Assembly: GCA_025699025.1 (NCBI GenBank)
Contig: JAILWJ010000002.1
Location: 310,001 to 374,000 of the forward strand
DNA length: 64,000 nucleotides
Reading direction: 5' to 3'
Origin: Nitrosarchaeum sp.
GTDB lineage: Archaea > Thermoproteota > Nitrososphaeria > Nitrososphaerales > Nitrosopumilaceae
The position numbers were made by a program, and so were the translations under genes. Below the pieces are notes generated by a model that saw only the letters and a list, made by a program, of their open reading frames with translations, was not told the DNA's origin and made no database searches. Shown here in pieces: positions 1-64,000 of this stretch (position 1 is its first letter; each line of letters starts with the position of its first letter).

Positions 1-291
1 CACTGAAGATGGATTATCATAATTTACATGTGTTTCGTTCCATGACCCGTCTTCGTTTTGTTTAGTTATGATCCAATTTGTGATTTTTTCAATTGTATCT
101 CTGTAATTTTTTTTATTTAATTTCTGCATTTTTATTAGTGCAGAGCATAATTCCGCAGTTGTTCTTGTTCTAACAACGCCTGTGAATTTATCCTCTAAAA
201 ATGCCATACCATCATCTAGCTTTAGATGTTGCATTGTTTCATTTAGTGAATTCAAAAATATTTTTTCAATTTGGTTTTTAATTTCTACCAT
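1..291 (-). CDS. Partial protein with terpene-cyclase/prenyltransferase-like toroid repeat (C-terminus outside window)
   Basis: This is the N-terminal 97 codons of a minus-strand gene that leaves the window on the left; there is no stop in frame. It starts at the ATG at 291-289. The stop of the upstream glycosyltransferase gene is only 2 nt away, so the two are probably co-transcribed. The peptide is helical and contains QNEDGSWNE near the visible end. This resembles the QW-type turn of alpha/alpha-toroid proteins such as squalene-hopene cyclase and prenyltransferase beta subunits. Such toroid proteins of unknown function also occur in polysaccharide loci. The exact function cannot be given because most of the protein is missing. 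Confidence 0.6.
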   Translation of the reverse strand, partial: MVEIKNQIEKIFLNSLNETMQHLKLDDGMAFLEDKFTGVVRTRTTAELCSALIKMQKLNKKNYRDTIEKITNWIITKQNEDGSWNETHVNYDNPSSV

Positions 292-293
292 GC

Positions 294-1454
294 TTATTCC
301 TCTAGAAATGCAAAATGGTTTTGTTTCATTAAAAACGCACGTCCATTTTTTTTATATGCTTCCATTAGTTCTTGATCTTTTAATAACATGGCAATTTTCT
401 CGGCCAATTTATCGTGTTTACCTTCTACCAACATGCCTGCACTTGCATCTGATAGGACTCTTTTTAGCTCATCTGATGTCCCATATGCAATTATTGGTAT
501 TTCACATGCAAGATATTCAAATGTCTTAGTTGGTATTGCATATGCCAATTTTTTGTTATCTGCAAGCGGAACAATTCCAATCATTGATTTTGAAAGAATG
601 GTGGGTATCTGCTCCCTAGACACTGGTTTATGCATGAAAATATTCTGATTTAATTTCAATTCTTCAATATCTCTCCTGATTTTATCTTCCTCATCTCCAC
701 CGCCATAAATCTCAAGTCTTATTTTTGGCCATTCTTTTACCAAAATTGAAACTGCATGGATTAGTTTTGTCAGGTTTTGTGCCGTACCGATATTTCCTAT
801 GTATACAAGTTCATTTTCAATCTTGTTTTGTATCTTTCTAAACTCTACTAGATTGACATTAAATGGAACGTATTTGATTTTTTTTTGTGGATGCTCTTCT
901 GATAGCTTTTTCTGAATATACATACTATTTGTGATTATTATTTCCGAGTTAACCAAACAATACTTTTCAAATTTTTTTAAACATGAAATTATGAATTTGT
1001 TTTTGATAAAACCCAATGATACGGCCGCATCTATCCAAAAATCTCTCATATCTATGATTGTTTTTTTTCTAAACATTCTTGAAACTAATGTTGAAATTAA
1101 CAGTGTAGGGGGTGGATTTGTCACAATCACTACTGTATCCCCTCTAATTCTTCTCATCAAGTATAATGATGACAAAATTGAATGAAACGTGTAATACATG
1201 ATCCGTTGTAATAGTGTTGGAGATTTTTTTCTTGGCTGGTATGTCCAAATTCTGTGTACTGCAATCCCGTTCAAATCTTCATGTTGAATTATTTTATTTG
1301 ATAATGGAAATTTTGTAAAAGGATATGTTGGTGGCGAACAGATCACTTCCACCTGAGATGATCTTTGCAGTTCTCTAGCCATTTCATATATTCTTGATGC
1401 TCCTCCAACTGCCTCTGGAGGAAAATTTTGTGTAACTATGACAATTTTTTTCAA
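294..1454 (-). CDS. Glycosyltransferase family 4-like protein
   Basis: A 386-aa cytosolic GT-B fold glycosyltransferase, expected to move a sugar from a nucleotide donor to a growing surface glycan. The N-terminus (IVIVTQNFPPEAVGG) is the usual GT4 start, with the Gly-rich acceptor-side loop. The donor-site motif near residues 305-325 contains PTKTFEYLACEIP, the family's E-x7-E-type region. The start is a TTG at 1454. A strong TATA-like TATATATAAAAG (minus strand, 1482-1471) lies about 23 nt upstream, which fits a leaderless transcript. The toroid-protein gene follows after 2 nt. Donor and acceptor sugars cannot be read from the sequence. Confidence 0.85.
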   Translation of the reverse strand: MKKIVIVTQNFPPEAVGGASRIYEMARELQRSSQVEVICSPPTYPFTKFPLSNKIIQHEDLNGIAVHRIWTYQPRKKSPTLLQRIMYYTFHSILSSLYLMRRIRGDTVVIVTNPPPTLLISTLVSRMFRKKTIIDMRDFWIDAAVSLGFIKNKFIISCLKKFEKYCLVNSEIIITNSMYIQKKLSEEHPQKKIKYVPFNVNLVEFRKIQNKIENELVYIGNIGTAQNLTKLIHAVSILVKEWPKIRLEIYGGGDEEDKIRRDIEELKLNQNIFMHKPVSREQIPTILSKSMIGIVPLADNKKLAYAIPTKTFEYLACEIPIIAYGTSDELKRVLSDASAGMLVEGKHDKLAEKIAMLLKDQELMEAYKKNGRAFLMKQNHFAFLEE

Positions 1455-1568
1455 TAAGCCATATGTAATTCTTTTATATATAATCCAAATAATAATTTTT
1501 AGTGACTAATTGTAATTAATTCATTTTTACATTGTACTATTTTTAAGAAAATCTGTTCATAATACTTC

Positions 1569-3467
1569 TTAATTTTCCCAATTAATTTTGTAAACAACAG
1601 TTCCAGTGTTATTTGACTTGAAAATCATTTCAAAATTATTTGGTATTTTTATATTTTTTGGATCTTCTAAAACTTTTAATTCTAAGATCTGTGTTTCATT
1701 TTTTATCTTTTCATCTATCAATTCTTCTTTTATTGGCGTATAAATCAAATAATTTGGTACTTTCTCATATTTGTTAAATTTGTCTGCAGGAGTACTAAGT
1801 ACGTTAGACGCATACAATTCAAATGGAGTCCAATTTTCCCTTGTAACGTATTCAATTATGGATTCTCCTTTAACACCTTCAGTAAAAAAAGCATATACTG
1901 TTTTAGCATTTGTATAATATGAATATGCCACATTATTTGACATAATATAACTTTCTTCAATATTTTGTTCTTCTTTTAGAATTTCTGATATCTGTTTTAT
2001 TTCGTACCCTATTTGTGGACGACTTTCCTTTTCTTTAAATATTTTTTCTATTTCCTTTTGAATTCCTTCATTTGCAGTTCCATAAAGATAAATTTCAAAT
2101 ATCTTATATGAAAAACCTACATTAGATAGAATTACTAAAAAAATCAAACTAAATGTAATCATTGTAATGGTTTTTGAATTTTTAATGAATTTTGTTTGTA
2201 TTTTTGGAATTATATATAAAAAGAAAATCGAAGACATGATAGAAATTGTAATCCATATAGAAAAAAGATGATCGGGTCTATCCAAAGGAACAATGGAGAT
2301 TAATATCAAATATGTGGGCGCTAGAATTATTATAGGAATTAGGTTTTTTTTAATTTGTTTTATTGTCCTAATTCCTAAAAATATAATGGGTATAGTAATT
2401 ATTATGAAGAAATCTGTGTTTAATTTTCCAAGAATTAAAACTAAAAATAATGTAACTAATAATAAAATTAGGTTTTGTACTATTAACTTTCTGTTAATTT
2501 TTTCATAGATTATTCCTACAAATCCTCCCAATACAGGTATTATTGCTATGTATGGAATTAGAGGAATTATTGAAATTGCATTATTTCCAAAAAAATTAAA
2601 AAGAAGATTTGAATTATAAAAAAATAAATTATCTAAATAATTTCTAAATGTAATTTCACTATTTGATAGCATTTCTGAATTCTCAAATTTTTTAATATTC
2701 TCAGTCTCTAGATTATCATGCCGTTGATCTAACATTGTGTAAAATGTATGATCTGAGTCAAACAATGATCCATGAACAGATAAATTATATGCGAATATTG
2801 GTAATAGACATATTACAAATATGACTAAAAATAAAACAGTGTTTCTTGTATTTTTTTTTAGATTTTTAGAACCAAACATTAAAAATATTAGAAATGGAAT
2901 GAAAACTAAAATTGCTTGATATCTTATGTCTGATGCAACACCTAAGCAAATTGCAGCAAAAATTAAATCTTTTCGCTGTATGTTTTCTTTTGTAAAAAAA
3001 TAAATCCCACAAAATATGAATAATAATGCTAAAAGCTCATTTGTGGCTAATACTGCTCGTGTTTGTAGCGCGGGACTAATTGCAATAAAAATTTGTCCTA
3101 AAAATGCTATTTTAAAAGAAAAAATATTTCTAATAATATAATATGAAACAAAAACTATTCCCGTACCTGATAAAATTGAAAATAATTTTAATGTTAGAAA
3201 TCCATCATTTATTATGTTATCCGACACTGCATAAATTATTGAACCACCCATGGGTGCATTTACAATACTGACATTTTCTCCATCTCCTGATAAAATCTGT
3301 TTTCCAGTATTAAGATAAAACAAACCATCTGGATTGAAAATATATTGATAATGTACAAATGAGATGTAACTAATTACAATAAAAAAAATTACTGTAATTA
3401 TTACTGGATAAAACCATTCATATTTTTTTCCATTATGTTTATTTTTATAAATATCAAATTTTAACAA
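1569..3467 (-). CDS. Polytopic membrane protein, GT39/ArnT-like glycosyltransferase
   Basis: A 632-aa protein with a short basic N-terminus, about 11-12 hydrophobic segments (from residue 19 to about 460) and a soluble C-terminal domain of about 170 residues. The first extracellular loop after TM1 (around residues 42-75) has acidic residues, as in GT-C fold enzymes that use lipid-linked sugars (the dolichyl-phosphate-mannose-protein mannosyltransferase/ArnT superfamily). The region is extremely A+T rich and Lys/Ile/Asn rich. The start is TTG at 3467. The predicted role is transfer of a lipid-linked sugar at the outer face of the membrane. This rests on topology only, since no catalytic motif can be assigned with certainty. 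Confidence 0.6.
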   Translation of the reverse strand: MLKFDIYKNKHNGKKYEWFYPVIITVIFFIVISYISFVHYQYIFNPDGLFYLNTGKQILSGDGENVSIVNAPMGGSIIYAVSDNIINDGFLTLKLFSILSGTGIVFVSYYIIRNIFSFKIAFLGQIFIAISPALQTRAVLATNELLALLFIFCGIYFFTKENIQRKDLIFAAICLGVASDIRYQAILVFIPFLIFLMFGSKNLKKNTRNTVLFLVIFVICLLPIFAYNLSVHGSLFDSDHTFYTMLDQRHDNLETENIKKFENSEMLSNSEITFRNYLDNLFFYNSNLLFNFFGNNAISIIPLIPYIAIIPVLGGFVGIIYEKINRKLIVQNLILLLVTLFLVLILGKLNTDFFIIITIPIIFLGIRTIKQIKKNLIPIIILAPTYLILISIVPLDRPDHLFSIWITISIMSSIFFLYIIPKIQTKFIKNSKTITMITFSLIFLVILSNVGFSYKIFEIYLYGTANEGIQKEIEKIFKEKESRPQIGYEIKQISEILKEEQNIEESYIMSNNVAYSYYTNAKTVYAFFTEGVKGESIIEYVTRENWTPFELYASNVLSTPADKFNKYEKVPNYLIYTPIKEELIDEKIKNETQILELKVLEDPKNIKIPNNFEMIFKSNNTGTVVYKINWEN

Positions 3468-3561
3468 TAACTCTTACATTGTTTATGTATATTTTAATGG
3501 ATTCTTTTATTGAAATACCCTCTGCATTATTTTGATATCTAATTATTTTTCATGTGTTTAA

Positions 3562-5106
3562 TCATGATTTTTCTAATTTGATTATAATTCTATACAAATA
3601 CCATGACTGAGGAACTATTAGTGTTGCAAGAATAATCGAAAAATTAATTCCGCCAAACAATTTTAATAAATACAAATCAGGCTGAAGTGCATATATCATG
3701 TTAATGATCGAATGAGTTAGTTGACTATATTCAAACGACCATTTTGTTGCTTCATGAATGTATAAATCTGTTGTCGCTTTACCCAAACTGTATAGTCCTA
3801 TCTCATAACCTGGTTTTCCCCATACAAACCAGCTTACATCTTGAGTAATATTTGCTAAATTGAAAAATATACCCAAACAAAACAATACAAAAATCATTAT
3901 TTTAAAATTTCTTGATTTTCTTTTATCAAGACTTGCTCCTAATGGAAGTAGTAAAAAAGCCATTATTTCTACAGTGTATCTATTTCCCCATGCTACTAAT
4001 CCATGCCAATAAAAAAATGACCCATAATATAATACAAAACTGCTAATAATTGATATTAACAAAATCAATGAAGCCTTGTTTTTCGAAAAAAAATCAGAAA
4101 ATGAAAAAAAACAAGTCAGTAATATGGGCGAAAAAATAAACAATCCTACTCCTGGACTTAGGAGTAATCCAAAGATCCATTCTGGATTAATATATCTAAC
4201 CATTGATATTGATTCTGAAGCTCCTGTTGCAACTTGACTAGATTCTATCCCAAATCTAATTTTATAGATTTCTTGTGTTAGAAAATAAAATGGTATTACT
4301 GAGAATATGTATGAAAGAAAATATTTTATTTTTATTTTTTTAATTATTGTTGAGATCAACAAAAATACAAAAATTGGAAAAATAAATAATATCATATCTT
4401 CCCTAACTAAAAAACCAATTCCTGAAATTACTCCAGAAAATATTAAATATTTTATTTTATTTTCATTCTGAAATTTTCTAAAAAATAAAAAACTCATTAG
4501 TAGAAATGTTGTTGCAGGAACTATATTTAACGAAGTTTGGGAATAAGACCAAATAGTTGTTCCCATAGCAAACATTAATGATAAAATTAAAGATGTTTTA
4601 GTCGAAAATTTGAACGTTTTACATATTAAGAAAAATATTGTGATCGAAATAGATGAAAAAAATGGACCATAAAATAATTCCAAGAACGTAAAATTAGGAT
4701 TAATACTATTTCTCCACATGACATAGTGAGGATCTCTAAAATCATCAATGGTCCAATTTAGAGTTGATTCAGAAATAATGCCAAAACTGTTATTTATTAA
4801 TAAAAATGGTACTTCAGTTAAACTGTGACCCACTGTAGCTGGAGAACAAAGTATTGCATTAGTACAAATGTTCCCAGTTCGAAATTGTGGTGGATATATT
4901 TCTGGATATTCAAATAATGTTCTTGTTTTTCCCTCTTCCCATAATGGATGTGGTGTTAGTGTAGCAATTCTTATGCTTTGTAACTGTGCCCAATCCTCAT
5001 CTGATGTATATCTGTGACCATCAGAGGAAAATACAAAGATTATGAAAACTATTGTAAATAATAGTATTATGATTTTTGTGTCATTTTTAATATCACATTT
5101 AAGCAT
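3562..5106 (-). CDS. Polytopic membrane protein, probable GT-C type glycosyltransferase
   Basis: A 514-aa membrane protein with a first TM at about residues 11-28 and a long extracellular loop (about 30-145) rich in Pro, Trp and Cys (two Cys around ICTNAILCSP). About ten further TM helices follow. The layout of TM1, large first loop and polytopic core is typical of GT-C glycosyltransferases or related surface-glycan membrane proteins. It starts with ATG at 5106 and lies in the same orientation as the GT2 gene upstream (5280-6296) and the 632-aa membrane protein downstream, so the three may form one transcript. Specific function unknown. Confidence 0.55.
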   Translation of the reverse strand: MLKCDIKNDTKIIILLFTIVFIIFVFSSDGHRYTSDEDWAQLQSIRIATLTPHPLWEEGKTRTLFEYPEIYPPQFRTGNICTNAILCSPATVGHSLTEVPFLLINNSFGIISESTLNWTIDDFRDPHYVMWRNSINPNFTFLELFYGPFFSSISITIFFLICKTFKFSTKTSLILSLMFAMGTTIWSYSQTSLNIVPATTFLLMSFLFFRKFQNENKIKYLIFSGVISGIGFLVREDMILFIFPIFVFLLISTIIKKIKIKYFLSYIFSVIPFYFLTQEIYKIRFGIESSQVATGASESISMVRYINPEWIFGLLLSPGVGLFIFSPILLTCFFSFSDFFSKNKASLILLISIISSFVLYYGSFFYWHGLVAWGNRYTVEIMAFLLLPLGASLDKRKSRNFKIMIFVLFCLGIFFNLANITQDVSWFVWGKPGYEIGLYSLGKATTDLYIHEATKWSFEYSQLTHSIINMIYALQPDLYLLKLFGGINFSIILATLIVPQSWYLYRIIIKLEKS

Positions 5107-5115
5107 GTTTTTACT

Positions 5116-5283
5116 TTATATATTTTGAATTATTATTCGTATGTTCACTTTTTGATACATTAACTTGAGAAGCTCTATATCTTTCATAAAAAATCTCATA
5201 TTCAGATCATTATTTTTAAATAAAAACTCTATTGGAAAAGAATTGTAACCTATAGAGTATTCTGAAATAGAAACATTATTCAT
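5116..5283 (-). CDS. Small ORF of unknown function between two glycan genes
   Basis: A 55-codon reading frame from the ATG at 5283, which overlaps the stop of the GT2 gene, to a stop 9 nt before the next gene. It fills the gap between two co-oriented genes almost exactly, and that is the only argument for it being real. A TTG 18 nt further upstream is an alternative start. The peptide is rich in Ile, Asn and Phe and has no recognisable motif or signal. It could equally be a remnant or chance ORF in A+T-rich DNA. Confidence 0.3.
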   Translation of the reverse strand: MNNVSISEYSIGYNSFPIEFLFKNNDLNMRFFMKDIELLKLMYQKVNIRIIIQNI

Positions 5284-6296
5284 GTTTTTATTATGAACCA
5301 AATAAACCTCAATCCATATATGATCCCCTTTCCTTTTCTGTTTACTTGGGATTTTGATTCTCCTTGTCTTTTTCTAAACGTAATTGGAACTTCAACAATT
5401 TTAAGTCCTTTTTCAATTCCAATCATGTTGAAATATGGTAAAAATAACCATCCATCAGTATCAATATTTTTATTATAATCATTAATCATATTATCAATTA
5501 TTTTCTCTAGTGCTTCTCTTCTAATACATCTGTAAGTACAACCTACATCCGTAAATGATACCACTCCCATATGTAATAAACTAAAATACTTTATTTGAAT
5601 TAATTTTGCAAGAAAAAAATTACCCCAAGTATTGAACATGCCATTCTGATTTCCTTTTTCTGTTAACACCTGAATTAATCTACTGCCTATGGCCATATCA
5701 CATTCGTCTAGATATGGAACTAGTTTTTCTATATCATGTCCTGCATATGTTCCGTCACATTCTGTCAAAACAATTACATTCGCATCTGTTTCTAGTGATT
5801 TTTTTAGTCCTAACAAACATGAATCTGCAAATCCTTTGTTCTTTTTCTTTTCAATAACTATTGCACCCATTTTCTTTGCTATGGATACTGTTTTATCATA
5901 ACTGTGGTTGTCTACTATTATAATATTTTCAACATTTTTCTGCGATTTGTAATCTCTGATTATATTTTCAACATTTTTTTCTTCATTATAAGCTGGTATT
6001 ACTACTGCAATTTTTTGTTTCTGAATTATATTGCTACTTAGATAATCTGATGATTGTGTTCTATAGTGTTTTCTTTTTAGTAAAAACACTAGTGCAAAAC
6101 CTAACCAAATAAAATCAGATAAAATAATCCATTTGATCTGATTAGATGTTACTATTCTTTCTCCAAGATCCATCCCAAGCAATAGATTTTGAATTCCATC
6201 AGTAATCCAAGCATAAATAGTCAGAGATGCAAAAATAATGTTAATAACAAACAAAAACACGAACGATAATGCTAAAAAAGCATAAAACTTCCCCAT
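5280..6296 (-). CDS. Membrane-anchored GT2 glycosyltransferase (DPM1/GtrB-like), paralogue of 8292-9317
   Basis: A 338-aa protein with two N-terminal TM segments (about residues 6-32 and 47-66) followed by a GT2 domain. The GT2 motifs are VVIPAYNEEKNVENII near residue 95, a nucleotide-binding VDNHSYDKT, the acidic ECDGT at the DxD position, and a C-terminal R-x-G-type segment. The domain resembles polyprenyl-phosphate sugar transferases, though here the anchor is N-terminal. It is closely related to the protein at 8292-9317, sharing for example DVGC-x-YRCIRR and the N-terminal topology. Start ATG at 6296. Likely role: building a lipid-linked or surface glycan precursor. Confidence 0.8.
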   Translation of the reverse strand: MGKFYAFLALSFVFLFVINIIFASLTIYAWITDGIQNLLLGMDLGERIVTSNQIKWIILSDFIWLGFALVFLLKRKHYRTQSSDYLSSNIIQKQKIAVVIPAYNEEKNVENIIRDYKSQKNVENIIIVDNHSYDKTVSIAKKMGAIVIEKKKNKGFADSCLLGLKKSLETDANVIVLTECDGTYAGHDIEKLVPYLDECDMAIGSRLIQVLTEKGNQNGMFNTWGNFFLAKLIQIKYFSLLHMGVVSFTDVGCTYRCIRREALEKIIDNMINDYNKNIDTDGWLFLPYFNMIGIEKGLKIVEVPITFRKRQGESKSQVNRKGKGIIYGLRFIWFIIKT

Positions 6297-6386
6297 GCAA
6301 AGCGTTTCTAAGTCACATTAATAATGATTTAAATTGATTATTCTGGAAATGTACGGTTTTTATTAATTCAATTTCCATCATTAATA

Positions 6387-7313
6387 TTGACAAATGTGTT
6401 GGTTACGGGAGCGACTGGTTTTATTGGGACCAATCTCTTGTATCGACTACTAGAATATGATTACAATATTAGTGTAATTGTTCATAAAAAATCTAACATG
6501 AATAATATCAAAAACATCGCCCAAAAATTAGATATACATAATGTAGATTTATCCAAATCAAACATAATAAAAAATGAAATTAAAAAAATAAAGCCAAATG
6601 TAGTATATCATTTAGCTACTTATGGTGTAAATCATAATCAAACAGAAACTGATAAAATAATTAACACAAATATTTTTGCAACTTTTAATTTATTTGATGC
6701 TTTGTTGGACTATCCGGAAATTAATAAAATAGTAAATATAGGAAGTTGTTTTGAATATGGTCCAAAAATAAACAAGATAAAGGAAACATCTGAAACAAAT
6801 CCACAATCAGTATATGGTTTTTCTAAAGTATCTCAAACTAATATTGCCAAATATTTTTACGAGCAAAATAAATTTCCTATAGTTACACTAAGAATTTTTA
6901 ATACATATGGTCCATTTGAAAACCGAAATAGATTAATTCCAAGTATGATATCATCTGCCATCAATAGTAAAAAAATACACATTAATAATCCAAATGATGT
7001 TCGTGATTTTGTTTTTGTTAAAGATGTTGCTGATGGCATTATACAAGCATCTAAAATTAAAAAATTAGGTGAGATATTAAATATTGGAACTTCAAAAGAA
7101 TACAAAGTAAGAGATGTTGTAAACAAACTTTCTAAAATTACCAAATATGACAATGTTGTATTTGATGAAAATAAAACTCATGAATATGGTGGCAAAATTG
7201 TTGCAGACATTACCAAATCAAAAAAAATTCTAAATTGGGAACCGGCATACACTCTGGATGAAGGTTTGAAAGAAACATTTGAATGGTTTAAAACTCGTAA
7301 TATACGTAATTAG
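6387..7313 (+). CDS. NAD(P)-dependent epimerase/dehydratase (extended SDR)
   Basis: A 308-aa extended short-chain dehydrogenase with the N-terminal Rossmann motif TGATGFIGTN (G-x2-G-x2-G, residues 7-16) and the catalytic Y-x3-K in VYGFSKVSQ near residue 137. The C-terminal part resembles UDP-glucose 4-epimerase and NDP-sugar dehydratase/reductase relatives. The start is TTG at 6387, placed so that the Rossmann strand begins at residue 3. It is divergent from the GT2 gene on its left and convergent with the next SDR. It probably makes or modifies a nucleotide sugar for the glycan. The exact substrate cannot be deduced. Confidence 0.8.
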   Translation: MTNVLVTGATGFIGTNLLYRLLEYDYNISVIVHKKSNMNNIKNIAQKLDIHNVDLSKSNIIKNEIKKIKPNVVYHLATYGVNHNQTETDKIINTNIFATFNLFDALLDYPEINKIVNIGSCFEYGPKINKIKETSETNPQSVYGFSKVSQTNIAKYFYEQNKFPIVTLRIFNTYGPFENRNRLIPSMISSAINSKKIHINNPNDVRDFVFVKDVADGIIQASKIKKLGEILNIGTSKEYKVRDVVNKLSKITKYDNVVFDENKTHEYGGKIVADITKSKKILNWEPAYTLDEGLKETFEWFKTRNIRN

Positions 7314-7377
7314 AAATAACACTTGAACTCAGAGATACCGTGTTTTCATCATTACTTATAAAATTGAATTATCTAAT

Positions 7378-8313
7378 TTATTTTATTATGAGAAATTGAG
7401 ATTCACTAAGTATAGTTTCAAGCGATGAGTAAGTTGGTAGGTAACCAATATTTTTTGCTTTTCTTGATACTGAATAATATTTCTCTTTAAAACCCGTAGG
7501 TTGTTTAATTTTTAAATCGTCATTAAAGAAATATTTCAGATTAAAATGATTATTAAATTCCTTTAAGATATCATATTTAGAAATTGGTGATTTACTATAA
7601 GCATCAAGTGCGAAATTTGATTTTGGTTTTTCTATGCATAAACAAATTAATTGGAAAAGATCATCAGGATGTATAAAATCACGGAAAAAATTTTGTGTAT
7701 TGGTAAGAAATTCTTTATTGTTATTTATTGATGTAATGATTTCTGAAATGAAAAAACTAGTATTTAGATCTATAAATCTACTAAAGAAGCTAAACATTCT
7801 GATATCAATAATATTAAAAGAAGAAAGTAATCTGTGCTTAGTTTCAGAACGGATTTTTGCTAATGTGTACGCATTGGAGGAATCATTTAATGATATATTA
7901 GAAAAGGATTCATCACTTACGGGTTGTGAAAAATCACCGTAAATCACACCAGAACTGAAATTTAGATATTGACAAGCGGTATTCTTTTTTATATATTCTA
8001 TAATTATTTCATCATATTTTTCAGATAAAATCAGTATTTCCTTCCCATGTTTAGTAATCTCCAAAGGATTACTAATTCCCACACAATTTATAATTACATC
8101 AAATGATCCTAAGTGGATATTTTCATAATCATTATAGTTAATGTTTTTGTCTATACACATGGCAGCAACAAATTTCTTTACTTTTGTTTTATCTCTAGAA
8201 AAAAGAAACAACTTATGTTTAGTATGTTTTGAAAATTCGTAGATTAAATTTTTGGCAATGTGGCCGGTTGCTCCAAAAATTGCAATATTTTTTATTTTGT
8301 CAGTATGTACCAA
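7378..8313 (-). CDS. NAD-dependent epimerase/reductase, RmlD/SDR-like
   Basis: A 311-aa SDR with an N-terminal GATGHIAKN, in which the third Gly of G-x2-G-x2-G is replaced by Ala, and a Y-x3-K catalytic pair in AYTLAKIRSE. Overall it resembles dTDP-4-dehydrorhamnose reductase-like or NAD-dependent epimerase proteins of O-antigen loci. The start is TTG at 8313, which overlaps the end of the upstream GT2 gene by 22 nt, so the two are translationally coupled. Reaction and substrate are inferred only at family level. The Ala substitution could affect cofactor preference. Confidence 0.7.
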   Translation of the reverse strand: MVHTDKIKNIAIFGATGHIAKNLIYEFSKHTKHKLFLFSRDKTKVKKFVAAMCIDKNINYNDYENIHLGSFDVIINCVGISNPLEITKHGKEILILSEKYDEIIIEYIKKNTACQYLNFSSGVIYGDFSQPVSDESFSNISLNDSSNAYTLAKIRSETKHRLLSSFNIIDIRMFSFFSRFIDLNTSFFISEIITSINNNKEFLTNTQNFFRDFIHPDDLFQLICLCIEKPKSNFALDAYSKSPISKYDILKEFNNHFNLKYFFNDDLKIKQPTGFKEKYYSVSRKAKNIGYLPTYSSLETILSESQFLIIK

Positions 8314-9317
8314 AAAAATCGCATTCCATAAATTATTGCCCTATCCTTCTTATTTGCTCCTGTTTTTGAAGTTCCGACACGATTTTTAAATGTGATTGGA
8401 ACTTCTACTATTCTCAAGTTATTCTCAATCGAAATCATAGTTAAAAAATTTGCAATCAATCCACTGTTTGGATTTTTTATAATTCTTTCAGCATCCAAAC
8501 CGCTTAACTCTTTTTTTATTTTTTCCAACGCATCTCTTCTAATACATCTGTACAAACAACCGACATCTGTTAATTCTACTATGCCCATATTTGTTAAACT
8601 GAAATATTTAATCTGAATTAATTTTGCCAAAAGGTAGTTGCCCCAGACATAAAACATGCTATTTTGATTTCCTTTTTCTGTCAAAACTTGAATTTGCCTT
8701 GTGCCTATTACCATGTCACAATTATCAAGATATGGGATCATTTTTGATAAATCCTCTGCAGAAAATGTACCATCACATTCAGTAATGGCAACTATGTTTG
8801 ATGAGGTTTCTAAAAACTGTATCAAACCCTGAATTACTGAATCTGCAAGACCTTTGTTCTTGGTTTTCTCAATTACATTGACTCCAAAACTTTTTGCAAT
8901 TTCAACCGTTTTGTCGATACTATTGTTATCAATAACAATAATTTTTTCCACATTTTGATGATTGATGTAACTAGATAATACCTCCTTTATGACTTGCTCT
9001 TCATTAAAAGTCGGAATGATCACACATACTTTTGGTTCTTTAATTTTTTTAATAGTCAAGTAATGCAATTCAAGATCTGTTTTGTAGTGTCTTCTACTAA
9101 TTAAAAATGCAAATAAGCCTATTGCCCAAACAACATCTCCAATTAAAATCCATTTCAAGTATTCAGAATAGTAGATCACTTCTACAAAATTATCCCCTTT
9201 GATCACATGGTCCACTCCATTTAATCCCCAAAAAATTAAGTTAGTTAGAATAAATCCCACATTCAGAACAATCAAACCAATAAATGACAAAACTAGTGTT
9301 GGAAAAAACAATTTCAT
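8292..9317 (-). CDS. Membrane-anchored GT2 glycosyltransferase, paralogue of 5280-6296
   Basis: A 341-aa protein with two N-terminal TM helices (about 6-30 and 48-70) and a GT2 domain starting near residue 95 (CVIIPTFNEEQVIKEV), with VIDNNSIDKT and an acidic ECDGT motif. It shares topology, length and long near-identical stretches with the protein at 5280-6296, such as DVGC-x-YRCIRR and LTEKGNQN, so one is a copy of the other. Start ATG at 9317. It is coupled to the downstream SDR by a 22-nt overlap. The two paralogues probably use related donors or acceptors in the same pathway. Confidence 0.8.
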   Translation of the reverse strand: MKLFFPTLVLSFIGLIVLNVGFILTNLIFWGLNGVDHVIKGDNFVEVIYYSEYLKWILIGDVVWAIGLFAFLISRRHYKTDLELHYLTIKKIKEPKVCVIIPTFNEEQVIKEVLSSYINHQNVEKIIVIDNNSIDKTVEIAKSFGVNVIEKTKNKGLADSVIQGLIQFLETSSNIVAITECDGTFSAEDLSKMIPYLDNCDMVIGTRQIQVLTEKGNQNSMFYVWGNYLLAKLIQIKYFSLTNMGIVELTDVGCLYRCIRRDALEKIKKELSGLDAERIIKNPNSGLIANFLTMISIENNLRIVEVPITFKNRVGTSKTGANKKDRAIIYGMRFFWYILTK

Positions 9318-9384
9318 AATTGAACTCTTTCTATGTTTGAGTATAAATCATCCTACGAATATAAATAATTGATTACAATAAAAA

Positions 9385-9594
9385 CTAAAAATGCATACAT
9401 TTTATATTCAAATTTTCATCTAAAGTCTTTTCATAATCTTGTTTTATACAGATTGTGAAACAAATCCCTTTCATTTTAGACTTGGTTGTGTACAGGTATG
9501 ATAAATCAATGATGATGTTGTTCTTAGAATTCTGCAGATTATTGTAAATATTGAACTTTGTAAAAATAATCTTATCAATGTTCTTAATTTTCAA
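9385..9594 (-). CDS. Doubtful small ORF in a 334-bp gap
   Basis: The stretch 9318-9651 between divergent genes holds only this 69-codon TTG-started frame. The peptide is Lys/Ile/Asn rich, contains three Cys, and shows no motif or signal peptide. It may be a decayed remnant of a larger gene. The right end of the gap also carries a TATA-like TTTAAAG near 9620 that fits the start of the large membrane protein at 9652. Confidence 0.2.
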   Translation of the reverse strand: MKIKNIDKIIFTKFNIYNNLQNSKNNIIIDLSYLYTTKSKMKGICFTICIKQDYEKTLDENLNIKCMHF

Positions 9595-9651
9595 AAATTA
9601 GAAGGCATTCTGATACAAAAGTTTAAAGAATAATTTTAAGTCCAACTACTC

Positions 9652-12600
9652 ATGATTTATTCTCAAAACAATATCAAACATGAAAATCTCTATTCTGCAA
9701 TAATTTTTGGTGTCATAGTTCTTGCTTCCTACTCACCAATAATTTTTTTAGATCAAACCTATTTGCTAAATAACCCTATACCGATAGAATATGTAGAGTC
9801 TGATACCAAATCTACTGTATTTGGATTTACCAAAGACTATTCTATGGTCGCAAATTATCCTAACATCAAATTATCTTCTGACATGATTTTCGATGGAGAA
9901 ATTCCATTGTGGAATCCCTATATCGGCCTTGGATATCCGTTTGGTGCAGATACAACTCATCACATATTTTCCCCTCTTAATTTGGGATTTCTTCTTCCCG
10001 TTGAATTTTGGGATGTTTCTTTTTTAGCAATAGTCTGGATTGCAGGATTTTTCACATTTCTTTTTCTGAGAAATTTAGGACTGAATTTCATCAGTTCTTT
10101 GTCTGGTGGATTGTTTTACATGCTCTCTGGAGCTTTTACGTTGTATTTGCCAAATCCAAATCCATTTGTAATGATGGCAACGCCCATGATCCTACTTTCT
10201 ATAGATAAAATTTTTAGAAATGATAATCCGAAATACATAATCCTCCTAAGTCTAACCTATGGATTTTCAATCTTGGGTGGACACCTGCAATCATTATTTC
10301 TGCAATCATTATTGGTAATGTCCTATTTGTCTTATCGACTATTTTTTGTCATAAAACTCAAAAATAAAAATCTCAATCCATACGCTCCTTTATCTGGAAT
10401 TTTAAAACGATTATCTCTAGGATTAGTCGGTGCATTTGGAATCACTGCATTTTATACATTATTTGCGTTTGAGTATTTTCAAAATGGACTTTTAAGCCAA
10501 GATGATACATGGGGAAGATTACAGTATAGCGATTTCTCCATTTCAACATTTTTCATTCCGTATGTCCTGGGCCCCTTACATGCTTCTTGGTCCACAAACA
10601 TTCAAGGCATTTCTTCACCTGGATATTTTGGAATAATTGCATTGTTTTTTGTGGTATTTGCAATTCTGCTTGTCTTAAAAAATAAAAGCATGGCTGAGAG
10701 ATATACTCCGATTTTTTTTATATCGTTGGCTTTTTTAGCAATGCTGAGAATTGCAAATTTTCCGATAATATCACTAATTGGCGAACTGCCTGTTTTTAAT
10801 CTGATATATTTTGGAAGCTATTCAGGCGTTATCATCTCTTTTTGTATTGCTGTTACTGCATCATTTGGAATTAACCAGTTGGGGACAACAAAAGTTTCAA
10901 AAAATACAATAATTTACTCTGTAGTTTTTACATGCTCTATACTCTTTATTTCACTATTCCCAATTATTTCCGAGTTTTACGGAGAAAATTTTTCTTCATT
11001 AATTAGCATACATGATATCAAAAATTATGTTACATTTCAAGTCATTCAAAGCTTTTTCTTTGTAGGGATTGTTTCGTTATTTGCATTTCTAGTAATGAAG
11101 AAAAATGCTTTGTTTTCAATTATACCAATAATCATATTTCTTGAATTGATACTGTATATTCCATTTGGGCTGCATCCCATTTGGACGGCTTACAAGTTTA
11201 TCTTGGTGGGCCTGGTAATGGTTTCACTGTTAATTTGCTCCAAATTCATGTCTTTTACTAAAATTCCAAATCGAAGTATTTTTTGGACTGTTGCAATATC
11301 TTTGCTAGTTGTTTCAATAATTGGTGTTACAGTGATTTCAGAAAAAAGTCCCTACGGATTACCTACAAAATATGATTCTTTTAGCGATAATAATGTCACA
11401 AATTTTCTAAAAAATAATCTAGATCATCAAAGATTCATTTCATTTGAACAAACCATGGGACCTGCATATCCTGCAGCATTTGAAATCTCTTCACTCAATA
11501 CCTTGTCGTCATTTAACATAGCTGATTATGCGTCATTTATTGAGTTGTTTTTAGATCCAGATGCTGAGGTTGGCAGAATGGGATCTCCCCCATGGTCTAG
11601 CGAACTTGGGCCGTCACAATCTATTGAGAAATTCATGGAAAATAAAAAATATTTTGACTTTTTAGGAGTAAAATATATTCTGACAGAAGGATACGACTTT
11701 AACACCTTTTCATATGGAGTGATAGGCAAATCTGGAAATTTTCTCAAATTAGGCAGCAATGCAAATGATCTGACTCAGTCGTTTATTTCTCCTACACCTT
11801 CGATAGAATCGCTAGGAGTTGGCTTGGGTTCAACATTGTTTGAGGCTGGAGATTATGTGATTTTGACTCTTGATTCTGTTCCTTATTCAGAGGAAAATCA
11901 TAGAACGTCAAAGATAGAAAAGATCAGAAATGGAGCCAATCATGAATTTAAATTTGATTCTCCATTGGAAAATGTCTTGGATCAACAGTTTGAATTTTCG
12001 ATTTATTTTCCAAATAAAACCAATGAAAAATTTGTTATAATTTACCATGACAACAAAACATATCTTGAAAATTCTGACAACATCCATTTTTTTGTTAACG
12101 GCGAAGAAAATGGTGATATGTTTATTCCATTTACAATCACGCCTTCTGATAAAGAAACACCAGTTCCGTTTAATTTTAATGAAATTTATATTAACGAAAA
12201 CTCAAATGCATTTCCACGAGCATTTCTAGTGCATGACTTTGTCTCTATCTCTTCTGGAAAAGGTCAGGATTATTTATTCAATAATAAAGAGTTTGATTTA
12301 AGAAATTCTGTTATTTTGGAAACTCCACTATCTGCTCAAATATCTATGAAAACCTCTGCTCCATCAACCAATGATTCTGTAGACATTGTTGAATTCAATG
12401 AAAATCATATTACAATTGAAACATTTTCAGAAAATGATTCTATTTTGGTACTTACCGATGTATTTTATCCTGGGTGGATGGTTTCAGTTGATGGAAATAC
12501 ATCAGAAATACTGCGTGCTAATGGTCTCGTTAGAGCCGTAGTAGTTCCTAGCGGTTATCACACTGTTGATTTTAATTATACGCCAAATTCATTTTGGCTT

Positions 12601-12687
12601 GGAGTTTTAATTTCTAGTGTTACGCTAGTCTTTTTAACTGGCATTTTCATTTATTCTAGAAAATTTTATAAAAATCAAACACCATAA
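9652..12687 (+). CDS. Large YfhO-like polytopic membrane protein
   Basis: A 1011-aa protein with about 12 TM helices in residues 18-570, a large soluble domain (about 580-970) and a last TM at about 980-1000. The layout, and the C-terminal segment around FYPGWMVSVDG, match the bacterial YfhO family. Members of that family act as GT-C-like enzymes in cell-surface glycosylation, including lipoteichoic acid modification in Gram-positives. Residues 85-100 (GEIPLWNPYIGLGYPFGAD) fit the conserved first-loop region of that family. ATG start, with a TATA-like box about 30 nt upstream, so the gene is probably leaderless and monocistronic. Predicted to act at the outer membrane face on a lipid-linked sugar; substrate unknown. 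Confidence 0.75.
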   Translation: MIYSQNNIKHENLYSAIIFGVIVLASYSPIIFLDQTYLLNNPIPIEYVESDTKSTVFGFTKDYSMVANYPNIKLSSDMIFDGEIPLWNPYIGLGYPFGADTTHHIFSPLNLGFLLPVEFWDVSFLAIVWIAGFFTFLFLRNLGLNFISSLSGGLFYMLSGAFTLYLPNPNPFVMMATPMILLSIDKIFRNDNPKYIILLSLTYGFSILGGHLQSLFLQSLLVMSYLSYRLFFVIKLKNKNLNPYAPLSGILKRLSLGLVGAFGITAFYTLFAFEYFQNGLLSQDDTWGRLQYSDFSISTFFIPYVLGPLHASWSTNIQGISSPGYFGIIALFFVVFAILLVLKNKSMAERYTPIFFISLAFLAMLRIANFPIISLIGELPVFNLIYFGSYSGVIISFCIAVTASFGINQLGTTKVSKNTIIYSVVFTCSILFISLFPIISEFYGENFSSLISIHDIKNYVTFQVIQSFFFVGIVSLFAFLVMKKNALFSIIPIIIFLELILYIPFGLHPIWTAYKFILVGLVMVSLLICSKFMSFTKIPNRSIFWTVAISLLVVSIIGVTVISEKSPYGLPTKYDSFSDNNVTNFLKNNLDHQRFISFEQTMGPAYPAAFEISSLNTLSSFNIADYASFIELFLDPDAEVGRMGSPPWSSELGPSQSIEKFMENKKYFDFLGVKYILTEGYDFNTFSYGVIGKSGNFLKLGSNANDLTQSFISPTPSIESLGVGLGSTLFEAGDYVILTLDSVPYSEENHRTSKIEKIRNGANHEFKFDSPLENVLDQQFEFSIYFPNKTNEKFVIIYHDNKTYLENSDNIHFFVNGEENGDMFIPFTITPSDKETPVPFNFNEIYINENSNAFPRAFLVHDFVSISSGKGQDYLFNNKEFDLRNSVILETPLSAQISMKTSAPSTNDSVDIVEFNENHITIETFSENDSILVLTDVFYPGWMVSVDGNTSEILRANGLVRAVVVPSGYHTVDFNYTPNSFWLGVLISSVTLVFLTGIFIYSRKFYKNQTP

Positions 12688-12723
12688 TTGGTAAATCATT
12701 TCATAATTCAACCTAATGCCTTC

Positions 12724-13659
12724 TCAATTTTCTATAATCGAAGACATGTTTTTTTTGAGTGCAATAAAACCGATTAAAACTGGATAAAATCTTGTAAATA
12801 ATCTTATTATTATCACCGTTGTAATCGCGATTGACAAATTCAATCCATAGTAGTTTAGGAAACCAGAAAAGCTACCCTCAACCACTCCCATCCCTAATGG
12901 AAGAAATGAGATGAATCCTAAAATTATTGCACTAGAATACATTGGTATAATTTCTAAAATCTTGATTTCTGGCACATTCAATGCTGTCATGATTAAATAA
13001 ACTGTACATGCCTCGATAAGCCAATATGTTATAGACAAGCATGAAGCCTGCACTCCAATTTTTGCCTTGGTTGAATTTTTTACTGTTTCAAATGAATCTG
13101 ATAACGATTTTGCAAAATTTGAAGCAAATTTTATTTTAGATGAGAATCTGACGATTTTGTCTAATAGCTTGTCTGATTTTGTTAACGCAAAAAGCATTAC
13201 TAATAACAATCCAAAAACAATTCCAATATATGCACCTAATTCAAAGACAAAAATACCTATCATTGATAAAGTGATTAAGCCAATTGCCGTGTAGAACCAT
13301 TCTGAGATAATTATCCCGCTTGTCTGAGAGATGGGAACTGAAAATTTATCTTTTAGAATTTTTGCTTTTATGAAATCTCCCATCTTTCCAGGTATTAGTC
13401 CTAGTGCAAAACTTGAAACATAAATTGAAAAGCTAGTTCTAATTGGAATGAATATGCCTGAATTTTTTAATAACAGGTGCCATTGCAAAAAAAGAACAAA
13501 CCATGAGATAGAAATGAGAATAAAAATTACAGGCAGAAACTCTAACTTGAAATTGATTAATGATGTATAAACAATTGCAAGATCTGATACTATCAAAAAT
13601 ATTGCATAAATGGAAGAAACAATTACTAAACTAAGTATAATTTTATTAAATAATTTCAC
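12724..13659 (-). CDS. Flippase-like membrane protein (UPF0104 / lysylphosphatidylglycerol-synthase TM / AglD-like)
   Basis: A protein of about 311 aa with seven or eight TM helices, matching the lysylphosphatidylglycerol synthetase TM / UPF0104 family. That family includes haloarchaeal AglD-associated regions and putative lipid-sugar flippases. Typical features are the GLIPGKMGDFIKA segment and FLPLGMGVVEGSFSGF towards the C-terminus. I prefer the GTG at 13659 as start rather than the in-frame ATG at 13731. The GTG lies about 20-26 nt after a TATA-like element, and the longer version would overlap the divergent neighbour. The likely role is lipid or lipid-linked sugar handling for the glycan. 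This is inferred from the family. Confidence 0.75.
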   Translation of the reverse strand: MKLFNKIILSLVIVSSIYAIFLIVSDLAIVYTSLINFKLEFLPVIFILISISWFVLFLQWHLLLKNSGIFIPIRTSFSIYVSSFALGLIPGKMGDFIKAKILKDKFSVPISQTSGIIISEWFYTAIGLITLSMIGIFVFELGAYIGIVFGLLLVMLFALTKSDKLLDKIVRFSSKIKFASNFAKSLSDSFETVKNSTKAKIGVQASCLSITYWLIEACTVYLIMTALNVPEIKILEIIPMYSSAIILGFISFLPLGMGVVEGSFSGFLNYYGLNLSIAITTVIIIRLFTRFYPVLIGFIALKKNMSSIIEN

Positions 13660-13702
13660 ATTTTGAACTGTTATATGTGTATATATTAAATTCTGGCATA
13701 TA
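13660..13702. promoter_or_regulatory. Shared divergent promoter region
   Basis: Only 43 nt separate the preferred GTG starts of the flippase-like gene (minus) and the E1-like dehydrase gene (plus). The interval contains TATATATTAAA read on the plus strand and TATATACACATATAA read on the minus strand. Each is placed about 20-26 nt from the corresponding start codon. Both genes are therefore probably leaderless and share overlapping TATA elements. Confidence 0.5.
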
Positions 13703-15100
13703 GTGAAATCTTTGAAGAAAAACGACATCATTGATAATTCAAAATTAGATCAAACGGACAAGGCAAGAAATATCCGGCTAAAAATTATGGAGTTGGTTCA
13801 AGAGTATGTGGAAGAAGTCCATGGGACCAAAGAATTCATTCCAGGAAAAACTTTGATTCCAGTATCAGGAAAGGTCTTTGATTATAACGAAGTACAACAC
13901 TTGGTATCTGCTGGATTGGACTTTTGGCTAACCACTGGCAGGTTCAATCATGATTTTGAACAAAAACTCTCCAAATTTCTAAACATTCCTTTTGTACTTA
14001 CTACAAATTCTGGTTCATCAGCAAATTTAATTGCATTATCCTCTCTGACTTCGGAAAAATTAGGCGATCGATCAATTAAAAATGGAGATGAAGTAATTAC
14101 TGTAGCAACATGTTTTCCTACTACTGTAAATCCAATTCTTCAAAATAATCTAACTCCTATCTTTGTAGATATTGATCATTCGACGTTTTCTGTTGATGTA
14201 GATTTAATTGAACAATCAATTACTGAAAAAACTAAAGCAATAATGATTGCTCATTTGTTGGGCAATCCCTATGATGCTTACAGCATATCTAGAATTGCAA
14301 AGAAAAACAATCTTTGGCTTGTTGAAGACTGTTGTGATGCCTTGGGTACCACATTAAGAGGCAAGCATGTTGGAACATTTGGTGATATTGGCACTCTAAG
14401 CTTTTATCCCGCACATCAAATTACAATGGGAGAAGGCGGAGCTGTTTTCACAAATAACCCTGAATTAAATAGAATCATGGAGTCTTTTAGAGACTGGGGA
14501 AGAGATTGTTTCTGTGCACCAGGTAAAAATAACACCTGTGGAAAAAGATTCAACTGGAATTTAGGCGAACTGCCTGAAGGCTATGATCACAAGTATACAT
14601 ACTCAGAAACTGGTTATAATCTAAAAATCTCTGACATGCAAGCTGCTGTTGGAGTCGCACAAATTGAAAAATTACAATATTTTACCCAAAAAAGGCAGGA
14701 GCACTTCAATTTTCTAAAAAATAGGCTCAAAACAGTGAGTGATTTTATCATGTTACCTGAATCAATTCCGCACGCAGAACCCTCATGGTTTGGATTTCCA
14801 TTAATCGTGAAACCGTCTGCGCCATTTACCAAAAATGATCTGGTGAACTTTCTTTCATCAAAACTTGTTGATACTAGGCCTCTTTTTGCAGGCAATATTA
14901 CAAAACAACCTTATTTTAAAAATAAAAAATTCCGTATTTTCAAAACTCTAGATAACACTGATTATGTGATGAACAATGCATTTTGGATAGGGACTTTTCC
15001 TGGCTTGACTTTGGAAATATTGGACTATGTTGTTACTCAGATTGAAGAATTTTGTATACATAAGAAAGAAACTCTAGGAAATGCCCATGAAAGTATCTGA
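13703..15100 (+). CDS. rfbH: E1-type NDP-6-deoxy-hexulose 3-dehydrase (RfbH/AscC/ColD-like), PMP- and [2Fe-2S]-dependent
   Basis: A 465-aa DegT/DnrJ/EryC1 fold-type I enzyme. It carries the hallmarks of CDP-6-deoxy-L-threo-D-glycero-4-hexulose-3-dehydrase (E1). The PLP-binding Lys is replaced by His in SFYPAHQITMGEGG. A C-x57-C-x1-C-x7-C pattern is visible, running from the second Cys of EDCCDALG to C-F-C-x7-C in RDCFCAPGKNNTC. In E1 these Cys bind a [2Fe-2S] cluster used with PMP to remove the C3 hydroxyl. The start is GTG at 13703; the N-terminus then matches the family (FIPGKTLIPVSGKVFDYNE). It overlaps the downstream TPP-enzyme gene. The CDP-glucose synthesis genes and an E3-type reductase are not in this window. 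Confidence 0.88.
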   Translation: MKSLKKNDIIDNSKLDQTDKARNIRLKIMELVQEYVEEVHGTKEFIPGKTLIPVSGKVFDYNEVQHLVSAGLDFWLTTGRFNHDFEQKLSKFLNIPFVLTTNSGSSANLIALSSLTSEKLGDRSIKNGDEVITVATCFPTTVNPILQNNLTPIFVDIDHSTFSVDVDLIEQSITEKTKAIMIAHLLGNPYDAYSISRIAKKNNLWLVEDCCDALGTTLRGKHVGTFGDIGTLSFYPAHQITMGEGGAVFTNNPELNRIMESFRDWGRDCFCAPGKNNTCGKRFNWNLGELPEGYDHKYTYSETGYNLKISDMQAAVGVAQIEKLQYFTQKRQEHFNFLKNRLKTVSDFIMLPESIPHAEPSWFGFPLIVKPSAPFTKNDLVNFLSSKLVDTRPLFAGNITKQPYFKNKKFRIFKTLDNTDYVMNNAFWIGTFPGLTLEILDYVVTQIEEFCIHKKETLGNAHESI

Positions 15101-16805
15101 TTATATTAATTCATTTTTAGTCTCACGAGACATCAAGTATGTTTTTGAAATGAGTGGCGGTATGATAACTCATCTTTTAGACTCTATGCATAAAGGCGGT
15201 AACTTGAAGATAATTAGCATGCGCCATGAACAATCAGCAGCATTTGCAGCTGATGTGGTTGGGAGATTGTCTGGAAAACCTGGCGTGGCATTGGCAACAA
15301 GTGGTCCTGGTGCTACAAATCTAATTACGGGCATAGGAAGCTCGTATTTTGATTCGTCTCCAACCTTGTTTATCACAGGTCAAGTTAATCGTAATGAAAT
15401 CAAAGGAAATAGACCTATAAGGCAATTGGGGTTTCAGGAGACTGATATTGTTTCTATCACAAAAAATATCACAAAAGCATCATGGCAGATAAGAGATGAA
15501 AACCAAATACCAAAATTCTTTCATAAAGCATATGATTTATCCACAAGTAAGCGGCGAGGTCCTGTCTTATTGGATATTCCAATGGATGTACAACGATCAG
15601 AGATCCAACCGACGCCAATAAAACTTCCAAATCATACAAAATACAAAATAAAAAACAAAGCTTTTATCAAAAACCTCCTGCTTTCAATTAAAAAATCAAA
15701 AAAACCCCTTATCTTGGCAGGAGGTGGGATTCAGTCTAGCCTTGCTACTGAATTATTTAGAAAAGCAGTATATATGCTCAAAATTCCAGTCGTTAATTCT
15801 CTGATGGCTGTAGATGTATTGCCATACGATGACCAATTTCGCGTTGGTCTAATTGGTAGTTATGGAAATAGATGGGCTAATTTGACACTGGCAAATTCTG
15901 ATTTTGTCTTGGTACTGGGAAGCAGATTGGATGTCAGACAAACCGGTTCACGAATTAAAGAGTTCAAGTCTGGCAAAACCATTTTTCATGTTGATTGTGA
16001 TGCTGGAGAAATGAATAACAGGATCACAGGATGTATAGAATTAAATTCAAACTTGGATGATTTTCTATTTACCTTAACAACCATGGTTGATGAAAACGAT
16101 TTTTCAATCATGCAACCATGGATGGATGAAATAAATGATCTCAAAAAAACATTTCCAGATATCATGGAACAAGAAAACTCGACTGGCATAAATCCAAACA
16201 AATTGATGCATTCCATATCAAAATACTCAACACTGGCCAAAGTTTTTGTTACTGATGTGGGACAACATCAGATGTGGGCAGCACAGTCATTGGAGTTAGA
16301 TCATAATCAAAGATTCATAACTTCTGGCGGCATGGGTTCTATGGGATTTGGTCTACCTGCCTCAATCGGTGCTGCATTTTGTGTAGCACCATCACCAGTT
16401 GTCTTGATTGCTGGAGATGGGGGATTTCAAACAAATTCTCAAGAATTGCAAACAGTAATTCATAATAACTTGCCAATAAAGATGATAATCTTAAATAATA
16501 ATTGCCATGGGATGGTAAGACAATTTCAAGAAGATTTGTTTGAAAAAAGATATCAATCTACTTTGTGGGGCTATAGTGCTCCAAGTTTTGAGAAACTTGC
16601 TAACGCTTATGGAATAAAATCAAAAAAGATCTCTAGTGAGAATGAAATCAATGCAGCATTAAAATGGTTGTGGACAGATCCTTCAGAACCGATGCTTTTA
16701 GAAGTAATGGTAAATACCTACACAAACGCATATCCAAAAATCTCATTTGGACAACCAAATTATGAAATGTATCCCAAGAAAAACATTAATCCCAAGATGA
16801 AATAA
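15087..16805 (+). CDS. TPP-dependent acetolactate-synthase-like enzyme, candidate YerE-type C2 transferase
   Basis: A protein of about 572 aa with the three domains of the acetohydroxyacid synthase/pyruvate oxidase family. The catalytic Glu is in RHEQSAAFAAD, TSGPGATN and ITGQV follow, and the TPP/Mg motif is GDGGFQTN...ILNNN near residues 448-480. ATG occurs at 15081 and 15087. An AGGA at 15076-15079 is best spaced for 15087, which I use. Either start overlaps the E1-like gene, so the two are translationally coupled. A true acetolactate synthase would normally sit with branched-chain amino acid genes. Here the partner is a 3-deoxysugar dehydrase, which points to a YerE-like enzyme adding a two-carbon unit from pyruvate to a 4-ketosugar. 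This is inferred from context. Confidence 0.8.
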   Translation: MKVSDYINSFLVSRDIKYVFEMSGGMITHLLDSMHKGGNLKIISMRHEQSAAFAADVVGRLSGKPGVALATSGPGATNLITGIGSSYFDSSPTLFITGQVNRNEIKGNRPIRQLGFQETDIVSITKNITKASWQIRDENQIPKFFHKAYDLSTSKRRGPVLLDIPMDVQRSEIQPTPIKLPNHTKYKIKNKAFIKNLLLSIKKSKKPLILAGGGIQSSLATELFRKAVYMLKIPVVNSLMAVDVLPYDDQFRVGLIGSYGNRWANLTLANSDFVLVLGSRLDVRQTGSRIKEFKSGKTIFHVDCDAGEMNNRITGCIELNSNLDDFLFTLTTMVDENDFSIMQPWMDEINDLKKTFPDIMEQENSTGINPNKLMHSISKYSTLAKVFVTDVGQHQMWAAQSLELDHNQRFITSGGMGSMGFGLPASIGAAFCVAPSPVVLIAGDGGFQTNSQELQTVIHNNLPIKMIILNNNCHGMVRQFQEDLFEKRYQSTLWGYSAPSFEKLANAYGIKSKKISSENEINAALKWLWTDPSEPMLLEVMVNTYTNAYPKISFGQPNYEMYPKKNINPKMK

Positions 16806-16922
16806 AAAATTTAATGCTTATGCAACATCACGCGCTTCATTTATGATATCTATTGCCAACTTGTTTGTTCAGAATGGGATTAATGATATACATAATATAG
16901 GCAATTTTCAAAATAATTAACA

Positions 16923-17804
16923 TTGGATATCCTCATTTGCATTCCAGCATTTAATGAAGAGAATGTCATTGGTAAAGTAGTCCAAGAGTCACTCCAATAT
17001 TCAAACTATGTGGTCGTATGTGATGATGGCTCAGCTGATGATACTTCTATTATGGCTGAAAAAGCAGGCGCATATGTAATAAAACATGCAACAAATCTTG
17101 GCAAGGGCGCTGCATTGAAGTCTCTTTTTAAATATGCCAAACATTTCAACGCCGACGTTGTTGTAACAATTGACGGCGACGGACAATTTTTACCAAGTGA
17201 AATTCCAAAACTTTGCAAGCAAATCACAGATGGCTCAGCTGATGTGGTAATTGGCTATAGATTTGATGACGAAACTGACATGCCTAATTACCGCAAACTT
17301 GGAAACAAGGTGTTAGACCATGTAAGCAAATCTGCATCTCATCTACCTTTTCGTGACACACAAAGCGGATTTCGTGCATATTCAAAAAACGCAGTACAAA
17401 TAATCAAGTTTACAAATACTGGTTTTGTGGCAGATTCTGAAATTCTTATCAGTGCCGCAGAAAATAATCTAAGAATTAAAGAAGAAAAAGTCAAGGTTTT
17501 GTATTCCACTGGTACCAAGACATCTACTAAAAACCCCGTATCTCATGGCACTGGTGTGCTAGTAAATTTAATAGAACTAGTTTTGCTCAAGCATCCTCTG
17601 AAATATCTGGGAATTTCTGGTTTGCTTTTAACAATTTTTGGAATAATCAACTCGTCTTATGTCATTGCTCTTTTTAATGAGTCCAGGTACTTTTCAATAC
17701 CATATACACTAATCTCTATGGGTCTGCTTACACTTGGAATTTTATTCATTCTCGTATCTGGGATTTTGTATTCTATAAATCGACAAATTCAATCCAGATC
17801 ATAA
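16923..17804 (+). CDS. GT2 polyprenyl-phosphate glycosyltransferase (DPM1-like) with C-terminal membrane anchor
   Basis: A 293-aa protein with an N-terminal GT2 domain (ILICIPAFNEENVIGK, DDGSADDT, and the TIDGDGQF DxD-type motif near residue 82) and QSGFRAYSK near residue 153. Two hydrophobic segments follow at about 225-250 and 258-285. This is the architecture of dolichol-phosphate mannose/glucose synthases that load a polyprenyl phosphate. The start is TTG at 16923, which places the first beta strand at residue 2. A paralogue with the same architecture lies at 30219-31094. The 117-bp gap upstream contains nothing else that I recognise. Confidence 0.85.
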   Translation: MDILICIPAFNEENVIGKVVQESLQYSNYVVVCDDGSADDTSIMAEKAGAYVIKHATNLGKGAALKSLFKYAKHFNADVVVTIDGDGQFLPSEIPKLCKQITDGSADVVIGYRFDDETDMPNYRKLGNKVLDHVSKSASHLPFRDTQSGFRAYSKNAVQIIKFTNTGFVADSEILISAAENNLRIKEEKVKVLYSTGTKTSTKNPVSHGTGVLVNLIELVLLKHPLKYLGISGLLLTIFGIINSSYVIALFNESRYFSIPYTLISMGLLTLGILFILVSGILYSINRQIQSRS

Positions 17805-17832
17805 CATGATTTATTTTTGCAATTGACGGTGA

Positions 17833-18861
17833 GTGCATATGAAAGAAAATACAGATGATCATTTTAAAACCGAGGTATCCAAACTATACCAAAAAATTCT
17901 CCTGCGAGAGCCTGACAAAACCGGTCTTTATTTTTTTGTGTCCCAATTACAATCTCAAAAAATGACTCTAAATGACGTAGAGGCTTGCCTGCTTTCATCT
18001 GATGAGGGAAAATCCATTCAAAATTACTCACATTACACTGACAAATACTGGAATGACTTGCAGCCAGTCAGGGAATACAAAAACAGACTATCTACTGATA
18101 ACAAAAATACCGACTGGATAGATGATCTGCCTAATAGATTCTCCAACTTTATCCCATTTCAAAATGTGTTGATTGTAGGCTGTGGAAATGGTTGGCTAGA
18201 AAGAAGATTGTATGACAAGGGAATTGGAAAAAATTTTGATGCATTTGACATCTCTGAGAAATACATTGAGCAGGCAGAGCAAGACAAGGAGGATAGACAA
18301 ATCACGTATTTTGTTGACGATATAAACAACCTTCAAAAAATCAAGCCAAAAAAATATGATGCCGTATTTAATTTTGCAATTTTGCACCATGCAACCGAAC
18401 TTGACTCTGCGATGAAAAAACTGGCAGAATCTCTGAATCCTAACGGTCTTATCTTCAACGAGGAGTATATTGGACCTGCCCGAAATCAATACATTGATAA
18501 GCATTTACAATTGATGATGGAAATTAACAGTGATCTGCCTGATAAATTCCAAACAAAACATATGCTGCGTCCTCCTTTGGCCAACTTTCGAATCGAACCA
18601 AGCGAGGCGATTCATTCTGATTTAGTGGTAAAATATTTTAAAAAATATTTTGATGTGGTGTATGAAAGAAACATGAACGGAGGAATAGCCTATCAAATCC
18701 TTTGGAATAACATTGAATCATTTGAAAACACAGATGATCCTGATGCAAAAAAATGGCTTCAGTATATCATTGACAAAGACTATGAACTTTCTCAACAAGG
18801 CAATGTTCCAATATTGTTTTGGTATGGTGTGGGCAAACCAAAGCAAACTAAAAAAATATGA
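17833..18861 (+). CDS. DUF4214-class I methyltransferase fusion
   Basis: A 342-aa protein. Residues about 12-60 (KLYQKILLREPDKTGLYFFV) look like a DUF4214 module, a short helical domain often attached to glycan-modifying or surface proteins. Residues about 110-240 form a class I SAM-dependent methyltransferase with the glycine-rich motif VLIVGCGNGWLERR, DAFDIS at the acidic strand-2 position, and FNFAILHHA. The GTG at 17833 or the ATG two codons later can serve as start. It lies 28 bp after the GT2 gene in the same direction. Probably methylates or otherwise modifies a sugar; the real substrate is unknown. Confidence 0.75.
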   Translation: MHMKENTDDHFKTEVSKLYQKILLREPDKTGLYFFVSQLQSQKMTLNDVEACLLSSDEGKSIQNYSHYTDKYWNDLQPVREYKNRLSTDNKNTDWIDDLPNRFSNFIPFQNVLIVGCGNGWLERRLYDKGIGKNFDAFDISEKYIEQAEQDKEDRQITYFVDDINNLQKIKPKKYDAVFNFAILHHATELDSAMKKLAESLNPNGLIFNEEYIGPARNQYIDKHLQLMMEINSDLPDKFQTKHMLRPPLANFRIEPSEAIHSDLVVKYFKKYFDVVYERNMNGGIAYQILWNNIESFENTDDPDAKKWLQYIIDKDYELSQQGNVPILFWYGVGKPKQTKKI

Positions 18862-18951
18862 GCAAGATAGTTAAAATCAATAAAGATTGAAATACATTCT
18901 TAATTGATTCGGACATAAACCTTTGAATATCTATCTATATAATTTTGAATC

Positions 18952-20676
18952 ATGAGTAACTATTTGATGCAAAAAAATATTCCAAAGATTATAACAATAA
19001 TGAGAGTAAAAAATGAGAGTCGATGGCTACCAATTACTTTTGAATCGCTTGAAAAAATAAATTCTGAAATAATTGTTCTTGATGATGGTTCTACTGACAA
19101 TACACTTGAAATCTGTAAAAAACATCCAAATGTTATTAAAATCATTCATCAGGAAAATCTCCCTTTTGATGAAACAAGAGATAAAAATCTCTTATTAACT
19201 GAAGCATTAAAAAAAAATCCTGATTTTCTATTAACTCTGGATGGTGATGAAGCATTAATGCCTGGTTCTGAAGAAATTCTTTTTTCCGAAATATCTTCCA
19301 ATTCATCTCAAAATGTTTTCGAATTTCAAGTTCTCTATATCTGGGATAAACCTAATCAATATAGAACTGATGGTGTGTTTGGTAACACGTGGCAGAAAAG
19401 ACTTTTACGAATGGTAAACCAACCTCATAACCTTCATTTTGACGGTACCCAATATCCTGGAAACATGCATTGTCCTGGACTCCCCCAAAACTCAGCAGGT
19501 GTTCACAATCCTGTAAAAAGCAATGTCAAAATTCTTCATTATGGATATTTTGATAATTCTCTACGAATAAAAAAATATGATCGATATACAAAAATGGACA
19601 AAAACAATACTGATTTTGATAATTATAAACACATTCTTTCAGGTGAGAGTAAACTCTCTGGAGGATATGGGATCAAATTAGAACAATTATCAGATCGTCA
19701 ATATTGGCAAACTATGGACAAAACGAATATTCAACTAGAAAGAGTAACACCCAATATTGCCAGCCAAAAATTTCTTTTTCAAGAACATATAATCCGCTAT
19801 CTTTTTGCATCCGAATTCGTAAATTCAAAAGTTGTTTTGGACGCTGCATGTGGCACTGGATATGGTTCATCCTTGTTGGCAGAATCTCGTGCCTACAGGG
19901 TATTTGGAATTGATAATTCACCTGAGGCAATAGACTTCTGTAAAAAAAATTACTCGAAAAAAAACTTGGAATATTACTTAGCCGACTGTACAAATCTACC
20001 TTTTACTTCCCAACAATTTGATGTTGTAACCTCTTTTGAAACCATTGAACATTTGAAAAAACCATTGAAATTTATCGCTGAGATTAAAAGAATTTTAAAA
20101 GAAAATGGAATCATGATTATTTCTACTCCAAATATTGAATCATACAGTGAAAAAAATGAGTTTCACATGTTTGAGTATACTTTATCTGATTTCAGATCTA
20201 TGCTTACAACCTACTTCAAAAATGTTTTAATCTTATACCAGTTTTATCCTTCATCCATGATGATAGGTAATTATGATCAACTTACTTCATTTAATACAAC
20301 ACTCGTTAATGATGAAATTAGTGATGAAACTGAACCTTTGTATTTCTTTGCAATATGTTCTGATAGTTTATTGCCTAAAACAGTTAACCAGAATTTCCTC
20401 TTTAAAGATTCAACATTAATTTCTGGTAAAACTTCTCATCTTAAAGAACTTCAGACTCTCAATACTATTAATGAAGAACATCTCAAAGAGCTTCGCACTC
20501 ACAACAAAAATAATGAAGAATACATAAAAAAATTAAAAACGATTTTAGGACAAACAAATGATAAAGAAAAATTAGAACAAATTATTTTTGACTATAAGAA
20601 ACAACTGGATAAAATTATGAATAGCAAAACATGGAAATTATTACGAAAAATCGATAAAATAAAAACTAAATTTTAA
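18952..20676 (+). CDS. Bifunctional GT2 glycosyltransferase-methyltransferase with C-terminal coiled coil
   Basis: A 574-aa fusion. Residues about 10-230 are a GT2-like domain (IITIMRVKNESRW, VLDDGSTDNTLEI, TLDGDEALMP as the acidic motif). Residues about 295-430 are a class I methyltransferase (VLDAACGTGYGSS, GIDNSPEAI, VTSFETIEHL). Residues about 490-565 are charged and repetitive, with near 14-residue units (LKELQTLNTINEEH, LKELRTHNKNNEEY) typical of a coiled coil. The last residues SKTWKLLRKIDKIK resemble the tail of many surface-glycan glycosyltransferases. Start ATG, with a TATA-like stretch about 15-25 nt before it. The protein probably elongates and caps or methylates the glycan, with the coiled coil serving assembly. 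Confidence 0.8.
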   Translation: MSNYLMQKNIPKIITIMRVKNESRWLPITFESLEKINSEIIVLDDGSTDNTLEICKKHPNVIKIIHQENLPFDETRDKNLLLTEALKKNPDFLLTLDGDEALMPGSEEILFSEISSNSSQNVFEFQVLYIWDKPNQYRTDGVFGNTWQKRLLRMVNQPHNLHFDGTQYPGNMHCPGLPQNSAGVHNPVKSNVKILHYGYFDNSLRIKKYDRYTKMDKNNTDFDNYKHILSGESKLSGGYGIKLEQLSDRQYWQTMDKTNIQLERVTPNIASQKFLFQEHIIRYLFASEFVNSKVVLDAACGTGYGSSLLAESRAYRVFGIDNSPEAIDFCKKNYSKKNLEYYLADCTNLPFTSQQFDVVTSFETIEHLKKPLKFIAEIKRILKENGIMIISTPNIESYSEKNEFHMFEYTLSDFRSMLTTYFKNVLILYQFYPSSMMIGNYDQLTSFNTTLVNDEISDETEPLYFFAICSDSLLPKTVNQNFLFKDSTLISGKTSHLKELQTLNTINEEHLKELRTHNKNNEEYIKKLKTILGQTNDKEKLEQIIFDYKKQLDKIMNSKTWKLLRKIDKIKTKF

Positions 20677-20769
20677 ATTTCTTCTCAAAATAGATAAATC
20701 TACACACAAATCATCTACTAATAATTAGAAAATTACAAGATATATCTTGGTAATTAATAGACTTTATTC

Positions 20770-22065
20770 ATGCGAATTGGAATAGTTCTTGATTGGAATG
20801 TTAACGCTTCCAGTCTCATGAACATAAATCGCAATCTTTTCCGAGAACTTGGAAAGATAATGAATGAAACCAAGTCCTTTACAATATCTGCAATTAAAGA
20901 AAGCTCTGTTGGCATTGGGGACATCAACCACCATTATGACGTAATTCACATTCCAAACATGGGAGGATATCGATTCCCAGTAATTCCTGCACAAAACTGC
21001 AAAAATCTGATTTTGGGACTATCTGGAATAGACGAGGTAATTTATGGAAATGAGGTATTTACTGATTCATCTAGATGGAAAATACAAGAACCACTAATCA
21101 AAACTGCCATAAATAATTGGAAATCTAATATTGATAAAATAAAATCAATTCACGTTGTAACGTCCTCTGAGTACAACGAGATGCACCAGTATCTTGGGAT
21201 TCCCCACAAAAAGATGACTATAATCCCACACGGGGTAAATCATGACTTCTTCAAGCCACCAACAAATAAAGAAAAGACTAGAAAGGAAATCCTGCACAAG
21301 TTCCATATTCCTGAATCAAGATATTTCTTACATGTTGGAGAAACAAACTGGAAAAGAAAGAATCATCTTAGAATAATTGAGGCATATGCAAAAGCAAAAA
21401 AATCCGGACTAAAACACAGCATGATCTTTGTTGGAAAATACAATTCAAAAATAAAAAAAATCGGTGAAAAAATTCCAGGAGTTTTCTTTCTGGGATGGTT
21501 ATCAAATGAATACATGTTGAAGTTTATGCAAGGCGCTGATGCCTTTATTCTGCCGTCTATTCACGAGGGGTTTGGCATGCCACTAGTTGAATCTATGGCA
21601 TGTGGGGTGCCTTGCATCACATCAAATAACCATGCGCCTCCTGAGGTTGTAGGGAATTCAGGGTTGCTGGTAAACCCAAGAGATGCGTCTGAAATATCTG
21701 AGAAAATGCTACAAATCGTAAATGACAAGTTACAGGCAGAGCTTTCAAAAAAAGCCATTAATCAGGCAAAGTTGTTCTCATGGGAAGACAGTGCAAAAAA
21801 GATCTTAAACTTGTACGATAACGGGGGTATGCAAACGAACACTTTTGAAGAAGACTATGAAGTTGCAGCGTATCGCACTCTTACGACAGTTTGTGAACTA
21901 TACCCTGACAGCAAACAGCGCCTGATAGAATCTCTGTTGCAGTTTGATTACTCCAAAATGATCTCTTGGGCGCTTGAAGATGGGCTTTATGATGAGAAAA
22001 CTAGGGATTTTTTACTGCCTTTTGAGAGCTGGCTAAATAAACAGAACACTATAATGGCAGATTAA
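20770..22065 (+). CDS. Glycosyltransferase family 4 protein with C-terminal helical extension
   Basis: A 431-aa GT-B enzyme. The donor-binding region has FLHVGETNWKRKNH near residue 197 and the E-x7-E motif within HEGFGMPLVESMACGVPCIT near residues 263-282. After the GT domain ends (about residue 355) there is an extra segment of about 70 residues, which is helical and acidic and not part of the basic fold. The base composition rises in G+C here compared with the genes to the left. The following GT2 gene starts 2 nt after its stop, so this is the first gene of a tight run that includes the ABC exporter. Confidence 0.85.
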   Translation: MRIGIVLDWNVNASSLMNINRNLFRELGKIMNETKSFTISAIKESSVGIGDINHHYDVIHIPNMGGYRFPVIPAQNCKNLILGLSGIDEVIYGNEVFTDSSRWKIQEPLIKTAINNWKSNIDKIKSIHVVTSSEYNEMHQYLGIPHKKMTIIPHGVNHDFFKPPTNKEKTRKEILHKFHIPESRYFLHVGETNWKRKNHLRIIEAYAKAKKSGLKHSMIFVGKYNSKIKKIGEKIPGVFFLGWLSNEYMLKFMQGADAFILPSIHEGFGMPLVESMACGVPCITSNNHAPPEVVGNSGLLVNPRDASEISEKMLQIVNDKLQAELSKKAINQAKLFSWEDSAKKILNLYDNGGMQTNTFEEDYEVAAYRTLTTVCELYPDSKQRLIESLLQFDYSKMISWALEDGLYDEKTRDFLLPFESWLNKQNTIMAD

Positions 22066-22067
22066 AC

Positions 22068-23840
22068 ATGGCCAATATTTTTCTCGCAAATTCAAGAATT
22101 CAAAAATTAAAAAAACTGTCTGTTCTTTCTCGCGAAATCATCAAAGAATTTGGAATGAGATATTTTTTGAGAATCTGCTTTGAAGAGATAAAAAAACAAA
22201 AACTGTCAATATTCTCACCTGACAAAACTCCAAGATTTGATTTTGATGAATTTTTGTCAGACTATGACTCATTTAAGAAAAAACACATGATGGCAAACTC
22301 TCTTGATCTCATGAAAAAAAATATTTCCACATTCTCAAAAAAACCACGATTTACATTTCTATTAATCAATAACGGTACCAGCATACAAAACATCACAGAA
22401 TCCATCTCATCTATCTTGAACCAATCTTATGAAAACTTTGATCTCCATCTTGTAAATTGCCCCTATTCTATTATGGATAACCTCTCGGAGATAAATCCAA
22501 AAATACCTCTCAAAGAAATCAATTCCAACAAACTAGACGAAATCATATCCAAGATACAAGGAGAATTTGTTGTAATCTTGCATTCTGGGATTGCTGTACA
22601 AGATGATCTGCTGTATCGCATTGCAAAGGAATTCAATCAAAATCCAGACTCTGATGTATTTTATACTGATGAAGATTACCTCGATGAAAACAATGTTGCA
22701 ACAAACGTGTTTTTCAAGCCCGATTGGAGCCCGTATCTGTTTCATAGCATGAACTATCTGGGCGACCTCTGTATAGTGCGAAAAAATTTGATTGAGCAAG
22801 TACCTGACCTGAATGTTACTCAAAATGATCTTCTTTATGAGCTGATTTTGCGATGTTATGAGATTACGGACAAATTCTCACATGTCCCGCATGTGTTGTT
22901 TAGCAGCAAAAAAACACCCAGTTCCGAATCCTCAGAATATGTCAAGTCTGTGATGTCTAACCATCTTAAAAAACTTGGAAAAAACGCAAATGTAAACGAC
23001 GGATTGATTCCTGGAACATACAGAGTACGTTACATTCTGGACTCTGAACCCAAGGTTAGCATTATCATTCCTACAAAAGACAAAAAAAATCTCTTAAAGC
23101 GGTGCATAGACAGCATTGAAAACAACACCAGTTACAAAAATTGGGAGATTATAATAGTTGACAATGACAGCAAAAACCCAGAAACCACTTCCTATCTCAA
23201 GTCTTTGCCATACAAGATTATCCCCTACACAGAGCTGTTCAACTTTTCAAAAATGAATAACCTTGCAGTCACTCAAGCAACAGGGGATTATCTGCTGTTT
23301 CTAAATGATGACACTGCAGCAATTGATCCTGACTGGCTAACTGAAATGGTAAGCATCTGCCAGCAAGACGACGTAGGCGCGGTTGGGCCAAAACTAGTTC
23401 ACTCTGACAATACAATTCAGCATGCAGGAATGGTATTTCTCAAGACTGGCGCCGGATTCCATCCTTTTCAGAGGTATCAAGAAGATGATCCAGGATACTT
23501 TAACTTCATAAATGTAATTCGAGACCTTTCTGCTGTTACCGGAGCTTGTCTGCTTACAAAAAAAGAGATCTTTGAGAAAGTTGGTGAATTTGACAATGAT
23601 TTTGATCTTTATTACGGTGACTCTGATCTGTGCTTGAAGATTAGAGATTCCGGATTTAAAATAGTGTATACTCCATATGCCAAACTACTTCATGATGGCT
23701 CTTCTTCTATACGAAAACATACCAGTGCTTTTTTTGCAGTGGAGAACCACCAACATTTCATAAAGAAATGGCCACATCTAAAAAATGGTGATCCTTTCTA
23801 TAATCCCAACCTTGGCTGGAATTATCAGATTGGAAAATAA
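22068..23840 (+). CDS. Two-domain GT2 glycosyltransferase (rhamnosyltransferase-like)
   Basis: A 590-aa protein. After an N-terminal helical part (about 1-100) comes a GT2-like domain at about 105-290, with a DEDYLDE-type acidic motif. A complete second GT2 domain spans about 325-560 (VSIIIPTKDKKNLLKRC, VDNDSKNPET, LFLNDDTAAID as DxD, and YYGDSDLCLKIRDSG). This layout matches multidomain transferases of O-antigen, rhamnan and teichoic-type polymers. Its position before the Wzm/Wzt pair and near the rhamnose genes makes a polymerising or rhamnosyl-transferring role plausible. The donor is an inference. Confidence 0.82.
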   Translation: MANIFLANSRIQKLKKLSVLSREIIKEFGMRYFLRICFEEIKKQKLSIFSPDKTPRFDFDEFLSDYDSFKKKHMMANSLDLMKKNISTFSKKPRFTFLLINNGTSIQNITESISSILNQSYENFDLHLVNCPYSIMDNLSEINPKIPLKEINSNKLDEIISKIQGEFVVILHSGIAVQDDLLYRIAKEFNQNPDSDVFYTDEDYLDENNVATNVFFKPDWSPYLFHSMNYLGDLCIVRKNLIEQVPDLNVTQNDLLYELILRCYEITDKFSHVPHVLFSSKKTPSSESSEYVKSVMSNHLKKLGKNANVNDGLIPGTYRVRYILDSEPKVSIIIPTKDKKNLLKRCIDSIENNTSYKNWEIIIVDNDSKNPETTSYLKSLPYKIIPYTELFNFSKMNNLAVTQATGDYLLFLNDDTAAIDPDWLTEMVSICQQDDVGAVGPKLVHSDNTIQHAGMVFLKTGAGFHPFQRYQEDDPGYFNFINVIRDLSAVTGACLLTKKEIFEKVGEFDNDFDLYYGDSDLCLKIRDSGFKIVYTPYAKLLHDGSSSIRKHTSAFFAVENHQHFIKKWPHLKNGDPFYNPNLGWNYQIGK

Positions 23841-23896
23841 TTCCAGCAGCTCAAAATCGATAACAGTATATTATATTAATCAAACCAGCAATAACG

Positions 23897-24673
23897 ATGA
23901 CCTCGATTCGAGAAGAGATGTGGAAGACAAAAGGAATTCTCTTCAACTTTGCGATATCTGACCTGAAAATCCGCTACCGCAACTCTGTTTTGGGAATATT
24001 GTGGAGCATAATCGAACCATTGTTGCTTTTGGGAGTCTTGTTTGTTGTTTTTTCTACCATGTTCAAATTTGACATTGAGAACTTTCCAATCTATCTATTA
24101 CTGGGAATCATAACTTGGAATTTTTTTAAAAATGGCACGTCAATAGCACTTGGAAGCCTCTCAAATCGTGCCGCATTTATCTCTCAAATTTATTTCCCAA
24201 GGGCAATCCCTGGGTTGAGTGCAGGCGTCACTGCATCCATTATGTTGCTCACAGAGCTTGTGATTCTTGCAATATTTATGATAGTGTTGAACTTTTCCCC
24301 ATCAATTACCATACTTTACTTGATTCCAATATTTCTGCTAGAGTTTTTGTTGATACTTGGTCTTGCCTTGCCGCTGTCAGTCCTTAATGCAAAGTACAAA
24401 GATGTTGAATTTATCTGGGGCGTGGTGCTGCAAGCAGGGTTTTTCCTGACTCCAATATTTTACCAGTTTGATATGCTTCCAGAAGTAGTAAGAAATGTTT
24501 TACAGTTCAGCCCCATGGTGCAAATTGTTACAATGGCACATCATGTAACGTTGTATGGCGAGCTACCAAGCATCAATTCCATACTTTATGCGGTATTTTC
24601 TGTTTTTATCATTGTTGGAATTGGCTATCTGATTTTTAGAAAACTGCAAGCAAGAATAGTCGAGGAGATGTAA
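23897..24673 (+). CDS. ABC-2 type polysaccharide export permease (Wzm/TagG-like)
   Basis: A 258-aa permease with six hydrophobic segments. It has the family's N-terminal amphipathic part (DLKIRYRNSVLGILWSIIEP) followed by TM1. It pairs with the ATPase encoded 1 nt downstream. Such pairs export a finished undecaprenyl- or dolichyl-linked polysaccharide across the membrane. Start ATG at 23897, 56 bp after the GT2 gene. The presence of this transporter argues that the locus makes a polymer assembled inside the cell and then exported. Confidence 0.9.
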   Translation: MTSIREEMWKTKGILFNFAISDLKIRYRNSVLGILWSIIEPLLLLGVLFVVFSTMFKFDIENFPIYLLLGIITWNFFKNGTSIALGSLSNRAAFISQIYFPRAIPGLSAGVTASIMLLTELVILAIFMIVLNFSPSITILYLIPIFLLEFLLILGLALPLSVLNAKYKDVEFIWGVVLQAGFFLTPIFYQFDMLPEVVRNVLQFSPMVQIVTMAHHVTLYGELPSINSILYAVFSVFIIVGIGYLIFRKLQARIVEEM

Positions 24674-24674
24674 T

Positions 24675-25427
24675 TTGGAAGAAATCTCAGTAGACGTAAA
24701 GCATATCTCAAAAAAATTCAGGCTGTACCATGAAAAGCGTACTTCTGTGTACGAGTCTGTCTTGGGCTATTTTAGCAGAAAAAAACACTATGAGGTTTTA
24801 CAGGCACTTGATGATGTGTCCTTTGATGTGAAAAAAGGCGAAATGTTTGGAATTATTGGCAAAAATGGCAGCGGAAAGACAACTCTGTTGAGGATTCTTT
24901 CGCATATTTACCAGCCAGACAGCGGCTCAGTTGATGTAAAAGGTACAATCATTCCTGTACTGGCGCTTGGATTGGGATTTCATCCCGAACTCACAGCTAC
25001 TACAAATATTGTACAAAGTGGAATATTGCTGGGATTTTCCAGAAAACAAATATCAGATAAAATAAATGATGTCATAAGATTCGCAGAGTTGGAAAAATTT
25101 GCAGATACCAAAATCAAAAACTTTTCTTCTGGCATGCAAATGAGGCTGGCATTTTCTACTGCAATACAAGTTGATCCTGATGTTCTGATATTAGATGAAG
25201 TGTTTGCCGTAGGTGATCTGAACTTTCAAAAAAAATGCTTTGACACAATAATGGATTTTAAAAAGCGTGGAAAATCTATAATATTTGTCAGCCATGATAT
25301 GGCACCTATCCGTGATTTCTGTGATAGGGCGATGTTTCTAAACAATGGCAAAGTCGAAACTATTGGCAAACCATCTGATGCTATTGCCGCATACGTTGAT
25401 TTTCTTGGAAGACAAAAACAAAGTTGA
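24675..25427 (+). CDS. ABC polysaccharide exporter ATP-binding protein (Wzt/TagH-like, short form)
   Basis: A 250-aa ATPase with Walker A GKNGSGKTT, signature NFSSGMQMRLAF, Walker B VLILDEVFAVGD and switch His in FVSHD. The N-terminal segment FRLYHEKRTSVYESV, before the Walker A, is typical of the polysaccharide subfamily. It lacks the C-terminal carbohydrate-binding domain found in long Wzt proteins, so export is probably not gated by recognition of a terminal sugar. The start is TTG at 24675. A GGAG at 24664-24667, within the end of the permease gene, is well spaced as a ribosome-binding site and supports coupling. Confidence 0.92.
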   Translation: MEEISVDVKHISKKFRLYHEKRTSVYESVLGYFSRKKHYEVLQALDDVSFDVKKGEMFGIIGKNGSGKTTLLRILSHIYQPDSGSVDVKGTIIPVLALGLGFHPELTATTNIVQSGILLGFSRKQISDKINDVIRFAELEKFADTKIKNFSSGMQMRLAFSTAIQVDPDVLILDEVFAVGDLNFQKKCFDTIMDFKKRGKSIIFVSHDMAPIRDFCDRAMFLNNGKVETIGKPSDAIAAYVDFLGRQKQS

Positions 25428-25465
25428 CATAAAACACATTTATCGCTATACCTCAAACACAAACC

Positions 25466-26032
25466 ATGCCGTTTTCATTTTCCAGTCTGAGAATCCCTGA
25501 CGTGAAACTTGTCACGGCAAAACACTTTCCCGACCAACGAGGGTTCTTTATGGAGTTATTCAAGGAATCAGACTTTTATGAAAATCAAATCACGACAAGA
25601 TTTGTGCAGGACAATTTCTCCCATTCAGCAAGGGGAGTCTTGCGAGGACTGCACTACCAAAAAAACCCCAAGGCACAGGCAAAGCTGGTAGTTGCACTGA
25701 GAGGCGAGATATTTGACGTTGCAGTTGACATTAGAAAGGATTCCCCCACATATGGAAAGTGGGTAGGCGAGATCCTCTCTGATGCTAATCACAAGCTGCT
25801 TTACATCCCAGAAGGGTTTGCCCACGGCTTTTGTGTTCTAAGTGAAACAGCTGACGTACTTTACAAAGTGACTGAGGAGTATTCTGTAGAGCATGAGACC
25901 GGCATACTCTGGAATGATCCTGATATTGGAATATCATGGCCGGTAGACAAACCTCTACTACATGAAAAAGACTCCAAGCTGCCTGCATTGAAAAACGCCG
26001 AGAATAATTTTTCATTCACTAGAGATAAATAA
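25466..26032 (+). CDS. rfbC: dTDP-4-dehydrorhamnose 3,5-epimerase
   Basis: A 188-aa cupin-fold RmlC, close to the usual family length. It shows the early DQRGFFMELF segment, the catalytic-His motif LRGLHYQ near residue 60, DVAVDIRKDSPTYGKW, and YIPEGFAHGFCVLSE with the second conserved His. It catalyses C3/C5 epimerisation of dTDP-4-keto-6-deoxyglucose in dTDP-L-rhamnose synthesis. Start ATG; a possible TATA-like ATTTATC lies about 25 nt upstream. rfbB follows after 20 bp and rfbD after the toxin-antitoxin insert. Confidence 0.95.
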   Translation: MPFSFSSLRIPDVKLVTAKHFPDQRGFFMELFKESDFYENQITTRFVQDNFSHSARGVLRGLHYQKNPKAQAKLVVALRGEIFDVAVDIRKDSPTYGKWVGEILSDANHKLLYIPEGFAHGFCVLSETADVLYKVTEEYSVEHETGILWNDPDIGISWPVDKPLLHEKDSKLPALKNAENNFSFTRDK

Positions 26033-26052
26033 TAATTTTCAATCACAAAGAC

Positions 26053-27048
26053 ATGAAAATTCTTGTCTGCGGCGGCGCAGGATTCATAGGAAGCGCATTT
26101 ATCAAAAACCACCTAAAAGCCAACCAAGATTCAAAGATAACAAACCTTGACATACTCACAACTGGCTCCAACCTTGCAAACCTCAAAGAGATTCAAGATA
26201 ATCCCAATTATACATTCATCAAAGACGACATTTGCAACGAATCCATAACTGACAGTCTGGTAAAACAGACAGACATGGTGATTAATTTTGCAGCAGAGTC
26301 ACACGTTGATAGAAGCATTGCAAACCCAAAACCATTCATTCAAACCAACGTCTTTGGAACATATTCAATTCTAGAGGCAGTAAGAAAGCATGACAAAAAG
26401 TTCATCCATGTCTCAACTGATGAGGTGTATGGCGATGCGCAAGACAAGTCTTCGTTTAATGAAGACTCGAGAATAAACCCAAGCAACCCATACTCTGCAA
26501 CAAAGGCCTCAGCTGACCACCTTGTCGCCTCCTACCATAGGACATACGGAATAAACTGCATCACTACAAGATGTACAAACAACTTTGGGCCCTGCCAGTT
26601 TCCTGAAAAGCTAATACCAAAGACAATAATCCGCTCCATCAAAAATCTCAAGGTTCCTATTTATGGCGATGGCTCTCAGATACGGAGCTGGATCTATGTC
26701 TATGACCATGTGCGGGCAATAGAATCGCTAATCTCCAAAGGTAGGCCAGGGCAGGTATACAACATTACAGCATACGAGGAGATTACAAACAAGAGTATCG
26801 TCGAAAAGATCCTTGACATTCTAAAAAAGCCGCATGATGCCTTAGAGTATGTCGGCGACAGGCCGGGACACGACAAGCGTTACTCTATTGATTCAACTAA
26901 AATTGAAAGTGAAACTGGCTGGAAGCCACGGTACAACTTTGATGATGCGTTACATCAGACCGTACAATGGTATCTGGATAACCAAAGCTGGTGGGAGCCA
27001 CTAATTGACAAAAACACGCTCCATCCGCAGCCCTGGACGATAAAATGA
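26053..27048 (+). CDS. rfbB: dTDP-glucose 4,6-dehydratase
   Basis: A 331-aa extended SDR with GGAGFIGSAF at the N-terminus, HVSTDEVYGD (the Thr-Asp-Glu triad characteristic of RmlB dehydratases), the Y-x3-K pair in PYSATKASAD, and the terminal-domain signature VGDRPGHDKRYSID. It converts dTDP-glucose to dTDP-4-keto-6-deoxyglucose. Start ATG at 26053, 20 bp after rfbC. All catalytic residues that I can check are present. Confidence 0.95.
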   Translation: MKILVCGGAGFIGSAFIKNHLKANQDSKITNLDILTTGSNLANLKEIQDNPNYTFIKDDICNESITDSLVKQTDMVINFAAESHVDRSIANPKPFIQTNVFGTYSILEAVRKHDKKFIHVSTDEVYGDAQDKSSFNEDSRINPSNPYSATKASADHLVASYHRTYGINCITTRCTNNFGPCQFPEKLIPKTIIRSIKNLKVPIYGDGSQIRSWIYVYDHVRAIESLISKGRPGQVYNITAYEEITNKSIVEKILDILKKPHDALEYVGDRPGHDKRYSIDSTKIESETGWKPRYNFDDALHQTVQWYLDNQSWWEPLIDKNTLHPQPWTIK

Positions 27049-27094
27049 ACAATGAATCCCTGTCTTTATATAGAAAAACCACATACTACAAAAT

Positions 27095-27238
27095 ATGCAA
27101 AAGGCACACAGAACGCAATCAAGATTAAATCCAGATATTGAAGAAAAAATCAAACTAGTAGAGTCTGGAAAGATAAAAGGCAAGACCTATACTCCTGATG
27201 AATACCTCAAGCACATTGATCAAGTTCTAAAAGACTAG
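27095..27238 (+). CDS. Small antitoxin, partner of the RelE-like toxin
   Basis: A 47-aa protein encoded 7 bp before the RelE/ParE-like gene. It is basic and helical at the start (MQKAHRTQSRLNPDIEEKI), then VESGKIKGKTYTPDEYLKHI, which resembles short archaeal antitoxins that wrap around RelE-family toxins. It lacks an obvious DNA-binding domain; in such short partners the neutralising helix is the main element. The TATA-like CTTTATATAG just upstream (about 27064-27073) would give it its own promoter inside the rhamnose operon. Confidence 0.65.
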   Translation: MQKAHRTQSRLNPDIEEKIKLVESGKIKGKTYTPDEYLKHIDQVLKD

Positions 27239-27245
27239 AGATATT

Positions 27246-27530
27246 TTGTGGCTTGTACAACCATTTGACAGCACCATCGACAAGAAGCTAAAAAAATTCA
27301 AATCCAATTTACCATTAACTAAAAATTTTATCAATTTTATCCAAGAACTCAAAATAACAGATGATCCTGCAATCTTGGGTGAATTAAAACACGGATTATA
27401 CAAAAATTGTATCAGAAAACACTTGACAAAATCACATACTCTGATTTACTATGTGGATTATCCAACGAATACTGTATGGCTAATTGACCTTGACGATCAC
27501 AAGAACTTGTATGGCAGGGATAATAGGTAA
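27246..27530 (+). CDS. RelE/ParE-superfamily toxin
   Basis: A 94-aa basic protein starting with TTG at 27246. The second half (ELKHGLYKNCIRKHLTKSHTLIYYVDYPTNTVWLIDLDDHKNLYGRD) follows the RelE pattern: a basic strand carrying candidate catalytic Lys/Arg/His residues, a Tyr-rich strand, then a hydrophobic strand ending in D-H-x-x-x-Y-G. RelE-type toxins cleave mRNA on the ribosome. Together with the 47-aa upstream protein it forms a type II toxin-antitoxin pair. It ends 4 bp before the rfbD start, so it can be co-transcribed with the rhamnose genes. Confidence 0.75.
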   Translation: MWLVQPFDSTIDKKLKKFKSNLPLTKNFINFIQELKITDDPAILGELKHGLYKNCIRKHLTKSHTLIYYVDYPTNTVWLIDLDDHKNLYGRDNR

Positions 27531-27534
27531 TGCT

Positions 27535-28419
27535 ATGCGATTCCTAGTTACGGGTGCATCAGGACTGGTAGGATCACAGGTAGCAAAAGACCTGGTTGAT
27601 CTAAACCACGAGGTGCATTCATCATACCATGACGCAAAACCAGATCATGGCATTGCAACATACCTAGACCTGTCAAGACTGGATGACATATCATCTACAT
27701 TAAATGAGACAAGACCTGACAGTATAATCCATCTTGCCGCAATGACTGGAGTGGACCAGTGCGAGGAGCAGCCAGACCTTGCAATGAAGATAAACGCAGA
27801 GGCAACCAAACTCCTGGCAAGACAGGCAGCCAAGCAACACGCATTTTTTGTCTATGTCTCAACTGACTATGTATTTGACGGAATGAAAAAAATGAGAGCC
27901 GAGTCAGACGCTCCAAACCCGCTAGGAATATACGGCAAGTCAAAGCTTGCAGGTGAGCTTGCACTGAATAGTCTGGCATCGCCATATGCAATAGCAAGAA
28001 TCAGCTCACCGTTTGGGCTGCACAAGACAAAAAAGTCATTTCCCATCTGGGTAAAAGAAAACCTGGAATCTGGGACAGACATACCGGTATTGGTTGACCA
28101 GTTCACGTCGCCAACCTACGTCCCCAATCTATCTGACATGCTAATCGAGATTGCAACAAGAAAAATTGCCGGAACATTTCATACTGCTGGTGCAACGCGG
28201 ATATCAAGGTATGACTTTGCCGAGATGGTTGCAGACAAGCTAAACCTGGACAAAAAATTCATCCGCCCTGCAAGCATGTCTGATATGAGATGGAAGGCAC
28301 AAAGGCCAAAGGACTCTTCCCTTGACGTATCCTTTGCAAGCGAGATCTTACATGCAAAGCCGCAAAAACTAGAGACAAGCATCCAGTTGCTGGCAGATCA
28401 GCTCAGCCAGATATCCTGA
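27535..28419 (+). CDS. rfbD: dTDP-4-dehydrorhamnose reductase
   Basis: A 294-aa SDR with MRFLVTGASGLVGSQVA at the N-terminus, HLAAMTGVDQCE, FVYVSTDYVFDG, the Y-x3-K pair in YGKSKLAGE, and a C-terminal RPKDSSLD typical of RmlD. It performs the last step to dTDP-L-rhamnose. In-frame starts upstream (27484, 27511) overlap the toxin gene and would add residues without family counterpart, so I choose the ATG at 27535. The 3' end overlaps the convergent membrane protein gene by 17 nt. Confidence 0.93.
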   Translation: MRFLVTGASGLVGSQVAKDLVDLNHEVHSSYHDAKPDHGIATYLDLSRLDDISSTLNETRPDSIIHLAAMTGVDQCEEQPDLAMKINAEATKLLARQAAKQHAFFVYVSTDYVFDGMKKMRAESDAPNPLGIYGKSKLAGELALNSLASPYAIARISSPFGLHKTKKSFPIWVKENLESGTDIPVLVDQFTSPTYVPNLSDMLIEIATRKIAGTFHTAGATRISRYDFAEMVADKLNLDKKFIRPASMSDMRWKAQRPKDSSLDVSFASEILHAKPQKLETSIQLLADQLSQIS

Positions 28420-28987
28420 TCTTGCGTCTTCTCAAAACTATTGCCGATGCAACAAAGATAATCCCGACTGCAAGTCCCTCAAAGAGCATCCAGTAGTTGC
28501 CGCCAAATGTAACCATGTCAGTTGCAAACGGCACAAACAGCGGAAACTTTGTCTCACCTGTTAAGAAGATATCAAATGACATGTGGGAAAAGACCGCAGC
28601 TATGGCTATGGCGCCAAGTCTGAGATCCCGCCTAAATATCATCATCATTACACCCACTGCAACAAACCCAAACGTGATGGAGTGCGCCATTCTTGGAATC
28701 ATATCCATTCCAAAAAACTGTATCCAGTGATCAAAGTCCAGAATTAGCGGAAACAGCCCAGACAGTATGGCATACCTGAAGCTAAAGCTTGCAATGCCTG
28801 CAGCCAGCCCCCACATCACATGTCCTGTGATATGCTCTACGGAAACGCCGCTTACCTCGAGTGGGTTTCCGACAAGAAACGCCCCAGGTAGAATCAACCC
28901 CAGCAGCGAAAAACCAAATGACACGCCGCCATATGCGGCGCTAGTCTTTCCAATAAACCATACATCAGATAATACCACAAAAACCAA
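28403..28987 (-). CDS. Membrane protein, YdjM/DUF457-like predicted metal-dependent hydrolase
   Basis: A 194-aa protein with four or five hydrophobic segments. It contains conserved acidic and His residues near membrane boundaries: LILDFDHWIQFFGMD, RMAHSITFG and FSHMSFDIFLTGE. This pattern is shared with the YdjM family of membrane-bound putative metal-dependent hydrolases (LexA-regulated YdjM in E. coli, DUF457). The start is taken as TTG at 28987. It is convergent with rfbD and divergent from rfbA, so it interrupts the rhamnose gene set. Biochemical role unknown. Confidence 0.7.
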   Translation of the reverse strand: MVFVVLSDVWFIGKTSAAYGGVSFGFSLLGLILPGAFLVGNPLEVSGVSVEHITGHVMWGLAAGIASFSFRYAILSGLFPLILDFDHWIQFFGMDMIPRMAHSITFGFVAVGVMMMIFRRDLRLGAIAIAAVFSHMSFDIFLTGETKFPLFVPFATDMVTFGGNYWMLFEGLAVGIIFVASAIVLRRRKIRISG

Positions 28988-29072
28988 AACACATCCAATC
29001 CTAATTCAACCTTGCCAAAACAAGTCCTAACAAAAAGCTGATTTTATATTCAAATGAAAAAAACCATACCAA

Positions 29073-30134
29073 ATGAAAGGAATAATTCTACATGGCGGCC
29101 ACGGAACAAGGCTCAGACCACTTACCCATACCGGCCCAAAACAGCTTCTCCCAATTGCAAACAAGCCAATGTCCCAGTATGCACTGGAGGATCTGAAAAA
29201 AGCCGGAGTAACAGAGATTGCAATTATTATCGGCGATGTGTATCCCGAAAAAGTAAAAGAGTACTATGGCGACGGTTCAAACTTTGGCGTAAAGATATCC
29301 TACGTATACCAGGATGCGCCAAAGGGAATATCGCATGCAATCAGGCTCTGCAAGGACTTTGTGAGCGGTGACAGGTTTATCGTGTACTTGGGTGATAATG
29401 TATTAAGAAAGGATCTTACAGACTATACAAAAAAATTCCACACGTCAGACTCTGATGCCATGATACTGTTGTGTGAGGTAGATGATCCGCAGAGGTTTGG
29501 CATTGCAGAGCTTGATAAAGATAATCCTGGAAAAATTAAAAAAATTTCAGAAAAGCCAAAAGACCCGCCATCAAATCTTGCAGTAATTGGAATCTACTTT
29601 CTGACCCCCAAGATCTTTGATGTTATCGACAAGCTAAAGCCCTCCTGGCGAGGGGAGTATGAGATTACAGAGGCGCTGCAGCTACTAATGGAGGAGGGAA
29701 ACAAGATAAACTATGATACTGTAACTGGCTGGTGGAAAGATACCGGGACTCCTGAGGATATTATCCATGCAAACAAGCTGGTTTTGGATTCAATCGGGAC
29801 AGAGCACCAATTCCTCATTGATAAAGATGCAAAAATCACCGACGGTGTTGTGGTTGGCAAAGGCACAACAATAACGTCAGACTCTGTAATTGCAGGCCCT
29901 GCAATTATTGGCAAAAACTGTAAGATCGAGTCTGCAAAGATCGGGCCATACGTGTCCATTGGCGACAACTGCATTTTAAAAGACTGCAACATAGAAAACT
30001 CCATAATAATGTCCGAATGTACCATTGACTCCAAGACATATTTCTCATCTAGCATTATTGCCCACGGCTCTGAGATTACTGATTCTGCAAAGCGCCAGTT
30101 CCTTTTGGGCGAAAGGTCACAGCTAAAACTCTAG
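29073..30134 (+). CDS. rfbA: Glucose-1-phosphate thymidylyltransferase, long archaeal type
   Basis: A 353-aa nucleotidyltransferase with the signature HGGHGTRLRPLT, PKQLLPIANKPM, YLGDNVLRKDL with the metal-binding Asp, and WKDTGTPEDI. It is longer than bacterial RmlA (about 290 aa) because residues about 245-345 form a left-handed beta-helix hexapeptide region (DGVVVGKGTTI, IIGKNCKIESAKIGPYVSIGDNC). This is the usual archaeal form. It makes dTDP-glucose for RfbB. ATG start, with the TATA-like TTTATATTC about 28 nt upstream. With rfbC, rfbB and rfbD it completes the dTDP-L-rhamnose pathway. Confidence 0.92.
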   Translation: MKGIILHGGHGTRLRPLTHTGPKQLLPIANKPMSQYALEDLKKAGVTEIAIIIGDVYPEKVKEYYGDGSNFGVKISYVYQDAPKGISHAIRLCKDFVSGDRFIVYLGDNVLRKDLTDYTKKFHTSDSDAMILLCEVDDPQRFGIAELDKDNPGKIKKISEKPKDPPSNLAVIGIYFLTPKIFDVIDKLKPSWRGEYEITEALQLLMEEGNKINYDTVTGWWKDTGTPEDIIHANKLVLDSIGTEHQFLIDKDAKITDGVVVGKGTTITSDSVIAGPAIIGKNCKIESAKIGPYVSIGDNCILKDCNIENSIIMSECTIDSKTYFSSSIIAHGSEITDSAKRQFLLGERSQLKL

Positions 30135-30218
30135 TCTACATCAAGCCTGACTATTCGAAAATAAATGGCAAATCCGTACAAACTATTTACATAATGGTGG
30201 TTTACACCTAAGATCGCA

Positions 30219-31094
30219 TTGAAGATAGCTTGCATACCTGCATATAACGAGGAATCCCACATCGAATCTCTGGTAAGGTCTGCCAAAAAGTACGTAGACC
30301 AGGTTGTGGTGTGCGATGACGGCTCTACTGATAATACTGCAAAGATTGCCAAAAAGGCAGGCGCCATCATAGTGTCACATGAAAAAAACAAGGGGTATGG
30401 CGCTGCCATAACATCGCTGTTTGACTATGCCAGAAACAACAACGCAGAGATCATGGTTACACTAGATGGCGACGGGCAGCATGACCCAGACCAGATATCA
30501 TTATTATTAAACACGATAACGCAGCACAACGTCGATGTTGTAATTGGCTCCAGATTCCTAAATGATTCCACTGAAGCTCCGGGGTATAGAAAGAGGGGAA
30601 TCAAGATTATAACGTCTGCTGCAAACTATGGCGCAAACCTCAAGGTGTCCGACTCCCAGTCCGGATTTCGGGCATATTCCAAGGATGCAATTGATGCCAT
30701 ACATCCAACTGAAGAAGGCATGGCAGTATCAACTGAGATACTGATGAAAATATCAAACAAGGGACTGTCATTGGCCGAAGTTCCAATTACGATATCCTAT
30801 GGAGATGACACATCGCAGCACAACCCAGTATCTCACGGATTATCAGTCTTGGTAAACACGATAAAGTATGTATCCATAAAACACCCGCTTCCGTTTTATG
30901 CGATTCCCGGAATCGCGTTTGTCATTGTCGGGTTGACAACTGGCGGGATATTTCTTGATGCATACCTGAACAAGCAGGCAGTGTTTTACGGATCACTGAT
31001 GGCATCAGTTGTATTGTTTCTGCTTGGCGCAATACTGTGTGTCACTGCAATAATTTTGTTTTCGATGGCAAATCTCATCCGTGACAGACACTAA
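30219..31094 (+). CDS. GT2 polyprenyl-phosphate glycosyltransferase (DPM1-like) with two C-terminal TM helices
   Basis: A 291-aa protein with the same architecture as 16923-17804. GT2 motifs are CIPAYNEESHIESL, VVCDDGSTDNT, VTLDGDGQHDPDQ near residue 85 and DSQSGFRAYSKDA near 150, then TM segments at about 225-250 and 260-285. TTG start at 30219. It probably loads a sugar onto a polyprenyl phosphate. It closes the glycan locus; its higher G+C and well-kept motifs suggest it belongs to the core genome part of the locus. Confidence 0.85.
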   Translation: MKIACIPAYNEESHIESLVRSAKKYVDQVVVCDDGSTDNTAKIAKKAGAIIVSHEKNKGYGAAITSLFDYARNNNAEIMVTLDGDGQHDPDQISLLLNTITQHNVDVVIGSRFLNDSTEAPGYRKRGIKIITSAANYGANLKVSDSQSGFRAYSKDAIDAIHPTEEGMAVSTEILMKISNKGLSLAEVPITISYGDDTSQHNPVSHGLSVLVNTIKYVSIKHPLPFYAIPGIAFVIVGLTTGGIFLDAYLNKQAVFYGSLMASVVLFLLGAILCVTAIILFSMANLIRDRH

Positions 31095-31125
31095 CTGCAA
31101 TAAAGTTCTGAGATTACTAGAAACA

Positions 31126-31335
31126 TTAGAAAAATTTCTCTTTTGTTAAACCTGATTGTGAAATTATAGACAATAACGTGCCTTTCTTGATTTCTTTATG
31201 GTGTGGAACTGTAACCTTGTGTGTTCCGTCAGTTAGAAATATGTGACTTCCAGTTTGTCCAGTCTGCCAGAATCCGGCCTTGATGAGAATTTTTAAAACA
31301 TCTCTCCATGATAATACTGGAAGTTTAGATGGCAA
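31126..31335 (-). CDS. hicA: HicA-family mRNA interferase toxin
   Basis: A 69-aa double-stranded-RNA-binding-like protein. It has the HicA pattern: LSWRDVLKILIKAGF at the N-terminus, then TGSHIFLTDG with the catalytic His, and TVPHHKEIKKGTLLSII. HicA toxins cleave mRNA without ribosomes. It follows and overlaps its antitoxin gene by 11 nt, giving the order hicB-hicA on the minus strand. Confidence 0.85.
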   Translation of the reverse strand: MPSKLPVLSWRDVLKILIKAGFWQTGQTGSHIFLTDGTHKVTVPHHKEIKKGTLLSIISQSGLTKEKFF

Positions 31336-31543
31336 CTTCTATTATCTTGCCTTTTTTGATCTTTTCCAGTCTGTCTTTTTCTTCAGGAAATGCTTCAAAA
31401 TATCCTGATACTGCATCATCAATCATTTCCCTAAGTTCTGGTTCTGTATCTGCCTGTGTTATTATTCCTGGAAATTCTATGCATTGGGCGCTAAACCCAT
31501 TGTCTTCTGTTCTTATGGCAAAGGAAAGTCTATTTTTTTTCAT
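31325..31543 (-). CDS. hicB: HicB-family antitoxin
   Basis: A 72-aa protein with the partial RNase H-like fold of HicB: FAIRTEDNGFSAQCIEFPGIITQADTEPELREMI. It is the short form without a separate C-terminal DNA-binding domain. The ATG is at 31543 and the 3' end overlaps hicA, so the pair is translationally coupled. The 174-bp stretch upstream (31544-31717) is otherwise empty and should carry the promoter. Confidence 0.85.
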   Translation of the reverse strand: MKKNRLSFAIRTEDNGFSAQCIEFPGIITQADTEPELREMIDDAVSGYFEAFPEEKDRLEKIKKGKIIEVAI

Positions 31544-31717
31544 AATGGTATTTTGTTATTCAGGTATAAAATCAATATGGTTCTTCTAGCAAACATTGCA
31601 GATACAATATAGATGCTTGCAGAGTCAAATACATCGAATCAGCATTGCAAATTAGATTTGCAACATCATACATCGGTATTGCAAGTTGTTCTTACAAAAC
31701 ATTAATGTCAAATTTGA

Positions 31718-31900
31718 TTATCTTCTTTTGCTTCTGGGTTTTGCTCGTAGTCTTGTCGTACAGCACGGACATCTTGGTTTGTCCGTACAGAAATACTGAG
31801 CGCATAAAGAGCATCTCTTGTGGCCCATCTCATATCGCATGTTGTTTTTTACGGTGGGCGACTTTAACCTCTCACACAAGCCGTTGCATGTCTGCCCCAT
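31718..31900 (-). CDS. Small zinc-finger protein of thaumarchaeal type
   Basis: A 60-aa basic protein with eight Cys: an N-terminal TCNGLCERL, then GHKRCSLCAQYF and CPCCTTRLRAKPR. The order C-x3-C, R-Y-x-G-x-K-R-C-x2-C, C-P-C-C, L-R-x-K-P-R recurs in small proteins that I recognise from thaumarchaeal genomes; their function is not known. The Cys pairs should bind one or two zinc ions, and the Arg/Lys-rich tail suggests nucleic-acid contact. Start ATG at 31900. Confidence 0.75.
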   Translation of the reverse strand: MGQTCNGLCERLKSPTVKNNMRYEMGHKRCSLCAQYFCTDKPRCPCCTTRLRAKPRSKRR

Positions 31901-31945
31901 CTCAAAACCTCATGATGCAAAAAATGAATCTGTGATAATCCATAG

Positions 31946-32332
31946 TCATGTCAGGTGATCTACCAAGTCAGTCGATGTTATGATGCCTACTATTGCATCT
32001 CTGTCAGACACTGCAAGCTTGCGAATCTTCATAATACTCATTGTCTTTGCAGCTTCGACTAGGGATTTGTCATGGCTTATCGTGACCAAAGGGGACGACA
32101 TTATCTTCCTTGCCGGTGTGTCGTGTGGCATGTTATTTGCTGCAATCTTTATTGCAAAGTCCCTGTCTGTTATGATTCCGACAGGCATGTTTTCTTCCTG
32201 TACTATTACTGCGCCAATCCCTCCCTGCTCCATCATCTTTGATATCTGAAATGACGTGGTTTCGGGGTTTACAGATACTATGGCCTTGCTCATGATATCC
32301 TTGACTGGAACTGCATAGTTGCCTCTACTCAT
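31946..32332 (-). CDS. Two-CBS-domain protein
   Basis: A 128-aa protein made of two CBS motifs: VKDIMSKAIVSVNPETTSFQ...GIGAVIVQEENMPVGIITDRDF, and ARKIMSSPLVTISHDKSLVEAAKTM...KLAVSDRDAIVGIITSTDL. Stand-alone CBS pairs bind adenine nucleotides and act as energy or ligand sensors. Start ATG at 32332; it lies 45 bp upstream of the zinc-finger gene, so the two may be co-transcribed. Partner unknown. Confidence 0.88.
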   Translation of the reverse strand: MSRGNYAVPVKDIMSKAIVSVNPETTSFQISKMMEQGGIGAVIVQEENMPVGIITDRDFAIKIAANNMPHDTPARKIMSSPLVTISHDKSLVEAAKTMSIMKIRKLAVSDRDAIVGIITSTDLVDHLT

Positions 32333-32432
32333 CGTCGTTTTTGTTTTGTTGTACTAGATATACTGCTAGCAACACAATGCCATACATTGTATTGCCAAAA
32401 TTCCTTAATAATCAAAATAAAATAAAAACTTC

Positions 32433-32966
32433 ATGGAACTAAAGGAGAAAAAGAGCCAGACGATCTCCTTTAGGTTGGATGTTGACCTGCTAGAGGAGAT
32501 AAAAAAGGACGCAGATCTAGAGGGGTTAAATGTCAACGCGCTGGTATCAAAAGTGTTATCCAATCACATTCTCTGGGAGAAATACGAGCGCAAGGTAGGA
32601 CTGCTGCCAATGACAAAGCCGTTTGTAAAGTATTGTCTTGACAAGATGGATGAAAAGGAGATAATTCATCTTGCCGAAGCTGTAGAGGAGGATACGTTTT
32701 CAGACATTCTCAATTTTATGAAAGGAAATTACAGCGTACGCGACTTTGTAGATATTCTAAGAACATGGCTTTCTGTTGCATGGATGCAGCATGACATTGT
32801 ACAGGATGATAATTCGTACACCTTTAAGATAAAACATGACCTTAATGCAAAGTGGTCTTTGTATCTCAAGACAGTGATAACCAAACTATTCCATGACGTG
32901 ATACAGAAAAGACTGGAAGTAAAGACTACAAAAAATACCATTGTATTTGTGTTTCCAATATCATGA
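32433..32966 (+). CDS. Ribbon-helix-helix-like protein with conserved C-terminal domain
   Basis: A 177-aa protein. Residues 7-45 (SQTISFRLDVDLLEEIKKDADLEGLNVNALVSKVL) fit a ribbon-helix-helix DNA-binding unit. The remaining 130 residues form an alpha/beta domain (LVFVFP-type strand at the end, DFVDILRTWLSVAW helix) of unknown function. ATG start, with a TATA-like TTAATAAT about 27 nt before it, so the transcript is probably leaderless. It may be a transcription regulator. Its target is not evident, although the S-layer promoter lies downstream. Confidence 0.6.
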   Translation: MELKEKKSQTISFRLDVDLLEEIKKDADLEGLNVNALVSKVLSNHILWEKYERKVGLLPMTKPFVKYCLDKMDEKEIIHLAEAVEEDTFSDILNFMKGNYSVRDFVDILRTWLSVAWMQHDIVQDDNSYTFKIKHDLNAKWSLYLKTVITKLFHDVIQKRLEVKTTKNTIVFVFPIS

Positions 32967-33548
32967 CTTTATGTGTCATTTACAAAATGGCGTCTTGTTG
33001 CTAAAATTTTTCAACATGCATCAAGTATATTTTTGCAAAATCTTTTCTGATGAATAAACCATAAATCTATCACATCTCTCATATCTCTACATTTGTGATC
33101 TTTTGGTGGGGTTCGATGATATTTTTTATTTATGAACTATTTTTACAAATAATTCAATTTGTATCGTATAGAAATTATCCAATGATAATTTTCAAAGCTT
33201 TGTAATCTGCATTTGTTAATCTAAAACAAAGGATGATCGTAAAATAACAAATCTGATCATCATCTAATATTGTATTATGAGCCTTGCTGAAATCAGTCTG
33301 ATGTGATTGGCAATAATTCCAAGGATTTTCACACTGATGATCCGGTATCTCTAATATTCAAAATCCCAAGTTTGACTCGGATTAAAAACTAAAACCATTT
33401 CATGTGCTTCAAAAAATACCCCCATGTTACAGTCTAATTTTCATAGATCAATTATTCCGAAATATGTAAAAACGATAAAATTTTTAGCGACTTTGTTCCA
33501 AAATACAATAAATATACATCAAGACAAACCAAAATAACATCAAAAATG

Positions 33549-33584
33549 TAAAAATTATACCAAGCGATCTAAAAATTACACCAA
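33549..33584 (+). repeat. Two 15-bp direct repeats spaced 21 bp in the S-layer upstream region
   Basis: TAAAAATTATACCAA at 33549-33563 and TAAAAATTACACCAA at 33570-33584 differ at one base and are offset by 21 bp, two helical turns. They end about 65 bp upstream of the TATA-like box of the S-layer gene. This could be a binding site for a dimeric regulator. In A+T-rich DNA the chance of coincidence is not negligible. Confidence 0.35.
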
Positions 33585-33648
33585 AATTCAAACAGGCATG
33601 AAAAAACCATACAAAATGGCTCATTTGTGGACAATTCGTCCATTAGCC

Positions 33649-33656
33649 TTAAATAC
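33649..33656 (+). promoter_or_regulatory. TATA-like box of the S-layer gene
   Basis: TTAAATAC is centred about 31 nt before the ATG at 33683. In archaea transcription starts about 25 nt after the box, so the mRNA would have a leader of only a few nucleotides. Confidence 0.5.
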
Positions 33657-33682
33657 GAATTTTAAAGAAAAACGTCAATAAC

Positions 33683-36600
33683 ATGAACAACGAATTAGGA
33701 CGTAAAATAACTAGTCTTACATTAATGACAATTATGTTAGCCGGTGGTATGACATTTGCAGTACCTGGCGTAATGCCAGCTGCACATGCAGCCAACGCTA
33801 ACCTATTTGTTTCCGCAGAAAACTCGCAGTTTGATAACTACATGTCAGGACCTCAAGTAATTGAGGTCGTTGTAATTGATTCAGACATTAATGATACTGA
33901 TGAGGCAAAAGGTGAACCAGACGTTACAGTAAACGGCAAGAAACTCAGAATGGTTCAAGCCGTGGATGGTAACTGGTATGGTTACTTTGCAGATAGAAAC
34001 ATGGCACAAATTGCCGATTCTACTACAACCAAAGGCGCAGCAGGCGACGGTTTGGACTTTGGTATCTTCTGTTCAGCTACTACTGGTGATGACTTCCTAG
34101 GTTTCTCAGTTTCTGAGACATCTGGTGTTGCATTACCAATTCATGCTAGCGCAGGAGGTAAAAACGGTACAAACCCAGCAACAATACTTACTGATAGTAA
34201 CGCCAATTGTTCTTCCCTTACCATTGTTGCCAACGGAACTAACAATGTTGTAAGAAAACCAAAAGACGTCAATACTAACAGTGCTGTTGCTCCAGGCCAA
34301 ATTGGATTTAAAACAAACACATCCAGTGGCTTGAACGGCCTGTGGCCATTTGTACAGCTCTATACTCTAAACCCAACTGGTAACGTTGTTGTACAGTACA
34401 ACAAAGGTGGTGGTGTTCAAACAACAACACTCACATTTGATACTGTTGATAACTTTGCAAGCACAAGCTTAGACAGATCTGTATATCCTCAAGGTGCACA
34501 AGTACACGTTACAATCTCTGATTTATGGTTGAACATCGACCCAACTGACGAAGACTCTTGGACCTTTGGTACATTTGGTACTTTTAGTACCAACTACCAG
34601 GTGTTTGATGAGAACGGCGCAGCAGTCGGTGATACCTCCAAAAACACAGATACTAACGCACTTACTGCAGCACTCGGTGCCTTAATGTGTGAAGATAATT
34701 GTGTACTTAAATTAAATCCAGACGTTCAAGGTAAAGGAGACGTCATTACCCTACAGGATAATGAAGACTCTGAAATTGAAGTCGGACCAGGTGAAGCCAC
34801 ACAGAATCCAGACAACTGGAGAACTGCAGCTGACTTCCTTGATGGTAAGTTACCAATTACAATTACAGAACAGGGTCCAAACAGCGGAGTATTTGGCACA
34901 TATGATGAGTCAGATACTTCCAACATTGTAATCACTGATGATGCAAAGAGGGGAACCTCCGCATCAATCACTTACAATGAAGACTCTTACACACTTCTTG
35001 TAGGACATTCCTTTGCTACTATTGACATCCAGCCAACTGATAATGAGTGGAACTCTGGTGAAGAGATTCCAGTAGTATTAGTTGATGCAGATGCCAACAA
35101 GAACAGTAGAGCAGACGAAGACCTTGACCTTAACAATCCAAACGTAACATTGATCCCATCCTTACAGACTGGTGATCCATTTACACTTGGCGAGGCAGGT
35201 CTGACCACAGCTAAAGCTACTTTCTTCAATAATGCCACTTCTCAAGTCATTGTCCGAAATGGAACAATGGTAAACGCTGGAGCAACCTCTAACTATAACA
35301 ACTCTACAATGGAAGTTCAGAGATTCAGCCAGAGAGCATTACTTGACACAAGCAGCACTACTACTGAAGTAAACGGAATTGCATTTGACTATAGATCCAA
35401 CGCAGGCGACTTGAAAGATACCGTATTGGCCAAAAATGTCCTTAGAGGATTTAGCCTCTTTAACTTAGATGTTAGAAGCCTAAACATGACTGGACCATTT
35501 GATGTTTACTTGCTAAACAAAACTGGTACCACCAACATCATTGGCGCTAACGGTACCTTGACACCAACAACCTATGCATATAGATTGTTAAATGATGTCA
35601 ACGCACAATCACTGACACTGCTATCCAACAGTACAATTGACTATATCAACAGCCTAGATGACGATGATAAAATCGGTCTAGCTGTTATAGCAACAACTGG
35701 TGGTAGACCAAACAGTGAGGATGCAGTCGTTGCTGACTTCTTCTCCTTTGGATTCACACAAGATGGACTGGAAGCCGATCAAAGAATCGCTAACCAGATC
35801 ATCAGACTGGAACTAGAGGAGACTGGTGATAACACAAGCACCTTTACAGGTTCCTTGGAGTACACCATGATTAATCAGCTAAACATACTTGATAATAGCA
35901 CATACACTGGCCTATCTACAATTGCCGATGATCCATCTTTCATCGTAATTGAAGACCTAGATGATGAAGACTCTCCAAGAGTCAATTATCTGGACTTGGG
36001 TGCAGATGGTGTGTCTACTCAAATAGCTGATCAAGCAGAAGCCCCAGCACACTCTGGTGTTGTTTCTTTCAATTCAGATAGCTACAAGAACGCTGACACA
36101 GTTACAATTACACTCGAAGACGCAGATCTAAACGTAGACTCTGATCTCATTGATATCTATACAGTCACTGACGGTGATGTAGCCGATCTTAAAGATGTCG
36201 TTGGCAGCGATGACTTCGACTTTGAACTTTCTGATGGCTCAAACCTCGGTAGATTACTAGATGTCACATTTGATGATATAAAATGGAGTACACCTTCCTC
36301 TGGTTCATGCCTCACAGCATTGAACAATGCAGGTGTAACAGACACTGGACTAGGAGCAACAGGCTTTAGCCTTGTTGAAACCGGCCCAGAGACTGGCATC
36401 TTTATTGGTGACTTCCAAATCCCAGGCGCATGGTGTAGATCCGCTACTGCTTCATCTGAATCAGTAACCGGTCTAGACATTGAAGTCAACTATGTTGATT
36501 TCAGAGATGCATCTGGTGAGACCATCGAAGTAGGAGACTCAGCAGGAGTTCGCGCTAACACAGGTTCAGTAAGCCTTGATAGAACTGTCTATCCAGTACC

Positions 36601-38776
36601 ATTTGGTGTTCCAAGTAATTTCGATGGCAATACTGCCACCACACCAAGGGTTGGAACAGTTGATCGTTCAGTATTCCCAATACACCAATCCGGTATGGAT
36701 TCAACCTCCGGATTGCAATCTGGTGAATTCTTGGACAAAGGCGGACTGATTGTCCACGTTAGAGTAAACGATCCAGACTTTGACATATCCGCAGCAGGTG
36801 AAGATAGCATTGCTGAAAACACATCAGACGGAGTAGGTCCAGTGAAGATCTCTGTTCTCAGAGGCTCTTCAGTAGTCGTACTCGGTTATGCAGGTGGTAA
36901 CGCAACAAAAGCAGGTACTATTGATGTCGGTGACGACAATAGTTCCAAATCTGCTAACATCAGACAATTTGGCCCAATGGTCGAAGTTGCACCCGATGCA
37001 GGAATATTCGAAGCTGACATCACAATCAGATACACAGACGGTCCAGCAAGCACAACTTGCCCAGATACCAAGACAGCTGGTTATACAGCTATTAACGGTA
37101 CAACTGGCCTAAGTAGTGTTACTAGCCGATTTGACACAGCCGCATCATCAGGCAATTACTGTATCTTACAAGGAGATATTCTCCAAGTAGAATACACTGA
37201 TCCAGCCGATGCATCAGGTGACGTCAACACTGTAACTGACTCTGCTACATTTGATCTTAGAAACGGTGTATTGCAATCCGACAAATCAGTTTACATTATT
37301 GGATCCGATATGATCATGACCCTCATTGAGCCAGACTTTGATCTGGACAGTGACCAGGCTGAGACATATTCATTGGACTTGATTGAATGGGACTCTGATG
37401 CTGCCACACTCTCAATGGGTACTAAAGGCGGCGATGCAGGTGCATTTGACCCAGAACCACTAAACTTTAGAGAAACAGGTGACTCTACTGGTATCTTCCA
37501 GATTGTCGTCGAGATTCCTCAAGAGCTAGATGGTGACAAGCTAGAAAGAGGAGAAGAAATTGTCCTCGAGTATACCGACTGGGGTCCATCTGGATCTGAC
37601 TATGTAGGTGATGAAGATGAAGATGTCAACTTGACAATCTACACTTCAAACTTCGGAGCAACTGTAGAGCTTGACCAAAAAGTTTACACTTGGACTGACA
37701 AAGTATACATTACTATCGTCGCACCAGACCACAACTTTGACAGCAACCTAGTTGATGATATAGGCAACACTGATGAGGACCCAATAAAGGTCTCCACCAG
37801 AGGTAAGAGCCTCAACAACTACAAGCTAGTCGAGACTGGCACTGACACTGGCATCTTTACTGGTGAGGTAATTCTTACCGGATTTACACACGATGCAGAC
37901 GGTGACAGCACAACTGGTTCTAGTGGTAACGATGTAACTACACGAGATTCTTCAGGCAGTGGTCCAACTGATGGACTGCTATCTGCAACTGATGATGACG
38001 GACTGACTGTCTCCTTTGAATTCTCAGAGGATGAAACAGTTGTAGGTTCTGCACTAATCAGATGGAATATCGGTGAAGTCCAGTGGCTTGAAGCAAGCTA
38101 TCCAGCTAGCGGTACAGGTGTTGTAAGAGTAATTGATCCAGATATGAACTTGAATCCAGAAGCAGTCGACAACTTCAGCGTCGACGTGTGGTCTGACTCC
38201 GATGCCGGAGGTATTGACCTTACTGTAACTGAGACTAATGAGGCAACCGGAATATTCGAAGGAACAGTGTTCTTCACTGTAACTGACGAATCATCTGGTC
38301 ACAGACTCAGAGTCGCAGAAGGTGACACTGTCACTGCAGAATATGAGGACAATACACTACCTGATCCATACACAACTGCAGACGAACTTGATATCACTGC
38401 CACTTCACTAATCGGAACTATCGTACCTCCACTCGAGCGTGCACCAGCTGCAAACTTGAGAACTGTTGATGCCTTTGGTAACAGTCTAAGCACTGTTAAC
38501 GTAGACCAACAGGTACAGATTACAGCCGACTTAGCAAATGGCCAAGATAGAGAGCAAGCATTTGCATACTTGGTACAGATTCAGGATGGTAACGGTGTTA
38601 CAGTCTCACTGGCATGGATTACCGGTTCACTATCACCAGGTCAATCATTCAGCCCAGCATTGTCATGGATCCCAACACAAGCAGGTAGCTACACAGCAAC
38701 CGCATTTGTCTGGGAATCAGTTGACAATCCAACGGCATTATCACCACCAGTAACCACAACAATTACTGTAAGATAA
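33683..38776 (+). CDS. S-layer protein of thaumarchaeal type
   Basis: A 1697-aa secreted protein that should form the two-dimensional surface lattice. It has a signal peptide (residues 1-36, hydrophobic TLMTIMLAGGMTFAVPG, then AHA before the mature start near ANANLFVSAEN). A long array of Ig-like beta domains follows, with repeated D-x-D/N-rich strands (YKNADTVTITLEDADLNVD, VTETNEATGIFEGTV). The mature protein is very acidic and nearly Lys-poor, as in marine ammonia oxidisers, and has many N-x-S/T sequons. No C-terminal membrane anchor is visible. Codon use is more biased and G+C richer than the neighbours, fitting very high expression. Its length and flanking genes fit my recollection of the Nitrosopumilus S-layer region. 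Confidence 0.92.
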   Translation: MNNELGRKITSLTLMTIMLAGGMTFAVPGVMPAAHAANANLFVSAENSQFDNYMSGPQVIEVVVIDSDINDTDEAKGEPDVTVNGKKLRMVQAVDGNWYGYFADRNMAQIADSTTTKGAAGDGLDFGIFCSATTGDDFLGFSVSETSGVALPIHASAGGKNGTNPATILTDSNANCSSLTIVANGTNNVVRKPKDVNTNSAVAPGQIGFKTNTSSGLNGLWPFVQLYTLNPTGNVVVQYNKGGGVQTTTLTFDTVDNFASTSLDRSVYPQGAQVHVTISDLWLNIDPTDEDSWTFGTFGTFSTNYQVFDENGAAVGDTSKNTDTNALTAALGALMCEDNCVLKLNPDVQGKGDVITLQDNEDSEIEVGPGEATQNPDNWRTAADFLDGKLPITITEQGPNSGVFGTYDESDTSNIVITDDAKRGTSASITYNEDSYTLLVGHSFATIDIQPTDNEWNSGEEIPVVLVDADANKNSRADEDLDLNNPNVTLIPSLQTGDPFTLGEAGLTTAKATFFNNATSQVIVRNGTMVNAGATSNYNNSTMEVQRFSQRALLDTSSTTTEVNGIAFDYRSNAGDLKDTVLAKNVLRGFSLFNLDVRSLNMTGPFDVYLLNKTGTTNIIGANGTLTPTTYAYRLLNDVNAQSLTLLSNSTIDYINSLDDDDKIGLAVIATTGGRPNSEDAVVADFFSFGFTQDGLEADQRIANQIIRLELEETGDNTSTFTGSLEYTMINQLNILDNSTYTGLSTIADDPSFIVIEDLDDEDSPRVNYLDLGADGVSTQIADQAEAPAHSGVVSFNSDSYKNADTVTITLEDADLNVDSDLIDIYTVTDGDVADLKDVVGSDDFDFELSDGSNLGRLLDVTFDDIKWSTPSSGSCLTALNNAGVTDTGLGATGFSLVETGPETGIFIGDFQIPGAWCRSATASSESVTGLDIEVNYVDFRDASGETIEVGDSAGVRANTGSVSLDRTVYPVPFGVPSNFDGNTATTPRVGTVDRSVFPIHQSGMDSTSGLQSGEFLDKGGLIVHVRVNDPDFDISAAGEDSIAENTSDGVGPVKISVLRGSSVVVLGYAGGNATKAGTIDVGDDNSSKSANIRQFGPMVEVAPDAGIFEADITIRYTDGPASTTCPDTKTAGYTAINGTTGLSSVTSRFDTAASSGNYCILQGDILQVEYTDPADASGDVNTVTDSATFDLRNGVLQSDKSVYIIGSDMIMTLIEPDFDLDSDQAETYSLDLIEWDSDAATLSMGTKGGDAGAFDPEPLNFRETGDSTGIFQIVVEIPQELDGDKLERGEEIVLEYTDWGPSGSDYVGDEDEDVNLTIYTSNFGATVELDQKVYTWTDKVYITIVAPDHNFDSNLVDDIGNTDEDPIKVSTRGKSLNNYKLVETGTDTGIFTGEVILTGFTHDADGDSTTGSSGNDVTTRDSSGSGPTDGLLSATDDDGLTVSFEFSEDETVVGSALIRWNIGEVQWLEASYPASGTGVVRVIDPDMNLNPEAVDNFSVDVWSDSDAGGIDLTVTETNEATGIFEGTVFFTVTDESSGHRLRVAEGDTVTAEYEDNTLPDPYTTADELDITATSLIGTIVPPLERAPAANLRTVDAFGNSLSTVNVDQQVQITADLANGQDREQAFAYLVQIQDGNGVTVSLAWITGSLSPGQSFSPALSWIPTQAGSYTATAFVWESVDNPTALSPPVTTTITVR

Positions 38777-38791
38777 CAAAACTAGTTCACA

Positions 38792-38814
38792 TTTTCCCTT
38801 TTTTCCTTTTTTTT
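38792..38814 (+). terminator. Poly-T terminator after the S-layer gene
   Basis: Three closely spaced T tracts (TTTT, TTTTTT, TTTTTTTT) separated by C residues lie 16-38 nt after the S-layer stop. Oligo-T without a hairpin is the usual archaeal intrinsic terminator, and strong tracts suit a very highly transcribed gene. Confidence 0.65.
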
Positions 38815-38883
38815 GAATCTGACCTAACGTAAGTTGTAGATCTCCAGAAGCAATATCTAGGAGAAGATTAGTTGTAAGATAAA

Positions 38884-39846
38884 TTGAAAAATCTATTACT
38901 GATATTTATTATTGTTATTTTGATTCCCATTCCAAACTCCTTTTCTGAAACTCTGATAATTTCATCTAACAGCAAAGTCTACTCTGAGGGCCAGCCGCTG
39001 TTTGTCTATGGCAAGGCACTGCCAGACGAAGACCTCATAATCAGATTGTTTGCACCAGATGAGACGATTGCAAACTTTGAGCAGATTACAACTGATGATG
39101 ACGGCACGTTTGAGTATGTAATAATTACATGGCCTCAAGCATCAACATCGTTTCCGTTTGGAACATACACCATAGAGGCAATAAGCACAGAGCAGGGACT
39201 ATCACAGAGACTGGATGTAAAGTTTACATCCACAAATGAACTGACCGAGGTTCCAGTAGAGCGTCAGATAAACACTCTGGTATTTGCACCAGAGACTGCC
39301 GCAGTAAACCAACCATTTAGGGTATTTGTGCAGACAACAAGTGACGGTTTGCTGATTGGTGATGATCCAAGCAAGCTCTTGCAGACAACACATGTGCATC
39401 TTCCATCCGGAAGAGTACAGACACTTACCAACGCATTTTCCACGTTACACACGGGATTATACTATGTGGATTATACACCATCTGAGGAGGGGACATATGT
39501 CTTTCATGTCGTGGCATTCAGCCAAGGTACAATATCCCATGGTTCTGTTGCAACAACGGTGATGAGCCAAGACATTAGGGGAATATCAAATCAGATACTG
39601 GAGCTAAACTCTATTCTTGATGAGACTGCAAGAGAGCTTGATACACTCAAATCCGAGATTGAGGGGTTTGGCGGAACGCTAAATTCAGCTAGTACAAACA
39701 TTGAGAAAAGCACTAAGTCCATCTCTTCTTCTGTTCTAAACATCGAGGAGGCATCATCTCAGCTAAACTCTCTTTTCTTTCCAATAGTTGCATCAATTGG
39801 AATAATTGTGGCACTGCAGATTGCGATTCTTGCCAGAAGAAGGTAG
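38884..39846 (+). CDS. Secreted, C-terminally membrane-anchored Ig-like/coiled-coil protein; candidate S-layer anchor
   Basis: A 320-aa protein with a signal peptide (residues 1-21, ending PNSFSE), two beta-sandwich domains (about 22-115 and 125-230), a heptad-like helical stretch (about 235-295: ISNQILELNSILDETARELDTLKSEI), a single TM helix (about 297-316: FPIVASIGIIVALQIAILA) and a terminal RRR stop-transfer tail. TTG start at 38884. It lies directly downstream of the S-layer gene. The order of beta domains, stalk and membrane anchor resembles that of SlaB stalk proteins in Sulfolobales, although I see no sequence relationship. No function is proven. Confidence 0.7.
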   Translation: MKNLLLIFIIVILIPIPNSFSETLIISSNSKVYSEGQPLFVYGKALPDEDLIIRLFAPDETIANFEQITTDDDGTFEYVIITWPQASTSFPFGTYTIEAISTEQGLSQRLDVKFTSTNELTEVPVERQINTLVFAPETAAVNQPFRVFVQTTSDGLLIGDDPSKLLQTTHVHLPSGRVQTLTNAFSTLHTGLYYVDYTPSEEGTYVFHVVAFSQGTISHGSVATTVMSQDIRGISNQILELNSILDETARELDTLKSEIEGFGGTLNSASTNIEKSTKSISSSVLNIEEASSQLNSLFFPIVASIGIIVALQIAILARRR

Positions 39847-39865
39847 TGTTAATAGATACAAAACC

Positions 39866-42800
39866 ATGAAAATCATCATAATGCCCAAAGTGGCTATCTT
39901 TTTTTGCGTCATTCTTCTCTCCTCTGCGTTTGCAAATTCGTATGGGTTTACCGGCGATTCTATCGTATTACACCAACAAGATAGACCAAGTTTTGATTCT
40001 GGAATAATTGACGTGGATTCTGACTTTTTCTCTCCAAACACATTCAAGCGATATGTAGTATTTGGAAACTCTGATGGTATAGATCTTGTGAAAAAAAATT
40101 CCATATATGGAATCGAGTCTGATAATGGCTTTTTTCATGTGGCACTACTTGAAGAAAGACAGGCATCAAATCTGGCAGCGCAGGGATACCACGTGATTGA
40201 GGATTTCAAGCTGGACTTTCACTCTGTGTCACAAACAGGTAACATCACAATCTCTGATGCATCAAGGATAGGCCAAATTACGGGCTCTGATGTGGCCAAC
40301 ACAAAGTATAATGTTACGGGAAGTGGAATCAAGATAGCAATAGTTGATACCGGCGTGGATTTCTCAAATCCTGATATTCAGGATTCCCTTGCAAGGGATG
40401 ATATCAACCATCCGATAATGCTTGATCCTGACGGACAGGGACTAGTTCTTACCAATGCGACCTTTTTTGCATTTATCGACGATAATAAGATAATTAGAAA
40501 CTATACCAAGCCGCTCCCTGAAGACATGACATCTTCAGTTTATGTCTCAAAGAAGGGAGTGTTCCTTGATGTGTCACAGGGAGGCAAGGGAACAGACATT
40601 CCAATATACAACTCATTTTTCCCCCAGTTTGGCAGCAGCATAATCTTCAATGGAACTCTGGCAAATGACATGAAGATTGGCGATGACAACCGAAACTATA
40701 TCAAGTCACAAAGTGGAGTTTACCGCCTTGGCGTGATTTACCAGGGAGGACTGGACGGGCCGCTTGCAAGAATTCAGGTGGTGCCAGTACTGTTTGTCGA
40801 CTCTAACGTTTCAGGAGTGTATGATACGATAATTCCAGACATGAGCACGTCTTGGGAGGATTATACAAGATTTGATCTAAAGCCAGGACAGAAGCCAAAA
40901 TATGACTTTGACTTTACAGACGAAAAGCCAATAATTCTGGGCAGCGGAAAAGAGTTTCTCGTATATGACTCCAACAAGGACGGCAAGTCCGATTACAGCG
41001 CCGGAACCATAGGTGCTCAAGTTTTAGATGTATACAATGCAATACAAAACAAGACCTCCAATGTAGATGATGCCATCAGGGCAGTCAACGGTACCCTGTT
41101 GCCTGCACTTGATCCGGACGGGGAGTTTTTTGGAGTGATGACTGATTTCATGGGACATGGAACTGCCAGTGCCGCATCTATAGTATCAAAAGGCAAGCAA
41201 GAATATGACATTTACAACAATACCGAAAAATTCACAATACGAGGAGTGGCACCTGATGCAAAAATAATTCCAGTCAAGGCGTTGTGGTTTGGCGATACCG
41301 TATATGGCTGGCTCTGGGCAGCAGGATTTGAAAATGACGCCCATACGTGGAAATTTACTGGAAATACCAGAGTAGATGTCATCTCTAACAGCTGGGGCGT
41401 CTCAAACTTTCCATCTTTCGAGTCTGCGCCAGGAATGGACGTATTGTCTTTAATCCTAAGTATACTTGCAACTCCCCACTCACTACATGATGACTATCCC
41501 GGAATTACAATAGTGTCAAGTGCCGGAAACTCTGGACACGGCTATGGGACCATTGGCCTGCCAAATGCATCGCCGTTTGGAATTTCAGTCGGAGCAACCA
41601 CAAACAATGTCTTTGTCGGATATGGTCCGTTCAAAGACCAGCCAAGGTTTGGAAATTCGACAACCCACTACAATGATGTAGTTGACTTTTCAAGCCGAGG
41701 TCCGGGAATAATCGGTGACCCCAAGCCAGACATAATGAGCATTGGGGCCCACGGATTTGTCCCATCAAATGTAATCAAGACAGAAAAAAACTCCAAAGCA
41801 GAGTCCTTTTCACTGTTTGGCGGGACAAGCATGGCAGCACCACTTGTATCTGGAAGCATCGCGTTACTAATGGAGGGAATGCAGAATGCCTCGCAGGGCT
41901 ATGATCCGTTTACCATCAAAAACATTCTAATGTCAACTGCAAAGGATTTGCAAAATGATCCGTTCACGCAAGGATCAGGGCTTGCAGATGCATCTGCCGC
42001 ATTGAAATTTGCAAATGCCGAACACGGAACATTTATCATTCACAATGACAACTCTTACAAGAATCTCAAAGAAATACTAGACCCTGCAATTGAATCGATA
42101 AACTCTACAGACATTGGCTTTGCACAGTTCCAGCTTCCATCAAAATCCATGCCCATGACAAACTGGTTTGCAGGACAGCTTGATCCCGGCGAGCGAAGCA
42201 CAACTACATTTACCATTGAAAATCCATCAGACTCTCCAATTGATGTGACAATAAAGCCCGAAGAGATGTCCCTGATCCAAAAAAATACATTCCATGGAAC
42301 TACCACAACGCAGCAGCAAGATCCCATTCTTAACAAGACCGGCGTCTATGTTCCCAACTACATCAAACTCTCTGATGTAAAACCGCACTCTGAAGTCTCT
42401 GATTTCTTTGATGAAAACCCAATACCTGATGTATCATCACTTATGGTACTGAACCTGAACTTTGCATTCTCTGATTTTATGAACAAGACAGTTGACACGT
42501 ATGCAGATGACATGAAGATCTCATCTCTATACCTGTATGACTGGGTCGACAAAAACAACGACACCAAAGTACTAAGTGACGAGCTATCCATGGTAAACAG
42601 GGCAGGATCCTGGGGAACTGTTCAAGAGCTGCGAGTCTCCAATCCCGGTGAAAAGTTTGAAGGGGTTCCGCTTGTTGGAATCTATCCTGTTCCAACCAGA
42701 TACTCGTACTGGATCGGTGACACACAAAAAAATTCCACGTCAATGGACTATGTATTATCTGCAAGTTATTACCAAAAACAAAAATGGCAGTCTGTCTGGC

Positions 42801-43702
42801 CAGACGCTGAAACTGTTACAGTTCCCGCAAAAGATTCTGCCACAGTAAACATAACTCTGATTGCGCCTGTTGATTCCCAAACCGGCGTCTATCAGGGATT
42901 TGTAACCTTTGAAAGCCAGAACCATGTTGCTCGTGCACCTGTGTCTTTTGTTGTAACAAAACAAATTGATCAAAAGGACACACCAATACTAATCTCTGGA
43001 AAGCAAAGCGATGACATACTGTTTGGGAATGGCTACACCAAAGGAGCCTTTGACATGGCAAACAGGTACATGGCAGGCGACTGGAGACAGTATTATTTTG
43101 AAATAAAAGATGACACGATAAACTCTGCAGCTATTGAGATATCCTGGGAAAATAACGACACAAACCTGTCCGTATTTGTAATGGATCCGAAAGGAAAGAT
43201 TGTCCAAACAAACATGCCATCAGGTGTGTTTGGCCACTTTCTTGGGTGGCCCTCCCTTGACTGGCTGGGCAACTCACTGTTTAGCCAAGGCGGAGGATTC
43301 TTCCCAGTCAAAAATAAAGATGAAACCTCGACTGTTATTTTTGTGCCCATAAACCAGACAGGAACCTACTCACTACTGACACATTCCACGCTGTTTTCAG
43401 GAAACCAAACTACAGAGCCAATCAACATTGCAGCAAAGTTTTCCACAATATCTCTTGACTCACTTGAAGAAAATCTTGCATCTGACATCTCGATCATTCC
43501 TGACGAGTCTGAACACCCAGACATGTCAAATGATACTTTATCTGAGCCATTACCTGAACCATCAGAACCTGTACCTAAAATCACAGATAAATCCGCAGAT
43601 GAATCAGCAGACTTTACGGTTGGAATTATTCTGGGAATAATAATCGGAGTTGCGATCGGTGTTACATTTGTCTTTGTCATTCGACAAAAATCTGCCAAAT
43701 AA
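39866..43702 (+). CDS. Large membrane-anchored subtilisin-like serine protease (S8)
   Basis: A 1278-aa protein from the ATG at 39866. This start gives a proper signal peptide (PKVAIFFCVILLSSAFA); an upstream in-frame ATG at 39806 lies inside the previous gene and would bury the signal. The catalytic set is complete: Asp161 (IVDTGVD), His431 (GHGTASAA), oxyanion Asn555 (SAGNSGHG) and Ser655 (GGTSMAAP). About 270 residues separate Asp and His, far more than in subtilisin, leaving room for an inserted (PA-like) domain. Residues about 730-1190 form beta-rich domains. A TM helix near 1250-1271 with basic tail anchors it. It should act on surface or secreted proteins outside the cell. Confidence 0.92.
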   Translation: MKIIIMPKVAIFFCVILLSSAFANSYGFTGDSIVLHQQDRPSFDSGIIDVDSDFFSPNTFKRYVVFGNSDGIDLVKKNSIYGIESDNGFFHVALLEERQASNLAAQGYHVIEDFKLDFHSVSQTGNITISDASRIGQITGSDVANTKYNVTGSGIKIAIVDTGVDFSNPDIQDSLARDDINHPIMLDPDGQGLVLTNATFFAFIDDNKIIRNYTKPLPEDMTSSVYVSKKGVFLDVSQGGKGTDIPIYNSFFPQFGSSIIFNGTLANDMKIGDDNRNYIKSQSGVYRLGVIYQGGLDGPLARIQVVPVLFVDSNVSGVYDTIIPDMSTSWEDYTRFDLKPGQKPKYDFDFTDEKPIILGSGKEFLVYDSNKDGKSDYSAGTIGAQVLDVYNAIQNKTSNVDDAIRAVNGTLLPALDPDGEFFGVMTDFMGHGTASAASIVSKGKQEYDIYNNTEKFTIRGVAPDAKIIPVKALWFGDTVYGWLWAAGFENDAHTWKFTGNTRVDVISNSWGVSNFPSFESAPGMDVLSLILSILATPHSLHDDYPGITIVSSAGNSGHGYGTIGLPNASPFGISVGATTNNVFVGYGPFKDQPRFGNSTTHYNDVVDFSSRGPGIIGDPKPDIMSIGAHGFVPSNVIKTEKNSKAESFSLFGGTSMAAPLVSGSIALLMEGMQNASQGYDPFTIKNILMSTAKDLQNDPFTQGSGLADASAALKFANAEHGTFIIHNDNSYKNLKEILDPAIESINSTDIGFAQFQLPSKSMPMTNWFAGQLDPGERSTTTFTIENPSDSPIDVTIKPEEMSLIQKNTFHGTTTTQQQDPILNKTGVYVPNYIKLSDVKPHSEVSDFFDENPIPDVSSLMVLNLNFAFSDFMNKTVDTYADDMKISSLYLYDWVDKNNDTKVLSDELSMVNRAGSWGTVQELRVSNPGEKFEGVPLVGIYPVPTRYSYWIGDTQKNSTSMDYVLSASYYQKQKWQSVWPDAETVTVPAKDSATVNITLIAPVDSQTGVYQGFVTFESQNHVARAPVSFVVTKQIDQKDTPILISGKQSDDILFGNGYTKGAFDMANRYMAGDWRQYYFEIKDDTINSAAIEISWENNDTNLSVFVMDPKGKIVQTNMPSGVFGHFLGWPSLDWLGNSLFSQGGGFFPVKNKDETSTVIFVPINQTGTYSLLTHSTLFSGNQTTEPINIAAKFSTISLDSLEENLASDISIIPDESEHPDMSNDTLSEPLPEPSEPVPKITDKSADESADFTVGIILGIIIGVAIGVTFVFVIRQKSAK

Positions 43703-43711
43703 CAAACAAGG

Positions 43712-43719
43712 TTTATAAG
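43712..43719 (+). promoter_or_regulatory. TATA-like box of the complex III genes
   Basis: TTTATAAG lies about 29 nt before the ATG of the Rieske gene (43745), giving a leaderless or nearly leaderless transcript that would include the overlapping cytochrome b gene. Confidence 0.65.
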
Positions 43720-43744
43720 CGATTTGGCGAGTACGTCAGCTTGA

Positions 43745-44350
43745 ATGTCAGAACAGGGGACTCAAAAGTCTGGCGGATTATCCAGAAGGGATTTTCTTAA
43801 ATTAATGGGAGCAGCAGGCACCGGTTTAGCATTTGCCCCCTTTGTTCCGTTTGGCAACTTTATGCCAAACCCGTCACAGGCCTCACTTGAAAAGGTCCCA
43901 GTAGTGCTGCCTGACGGCACGCAGGCAAACGTCAAGACTTTTCCAGTTAACCATTCTGAAGTTATTACATATCCAAGTACCGGTGATGCCGCACTGGATA
44001 CGGAGGCATTTAGAAAGTGGCAGTTTATCAGATTGCCCGAAGAGCTTGGCGGTGCAAGCCAGGACGTGTCTGCATTTAGAGCATTTAGCATGGTGTGTCT
44101 GCATCTGTGGTGTCTGTGGAAGTACTGGCCCGAAGAGGGACGAAAGAGAGGCGAGTGCCCCTGTCATGGTAGCATGTATGATCCTTTGACTGGCACTGCA
44201 TTTGTTGGACCTGCATCATTGCAAGCAGCACCATCAAACACTTTACCAAAATTAGATTTTGAAGTTGATGCTGATGGATTTTTATGGATTCTTCCACCCA
44301 CTTGGGGTGTTAACCAAAATGGAGTAATTGGATATGGCCGTTTCGCTTAA
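43745..44350 (+). CDS. Rieske iron-sulfur protein of the cytochrome bc-type complex
   Basis: A 201-aa protein with a twin-arginine signal (LSRRDFLKLMGAAGTG, residues 13-28), so it is exported folded and stays anchored by its N-terminal helix. The [2Fe-2S] boxes are CLHLWC (Cys118, His120, Cys123) and CPCHGS (Cys138, Cys140, His141), including the disulfide pair. It accepts electrons from quinol and passes them on, here most likely to a copper protein instead of cytochrome c. It overlaps the start of the cytochrome b gene by 17 nt. Confidence 0.95.
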   Translation: MSEQGTQKSGGLSRRDFLKLMGAAGTGLAFAPFVPFGNFMPNPSQASLEKVPVVLPDGTQANVKTFPVNHSEVITYPSTGDAALDTEAFRKWQFIRLPEELGGASQDVSAFRAFSMVCLHLWCLWKYWPEEGRKRGECPCHGSMYDPLTGTAFVGPASLQAAPSNTLPKLDFEVDADGFLWILPPTWGVNQNGVIGYGRFA

Positions 44351-45899
44351 GCGACGCACTGGCGCAGTTGCGTTCTTTTACTGGCTGTGGGACGGACTAG
44401 ACAGAACAATCTTTACTGCAATCAAGTTTTCATTTCCAGCACGCTTTGTAAGTCCTTTTGGATTTTTGGGAATGCTGACATTTGTAGTGTTTGTAATTCT
44501 TGGAATCTCCGGTGCACTCTTGATGTTTTATTATCAGCCAATGCTGGACAGAGCTTGGGACAGTGTCCAGTTTATCAACGACGAGGTTCCTTTCGGTTTT
44601 CACATTAGAAATATCCACTACCACGGCTCCAATGCAATGGTTCTGCTTGCAGTATTGCACATGTATTACCAGTACTTTAGTGGCAGATACAAAATCCGAA
44701 ATGAAATCCTGTGGGCAACAGGTGTAATTTTGGGAACAGTAACAATTCTGGAGGCATTTACCGGATATGATATTATATTTAGTGAAAGGGCAGAGCTTGC
44801 AATCAGCATTGCGGCATCGCTTACTACGTCAATTCCTATAGTGGGACCGACAATGCGTGATGCGATGTTTGGCGCAGGGTTTTCGGATTTTGTCCTGAGG
44901 TTTTATGCCCAGCATGTCTTTTTGTTGCCAATAGTAATGCTTGGCCTGATGGCTGTCCACTTTCCAAGGTTTCTTGTCTTTGATGTGCCGATGGTCATGG
45001 CAATTGGCGGTGCTATCCTGATTACCGGCGGTGTATTCCCAATTGACATGGGATTCAAGTTTGAACCCACGGTACCTCCTGGCATCACCGTCCCTGAATG
45101 GTATCTTACTGGAATCTATGCTTTCTTGAGGACTCAGTACGACAAGTTTGTGACAGGTGTATTGTGGCCTGGAATCTTTATCGCAGCAATATTGCTGACT
45201 CCGTTTATCGACAGGTACAAAAAATTCTCCTGGAAGGATCGTCCAATAATTACGGCATTTGGAATCACCGGATTGGCACAGGTCATGGTGACCACATACT
45301 GGGGATTTTACATTCCAGCAGACACGACCATCCCACTGGTGGAGCGTCTGGTAATTGATCCTGTCTTTTTGTACTCGGTAATGATACTGATGTTGCCACT
45401 TGGATTTGGCTTTACATACATGATGATAAAGCTTGCAAAGGAATCTGAAAGAAAGGCAAAACTTGCAAAAGAGAAAGGTCCAAAGAAAGTCGCAACCATT
45501 AATCTATCCCAAAAATGGATCAACTGGGTGCTTGTAGCACTGCTTGCATTCCAAGTATTCTTAAACATCGCAGCGTATAATGCAGCACTTACTGGCATGA
45601 AGAACATCTCGCTGTTCTTCATAGGGTTGATCCTGATTGTATTTGCAGCATTCTTCCACGTGTACAGATATGGAATGAACCAAGCAAAGAATGCACCGCC
45701 TCCACCACCGGTTCCAATCTCTGATGAAAAGCCAAAAGAGATTCCACAATCAATACCAGAGCCAGGCAAACTGCCCGAACCCGGTGCAGATGTCAAGCCA
45801 AAAGAGATTGCACCGCAAATCCAAACCCCACAAGTCAAAGCTGACTCGGGAGGTACAAGCAATCCAAACATTGGCGCATCCGATCTAAACAAACCCTAG
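44334..45899 (+). CDS. Cytochrome b (cytochrome b/b6 family) with C-terminal Pro-rich tail
   Basis: A 521-aa membrane protein. Heme-ligand His pairs are visible as H-x13-H (IHYHGSNAMVLLAVLHMYY) and H-x14-H (AQHVFLLPIVMLGLMAVHF); the second spacing is the b6-type. PEWYLTGIYAFLR carries the PEWY motif of the quinol-oxidation site. About nine TM helices cover both b6 and subunit IV-like parts. Residues about 455-521 form a soluble tail rich in Pro, Glu and Lys (PPPPPVPISDEKPKE) of unknown role. ATG 44334 is chosen because GGAG at 44321-44324 is ideally spaced; a TTG 6 nt upstream is possible. Confidence 0.95.
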   Translation: MAVSLKRRTGAVAFFYWLWDGLDRTIFTAIKFSFPARFVSPFGFLGMLTFVVFVILGISGALLMFYYQPMLDRAWDSVQFINDEVPFGFHIRNIHYHGSNAMVLLAVLHMYYQYFSGRYKIRNEILWATGVILGTVTILEAFTGYDIIFSERAELAISIAASLTTSIPIVGPTMRDAMFGAGFSDFVLRFYAQHVFLLPIVMLGLMAVHFPRFLVFDVPMVMAIGGAILITGGVFPIDMGFKFEPTVPPGITVPEWYLTGIYAFLRTQYDKFVTGVLWPGIFIAAILLTPFIDRYKKFSWKDRPIITAFGITGLAQVMVTTYWGFYIPADTTIPLVERLVIDPVFLYSVMILMLPLGFGFTYMMIKLAKESERKAKLAKEKGPKKVATINLSQKWINWVLVALLAFQVFLNIAAYNAALTGMKNISLFFIGLILIVFAAFFHVYRYGMNQAKNAPPPPPVPISDEKPKEIPQSIPEPGKLPEPGADVKPKEIAPQIQTPQVKADSGGTSNPNIGASDLNKP

Positions 45900-45984
45900 A
45901 ATTTTACATCACGGCACTTGGATTCAAATTTTCATTTATCCTAGTAAAAGATAGATTGCATCAAGTCCAACAACCCAAACAAGC

Positions 45985-45990
45985 TTTATA
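45985..45990 (+). promoter_or_regulatory. TATA-like box of the cupredoxin gene
   Basis: TTTATA (within AAGCTTTATAAGAA) is centred about 30 nt before the TTG start at 46017, so the cupredoxin gene appears to have its own leaderless promoter besides any read-through from cytochrome b. Confidence 0.6.
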
Positions 45991-46016
45991 AGAACTGAAA
46001 AGACCCAGTACAATCG

Positions 46017-46481
46017 TTGAGTGCGCCAACATCTAGTCATGCATATGGCATTGGAGTCATTGCAATTATTGTGGCACTCTCTGCAAGTATAGTATTTTAC
46101 ACATCATTTTATCTTCCAGAGTCCCTTGCCAAACCATCAGTGGATGAGCATGTATTGCATCCCGTATCTCAAACTATAATCAAAATGATTGAAGGCTCTG
46201 CAAACCCTGAACAGCAGGACAACTATGTGCCAAAGCTGGTCAACCTGCAGCTGGGAATTGACAACCATGTAATCTGGGATAACGTGGATAACACACCACA
46301 TACTGTCACACCTGATCACAGGGCCGAAGACTCTTACAGCGGTCCCTTTGGCTCTCCCGGAGTTATTATGCCTGGTGATCAATACGAGTTTACTTTTACC
46401 GAACCTCAGGAAATAGAATACCACTGCGAGCCACATCCTTGGATGAAGGGACACCTGATTGTAACCAAAGCCAGATTCTAG
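46017..46481 (+). CDS. Membrane-anchored blue copper protein (plastocyanin/amicyanin-like)
   Basis: A 154-aa protein with one N-terminal hydrophobic segment (about residues 10-30: IGVIAIIVALSASIVFYTSFYL), acting as membrane anchor or signal, and a C-terminal cupredoxin domain. Copper ligands are His in NTPHTVTPDH and the loop YHCEPHPWM, giving C-x2-H-x2-M spacing as in amicyanin-type proteins. It probably carries electrons from the Rieske/cytochrome b complex to the terminal oxidase in an organism that uses copper proteins in place of c-type cytochromes. The TTG start at 46017 is supported by the TATA-like box. Confidence 0.92.
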   Translation: MSAPTSSHAYGIGVIAIIVALSASIVFYTSFYLPESLAKPSVDEHVLHPVSQTIIKMIEGSANPEQQDNYVPKLVNLQLGIDNHVIWDNVDNTPHTVTPDHRAEDSYSGPFGSPGVIMPGDQYEFTFTEPQEIEYHCEPHPWMKGHLIVTKARF

Positions 46482-46867
46482 GCTACATACTTTGCAAAAA
46501 TTACCTGGCTTTCAATCTCTTTGTGTTGTTCGATAATTGATGCTCTGAACTTTACTTCGTGTTCCTGCTTTGGCTCAAAACTTATGGTTGCAGTAAACTC
46601 TGCCTTGTTTTCAGGCATTACGTCTTTGTTGATAAAGAGTCTTGCTACGTTCTGAGATATCTTCTTGCCGTTGTATGACTTGTAAATGATGTGCTCGTTG
46701 GAGTCTATGATCTGAGTGTTGATTACTATTCCATCATACCTGCCCGGGTATGAAACCAAAATTGTTCCCCTGATCTCCGAGTTTGGATGGATCTCTTTTG
46801 GTTCCAATGAAAACTCTATGTCTTTCACTAGTTGATCACATTCTATTTGAAATAATAGTCTTGTCAA
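46478..46867 (-). CDS. Conserved-looking hypothetical beta-rich protein
   Basis: A 129-aa protein without signal peptide or TM segment. It looks like a single beta-sandwich (IEFSLEPKEIHPNSEIRGTILVSY ... AEFTATISFEPKQEHEVKFRASII), somewhat like arrestin-type or Ig-like folds. The start is TTG at 46867 with no clear TATA box. It is convergent with the cupredoxin gene and overlaps its last 4 nt. I do not recognise a family. Confidence 0.6.
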   Translation of the reverse strand: MTRLLFQIECDQLVKDIEFSLEPKEIHPNSEIRGTILVSYPGRYDGIVINTQIIDSNEHIIYKSYNGKKISQNVARLFINKDVMPENKAEFTATISFEPKQEHEVKFRASIIEQHKEIESQVIFAKYVA

Positions 46868-46968
46868 GTGTTGTATGCCGATTTTTTGATGTTTGTCATA
46901 GATAGAAAATCACATGATACACAATCCATGCAAATCATGTTTATACTGTATAACTTTCTCATTTACTT

Positions 46969-47142
46969 GTGAGAAGAAATCTAGTCGTATCTGGAATAAT
47001 TGTATCTCTTTTTCTGATAGGGGTATTGCTTACAACCCTGACTGAATCGTTTGGAGAAGGCTGGCTAGTTGGATTGGGGCTTGTTGCGCTAGCGGCAGCT
47101 ATTACTGCAATCACAATTGTAATCAAAATGCGCAAGAAATGA
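46969..47142 (+). CDS. Small two-TM membrane protein
   Basis: A 57-aa protein from GTG at 46969 to TGA. It has a basic N-terminus (VRRN), a first TM (LVVSGIIVSLFLIGVLLTTL), a short acidic loop (TESFGEGW), a second TM (LVGLGLVALAAAITAITIVI) and a basic end (KMRKK). A TATA-like TTATACT lies about 26 nt before the start, consistent with a leaderless gene. The clean hairpin topology supports a real gene. Function unknown. Confidence 0.6.
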   Translation: MRRNLVVSGIIVSLFLIGVLLTTLTESFGEGWLVGLGLVALAAAITAITIVIKMRKK

Positions 47143-47150
47143 AAATTTTA

Positions 47151-47225
47151 TGGGCCCAAAGGGCTTCGATCCCTTGGCCATTGGATTAGAAGTCCAACAC
47201 TCTATCCATGCTGAGCTATAGGCCC
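47151..47225 (-). tRNA. tRNA-Arg (anticodon UCU)
   Basis: Read on the minus strand, it folds into a full cloverleaf. The acceptor stem pairs GGGCCTA with TGGGCCC (one G-T pair) with discriminator A, the anticodon stem is TTGGA/TCCAA with loop CTTCTAA (anticodon TCT), and the T stem is AAGGG/CCCTT with loop ATCGAAG. CCA is not encoded. No intron. Confidence 0.95.
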
Positions 47226-47308
47226 ATAAATCTGCAAAGTAATTGCCATTTTAAGGGTTTAGACAAGATGACAAAACCACATTTTATCTATACAGTGAAC
47301 TGGTTGTC

Positions 47309-48172
47309 TTACAACCACTTTTTCTGATAGTTCTCCCTTTCCATCTTAAAGAGGAACTGCTGCGCATATCCAGCATATGGCCCAAAGTGTTTGACTATCT
47401 TTTCATGTAGTACCTCGTACTGTTTTTGCGTGATGGACTTTGTCTTGATTCCAAACTTACCCGGATAATATTTTTCCAAAATCCTGATCATCCACCTGTC
47501 CAGCGGAAATGCCTCAAGCTTGTCAAGTGAGAATAACAGTATACAGTCTGCAACCTTGCTTCCTATTCCCGGAACTGACTGGATGATTCTGTTTGCCTCT
47601 GAATAACTGCACTTTTTCAGATCCTCCAAATCTATCTGTCCTGACTGGATTATTCTGGCAGCATCCAGAACAAACCTTGAACGATATCCCAACCCACAGC
47701 TGCTAATCTCCCCAATGCTTGCACTTGCTATTTTACGTGGCTCTGGAAATGTGTAGAACTCTTTTTTATCAAATGATACCTTTTTTCCAAATTTTACAGA
47801 CAAGTGCTCCAGATTTGATCTTATCTTTTGTATGTTGGAGTTTGAAGATACTATAAATGAAATAAAGCACTGAAACGGATCCTGCCTTAGCAGCCTCAAG
47901 CCAAGATACTTTTTTACCGCGAGTCTGGTGGTCTTGTCTTTTGATATTGAGCAGATAATTTCCTCCAAGTTGTCTTTTTTTCTAAAAAAGTCTGTCCTGC
48001 TGTTTTGGTATGACGTGATCCTGTCTGACTGGCTGACCTTTAAGACATCCTGCCCGTTTATCCCGTACCAAAAACCATCAAGCCTCTTCCATAGGAATAC
48101 CTGGCCGCTGTTAATCGTATTGTCAAGATCTATCTGGGTATGTCCTGCCATCTCAGACAGTAATTGTTTCAT
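47309..48172 (-). CDS. ogg: 8-oxoguanine DNA glycosylase/lyase (OGG family)
   Basis: A 287-aa HhH-GPD enzyme. The N-terminal domain has TINSGQVFLWKRL (OGG1-like INSGQ). The helix-hairpin-helix is VPGIGSKVADCILLFSL, with the catalytic Lys in GSKVADC, followed by the catalytic Asp in AFPLDRWM. It excises 8-oxoguanine and cleaves the strand as an AP lyase. ATG start at 48172; the first 20 nt overlap the end of the upstream RNase gene, so the genes are coupled. Confidence 0.92.
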   Translation of the reverse strand: MKQLLSEMAGHTQIDLDNTINSGQVFLWKRLDGFWYGINGQDVLKVSQSDRITSYQNSRTDFFRKKDNLEEIICSISKDKTTRLAVKKYLGLRLLRQDPFQCFISFIVSSNSNIQKIRSNLEHLSVKFGKKVSFDKKEFYTFPEPRKIASASIGEISSCGLGYRSRFVLDAARIIQSGQIDLEDLKKCSYSEANRIIQSVPGIGSKVADCILLFSLDKLEAFPLDRWMIRILEKYYPGKFGIKTKSITQKQYEVLHEKIVKHFGPYAGYAQQFLFKMERENYQKKWL

Positions 48173-49418
48173 TTACCGCAGGCGCATGTGCCTCCAAGCC
48201 AAACTTTTCGTGAATCTCCTGGGCAAACTTTTCGCAAGACTCTGTATCTCCATGTACGGTCAGAACTTTGGGGCTTCCATTTATCTTCTTGATCAGCTCA
48301 AAGAGCTCATTTCTATCCGAGTGCCCAGAAAACTCAAACTGCTTTACCTCCGCTAAGACGTTTAGGTCCTTTCCCCTTGCAGAGACCTTTCCTGTCTCCA
48401 GCAGCTTTCTTCCCGGTGTTCCCTCTCCCTGGTAAGATACCAGTGCGATTCCGTTTCTCTCATCAAATGCCAGCTGCTGCAAATAGTATACCGCATTTCC
48501 GCCAACAAGCATCCCTGCAGGTGAGATAACAACACATGGCTCTTCCATGGCGCGCTTTCTCTCCCCGTGTTCTTTGATTGATACCGCACTGTTGATTGCA
48601 TCTGCAAATATTTTGGGATCCCTTAGATAGTCCGGATGCCTAAACATTATCTCGTTTACCTTCAGTGCCATGCCGTCCATGATTATCTTGTGCTTAAAGT
48701 TTGCATTCTTCAAGATGCACGCAATCTCCTGCGAGCGCTCAACTGAAAATGACGGGATGAAAAGCGTACCCTTTCTGTCCATCACCTCGTTTGCAAACTC
48801 AATTAGCTGTTTTTCTGATTCCTTTCTGGGAATCTGCTCTGTCTGCGAGTATGTGCTCTCAGTGATTAGAAGATCAATGTCGCCAACATCCAAGTCAGCT
48901 TCGCGCAGCATTCTAGAGCCGTGAATTTTTATGTCTCCAGTGTAGAAGAGTCTTTTTTTCCCCGACTCTACCAAAACAGTACTGCCACCTATGACGTGCC
49001 CTGATTCTCTGAGCTCAAATGTTGCATTTCCCTTGGTTACCTTTTGCTTGTATCCAATCTCTTTGGCGTTTTTCATCATGTTGTTGACTTCGGGCAGATC
49101 AAAAGGATGTGCATTCTTTTCAATCTTTAGCATGTCCTCGATTAACAATTTTGACAAGTCAAATGTTGGTGGGGTAGCATACACGTCAGTGTTGCCGCTG
49201 ACAAACAGAGACGGCACATTTCCTGAATGATCCAGATGTGCATGTGTTATGATTATTGCATCCAGGTCCTTTGGTTTTACATGTACTGGGTATTCTGGCG
49301 GACTACCACGTCTTCCAAACAAAACTCCATAATCCAATAATATCTTGGTCCCGTCACAATCTACCAAAAAACCAGAGCGCCCAACCTCATTTGCCGCCCC
49401 TAAAACTTTAACATTCAA
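48153..49418 (-). CDS. Beta-CASP metallo-beta-lactamase ribonuclease (aCPSF2-like)
   Basis: A 421-aa protein with the metal-binding motif ITHAHLDHSGNVP, further motifs ESGHVIGGS and YTGDIK, and the beta-CASP part (LLITESTYSQ, FIPSFSVERSQE, VVISPAGMLVGG, QFEFSGHSDRNEL, LTVHGD). It lacks the N-terminal KH domains of aCPSF1, so it is the aCPSF2-type archaeal RNase. Such enzymes process RNA 3' ends or degrade RNA. ATG at 49418; it overlaps ogg by 20 nt. Confidence 0.9.
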   Translation of the reverse strand: MNVKVLGAANEVGRSGFLVDCDGTKILLDYGVLFGRRGSPPEYPVHVKPKDLDAIIITHAHLDHSGNVPSLFVSGNTDVYATPPTFDLSKLLIEDMLKIEKNAHPFDLPEVNNMMKNAKEIGYKQKVTKGNATFELRESGHVIGGSTVLVESGKKRLFYTGDIKIHGSRMLREADLDVGDIDLLITESTYSQTEQIPRKESEKQLIEFANEVMDRKGTLFIPSFSVERSQEIACILKNANFKHKIIMDGMALKVNEIMFRHPDYLRDPKIFADAINSAVSIKEHGERKRAMEEPCVVISPAGMLVGGNAVYYLQQLAFDERNGIALVSYQGEGTPGRKLLETGKVSARGKDLNVLAEVKQFEFSGHSDRNELFELIKKINGSPKVLTVHGDTESCEKFAQEIHEKFGLEAHAPAVNETITV

Positions 49419-49531
49419 GAATAAACTGCCTTTTCATCAACGTTAAAACCTTCTTACGGATCGACTCGATCATTATGCCTTGCATAGAATCTACAAAAGC
49501 TTTAATTAGTGTAAGCTAAGATTCGATCCTC

Positions 49532-49744
49532 ATGGGAAGAAGCTTCCAAGAATGGTTAAAACAACAAGATCAAAGCGTCGTCGCTAAAACACGTGCAGGT
49601 GACGAAGCAAATAAGCCACTTCTTAACCAAATTAACTGGATTTGGGTAAACAATCTGATGAATCAGAAAGCAGACCTCAATCCAACTTCAGCTGAATTAC
49701 TTGACTGGGTAACCTCCGGTCAAATAGACGCAATGAGAAAATAA
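49532..49744 (+). CDS. Small conserved-looking hypothetical protein
   Basis: A 70-aa soluble protein (MGRSFQEWLKQQDQSVVAKT...), helical and Trp/Asn/Gln rich, without Cys or TM segments. ATG start, with a TATA-like CTTTAATTA about 28 nt before it, and a T-rich terminator-like stretch after the stop. Its own well-formed promoter and biased codon use suggest good expression. I do not recognise a family. Confidence 0.7.
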   Translation: MGRSFQEWLKQQDQSVVAKTRAGDEANKPLLNQINWIWVNNLMNQKADLNPTSAELLDWVTSGQIDAMRK

Positions 49745-49758
49745 ACGTGTACACCACG

Positions 49759-49777
49759 TTATCTTTTTGTTTTTTAA
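49759..49777 (+). terminator. T-rich terminator after the 70-aa gene
   Basis: CTTTTTGTTTTTTAAATTC begins 15 nt after the stop codon; T tracts of this kind terminate transcription in archaea. Confidence 0.5.
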
Positions 49778-49851
49778 ATTCTTTCAAACCCATCCTGACG
49801 CACAATTTCTTCCGATCAGTTTCATAACAGGGTTATGAATTTCAATCATGG

Positions 49852-49859
49852 TTTAAATA
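49852..49859 (+). promoter_or_regulatory. TATA-like box of the ferredoxin gene
   Basis: TTTAAATA is centred about 30 nt before the ATG at 49885, consistent with a leaderless transcript. Confidence 0.6.
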
Positions 49860-49884
49860 GGAACCGAGCGGTAGTTGTATTGTA

Positions 49885-50187
49885 ATGCCAATAGCAATAC
49901 TTCCAGACATTGACGAGCAAAGATGTATCGGATGCGCACTATGTGTCGAAATCTGTACTTCTCTTGGTCCTGATGTCCTTAGAGTAAAACCTGTTGAAGG
50001 CTGGAAGAGAGGTAAAGCATTTGTATTTTATCCAGAAAGATGTATTTCTGATGGTGCATGCATCGGTGTATGCCCAACAAAATCAATCTTTTGGATGAGA
50101 CCAATGAATTACACTGCTGGACAACCAGTACCTCTTCACAAAAACGGTGTCTTCATCAAAGGTTGGGCAGAAGACGCAGCACTATAA
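49885..50187 (+). CDS. Two-cluster ferredoxin with Asp in the second cluster motif
   Basis: A 100-aa ferredoxin. The first motif is complete (Cys14, Cys17, Cys20, Cys24 in CIGCALCVEIC). The second is C-x2-D-x2-C-x3-C-P (Cys53, Asp56, Cys59, Cys63), so Asp replaces the usual second Cys. A short insertion (RVKPVEGWKRGKAFVFYPER) separates the motifs and a tail of about 30 residues follows. The Asp-ligated site may hold an Asp-bound [4Fe-4S] or a [3Fe-4S] cluster. It is probably a soluble electron carrier; partner not evident. Confidence 0.88.
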   Translation: MPIAILPDIDEQRCIGCALCVEICTSLGPDVLRVKPVEGWKRGKAFVFYPERCISDGACIGVCPTKSIFWMRPMNYTAGQPVPLHKNGVFIKGWAEDAAL

Positions 50188-50207
50188 GCTGTTTCTGAAG
50201 CACATAC

Positions 50208-50222
50208 TTTTTTCTTATTTTT
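50208..50222 (+). terminator. T-rich terminator of the ferredoxin gene
   Basis: CTTTTTTCTTATTTT lies about 20 nt after the ferredoxin stop and just before the convergent tgtA stop. Confidence 0.5.
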
Positions 50223-50224
50223 GA

Positions 50225-51733
50225 TTACGGGATTGACTTTTTCTTGATGCCTTTTGTATTCTTTACAAAATGACTTAGAAATCTGTCGTTCTTGTCAAAA
50301 TAAATCTCTGAAAACTTGTTGTTTGCAAAAAACTTTTTCCATGTAATGTCAAACTCTGAATACTCCTTGGGGTCAAAGTCCAATCTTGCAGTCTCGTGAT
50401 GAGCCGCCGGAAATATATCTGAAATTTCAAGCGGAATCAAGCCAAGATGGGGATTGTACTGACATACCTGGACTGATTCTGGGTATTTGAGTTTCTTCTT
50501 TAGTGCTGCATATTGCTGTGACAGATAGGCAGGTTTTGTGCTTGACTCTTTTGTTATGACCAAGGATTTTTTCTTTGACTTGAAATTTCTTACCATGCTG
50601 TGAAACGACTGGACCTCTGGGCGAAATTGGTCCTCCTTTCCAAAGAGAAATATCGCCTTTTCCTTGAATTTCGGCGTAGATACTGCAAGAAAATCAGAGT
50701 TGGTCGTAAGCACATCTATCATCTCAAAGAGTTTTGGGTGGGCTCTTGCCTTTTTCATGACATACTCCCATAACCTTCCCTCGTAAATTGCCTGCTTTAC
50801 CCTATCTACCTCTATCTTGATTGCATGCAAGTTGTGCAGCGCAATCTCGTTGATCTTTTCTCTCTGCTCCAACTGCCTTAGTTCATCAGGAGTGCATCTT
50901 GAGCAAACCTCGCAATTACACGGAAACACTGCAATGTCTTTTAGGTATCTGGTCCCGTCCTCTGTGATGTATCTCTCCTGCTTTGCATATAGCATGTATG
51001 ATGCAGAGTCAAACGTGTCGCATCCAAGTGCAACAGCAAAGGGAATTGTTAGCGGGTGCCCAGCTCCAAACAAGTGAAGCGGAATGGAATGCGGCATGCT
51101 CTTTTTTGCAGTCACTATCATCAAGGCCAACAGCCTGTACTCGTATGACTCCATGAATTCAACTGGACTGCCCAGCGCAAGCATTTGAAAACCCATCTCC
51201 ACCAGACTCTTTGTGGACTTTGCAACCAAATCAAAGTGCTCGCCACCCTGGATTGGGCCTATCCAAATTTGCCCGTTGTCGTCCCTGTTCTCTAGTGTTT
51301 CTCTTGATACTTGCAGTGTGTGTTTAACATAAGACTCTGCTTTCTTCCACGGTAGGCCGTATCCAGTTGGCTTGTCAAGCGGGATTGCAAAATCTGTCAT
51401 TATCCCTTTCTCAAAGTTTGCCATCTCAGGTGGCAGCACCTTAACATCGCCGTATTCTAGTACCTGGTATCCGCCAGAGTCTGTCATTATTGCACCATCA
51501 AAATCAATAATTTTGTGAATTCCTTTCTCTATTGCCTCATTGCCGTAATTGTTTTTTGTAATGTATGCATTTGTGATTACCAAATCAAACCCAATCTCTC
51601 TGATCTTCTTTGACGGTACTGTCTGTTTTACTGGATGAATAACTGGAACATATGCAGGAGTCTCTATCTTTCCATGGTTTGTGTAAAGAATTCCTATTCT
51701 TCCTGCCAAATCATTTTTCAAAATTTCAAACAA
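50225..51733 (-). CDS. tgtA: Archaeosine tRNA-guanine transglycosylase
   Basis: A 502-aa enzyme that exchanges guanine 15 of tRNA for preQ0 on the way to archaeosine. Visible features are IMTDSGGYQVLEYG with a substrate-binding Asp, the CDTFDSASYMLYA region with the nucleophile Asp, and the zinc site CNCEVCSRC with a later His (ALHNLHA). The catalytic domain covers about 1-340. The rest is shorter than in euryarchaeal TgtA (about 580 aa), so the C-terminal PUA domain is probably missing or encoded elsewhere. TTG start at 51733. Confidence 0.92.
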   Translation of the reverse strand: MFEILKNDLAGRIGILYTNHGKIETPAYVPVIHPVKQTVPSKKIREIGFDLVITNAYITKNNYGNEAIEKGIHKIIDFDGAIMTDSGGYQVLEYGDVKVLPPEMANFEKGIMTDFAIPLDKPTGYGLPWKKAESYVKHTLQVSRETLENRDDNGQIWIGPIQGGEHFDLVAKSTKSLVEMGFQMLALGSPVEFMESYEYRLLALMIVTAKKSMPHSIPLHLFGAGHPLTIPFAVALGCDTFDSASYMLYAKQERYITEDGTRYLKDIAVFPCNCEVCSRCTPDELRQLEQREKINEIALHNLHAIKIEVDRVKQAIYEGRLWEYVMKKARAHPKLFEMIDVLTTNSDFLAVSTPKFKEKAIFLFGKEDQFRPEVQSFHSMVRNFKSKKKSLVITKESSTKPAYLSQQYAALKKKLKYPESVQVCQYNPHLGLIPLEISDIFPAAHHETARLDFDPKEYSEFDITWKKFFANNKFSEIYFDKNDRFLSHFVKNTKGIKKKSIP

Positions 51734-51764
51734 GTTACATTCCCAAAACCAGAGCGTTATTTAA

Positions 51765-52313
51765 TCAATCAGCAAAAAATTTTTTCAAATCATTCTTTCT
51801 TGCAACCATGTCCAACCAGTCCACCTGCTCCGAATGTCCGTCTCCATTTATGATGTTCATTACAATCTCAGATATTTCTGCAATGGTTCTTCCTGTAACG
51901 TTTACCTCAAAGACCTTGCCGCCAAACCTTACCATGGCATCATGTGCAATCACTCCCAAAATCTCACTTGCTGCATTCTCTCGTGCCTTTTGCTCCGTGT
52001 ATCCTCTCTCCTCATACACTTTGAGAAGATCGTATGGATCTCTGCGTAAAACAATTACCTTGTCTATTTTTTCAGGACAGATAACATAGGGCGCCAAGTG
52101 CCCCACAACCAAGCTCGAATCTGAAATCTTTTGCCCAATAATACCTTCCAGCTTTTCAACATCCACGTCATTTGTGTCCCCGTTTGCCTCCAACAATCCT
52201 GCCTCTTTTGCTACACTGTTAATGTCCAGTATTGAGTATCTCAGATGTTTTAGAGTCTCCTTGCATACCGTGTGTTTTCCTACGCCGGGATTCCCAGTAA
52301 TTACCACTGACAT
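51765..52313 (-). CDS. AK6/Fap7-like nucleotide kinase
   Basis: A 182-aa P-loop kinase starting at the ATG at 52313 (MSVVITGNPGVGKHTV). A longer frame reaching 52454 would run into the divergent GTPase gene and add a non-conserved stretch. After the P-loop come DINSVAKEAGL, VVGHLAPYVIC and VLRRDPYDLLKVYEERGY, the layout of archaeal adenylate kinase-like proteins related to Fap7/AK6, which work in nucleotide metabolism and small-subunit ribosome maturation. The next gene, tgtA, follows 31 bp downstream. Confidence 0.85.
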   Translation of the reverse strand: MSVVITGNPGVGKHTVCKETLKHLRYSILDINSVAKEAGLLEANGDTNDVDVEKLEGIIGQKISDSSLVVGHLAPYVICPEKIDKVIVLRRDPYDLLKVYEERGYTEQKARENAASEILGVIAHDAMVRFGGKVFEVNVTGRTIAEISEIVMNIINGDGHSEQVDWLDMVARKNDLKKFFAD

Positions 52314-52375
52314 GATTTGACATGACATGAACTGGATTAAACAATTTCTCAATACTAATAAGTGCAGTAGGGTTT

Positions 52376-53572
52376 TTGCCAATATTGCAAATTGGCTTAC
52401 TTGGAAAGGCAAACGTAGGAAAGTCAACTTTCTTTTCTGCTGCAACTGAAACACCAGTTGCCATAGGAAACTTTCCCTTCACCACAATATCTCCCAATGT
52501 AGGAGTCGCATATGTAAAATCCGAATGCGCATGCAAGCATTTTGGAATTGCTCACAAAAATGATCTTTGTGTAAACGGTATCAGATTCATTCCAGTAAAA
52601 CTAATTGACGTGGCAGGTTTGGTTCCAGGCGCTCATGAAGGCAAGGGGTTGGGAAACCAATTTCTTGATGATGCAAGACAGGCCGAAGTCTTGATCCATG
52701 TTGTAGACATTGCTGGCGCAACTGACATCCAAGGACAGCCCGTCCCAATTGGCTCACATGATCCGCTAAAGGACATTGAGTTTGTCAACGAAGAGTTTGA
52801 TGAATGGTTTTTAGATATTCTGAAAAGAGAGTGGGACAAACTGACAAGAGAGATTGATCAAAAAAGGGCAAAGCTTACTGACGGAATCGCAAAAAGATTC
52901 ACCGGTCTGGGAATCAAGGACTATCATGTGCAGGACGTGCTTCAAAAACTGGGACTGGTATCAAAAAATCCCAAGGACTGGAACGACTCTGATCTTCTGA
53001 CCTTTGTCAAGGAGCTGCGAAAGAACACAAAACCAATCATTGTTGCTGCAAACAAGGCAGATCTCTGCAAGGATCTTGACATTGTAAAAAAAATAACCGA
53101 ACCTGTAATCCTGTGCAGCGCCGAGACTGAGTTGCTGCTGCGCAAAGCATCAAAGGCAGGAATTGTCAGATATGATCCAGGCGATGAATCATTTTCACTT
53201 GTGGAAGGCAAGGAGATACTCCCGCCGCAAAAAAAGGCACTAGATGTTGTAAGTACCGTATTCTCAAAGATACATTCTACTGGAGTCCAAAAAATTCTAA
53301 ACATGGCAGTGTTTGACTTGCTGAAATTTATTGTTGTTTATCCAGTTGAGGATGAATCCAAACTGACAAACAAGGACGGGGATGTCTTACCTGATGCAAA
53401 ATTACTTCCTGCAGACTCTACTGCAAAAGATCTTGCCGTAATGATCCATGCCGATATTGCAAAGGGGTTTTTGCATGCAATTGACTGCAAGACAAAGCAG
53501 AGAATTGGCGGTGATCACAAACTAAAAAATGGCGATGTGATAAAGATAGTCTCGACACTAAGTAGGGGTTAG
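52376..53572 (+). CDS. OBG/YchF-related GTPase with TGS domain
   Basis: A 398-aa GTP-binding protein. G1 is GLLGKANVGKST, G3 is DVAGLVPGAHEGKGLGNQFL, and G4 is ANKADLCKD. The C-terminal part ends with a TGS-like domain (VMIHADIAKGFLHAIDC, KNGDVIKIVS). This is the archaeal/eukaryotic Ygr210-type branch of the OBG family, thought to act with ribosomes. TTG start at 52376, divergent from the kinase gene with only 62 bp between them. Kae1 follows after 1 bp. Confidence 0.92.
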   Translation: MPILQIGLLGKANVGKSTFFSAATETPVAIGNFPFTTISPNVGVAYVKSECACKHFGIAHKNDLCVNGIRFIPVKLIDVAGLVPGAHEGKGLGNQFLDDARQAEVLIHVVDIAGATDIQGQPVPIGSHDPLKDIEFVNEEFDEWFLDILKREWDKLTREIDQKRAKLTDGIAKRFTGLGIKDYHVQDVLQKLGLVSKNPKDWNDSDLLTFVKELRKNTKPIIVAANKADLCKDLDIVKKITEPVILCSAETELLLRKASKAGIVRYDPGDESFSLVEGKEILPPQKKALDVVSTVFSKIHSTGVQKILNMAVFDLLKFIVVYPVEDESKLTNKDGDVLPDAKLLPADSTAKDLAVMIHADIAKGFLHAIDCKTKQRIGGDHKLKNGDVIKIVSTLSRG

Positions 53573-53573
53573 A

Positions 53574-54557
53574 ATGCTAGGTCTAGGTATTGAAAGTACA
53601 GCTCACACATTTTCCTGTGCCGTTTTAGAGAAAAATGGCAAGAAAGGCAAAATCTTATCTGATGTAAGAAAAATTTATCGACCTCCAGACGGCGAGGGAA
53701 TTCATCCGAGGGAGGCATCAAGGCATCATATCGAGAACAGCTCGACAGTTCTTTCTGACTGCCTGCATGAAGCGGGAATCAAAATTCAGGACTTGGATCT
53801 TGTGTCTTATGCAGCAGGGCCGGGACTTGGACCGTGTCTCAGGGTTGGCGCAGTTGTTGCCCGCTCTCTTGCATCGTACTACAAAATTCCAATATATCCA
53901 GTGAACCACGCAATAGGACACATCGAGTTGGGAAAACTGCTTACTGGCGCCCAAAACCCGCTGGTGCTCTTGGTGTCTGGTGGACATACGATGCTTCTGG
54001 CGTTTCTAAACAAGCAGTGGCGGGTGTTTGGTGAGACTTTGGATATCACACTTGGCCAACTCTTAGACCAGTTTGGAAGATCAATTGGATTTGCATCTCC
54101 ATGCGGAAAAAATATCGAGGATCTGGCAGCAACTAGCACCAATTATGTGTCCCTGCCGTACTCTGTCAAGGGAAACGATGTCTCCTTTTCAGGTCTGCTG
54201 TCTGCAACAAAATCAGTCTCGTCAAAGAGCAAGCCTGATGCATGCTTCTCGCTGCAAGAGACTGCATTTGCAATGATCAGCGAGGCAGTAGAGCGTGCAT
54301 TATCCTTTACAAGAAAAAAAGAACTGATGGTGGTAGGCGGAGTTGCTGCAAACAAAAGGCTTTCTGAAATGCTGCAAGATGTCTGCAAGCGACACAATGC
54401 AAAATTTTTTGTCGTACCTCTAAAGTTTGCAGGTGATTGCGGCAGCCAGATATGCTGGACTGGACTCTTAGAATCTCAGGTAAAAAAGGGCGCGCCACTT
54501 GAAAATACTTTTGTTACCCAGTCCTGGCGATTGGATACTGTAAAGATTGATTACTGA
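53574..54557 (+). CDS. kae1: Kae1, tRNA N6-threonylcarbamoyladenosine synthase subunit
   Basis: A 327-aa ASKHA-fold protein (TsaD/Kae1/Qri7). Motifs are GIESTAHTF, the metal-binding NHAIGHIELG (H-x3-H), LVSGGHTML, and the late VVGGVAANKRL. It is the catalytic subunit of the KEOPS complex that adds threonylcarbamoyl to A37 of ANN-decoding tRNAs. It is not fused to the kinase Bud32, which is encoded about 400 bp downstream. ATG 1 bp after the GTPase stop. Confidence 0.95.
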   Translation: MLGLGIESTAHTFSCAVLEKNGKKGKILSDVRKIYRPPDGEGIHPREASRHHIENSSTVLSDCLHEAGIKIQDLDLVSYAAGPGLGPCLRVGAVVARSLASYYKIPIYPVNHAIGHIELGKLLTGAQNPLVLLVSGGHTMLLAFLNKQWRVFGETLDITLGQLLDQFGRSIGFASPCGKNIEDLAATSTNYVSLPYSVKGNDVSFSGLLSATKSVSSKSKPDACFSLQETAFAMISEAVERALSFTRKKELMVVGGVAANKRLSEMLQDVCKRHNAKFFVVPLKFAGDCGSQICWTGLLESQVKKGAPLENTFVTQSWRLDTVKIDY

Positions 54558-54871
54558 TTATCTTTTATTGCCTTCTCTATGTTTTGCAACCAGTCCTTTG
54601 TGTTAAAGACGCCAAACTTGTATGTCTTTTCTCCCTCGTCTGTCTTTGCAGTAAAGCAAACTTTTTTCATCAGCATTCCCTCTTTCCAAGCTTTGATTAC
54701 ATTGTTTAATTTCACATCTACTACCGTATCTCCAAAGTGCTTTGAAAAATCCATCATCCTTGCCTGAGTTTTATCAAATGCGAGTCTTTTGTTAGTGAGT
54801 GTCAGTATTCCGGCGCCAAGGTTGTCCTCGTGGCAGTCCTCCTGTTTTAGTCGCTTTTCTCCCGCTTCCAT
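54551..54871 (-). CDS. Hypothetical PH/GRAM-like domain protein
   Basis: A 106-aa protein with ILTLTNKRLAFDK, a strand-turn-strand pattern common in bacterial/archaeal PH-like and GRAM-like domains, followed by VVDVKLNNVIKAWKEG and a C-terminal helix (KDWLQNIEKAIKDNQ). No signal or TM. ATG at 54871; it overlaps the Kae1 3' end by 7 nt on the opposite strand and separates kae1 from bud32. Ligand unknown. Confidence 0.6.
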   Translation of the reverse strand: MEAGEKRLKQEDCHEDNLGAGILTLTNKRLAFDKTQARMMDFSKHFGDTVVDVKLNNVIKAWKEGMLMKKVCFTAKTDEGEKTYKFGVFNTKDWLQNIEKAIKDNQ

Positions 54872-54966
54872 GACTTGTCTTTGGCCTCTCAGGTTATAAT
54901 TTTACTGAATTGATTGGCATTGCATATTCAACAACTTCTAAATTATGATGTGATTCAAGGACTCTG

Positions 54967-55587
54967 TTGAGACTCTTAAAAAAAGGAGCAGAGGCAGACA
55001 TTTACCTGACACAGTGGGACAAGTCAAATGCTATTCTCAAGGCAAGAAAGCCAAAAAAATACAGAAATCCAACACTTGATTCTAAAATTCGAAAGCAGCG
55101 AACAATCAAAGAAGCTCAAACCATCTCTGACATCAAGTCCTTTGGCATCCCCTCCCCGCTTGTCTATCATGTCAATCTAACAAAGTCTGAAATAATCATG
55201 CAGGAGATTCCCGGCAAGCCAGTACATGACTTACCCGAGTCGCAAATCATCAAACTCTCAAAAGACATTGGTAGACTGGTTGGCACACTGCATAACCATG
55301 GAGTGATGCATGGGGATCTTACCACTTCTAACTTTATACTGTACAAAAAGAAGATCTACGTAATTGACTTTGGGCTCTCACAGAGGACCATAAAACCAGA
55401 AGACCATGCCGTAGACCTAAGGCTAATCAAAGAGATTCTCAACAGCGCGCACGCAAAAATAATGCAGTCCTCTTGGAAGAACTTTCTGTCAGGTTACAAG
55501 GGTGCAGTTGGGTCTGCCAAATTTATCAAAATCACAAACCTAGTATCTGAGATTGAAGGTAGGGGTAGGTATGCCACAGTCGTCTGA
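54967..55587 (+). CDS. bud32: Bud32, KEOPS protein kinase/ATPase
   Basis: A 206-aa minimal kinase. It has LLKKGAEADIYL (glycine-poor loop), ILKARKPKKYRNPTLD with the conserved Lys, MHGDLTTSNFIL as catalytic loop and VIDFGLS as the metal-binding DFG. It regulates Kae1 in KEOPS. The TTG start at 54967 places the N-terminal strand correctly. The 3' end overlaps the XTP pyrophosphatase gene by 17 nt; this Bud32-HAM1 neighbourhood is common in archaea. Confidence 0.93.
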   Translation: MRLLKKGAEADIYLTQWDKSNAILKARKPKKYRNPTLDSKIRKQRTIKEAQTISDIKSFGIPSPLVYHVNLTKSEIIMQEIPGKPVHDLPESQIIKLSKDIGRLVGTLHNHGVMHGDLTTSNFILYKKKIYVIDFGLSQRTIKPEDHAVDLRLIKEILNSAHAKIMQSSWKNFLSGYKGAVGSAKFIKITNLVSEIEGRGRYATVV

Positions 55588-56116
55588 CCTTTACTTTGCA
55601 TCCTCAAACAAACACAAGTACCAGGAGGCAAAAAAAATCCTCCAGTCTTTTGGGATTGATGTAACATTTTACAAAATAGAGTTGGAGGAGATCCAATCAG
55701 ATTCTCTGTCTGAAATCGCATCAAGAAAAGCAGCTATGGCATTTGGGAAACTTGGCAAGCCTGTAATTGTTGAGGATGACGGACTGTTTGTCGATTCACT
55801 TGGCGGATTTCCAGGACCCTATTCATCGTATGTCTTTAGAACAATTGGTAACAAAGGAATGCTAAGCCTTGCCAAGAACTGTCCAGCAAAGTTTGTTTCA
55901 GTAATTTCGTTTTCTGATGGAAACATCTCAAAATCATTTGAGGCAAAGATTGACGGAAAAATATCTACTGGTATCAGAGGTGACGGATGGGGCTATGATC
56001 CAATATTTGTCCCACATAAATCAAAAAAAACATTTGCCGAGCTGGAAAACAAAAATGACATATCACATCGATACAAAGCGCTAAAGAAATTTGCTAGTTG
56101 GTATAAGCTGGAATGA
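55571..56116 (+). CDS. XTP/dITP pyrophosphatase (RdgB/HAM1)
   Basis: A 181-aa enzyme that hydrolyses non-canonical purine NTPs to monophosphates. Motifs are FASSNKHKYQEAKKIL, IVEDDGLFVDSLGGFPG with the metal-binding acidic pair, GWGYDPIFVP and SHRYKALKKF. I use the ATG at 55571; the in-frame TTG at 55553 would add six residues without family match. It overlaps bud32 (17 nt) and, convergently, taw1 (23 nt). Confidence 0.93.
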   Translation: MPQSSDLYFASSNKHKYQEAKKILQSFGIDVTFYKIELEEIQSDSLSEIASRKAAMAFGKLGKPVIVEDDGLFVDSLGGFPGPYSSYVFRTIGNKGMLSLAKNCPAKFVSVISFSDGNISKSFEAKIDGKISTGIRGDGWGYDPIFVPHKSKKTFAELENKNDISHRYKALKKFASWYKLE

Positions 56117-57116
56117 ATCTTTCAATGAATCTGTGTTTGTTTTGCAATACAACAATTCTTGAAACAAAGCTTTCATCCATGACAGAAAATGTTTTGCAAT
56201 TATCCACAATTCCCTGACTAAAGTCTCTGACTTCGTCCATCTCTAGCATGTTAGAGTATTCCAGTCTGTTTGTAGAGCGCCCTATGTGCATGTATGATTT
56301 TATCTCTATGAAGTGGGGGCTTGCTTTTTCAAACATTGCAGCAAATGCAGGAATCATGTCTTTCTGATCATTATAATCTCTGATCAAAGTTATTCGCAAC
56401 ACGGTACGCGTATTCAAATCTTTTAGCATGTCAAGTGTCCTGTTCCATCTCTCCCAAGAGTCTTCGTACTTTGGTTTGTTAATTCGCATAAATGACTCGT
56501 AATCTGCAGCGTTTGTAGAAAGATAAATCTGAGTTGGCAAGGCATCGCTATCTTGCAGTCTCTGAATCATATCTGGCTCCTGTCCGTTTGTCACCAAGAA
56601 AATTGACTTTGTCTCTTTTAGCGACTTTAGATATTTTATGAGCTCCGGAAGCTTTGGATACATTGTCGGCTCACCTGAAAGCGAGATTGCGTAGTGACTT
56701 GGCAGCAGTGACTCGTCCAATCGCTGCTTGTCGTTTCTGGAGTCGCCATAATATCCCATTATCAGTTTTTTTCTTTCGGCCATCAGTTTTTGCAGAATCT
56801 CTTCTGGTTCTGAAACATGTTCTGGCTCCATCTTTAGCGAATCGTAAAACTCCATAGGTCTCCAGCAATACACGCAACGGTTCTCACAATGCATCCCTGC
56901 CGGAGAAAACTCCATGCACCTGTGAGTTGATATTCCGTAGAACTTGTGCTTGTAGCAGCTTCCCTCATGCTTGAAAGATTTTTTTGTCCAATGACAAAGT
57001 TCCACAGTTGAGTGATCTGCCACTCCGTACTTTGCTTTTTTCAGCTGCTCTGAAATTGCCGGCCTGATCTGAATTAGTTGATCGTCAGACTCGATTGTTT
57101 CTCCAGAGCAACTCAT
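56094..57116 (-). CDS. taw1: Taw1/TYW1, 4-demethylwyosine synthase (radical SAM)
   Basis: A 340-aa radical SAM enzyme that makes the tricyclic imG-14 base from m1G37 of tRNA-Phe with pyruvate. The cluster motif is C-x3-C-x2-C in HCENRCVYCWRP. An extra N-terminal Cys (ELCHWTKKSFKHEGSCYKHKF) may bind the second cluster known in this family. AISLSGEPTMYPKL and FLVTNGQEPDM are typical. No flavodoxin domain, as in other archaea. ATG at 57116. Confidence 0.93.
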   Translation of the reverse strand: MSCSGETIESDDQLIQIRPAISEQLKKAKYGVADHSTVELCHWTKKSFKHEGSCYKHKFYGISTHRCMEFSPAGMHCENRCVYCWRPMEFYDSLKMEPEHVSEPEEILQKLMAERKKLIMGYYGDSRNDKQRLDESLLPSHYAISLSGEPTMYPKLPELIKYLKSLKETKSIFLVTNGQEPDMIQRLQDSDALPTQIYLSTNAADYESFMRINKPKYEDSWERWNRTLDMLKDLNTRTVLRITLIRDYNDQKDMIPAFAAMFEKASPHFIEIKSYMHIGRSTNRLEYSNMLEMDEVRDFSQGIVDNCKTFSVMDESFVSRIVVLQNKHRFIERFIPAYTN

Positions 57117-57220
57117 CAGATAAATTTCTGATCTGGTTTACTTAAATTGATCGAGATTTTTCTATACTCTGGATTTTTTTCTCAAATCTTCTCTAATTTT
57201 TCCACCATTTCAGAGTGAGG

Positions 57221-57228
57221 TTTAATAA
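57221..57228 (+). promoter_or_regulatory. TATA-like box of the first TSP3-repeat gene
   Basis: TTTAATAA is centred about 28 nt before the TTG start at 57253, so the transcript is probably leaderless. Confidence 0.5.
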
Positions 57229-57252
57229 CTGGATCCTCGAGGAAAAATTAGT

Positions 57253-59685
57253 TTGAACCCAAAATACCTTCTCGGATTCTTATTCTTACTTGTCTCTGTA
57301 TTATCTAGTGTTCCAGTTAACCCCGTATTTGCCGAGCATGACTTGGACAAGGATGGTGTTGCTGACGAGATAGATAGCTGCCCAAACCTTCAGGAAGACT
57401 ATGAAGGTGCGCTGGATGGATGTCCGTCTAATTTTGTCCCATGGTATGATGAGGACTTTGATGGTATAGAGGATCATATTGATCTGTGTCCTGCGTTAAG
57501 AGAAACATACAATGGATTCCAAGATTTGGACGGTTGTCCGGATGTACTTCCTGGTACCAGTTCTGGAGGACAACATGATTCTGATGGCGATGGAATTGTT
57601 GATACCAAAGACCTATGTCCAAACCAGCCAGAGACATTTAACGGAATTGCAGACACTGACGGCTGCCCAGATACTTATGGCTCCGGTGATAGAGACAGAG
57701 ATGGAGTTCCAGATGCAGCTGACGAGTGTCCGTTAAATGCTGAAACTTACAACAGATTTGAAGACTTGGACGGCTGCCCTGACTCTATAACCGATTCTAT
57801 TGTTGATTCTGATAATGACGGAATCCCTGATAACATTGATCAATGTCCTGCTCAACCAGAAATTTACAACGGATATTTGGATACTGACGGCTGCCCTGAT
57901 GCTGCACTAGATAGATCATTTAGTGACAAAGATGGCGATGGTATTGCCGACGAATTTGATATTTGTCCAAACCAGCCAGAAACATTTAACCGATTTGCTG
58001 ATTATGACGGCTGCCCTGATACTGCACCGTCGTTCTCTGGTGTATCAAACGATGCAGACCGAGATGGAATTTTGGATATTGATGATATGTGTCCAAATCA
58101 ACCAGAACGATACAACGGATTTGAAGACGATGACGGCTGCCCTGATATTCCTCCTTATTCAAGTGATAGAGATTCTGACAGAGATGGAATCCCTGATTCA
58201 ATTGATCAATGTCCTAGTCTGAAAGAGACATACAACAAGTTCCAAGACGATGACGGCTGCCCTGATTATGTAGCAGACAACAAAATCACTGCAGACACTG
58301 ACGGTGACGGAATTTCAGACAAGTTAGATCTGTGTCCAAACCAGCCAGAGACATTCAACGGATTTCTAGACACTGATGGTTGTCCTGATACCTATGGTTC
58401 TGCTGATAGAGACAGAGACGGAGTTCCAGATGCAGTCGATGAATGTCCACTAGCTGCTGAAACTTATAACGGATTTGATGATATTGACGGCTGCCCTGAC
58501 AGTGTTTCAGGTTTGAATGTTTTGGATTATGATGGTGATGGAATAACTGACTTGCAAGACAAGTGCCCGCTAGAACCAGAAACTGTTAATGGATACATGG
58601 ATACTGACGGCTGCCCTGATGTTTCTGTGGCCGACTCTGATGGAGACGGAATACGAGATTCATTGGATCAATGTCCAAACGAGCCAGAAACTTGGAACAG
58701 ATACATGGATCACGACGGTTGCCCAGACAATACTGCTGAGTTAGACAGTGACTTTGATGGCATTCCAGATTCTGTTGATCAGTGTTTGCTTGACAGAGAA
58801 CGATACAATGGATTTGAAGACGATGACGGCTGCCCTGACTTTCCGCCTTATTTGACTGACGTTGATTCAGACTTTGATGGTATAATTAACAGCCTAGACC
58901 AATGCCCACAAGTTCCAGAAACTTATAATAAATTCCAAGACGATGACGGCTGCCCTGACTCTTTGTTTGATAATAAAGATGCCCCTGACTCTGATAATGA
59001 TGGTATTAATGACTTTGTAGATAGCTGTCCAACAAGGGCTGAAACCTACAATGGAATTTTAGATCATGATGGATGTCCTGATGATTACATCCCACGAACA
59101 GATAGAGACCAAGATGGTATTCCTGACATGATTGATGCATGTCCTCTTTCTGCTGAAAATTACAATAGATTCCAAGACGATGACGGATGTCCTGATGTAA
59201 TTGTTGAATCCTTTACTGTAGATTCTGATAATGACGGAATTGAAGACCGATTTGACGAGTGCCCACTAGTTGCTGAAACTTACAACGGATTTGAAGATCA
59301 CGACGGTTGCCCTGACAGCCAAGTCACACAACCAGATTCTGACGGCGATGGTGTACCTGATGTAATGGATATGTGTCCAACCCAACCAGAAACCTGGAAT
59401 AGATATGTAGATCATGACGGCTGCCCTGATACTGTCCCTACTGGCAACATGAGAGTTGACTCTGACGGTGATGGAATTACTGATGAAATTGATCAATGTC
59501 CTAACTTGAAAGAAACATACAACAAGTTCCAAGACTCTGACGGCTGCCCTGATATTGCTCCTGAGCAATCAAGATACAAACACGATGCTGATCTGGATGG
59601 CATCATTAATGATAATGACCTGTGTCCTCTAGAGCCTGAAGATTACGATGGAGATAGCGACAAAGATGGATGTCCAGATCCATAG
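57253..59685 (+). CDS. Secreted thrombospondin type 3 repeat protein (first of three)
   Basis: An 810-aa protein with a signal peptide (residues 1-27, LLGFLFLLVSVLSSVPV, cleavage near VFAEHD) followed by about 20 repeats of some 38 residues. The repeat consensus is D-x-D-x-DGIPD-x-x-D-x-CP-x-x-PETYNGFQD-x-DGCPD. The DxDxDG loops bind calcium in TSP3 proteins, and each repeat has two Cys that can form disulfides. There is no C-terminal anchor; the protein ends in GCPDP. It is probably a stiff, calcium-stabilised rod in the pseudoperiplasm or on the surface. The DNA repeats also make it a substrate for recombination with the two downstream genes. Confidence 0.9.
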   Translation: MNPKYLLGFLFLLVSVLSSVPVNPVFAEHDLDKDGVADEIDSCPNLQEDYEGALDGCPSNFVPWYDEDFDGIEDHIDLCPALRETYNGFQDLDGCPDVLPGTSSGGQHDSDGDGIVDTKDLCPNQPETFNGIADTDGCPDTYGSGDRDRDGVPDAADECPLNAETYNRFEDLDGCPDSITDSIVDSDNDGIPDNIDQCPAQPEIYNGYLDTDGCPDAALDRSFSDKDGDGIADEFDICPNQPETFNRFADYDGCPDTAPSFSGVSNDADRDGILDIDDMCPNQPERYNGFEDDDGCPDIPPYSSDRDSDRDGIPDSIDQCPSLKETYNKFQDDDGCPDYVADNKITADTDGDGISDKLDLCPNQPETFNGFLDTDGCPDTYGSADRDRDGVPDAVDECPLAAETYNGFDDIDGCPDSVSGLNVLDYDGDGITDLQDKCPLEPETVNGYMDTDGCPDVSVADSDGDGIRDSLDQCPNEPETWNRYMDHDGCPDNTAELDSDFDGIPDSVDQCLLDRERYNGFEDDDGCPDFPPYLTDVDSDFDGIINSLDQCPQVPETYNKFQDDDGCPDSLFDNKDAPDSDNDGINDFVDSCPTRAETYNGILDHDGCPDDYIPRTDRDQDGIPDMIDACPLSAENYNRFQDDDGCPDVIVESFTVDSDNDGIEDRFDECPLVAETYNGFEDHDGCPDSQVTQPDSDGDGVPDVMDMCPTQPETWNRYVDHDGCPDTVPTGNMRVDSDGDGITDEIDQCPNLKETYNKFQDSDGCPDIAPEQSRYKHDADLDGIINDNDLCPLEPEDYDGDSDKDGCPDP

Positions 59686-59698
59686 GAATTTAATTAAA

Positions 59699-61867
59699 AT
59701 GAAAAAACACTATCTTTTGGGCTTTTTGCTTTTACTTACATCCACAATTGGAATGTTTCCAAGCGGGGTATATGCCCAGACAAATGATAATGATAATGAC
59801 GGCGTTCCAAATGATGTTGATCAATGCCCCCACCTCAAAGAAGACTATGACCCACAGTATGGCAATAACATAGACGGCTGCCCTGCAGACTTTGTCCCAT
59901 GGTATGATGCCGATTATGACGGAATTCCAGATCATCTGGACATGTGTCCTACTGTAAAAGAAAGATACAACAAGTTCCAAGACGATGACGGCTGCCCTGA
60001 CTTAGCTCCAGGTGCTGGTCCTGTTGGCTTGCCAGACTCTGACGGTGATGGCATTATAGATAATATTGATTCATGTCCAAACCAGCCAGAGACCTTCAAC
60101 GGCGTTGATGACCGAGACGGCTGCCCAGATACTGCCTCATTAAGGGACACTGACAGGGACGGCATCTCTGATAATGTAGATGAATGCCCAGAAATTCCAG
60201 AAATATACAACAGATTCCAAGACGATGACGGTTGTCCTGATGAGGTTACTTCTGATGGTACAGGTTACACTTTTCCAGACACTGACGGCGACGGAATCCA
60301 AGACAGGTGGGACTCTTGCATTGACGAGCCTGAAAACTATAACGGCTATCTAGACTGGGACGGCTGCCCAGAGACTCCGGGTGTTACATCTCAACAAGCT
60401 TCTGATATTGACTTTGACGGAATTCCAGATACAATGGACCAATGTCCTCAAGAACGTGAAAACTACAACAAGTTCCAAGACGATGACGGATGTCCAGATA
60501 CGATTGATTTTCAAGTAACTGGTGATATTGACGGTGATGGTATTCGTGATGAAAATGATTTGTGTCCTTTTACTCCAGAGACATACAACAAGTATCTTGA
60601 TTCTGACGGTTGCCCTGATTATGTAGCAGACAACAAAACCACTGCAGACACTGACGGCGATGGAATCCCAGACAAGTTAGACTGGTGTCCAAACCAGCCA
60701 GAGACATTCAACGGATTTTTAGACACTGACGGCTGCCCAGACAAATCTCTTTACTCCTTGGATACTGACAAGGATGGAATTGCAGATAACTTGGACTCTT
60801 GTCCACTAGAACCAGAAAATTACAATAATTTCCAAGACACTGATGGCTGCCCTGACACTGTATCTGGTGAAACAACCCAGTACCAGTTCCCAGACACTGA
60901 CGGCGACGGAATCCAAGACAGGTGGGACTCTTGCATTGACGAGCCTGAAAACTATAACGGCTATCTAGATCACGACGGCTGCCCCGAAACGCCAGGTGCA
61001 ACATCATTTAAAGTTCTTGACTCTGATTATGACGGAATTCCAGACAGTGAGGATGATTGTCCTACGATAGCTGAAAGATATAATGGATTCCAAGACGATG
61101 ACGGCTGCCCAGATTCTATAGACTTTAAGGCAGTTGGAGACTTTGACAATGATGGAATTTCAGATGATGTTGATCAATGTCCACTAGTCAAAGAAACCTA
61201 TAACAAGTATCTTGACTGGGACGGCTGCCCAGATTTAGTAGCTGATAATAAATTATATGCAGATTCTGACGGTGATGGCATTCAAGATGTATTAGACTTG
61301 TGTCCAAACCGCCCCGAAACATTCAACGGCTTCCAGGATTCTGACGGCTGCCCAGATAAATTATCTTCTGAACGTGACTCTGATAGAGATGGCATCATTG
61401 ATGATTTAGATCAATGTCCACTAGAACCAGAGAATTACAATCATTTCCAAGACTCTGACGGCTGCCCAGATACTGTATCTGGTGAAACAACCCAGTACCA
61501 GTTCCCAGATGCTGACGGCGACGGTATTGAAGATAGAAAGGATGCATGTATGCTTGAGCCTGAAAACTATAACGGCTATTTGGATTGGGACGGCTGTCCT
61601 GATGTAGAAGCTGCGCCATCAACCGTTCCTGCAAGGGCAGACTCTGACGCAGATGGATATCCAGATTCAATTGACCAATGTCCAACCCAGCCAGAAACCT
61701 GGAACAAGTATCTTGATTCTGACGGCTGCCCAGATACTGCACCCGAACAGCAAAGGTTTGTCCATGATGATGATCTTGATGGCATAATCAATGACTTGGA
61801 TCTCTGTCCTCTGGAACCTGAAGACTATGACGGTGACAGGGATACTGACGGCTGCCCAGATCAATAA
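59699..61867 (+). CDS. Secreted thrombospondin type 3 repeat protein (second of three)
   Basis: A 722-aa protein starting at ATG 59699, 13 nt after the previous stop. An earlier in-frame ATG at 59648 lies in the previous gene and would hide the signal peptide (KKHYLLGFLLLLTSTIG, cleavage near VYAQTN). It has about 17 TSP3 repeats with D-x-D-G-D-GI-D-D and C-P/DGCPD elements and ends in DTDGCPDQ. Its first 656 bp match the third gene with only about six substitutions. Internal blocks (around 60893-60995) repeat the same modules. Likely co-transcribed with the first gene. Confidence 0.9.
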   Translation: MKKHYLLGFLLLLTSTIGMFPSGVYAQTNDNDNDGVPNDVDQCPHLKEDYDPQYGNNIDGCPADFVPWYDADYDGIPDHLDMCPTVKERYNKFQDDDGCPDLAPGAGPVGLPDSDGDGIIDNIDSCPNQPETFNGVDDRDGCPDTASLRDTDRDGISDNVDECPEIPEIYNRFQDDDGCPDEVTSDGTGYTFPDTDGDGIQDRWDSCIDEPENYNGYLDWDGCPETPGVTSQQASDIDFDGIPDTMDQCPQERENYNKFQDDDGCPDTIDFQVTGDIDGDGIRDENDLCPFTPETYNKYLDSDGCPDYVADNKTTADTDGDGIPDKLDWCPNQPETFNGFLDTDGCPDKSLYSLDTDKDGIADNLDSCPLEPENYNNFQDTDGCPDTVSGETTQYQFPDTDGDGIQDRWDSCIDEPENYNGYLDHDGCPETPGATSFKVLDSDYDGIPDSEDDCPTIAERYNGFQDDDGCPDSIDFKAVGDFDNDGISDDVDQCPLVKETYNKYLDWDGCPDLVADNKLYADSDGDGIQDVLDLCPNRPETFNGFQDSDGCPDKLSSERDSDRDGIIDDLDQCPLEPENYNHFQDSDGCPDTVSGETTQYQFPDADGDGIEDRKDACMLEPENYNGYLDWDGCPDVEAAPSTVPARADSDADGYPDSIDQCPTQPETWNKYLDSDGCPDTAPEQQRFVHDDDLDGIINDLDLCPLEPEDYDGDRDTDGCPDQ

Positions 61868-62595
61868 AGTGACACTTTATTTTAGAATAATTTTAACGCA
61901 GACTTAATAAATGCTAGATAGTATCGTGAGTCAAGAAGAATGAAAAAACACTATCTTTTGGGCTTTTTGCTTTTACTTACATCCACAATTGGAATGTTTC
62001 CAAGCGGGGTATATGCCCAGACAAATGATAATGATAATGACGGCGTTCCAAACAATGTTGACAAGTGTCCCCACCTCAAAGAAGACTATGACCCACAGTA
62101 TGGCAATAACATAGACGGCTGCCCTGCAGACTTTGTCCCATGGTATGATGCCGATTATGACGGAATTCCAGATCATCTGGACATGTGTCCTACTGTAAAA
62201 GAAAGATACAACAAGTTCCAAGACGATGACGGCTGCCCTGACTTAGCTCCAGGTGCTGGTCCTGTTGGCTTGCCAGACTCTGACGGTGATGGCATTATAG
62301 ATAATATTGATTCATGTCCAAACCAGCCAGAGACCTTCAACGGCGTTGATGACCGAGACGGCTGCCCAGATACTGCCTCATTAAGGGACACTGACAGGGA
62401 CGGCATCTCTGATAATGTAGATGAATGCCCAGAAATTCCAGAAATATACAACAGATTCCAAGACGATGACGGTTGTCCTGATGAGGTTACTTCTGATGGT
62501 ACAGGTTACACTTTTCCAGACACTGACGGCGACGGAATCCAAGACAGGTGGGACTCTTGCATTGACGAGCCTGAAAACTATAACGGCTATCTAGA
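59699..62595 (+). repeat. Direct repeat of 656 bp shared by second and third TSP3 genes
   Basis: 59699-60354 and 61940-62595 (offset 2241 bp) are identical apart from about six substitutions clustered at 59813-59828 / 62054-62069. Similarity starts exactly at the start codon and stops within a TSP3 repeat, so this is a recent gene duplication or conversion tract. Confidence 0.85.
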
Positions 62596-64000
62596 TCACG
62601 ACGGCTGCCCCGAAGCTGTAGGTTTCAAATCTGACGGATTGATTGACTCTGATTATGACTCTATTCCAGATCATCTAGATTTGTGTCCTCAAGAACGTGA
62701 AAACTATAACAAGTTCCAAGACGATGACGGATGTCCAGATACGATTGATTTTCAAGTAACTGGTGATGCTGACGGCGATGGCATTGCCAGTCCATATGAT
62801 TTATGCCCATTTGCTCCAGAGACATACAACAAGTTCCAAGACGATGACGGCTGCCCAGATGCACTATTTGACAACAAGGGAACATTGGACTCTGACGGTG
62901 ACGGTATTGTTGATAATATAGACTGGTGTCCAAACCAGCCCGAAACATTCAACGGCTTCCAGGATTCTGACGGCTGCCCTGACAAAGTCTCATTCACCAA
63001 TGACTCTGATAGAGATGGCATTTTAGATAATTTAGATCAATGTCCACTAGAACCAGAAAATTACAATAATTTCCAAGACTCTGACGGCTGCCCTGACACT
63101 GTATCTGGTGAAACAACCCAGTACCAGTTCCCAGACACTGACGGCGACGGAATCCAAGACAGGTGGGACTCTTGCATTGACGAGCCTGAAAACTATAACG
63201 GCTATCTAGATCACGACGGCTGCCCCGAAGCTGTAGGTTTCAAATCTGACGGATTGATTGACTCTGATTATGACTCTATTCCAGATCATCTAGATTTGTG
63301 TCCTCAAGAACGTGAAAACTATAACAAGTTCCAAGACGATGACGGATGTCCAGATACGATTGATTTTCAAGTAACTGGTGATGCTGACGGCGATGGCATT
63401 GCCAGTCCATATGATTTATGCCCATTTGCTCCAGAGACATACAACAAGTTCCAAGACGATGACGGCTGCCCAGATGCACTATTTGACAACAAGGGAACAT
63501 TGGACTCTGACGGTGACGGTATTGTTGATAATATAGACTGGTGTCCAAACCAGCCCGAAACATTCAACGGCTTCCAGGATTCTGACGGCTGCCCTGACAA
63601 AGTCTCATTCACCAATGACTCTGATAGAGATGGCATTTTAGATAATTTAGATCAATGTCCACTAGAACCAGAAAATTACAATAATTTCCAAGACTCTGAC
63701 GGCTGCCCTGACACTGTATCTGGTGAAACAACCCAGTACCAGTTCCCAGACACTGACGGCGACGGTATTGAGGACAGAAAAGATCAATGTGTAAACGAGC
63801 CTGAAACCTTTAACAATTATCTGGATTGGGACGGCTGTCCAGATGTAATACCTACACCTTCAACTGCAGCCTCCCCAATAGACTCTGACGGGGATCAGTA
63901 TCCAGATTCAATTGATCAATGTCCAACCCAACCAGAAACCTGGAACAAATACAGAGATCATGACGGCTGCCCAGATACTGCACCCGAACAGCAAAGGTTT
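61940..64000 (+). CDS. Secreted thrombospondin type 3 repeat protein (third of three, 3' end outside window)
   Basis: An open frame from the ATG at 61940 to the window edge (687 codons visible, no stop). The signal peptide is the same as in the second protein (MKKHYLLGFLLLLTSTIG). The TSP3 repeats continue to the end. A TATA-like CTTAATAAA at 61903-61911 offers an own promoter with a short leader. The segment 62516-63130 is repeated in tandem and in frame at 63131-63745. The end of the visible part (TAPEQQRF) corresponds to the last repeats of the second protein, so the stop is probably about 100-150 bp beyond the edge. Confidence 0.88.
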   Translation, partial: MKKHYLLGFLLLLTSTIGMFPSGVYAQTNDNDNDGVPNNVDKCPHLKEDYDPQYGNNIDGCPADFVPWYDADYDGIPDHLDMCPTVKERYNKFQDDDGCPDLAPGAGPVGLPDSDGDGIIDNIDSCPNQPETFNGVDDRDGCPDTASLRDTDRDGISDNVDECPEIPEIYNRFQDDDGCPDEVTSDGTGYTFPDTDGDGIQDRWDSCIDEPENYNGYLDHDGCPEAVGFKSDGLIDSDYDSIPDHLDLCPQERENYNKFQDDDGCPDTIDFQVTGDADGDGIASPYDLCPFAPETYNKFQDDDGCPDALFDNKGTLDSDGDGIVDNIDWCPNQPETFNGFQDSDGCPDKVSFTNDSDRDGILDNLDQCPLEPENYNNFQDSDGCPDTVSGETTQYQFPDTDGDGIQDRWDSCIDEPENYNGYLDHDGCPEAVGFKSDGLIDSDYDSIPDHLDLCPQERENYNKFQDDDGCPDTIDFQVTGDADGDGIASPYDLCPFAPETYNKFQDDDGCPDALFDNKGTLDSDGDGIVDNIDWCPNQPETFNGFQDSDGCPDKVSFTNDSDRDGILDNLDQCPLEPENYNNFQDSDGCPDTVSGETTQYQFPDTDGDGIEDRKDQCVNEPETFNNYLDWDGCPDVIPTPSTAASPIDSDGDQYPDSIDQCPTQPETWNKYRDHDGCPDTAPEQQRF
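62516..63745 (+). repeat. 615-bp tandem duplication inside the third TSP3 gene
   Basis: Units 62516-63130 and 63131-63745 read as identical throughout. The period of 615 bp is 205 codons, so the frame is kept. Both units begin with CCAGACACTGACGGCGACGG, which also follows the second unit, pointing to unequal recombination at this 20-bp sequence. Confidence 0.92.

Follow-up and report, generated by a model that had tools for sequence, protein, structure and literature searches.

The open reading frame at positions 38884-39846 (forward strand) of the window, a 64,000-nucleotide stretch of Nitrosarchaeum sp. DNA, encodes the AOA homologue of the Sulfolobales stalk protein SlaB. It is very likely that its product is a membrane-anchored coiled-coil stalk that holds the lattice of the S-layer protein (SLP) encoded directly upstream, and that slaB has a promoter of its own and is expressed below the level of SLP. 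The AOA S-layer is thought to concentrate ammonium beside the membrane; how is the lattice held there? With a conserved gene, a promoter for it and a candidate domain of contact, the question of S-layer attachment can be approached with two small proteins.

Architecture of the slaB product and its homology to SlaB

The slaB frame starts with TTG and encodes 320 amino acids plus a stop. Hydropathy has just two peaks, one of 2.12 at residue 3, in the signal sequence, and one of 2.51 at residue 297, in the transmembrane (TM) helix. The signal peptide (residues 1-21; 38884-38946), recognised from the sequence, is followed by beta domain D1 (residues 22-116; 38947-39231), covered by the NCBIfam SlaB profile NF040788 on residues 4-116 and by residues 33-134 of 8QOX_B, and by beta domain D2 (residues 125-228; 39256-39567), delimited by the 8QOX_B 251-417 stretch and AlphaFold2. 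A coiled-coil stalk (residues 229-296; 39568-39771) leads to the TM helix (residues about 297-317; 39772-39834), with ARRR directly after it and a cytoplasmic RRR tail at 39835-39843, all on the forward strand. The TM segment and the tail are the most conserved parts among orthologues, with majority identities of 0.86 (over residues 293-317) and 0.99.

An AlphaFold2 model built with 43 sequences (mean pLDDT 86) consists of two beta-sandwich domains and then one continuous helix, residues 231-319. The coiled coil exceeds chance expectation, because the hydrophobic period of 3.5 residues was reached by none of 2000 shuffles and because ten heptads run in one register without a skip, with 85% hydrophobic residues at the a/d positions and 13% at the others. 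The sequence-only reading of this frame (signal peptide, two beta domains, coiled-coil stalk, single TM helix and RRR tail) is therefore borne out by hydropathy, AlphaFold2 and the heptads. The SlaB sequence contains no N-X-S/T sequon, no PEFG motif before its TM helix and no match to the PEFG-CTERM profile (NCBIfam TIGR04296). A paralogue of 267 amino acids with a D1-like domain (L002:1489-2289) carries a PEFG-CTERM sorting signal (E=8e-10).

Is the likeness to Sulfolobales SlaB more than an analogous order of parts? NF040788 matches the slaB product with E=5.8e-10 and also matches 42 of its 43 relatives, and the product is the best SlaB-profile match of its own genome. The score of 38.7 bits lies far below the curated cut-off of 700 bits for the NF040788 equivalog (S-lay_SlaB_Mtsph), and by its profile match the protein is a homologue of the NF040788 proteins that falls outside that narrow model. 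An alignment of Sulfolobales SlaB was built from Sulfolobales proteins; its first member (L083) and the gene upstream of that member score above the cut-offs that NCBI sets for SlaB and SlaA. Profile-profile comparison of the AOA orthologues with this alignment gave 98.8% (E=4e-17) over a span from D1 to the TM helix. Intermediates (from the f6 family, plus one f18 protein) gave 99.6% (E=4e-24).

Comparisons with known structures point the same way. The top PDB match of the AOA SlaB profile is 8QOX_B, the SlaB of S. acidocaldarius (E=1.1e-6), above the coiled-coil matches, and the same chain ranks first for the model in Foldseek (E=5e-10). Superposed as one rigid body, the model and 8QOX_B reach a TM score of 0.27; local similarity accounts for the fold rank, and poor global superposition is expected for jointed domains. 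The homology signal is strong in D1, whereas matches in D2 and the coil are weak alone (i-Evalue 0.46 for the 8QOX_B 251-417 stretch). In the alignment with long SlaB, D2 falls on the third beta domain. The sequence-only reading had likened the order of parts to that of SlaB and made no claim of sequence similarity; such similarity is present in the profile and fold comparisons, and on this evidence the frame is related to SlaB by homology.

Joint occurrence of slaB, SLP and the last SLP domain

The upstream gene (33683-38776, forward strand) encodes an SLP of 1697 amino acids, an orthologue of NmSLP, the structure of which has been solved (8C8K); the match to 8C8K_A covers residues 1-1696 (E=0). 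Only 107 bp separate it from slaB. Hydropathy of SLP shows no strongly hydrophobic segment apart from the signal peptide, and thus no TM helix, and its sequence has no lipobox; the earlier remark that the S-layer protein shows no membrane anchor of its own stands. A second SLP gene in the same genome (G000 C1:112.9-118.1 kb; L223:4933-10065) comprises a 1711-aa frame with a last domain 95% identical and an identical putative terminator, and has no SlaB gene beside it (cf. Nmar_1201 in N. maritimus).

Linkage was compared over 125 loci, drawn from two overlapping collections and hence non-independent, of which 119 had sufficient upstream sequence; part of the family assignments were inferred from gene content and named loci. 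SLP lies directly upstream of slaB on the same strand in 97 of the 119, at a median distance of 115 bp, and in all eight Nitrososphaeraceae that have slaB. The gene order on which the sequence-only reading drew is therefore conserved. The 22 loci without an adjoining SLP belong chiefly to a Nitrosotalea-type clade and to sponge symbionts; in the former, SLP (52% identical) sits elsewhere in the genome with no SlaB adjoining. Of five loci with the relocated gene (L218-L222), four have complex IV genes downstream of it, and in the three genomes of the clade with both genes on one contig, SLP and slaB are 54-100 kb apart on the same strand.

Within Nitrosopumilaceae, a strong SlaB match was found in 112 of 132 genomes, including all 24 single-contig assemblies; the 20 genomes without one are all multi-contig, and in G257 a contig end cuts through the SLP gene, which makes an assembly gap likely there. 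Beyond this family, SLP and slaB remain neighbours in Nitrososphaeraceae, Nitrosocaldaceae, several uncultured families and Sulfolobales. In a distant family (f8), a secreted protein of 171 amino acids with a short end resembling the last SLP domain adjoins a SlaB-like protein (L090:6730-8576).

Are the two genes also lost together? Among 39 Nitrososphaeraceae genomes, each at least 90% complete, eight have both SLP and SlaB, always adjacent, and the other 31 have neither. The association is significant by Fisher's test (p=1.6e-8) without phylogeny correction, and the co-loss may represent perhaps one or two evolutionary events. It agrees with the losses published for Nitrosocosmicus, which is described as having neither slp nor slaB and no S-layer that can be seen (PMC11559005).

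The C-terminal (tenth) domain of SLP, an Ig/CARDB-like domain at 38417-38773 (forward strand), is a candidate docking domain. Its family profile matches residues 1616-1734 of NmSLP (E=2e-45), AlphaFold2 models it as an Ig-like beta-sandwich (pLDDT 96), and CARDB and the carbohydrate-binding domain of Wzt are among the folds closest to it. In NmSLP the last Ig-like domain is described as unresolved and flexible, in the pseudoperiplasm (PMC11153153). A domain of this type ends the SLPs across the group and is related to the C-terminus of SlaA (97%). In the window's genome it is found on the two SLPs and on four other secreted proteins; the products of L224:3022-4197, L225:2549-2983, L226:1503-2819 and L227:1613-2671 end in it and have no C-terminal TM helix.

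The domain occurs 4-14 times in each of the eight Nitrososphaeraceae genomes with SlaB and SLP, and not once, even at E 0.01, in the 31 genomes without them, although SLPs of positive genomes are part of the profile, which favours detection there. CARDB (PF07705) was too rare in all 39 genomes to be informative as a control for the co-loss of the domain. Across the order outside Nitrosopumilaceae, 36 genomes have both the domain and SlaB, six SlaB only, 15 the domain only (mostly weak f62 matches or incomplete genomes) and 111 neither, an association that is strong and imperfect. These counts allow a tentative idea, which we hold to be possible but doubtful, that the last SLP domain is a portable docking domain tethering many secreted proteins without TM helices to the SlaB stalk or the lattice. 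Its target could be SlaB, the lattice or a glycan, all compatible with the data.

Regulatory elements and abundance

How is slaB expressed relative to SLP? The intergenic region contains a double T-tract (38796-38814, forward strand), a putative terminator of SLP transcription. The T-rich block is present in about 95% or more of 95 intergenic regions and travels with SLP: in the window's genome, the second SLP gene is followed by an exact repeat of the double T-tract and the CTAACGTAAGTTGTAG after it, and the module is still recognisable behind relocated SLPs. Further downstream lies a candidate slaB promoter element, CAGAAGCAATATCTAGGAGA (38845-38864, forward strand), with the TATA-like AATATCTA at 38852-38859, 24 nt ahead of the slaB start. 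At loci that SLP has left, slaB still has the corresponding element AGAAG(T/C)AATATCTA. The core A[AT]TATCTA is found in 98 of 110 distinct slaB upstream regions, against 2.7% in shuffles, and in 71 of these an in-frame start codon lies 24 nt downstream of it.

The simplest reading of the 107-bp gap would be an SLP terminator and, after it, a promoter from which slaB is transcribed on its own as a leaderless mRNA. With both elements conserved, slaB is therefore probably transcribed separately from SLP. The codon bias of slaB relative to SLP (0.60), a measure that is circular for SLP, does not stand out among its neighbours (0.50-0.61).

A separate promoter would fit the low SlaB level reported for N. 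maritimus, where NmSLP considerably exceeds the SlaB homologue in abundance (PMC11153153, Nature 2024). The sequence-only reading had proposed that the protein could be the missing stalk and had counted great rarity relative to the lattice against that idea. The low abundance argues against one stalk per lattice subunit, yet not against anchoring; on abundance the proposal partly fails, and because SlaB is considerably rarer than NmSLP, the missing stalk holds as a sub-stoichiometric candidate anchor.

Proposed anchoring, alternative explanations and known systems

Directly downstream of slaB lies a membrane-anchored subtilase (39878-43702, forward strand; PF00082, E=9.1e-38), a conserved neighbour in Nitrosopumilaceae, with the pseudoperiplasm or the S-layer as its possible place of action. 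It also adjoins slaB in Nitrosocaldaceae and in family f56. Could SlaB be chiefly a partner or membrane scaffold of this protease instead of an S-layer anchor? In 119 of 125 loci the subtilase gene comes directly after slaB, also in the Nitrosotalea-type clade where SLP has moved, so that within Nitrosopumilaceae the linkage of slaB is tighter to the subtilase than to SLP; moreover, SSO1175, a homologue of the Sulfolobus SlaB paralogue M164_1049, has been characterised as a thermopsin-like protease (PMC6712394). However, the SLP-SlaB pair occurs without a nearby subtilase in all eight Nitrososphaeraceae and in families f57, f60 and f66 (L256-L258), no subtilase is near it in Sulfolobales or f6 either, and the subtilase has a TM helix of its own. 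Because distant families keep SLP without the subtilase, the oldest association of slaB is with SLP, and a partnership with the protease, judged secondary, is improbable as the main role of SlaB. That SLP and SlaB are mere chance neighbours, their synteny reflecting slow gene-order change in a small clade, is more improbable by far: gene order is conserved over the whole locus in Nitrosopumilaceae, but the pair survives in distant families with an otherwise changed neighbourhood, and its order equals the known slaA-slaB order of Sulfolobus.

Alternatively, SLP might anchor itself through its tenth Ig-like domain on envelope glycans or lipids, with SlaB as a minor accessory. Given the low abundance of SlaB, the authors of the NmSLP structure suggest an anchoring role for this domain (PMC11153153), and the likeness of its fold to CARDB and to the glycan-binding domain of Wzt speaks for it. 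By contrast, SLP has no hydrophobic or lipid anchor, and SlaB is kept wherever SLP is, as its neighbour across Thermoproteota, with the TM helix as its most conserved part. Self-anchoring is thus rather unlikely, while carrying more weight than the protease partnership.

How would a SlaB stalk hold the SLP lattice, as we prefer? SlaB would be secreted and stay membrane-bound through the TM helix at its C-terminus, with RRR inside. The coiled coil, which is probably trimeric like that of Sulfolobus, would form a stalk about 10 nm long (66 residues x 0.15 nm), and the two beta domains would grip the underside of the lattice. The contact on SLP would most likely be the flexible C-terminal Ig-like domain hanging into the pseudoperiplasm. 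In S. acidocaldarius, the proposed SlaA-SlaB contact is between the dimerising domain D6 of SlaA and D3 of SlaB (PMC10903991); by analogy, the predicted AOA contact would be between SLP domain 10 and SlaB D2. With slaB expressed from its own promoter below the level of SLP, just some lattice units would be pinned.

That AOA possess a SlaB homologue is already known, and the stalk idea is in print. Von Kugelgen et al. 2024 (PMC11153153) and the authors of the Nitrosocosmicus paper (mBio 2024; PMC11559005) name the Nitrososphaerota homologue, described as a minor SlaB with a C-terminal TM helix, present in most Nitrososphaerota and missing in Nitrosocosmicus. It very probably corresponds to the orthologue group of the slaB described here, and the window's genome has just one good candidate for it. 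In main-text passages of these two papers, no mention was seen of gene linkage, of separate regulation or of the domain common to SLP and other secreted proteins. The conserved putative SLP terminator and slaB promoter are new here, as are the recurrence of the last domain on other secreted proteins and its absence from Nitrososphaeraceae that lack SlaB and SLP.

Among other archaeal coats, the tetrabrachion of Staphylothermus is a surface stalk built as a coiled coil, and a subtilisin-like protease, STABLE, is associated with it. The possible likeness is no more than a lead, prompted by the adjacent subtilase.

With Sulfolobales SlaB (8QOX_B; NF040788), AOA SlaB shares the signal peptide, N-terminal beta domains, coiled coil and single C-terminal TM helix, as well as the position of its gene directly after the lattice gene and homology in sequence, which supports a two-part coat of lattice and stalk as old as Thermoproteota. 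Its two beta domains recall the short SlaB of S. solfataricus and S. islandicus (PMC6911244). By contrast, its coil is shorter than that of Sulfolobales SlaB, and it has no sequons, compared with 14 predicted in S. acidocaldarius SlaB (PMC10903991). Of a SlaB stalk one would expect near-stoichiometry with the lattice protein (SlaB3 : 3 SlaA2), whereas N. maritimus SlaB is reported to be much rarer than NmSLP (PMC11153153). In Sulfolobus, slaA and slaB are co-transcribed (PMC6712394), while AOA slaB apparently has its own promoter, which suggests that AOA set the levels of stalk and lattice separately.
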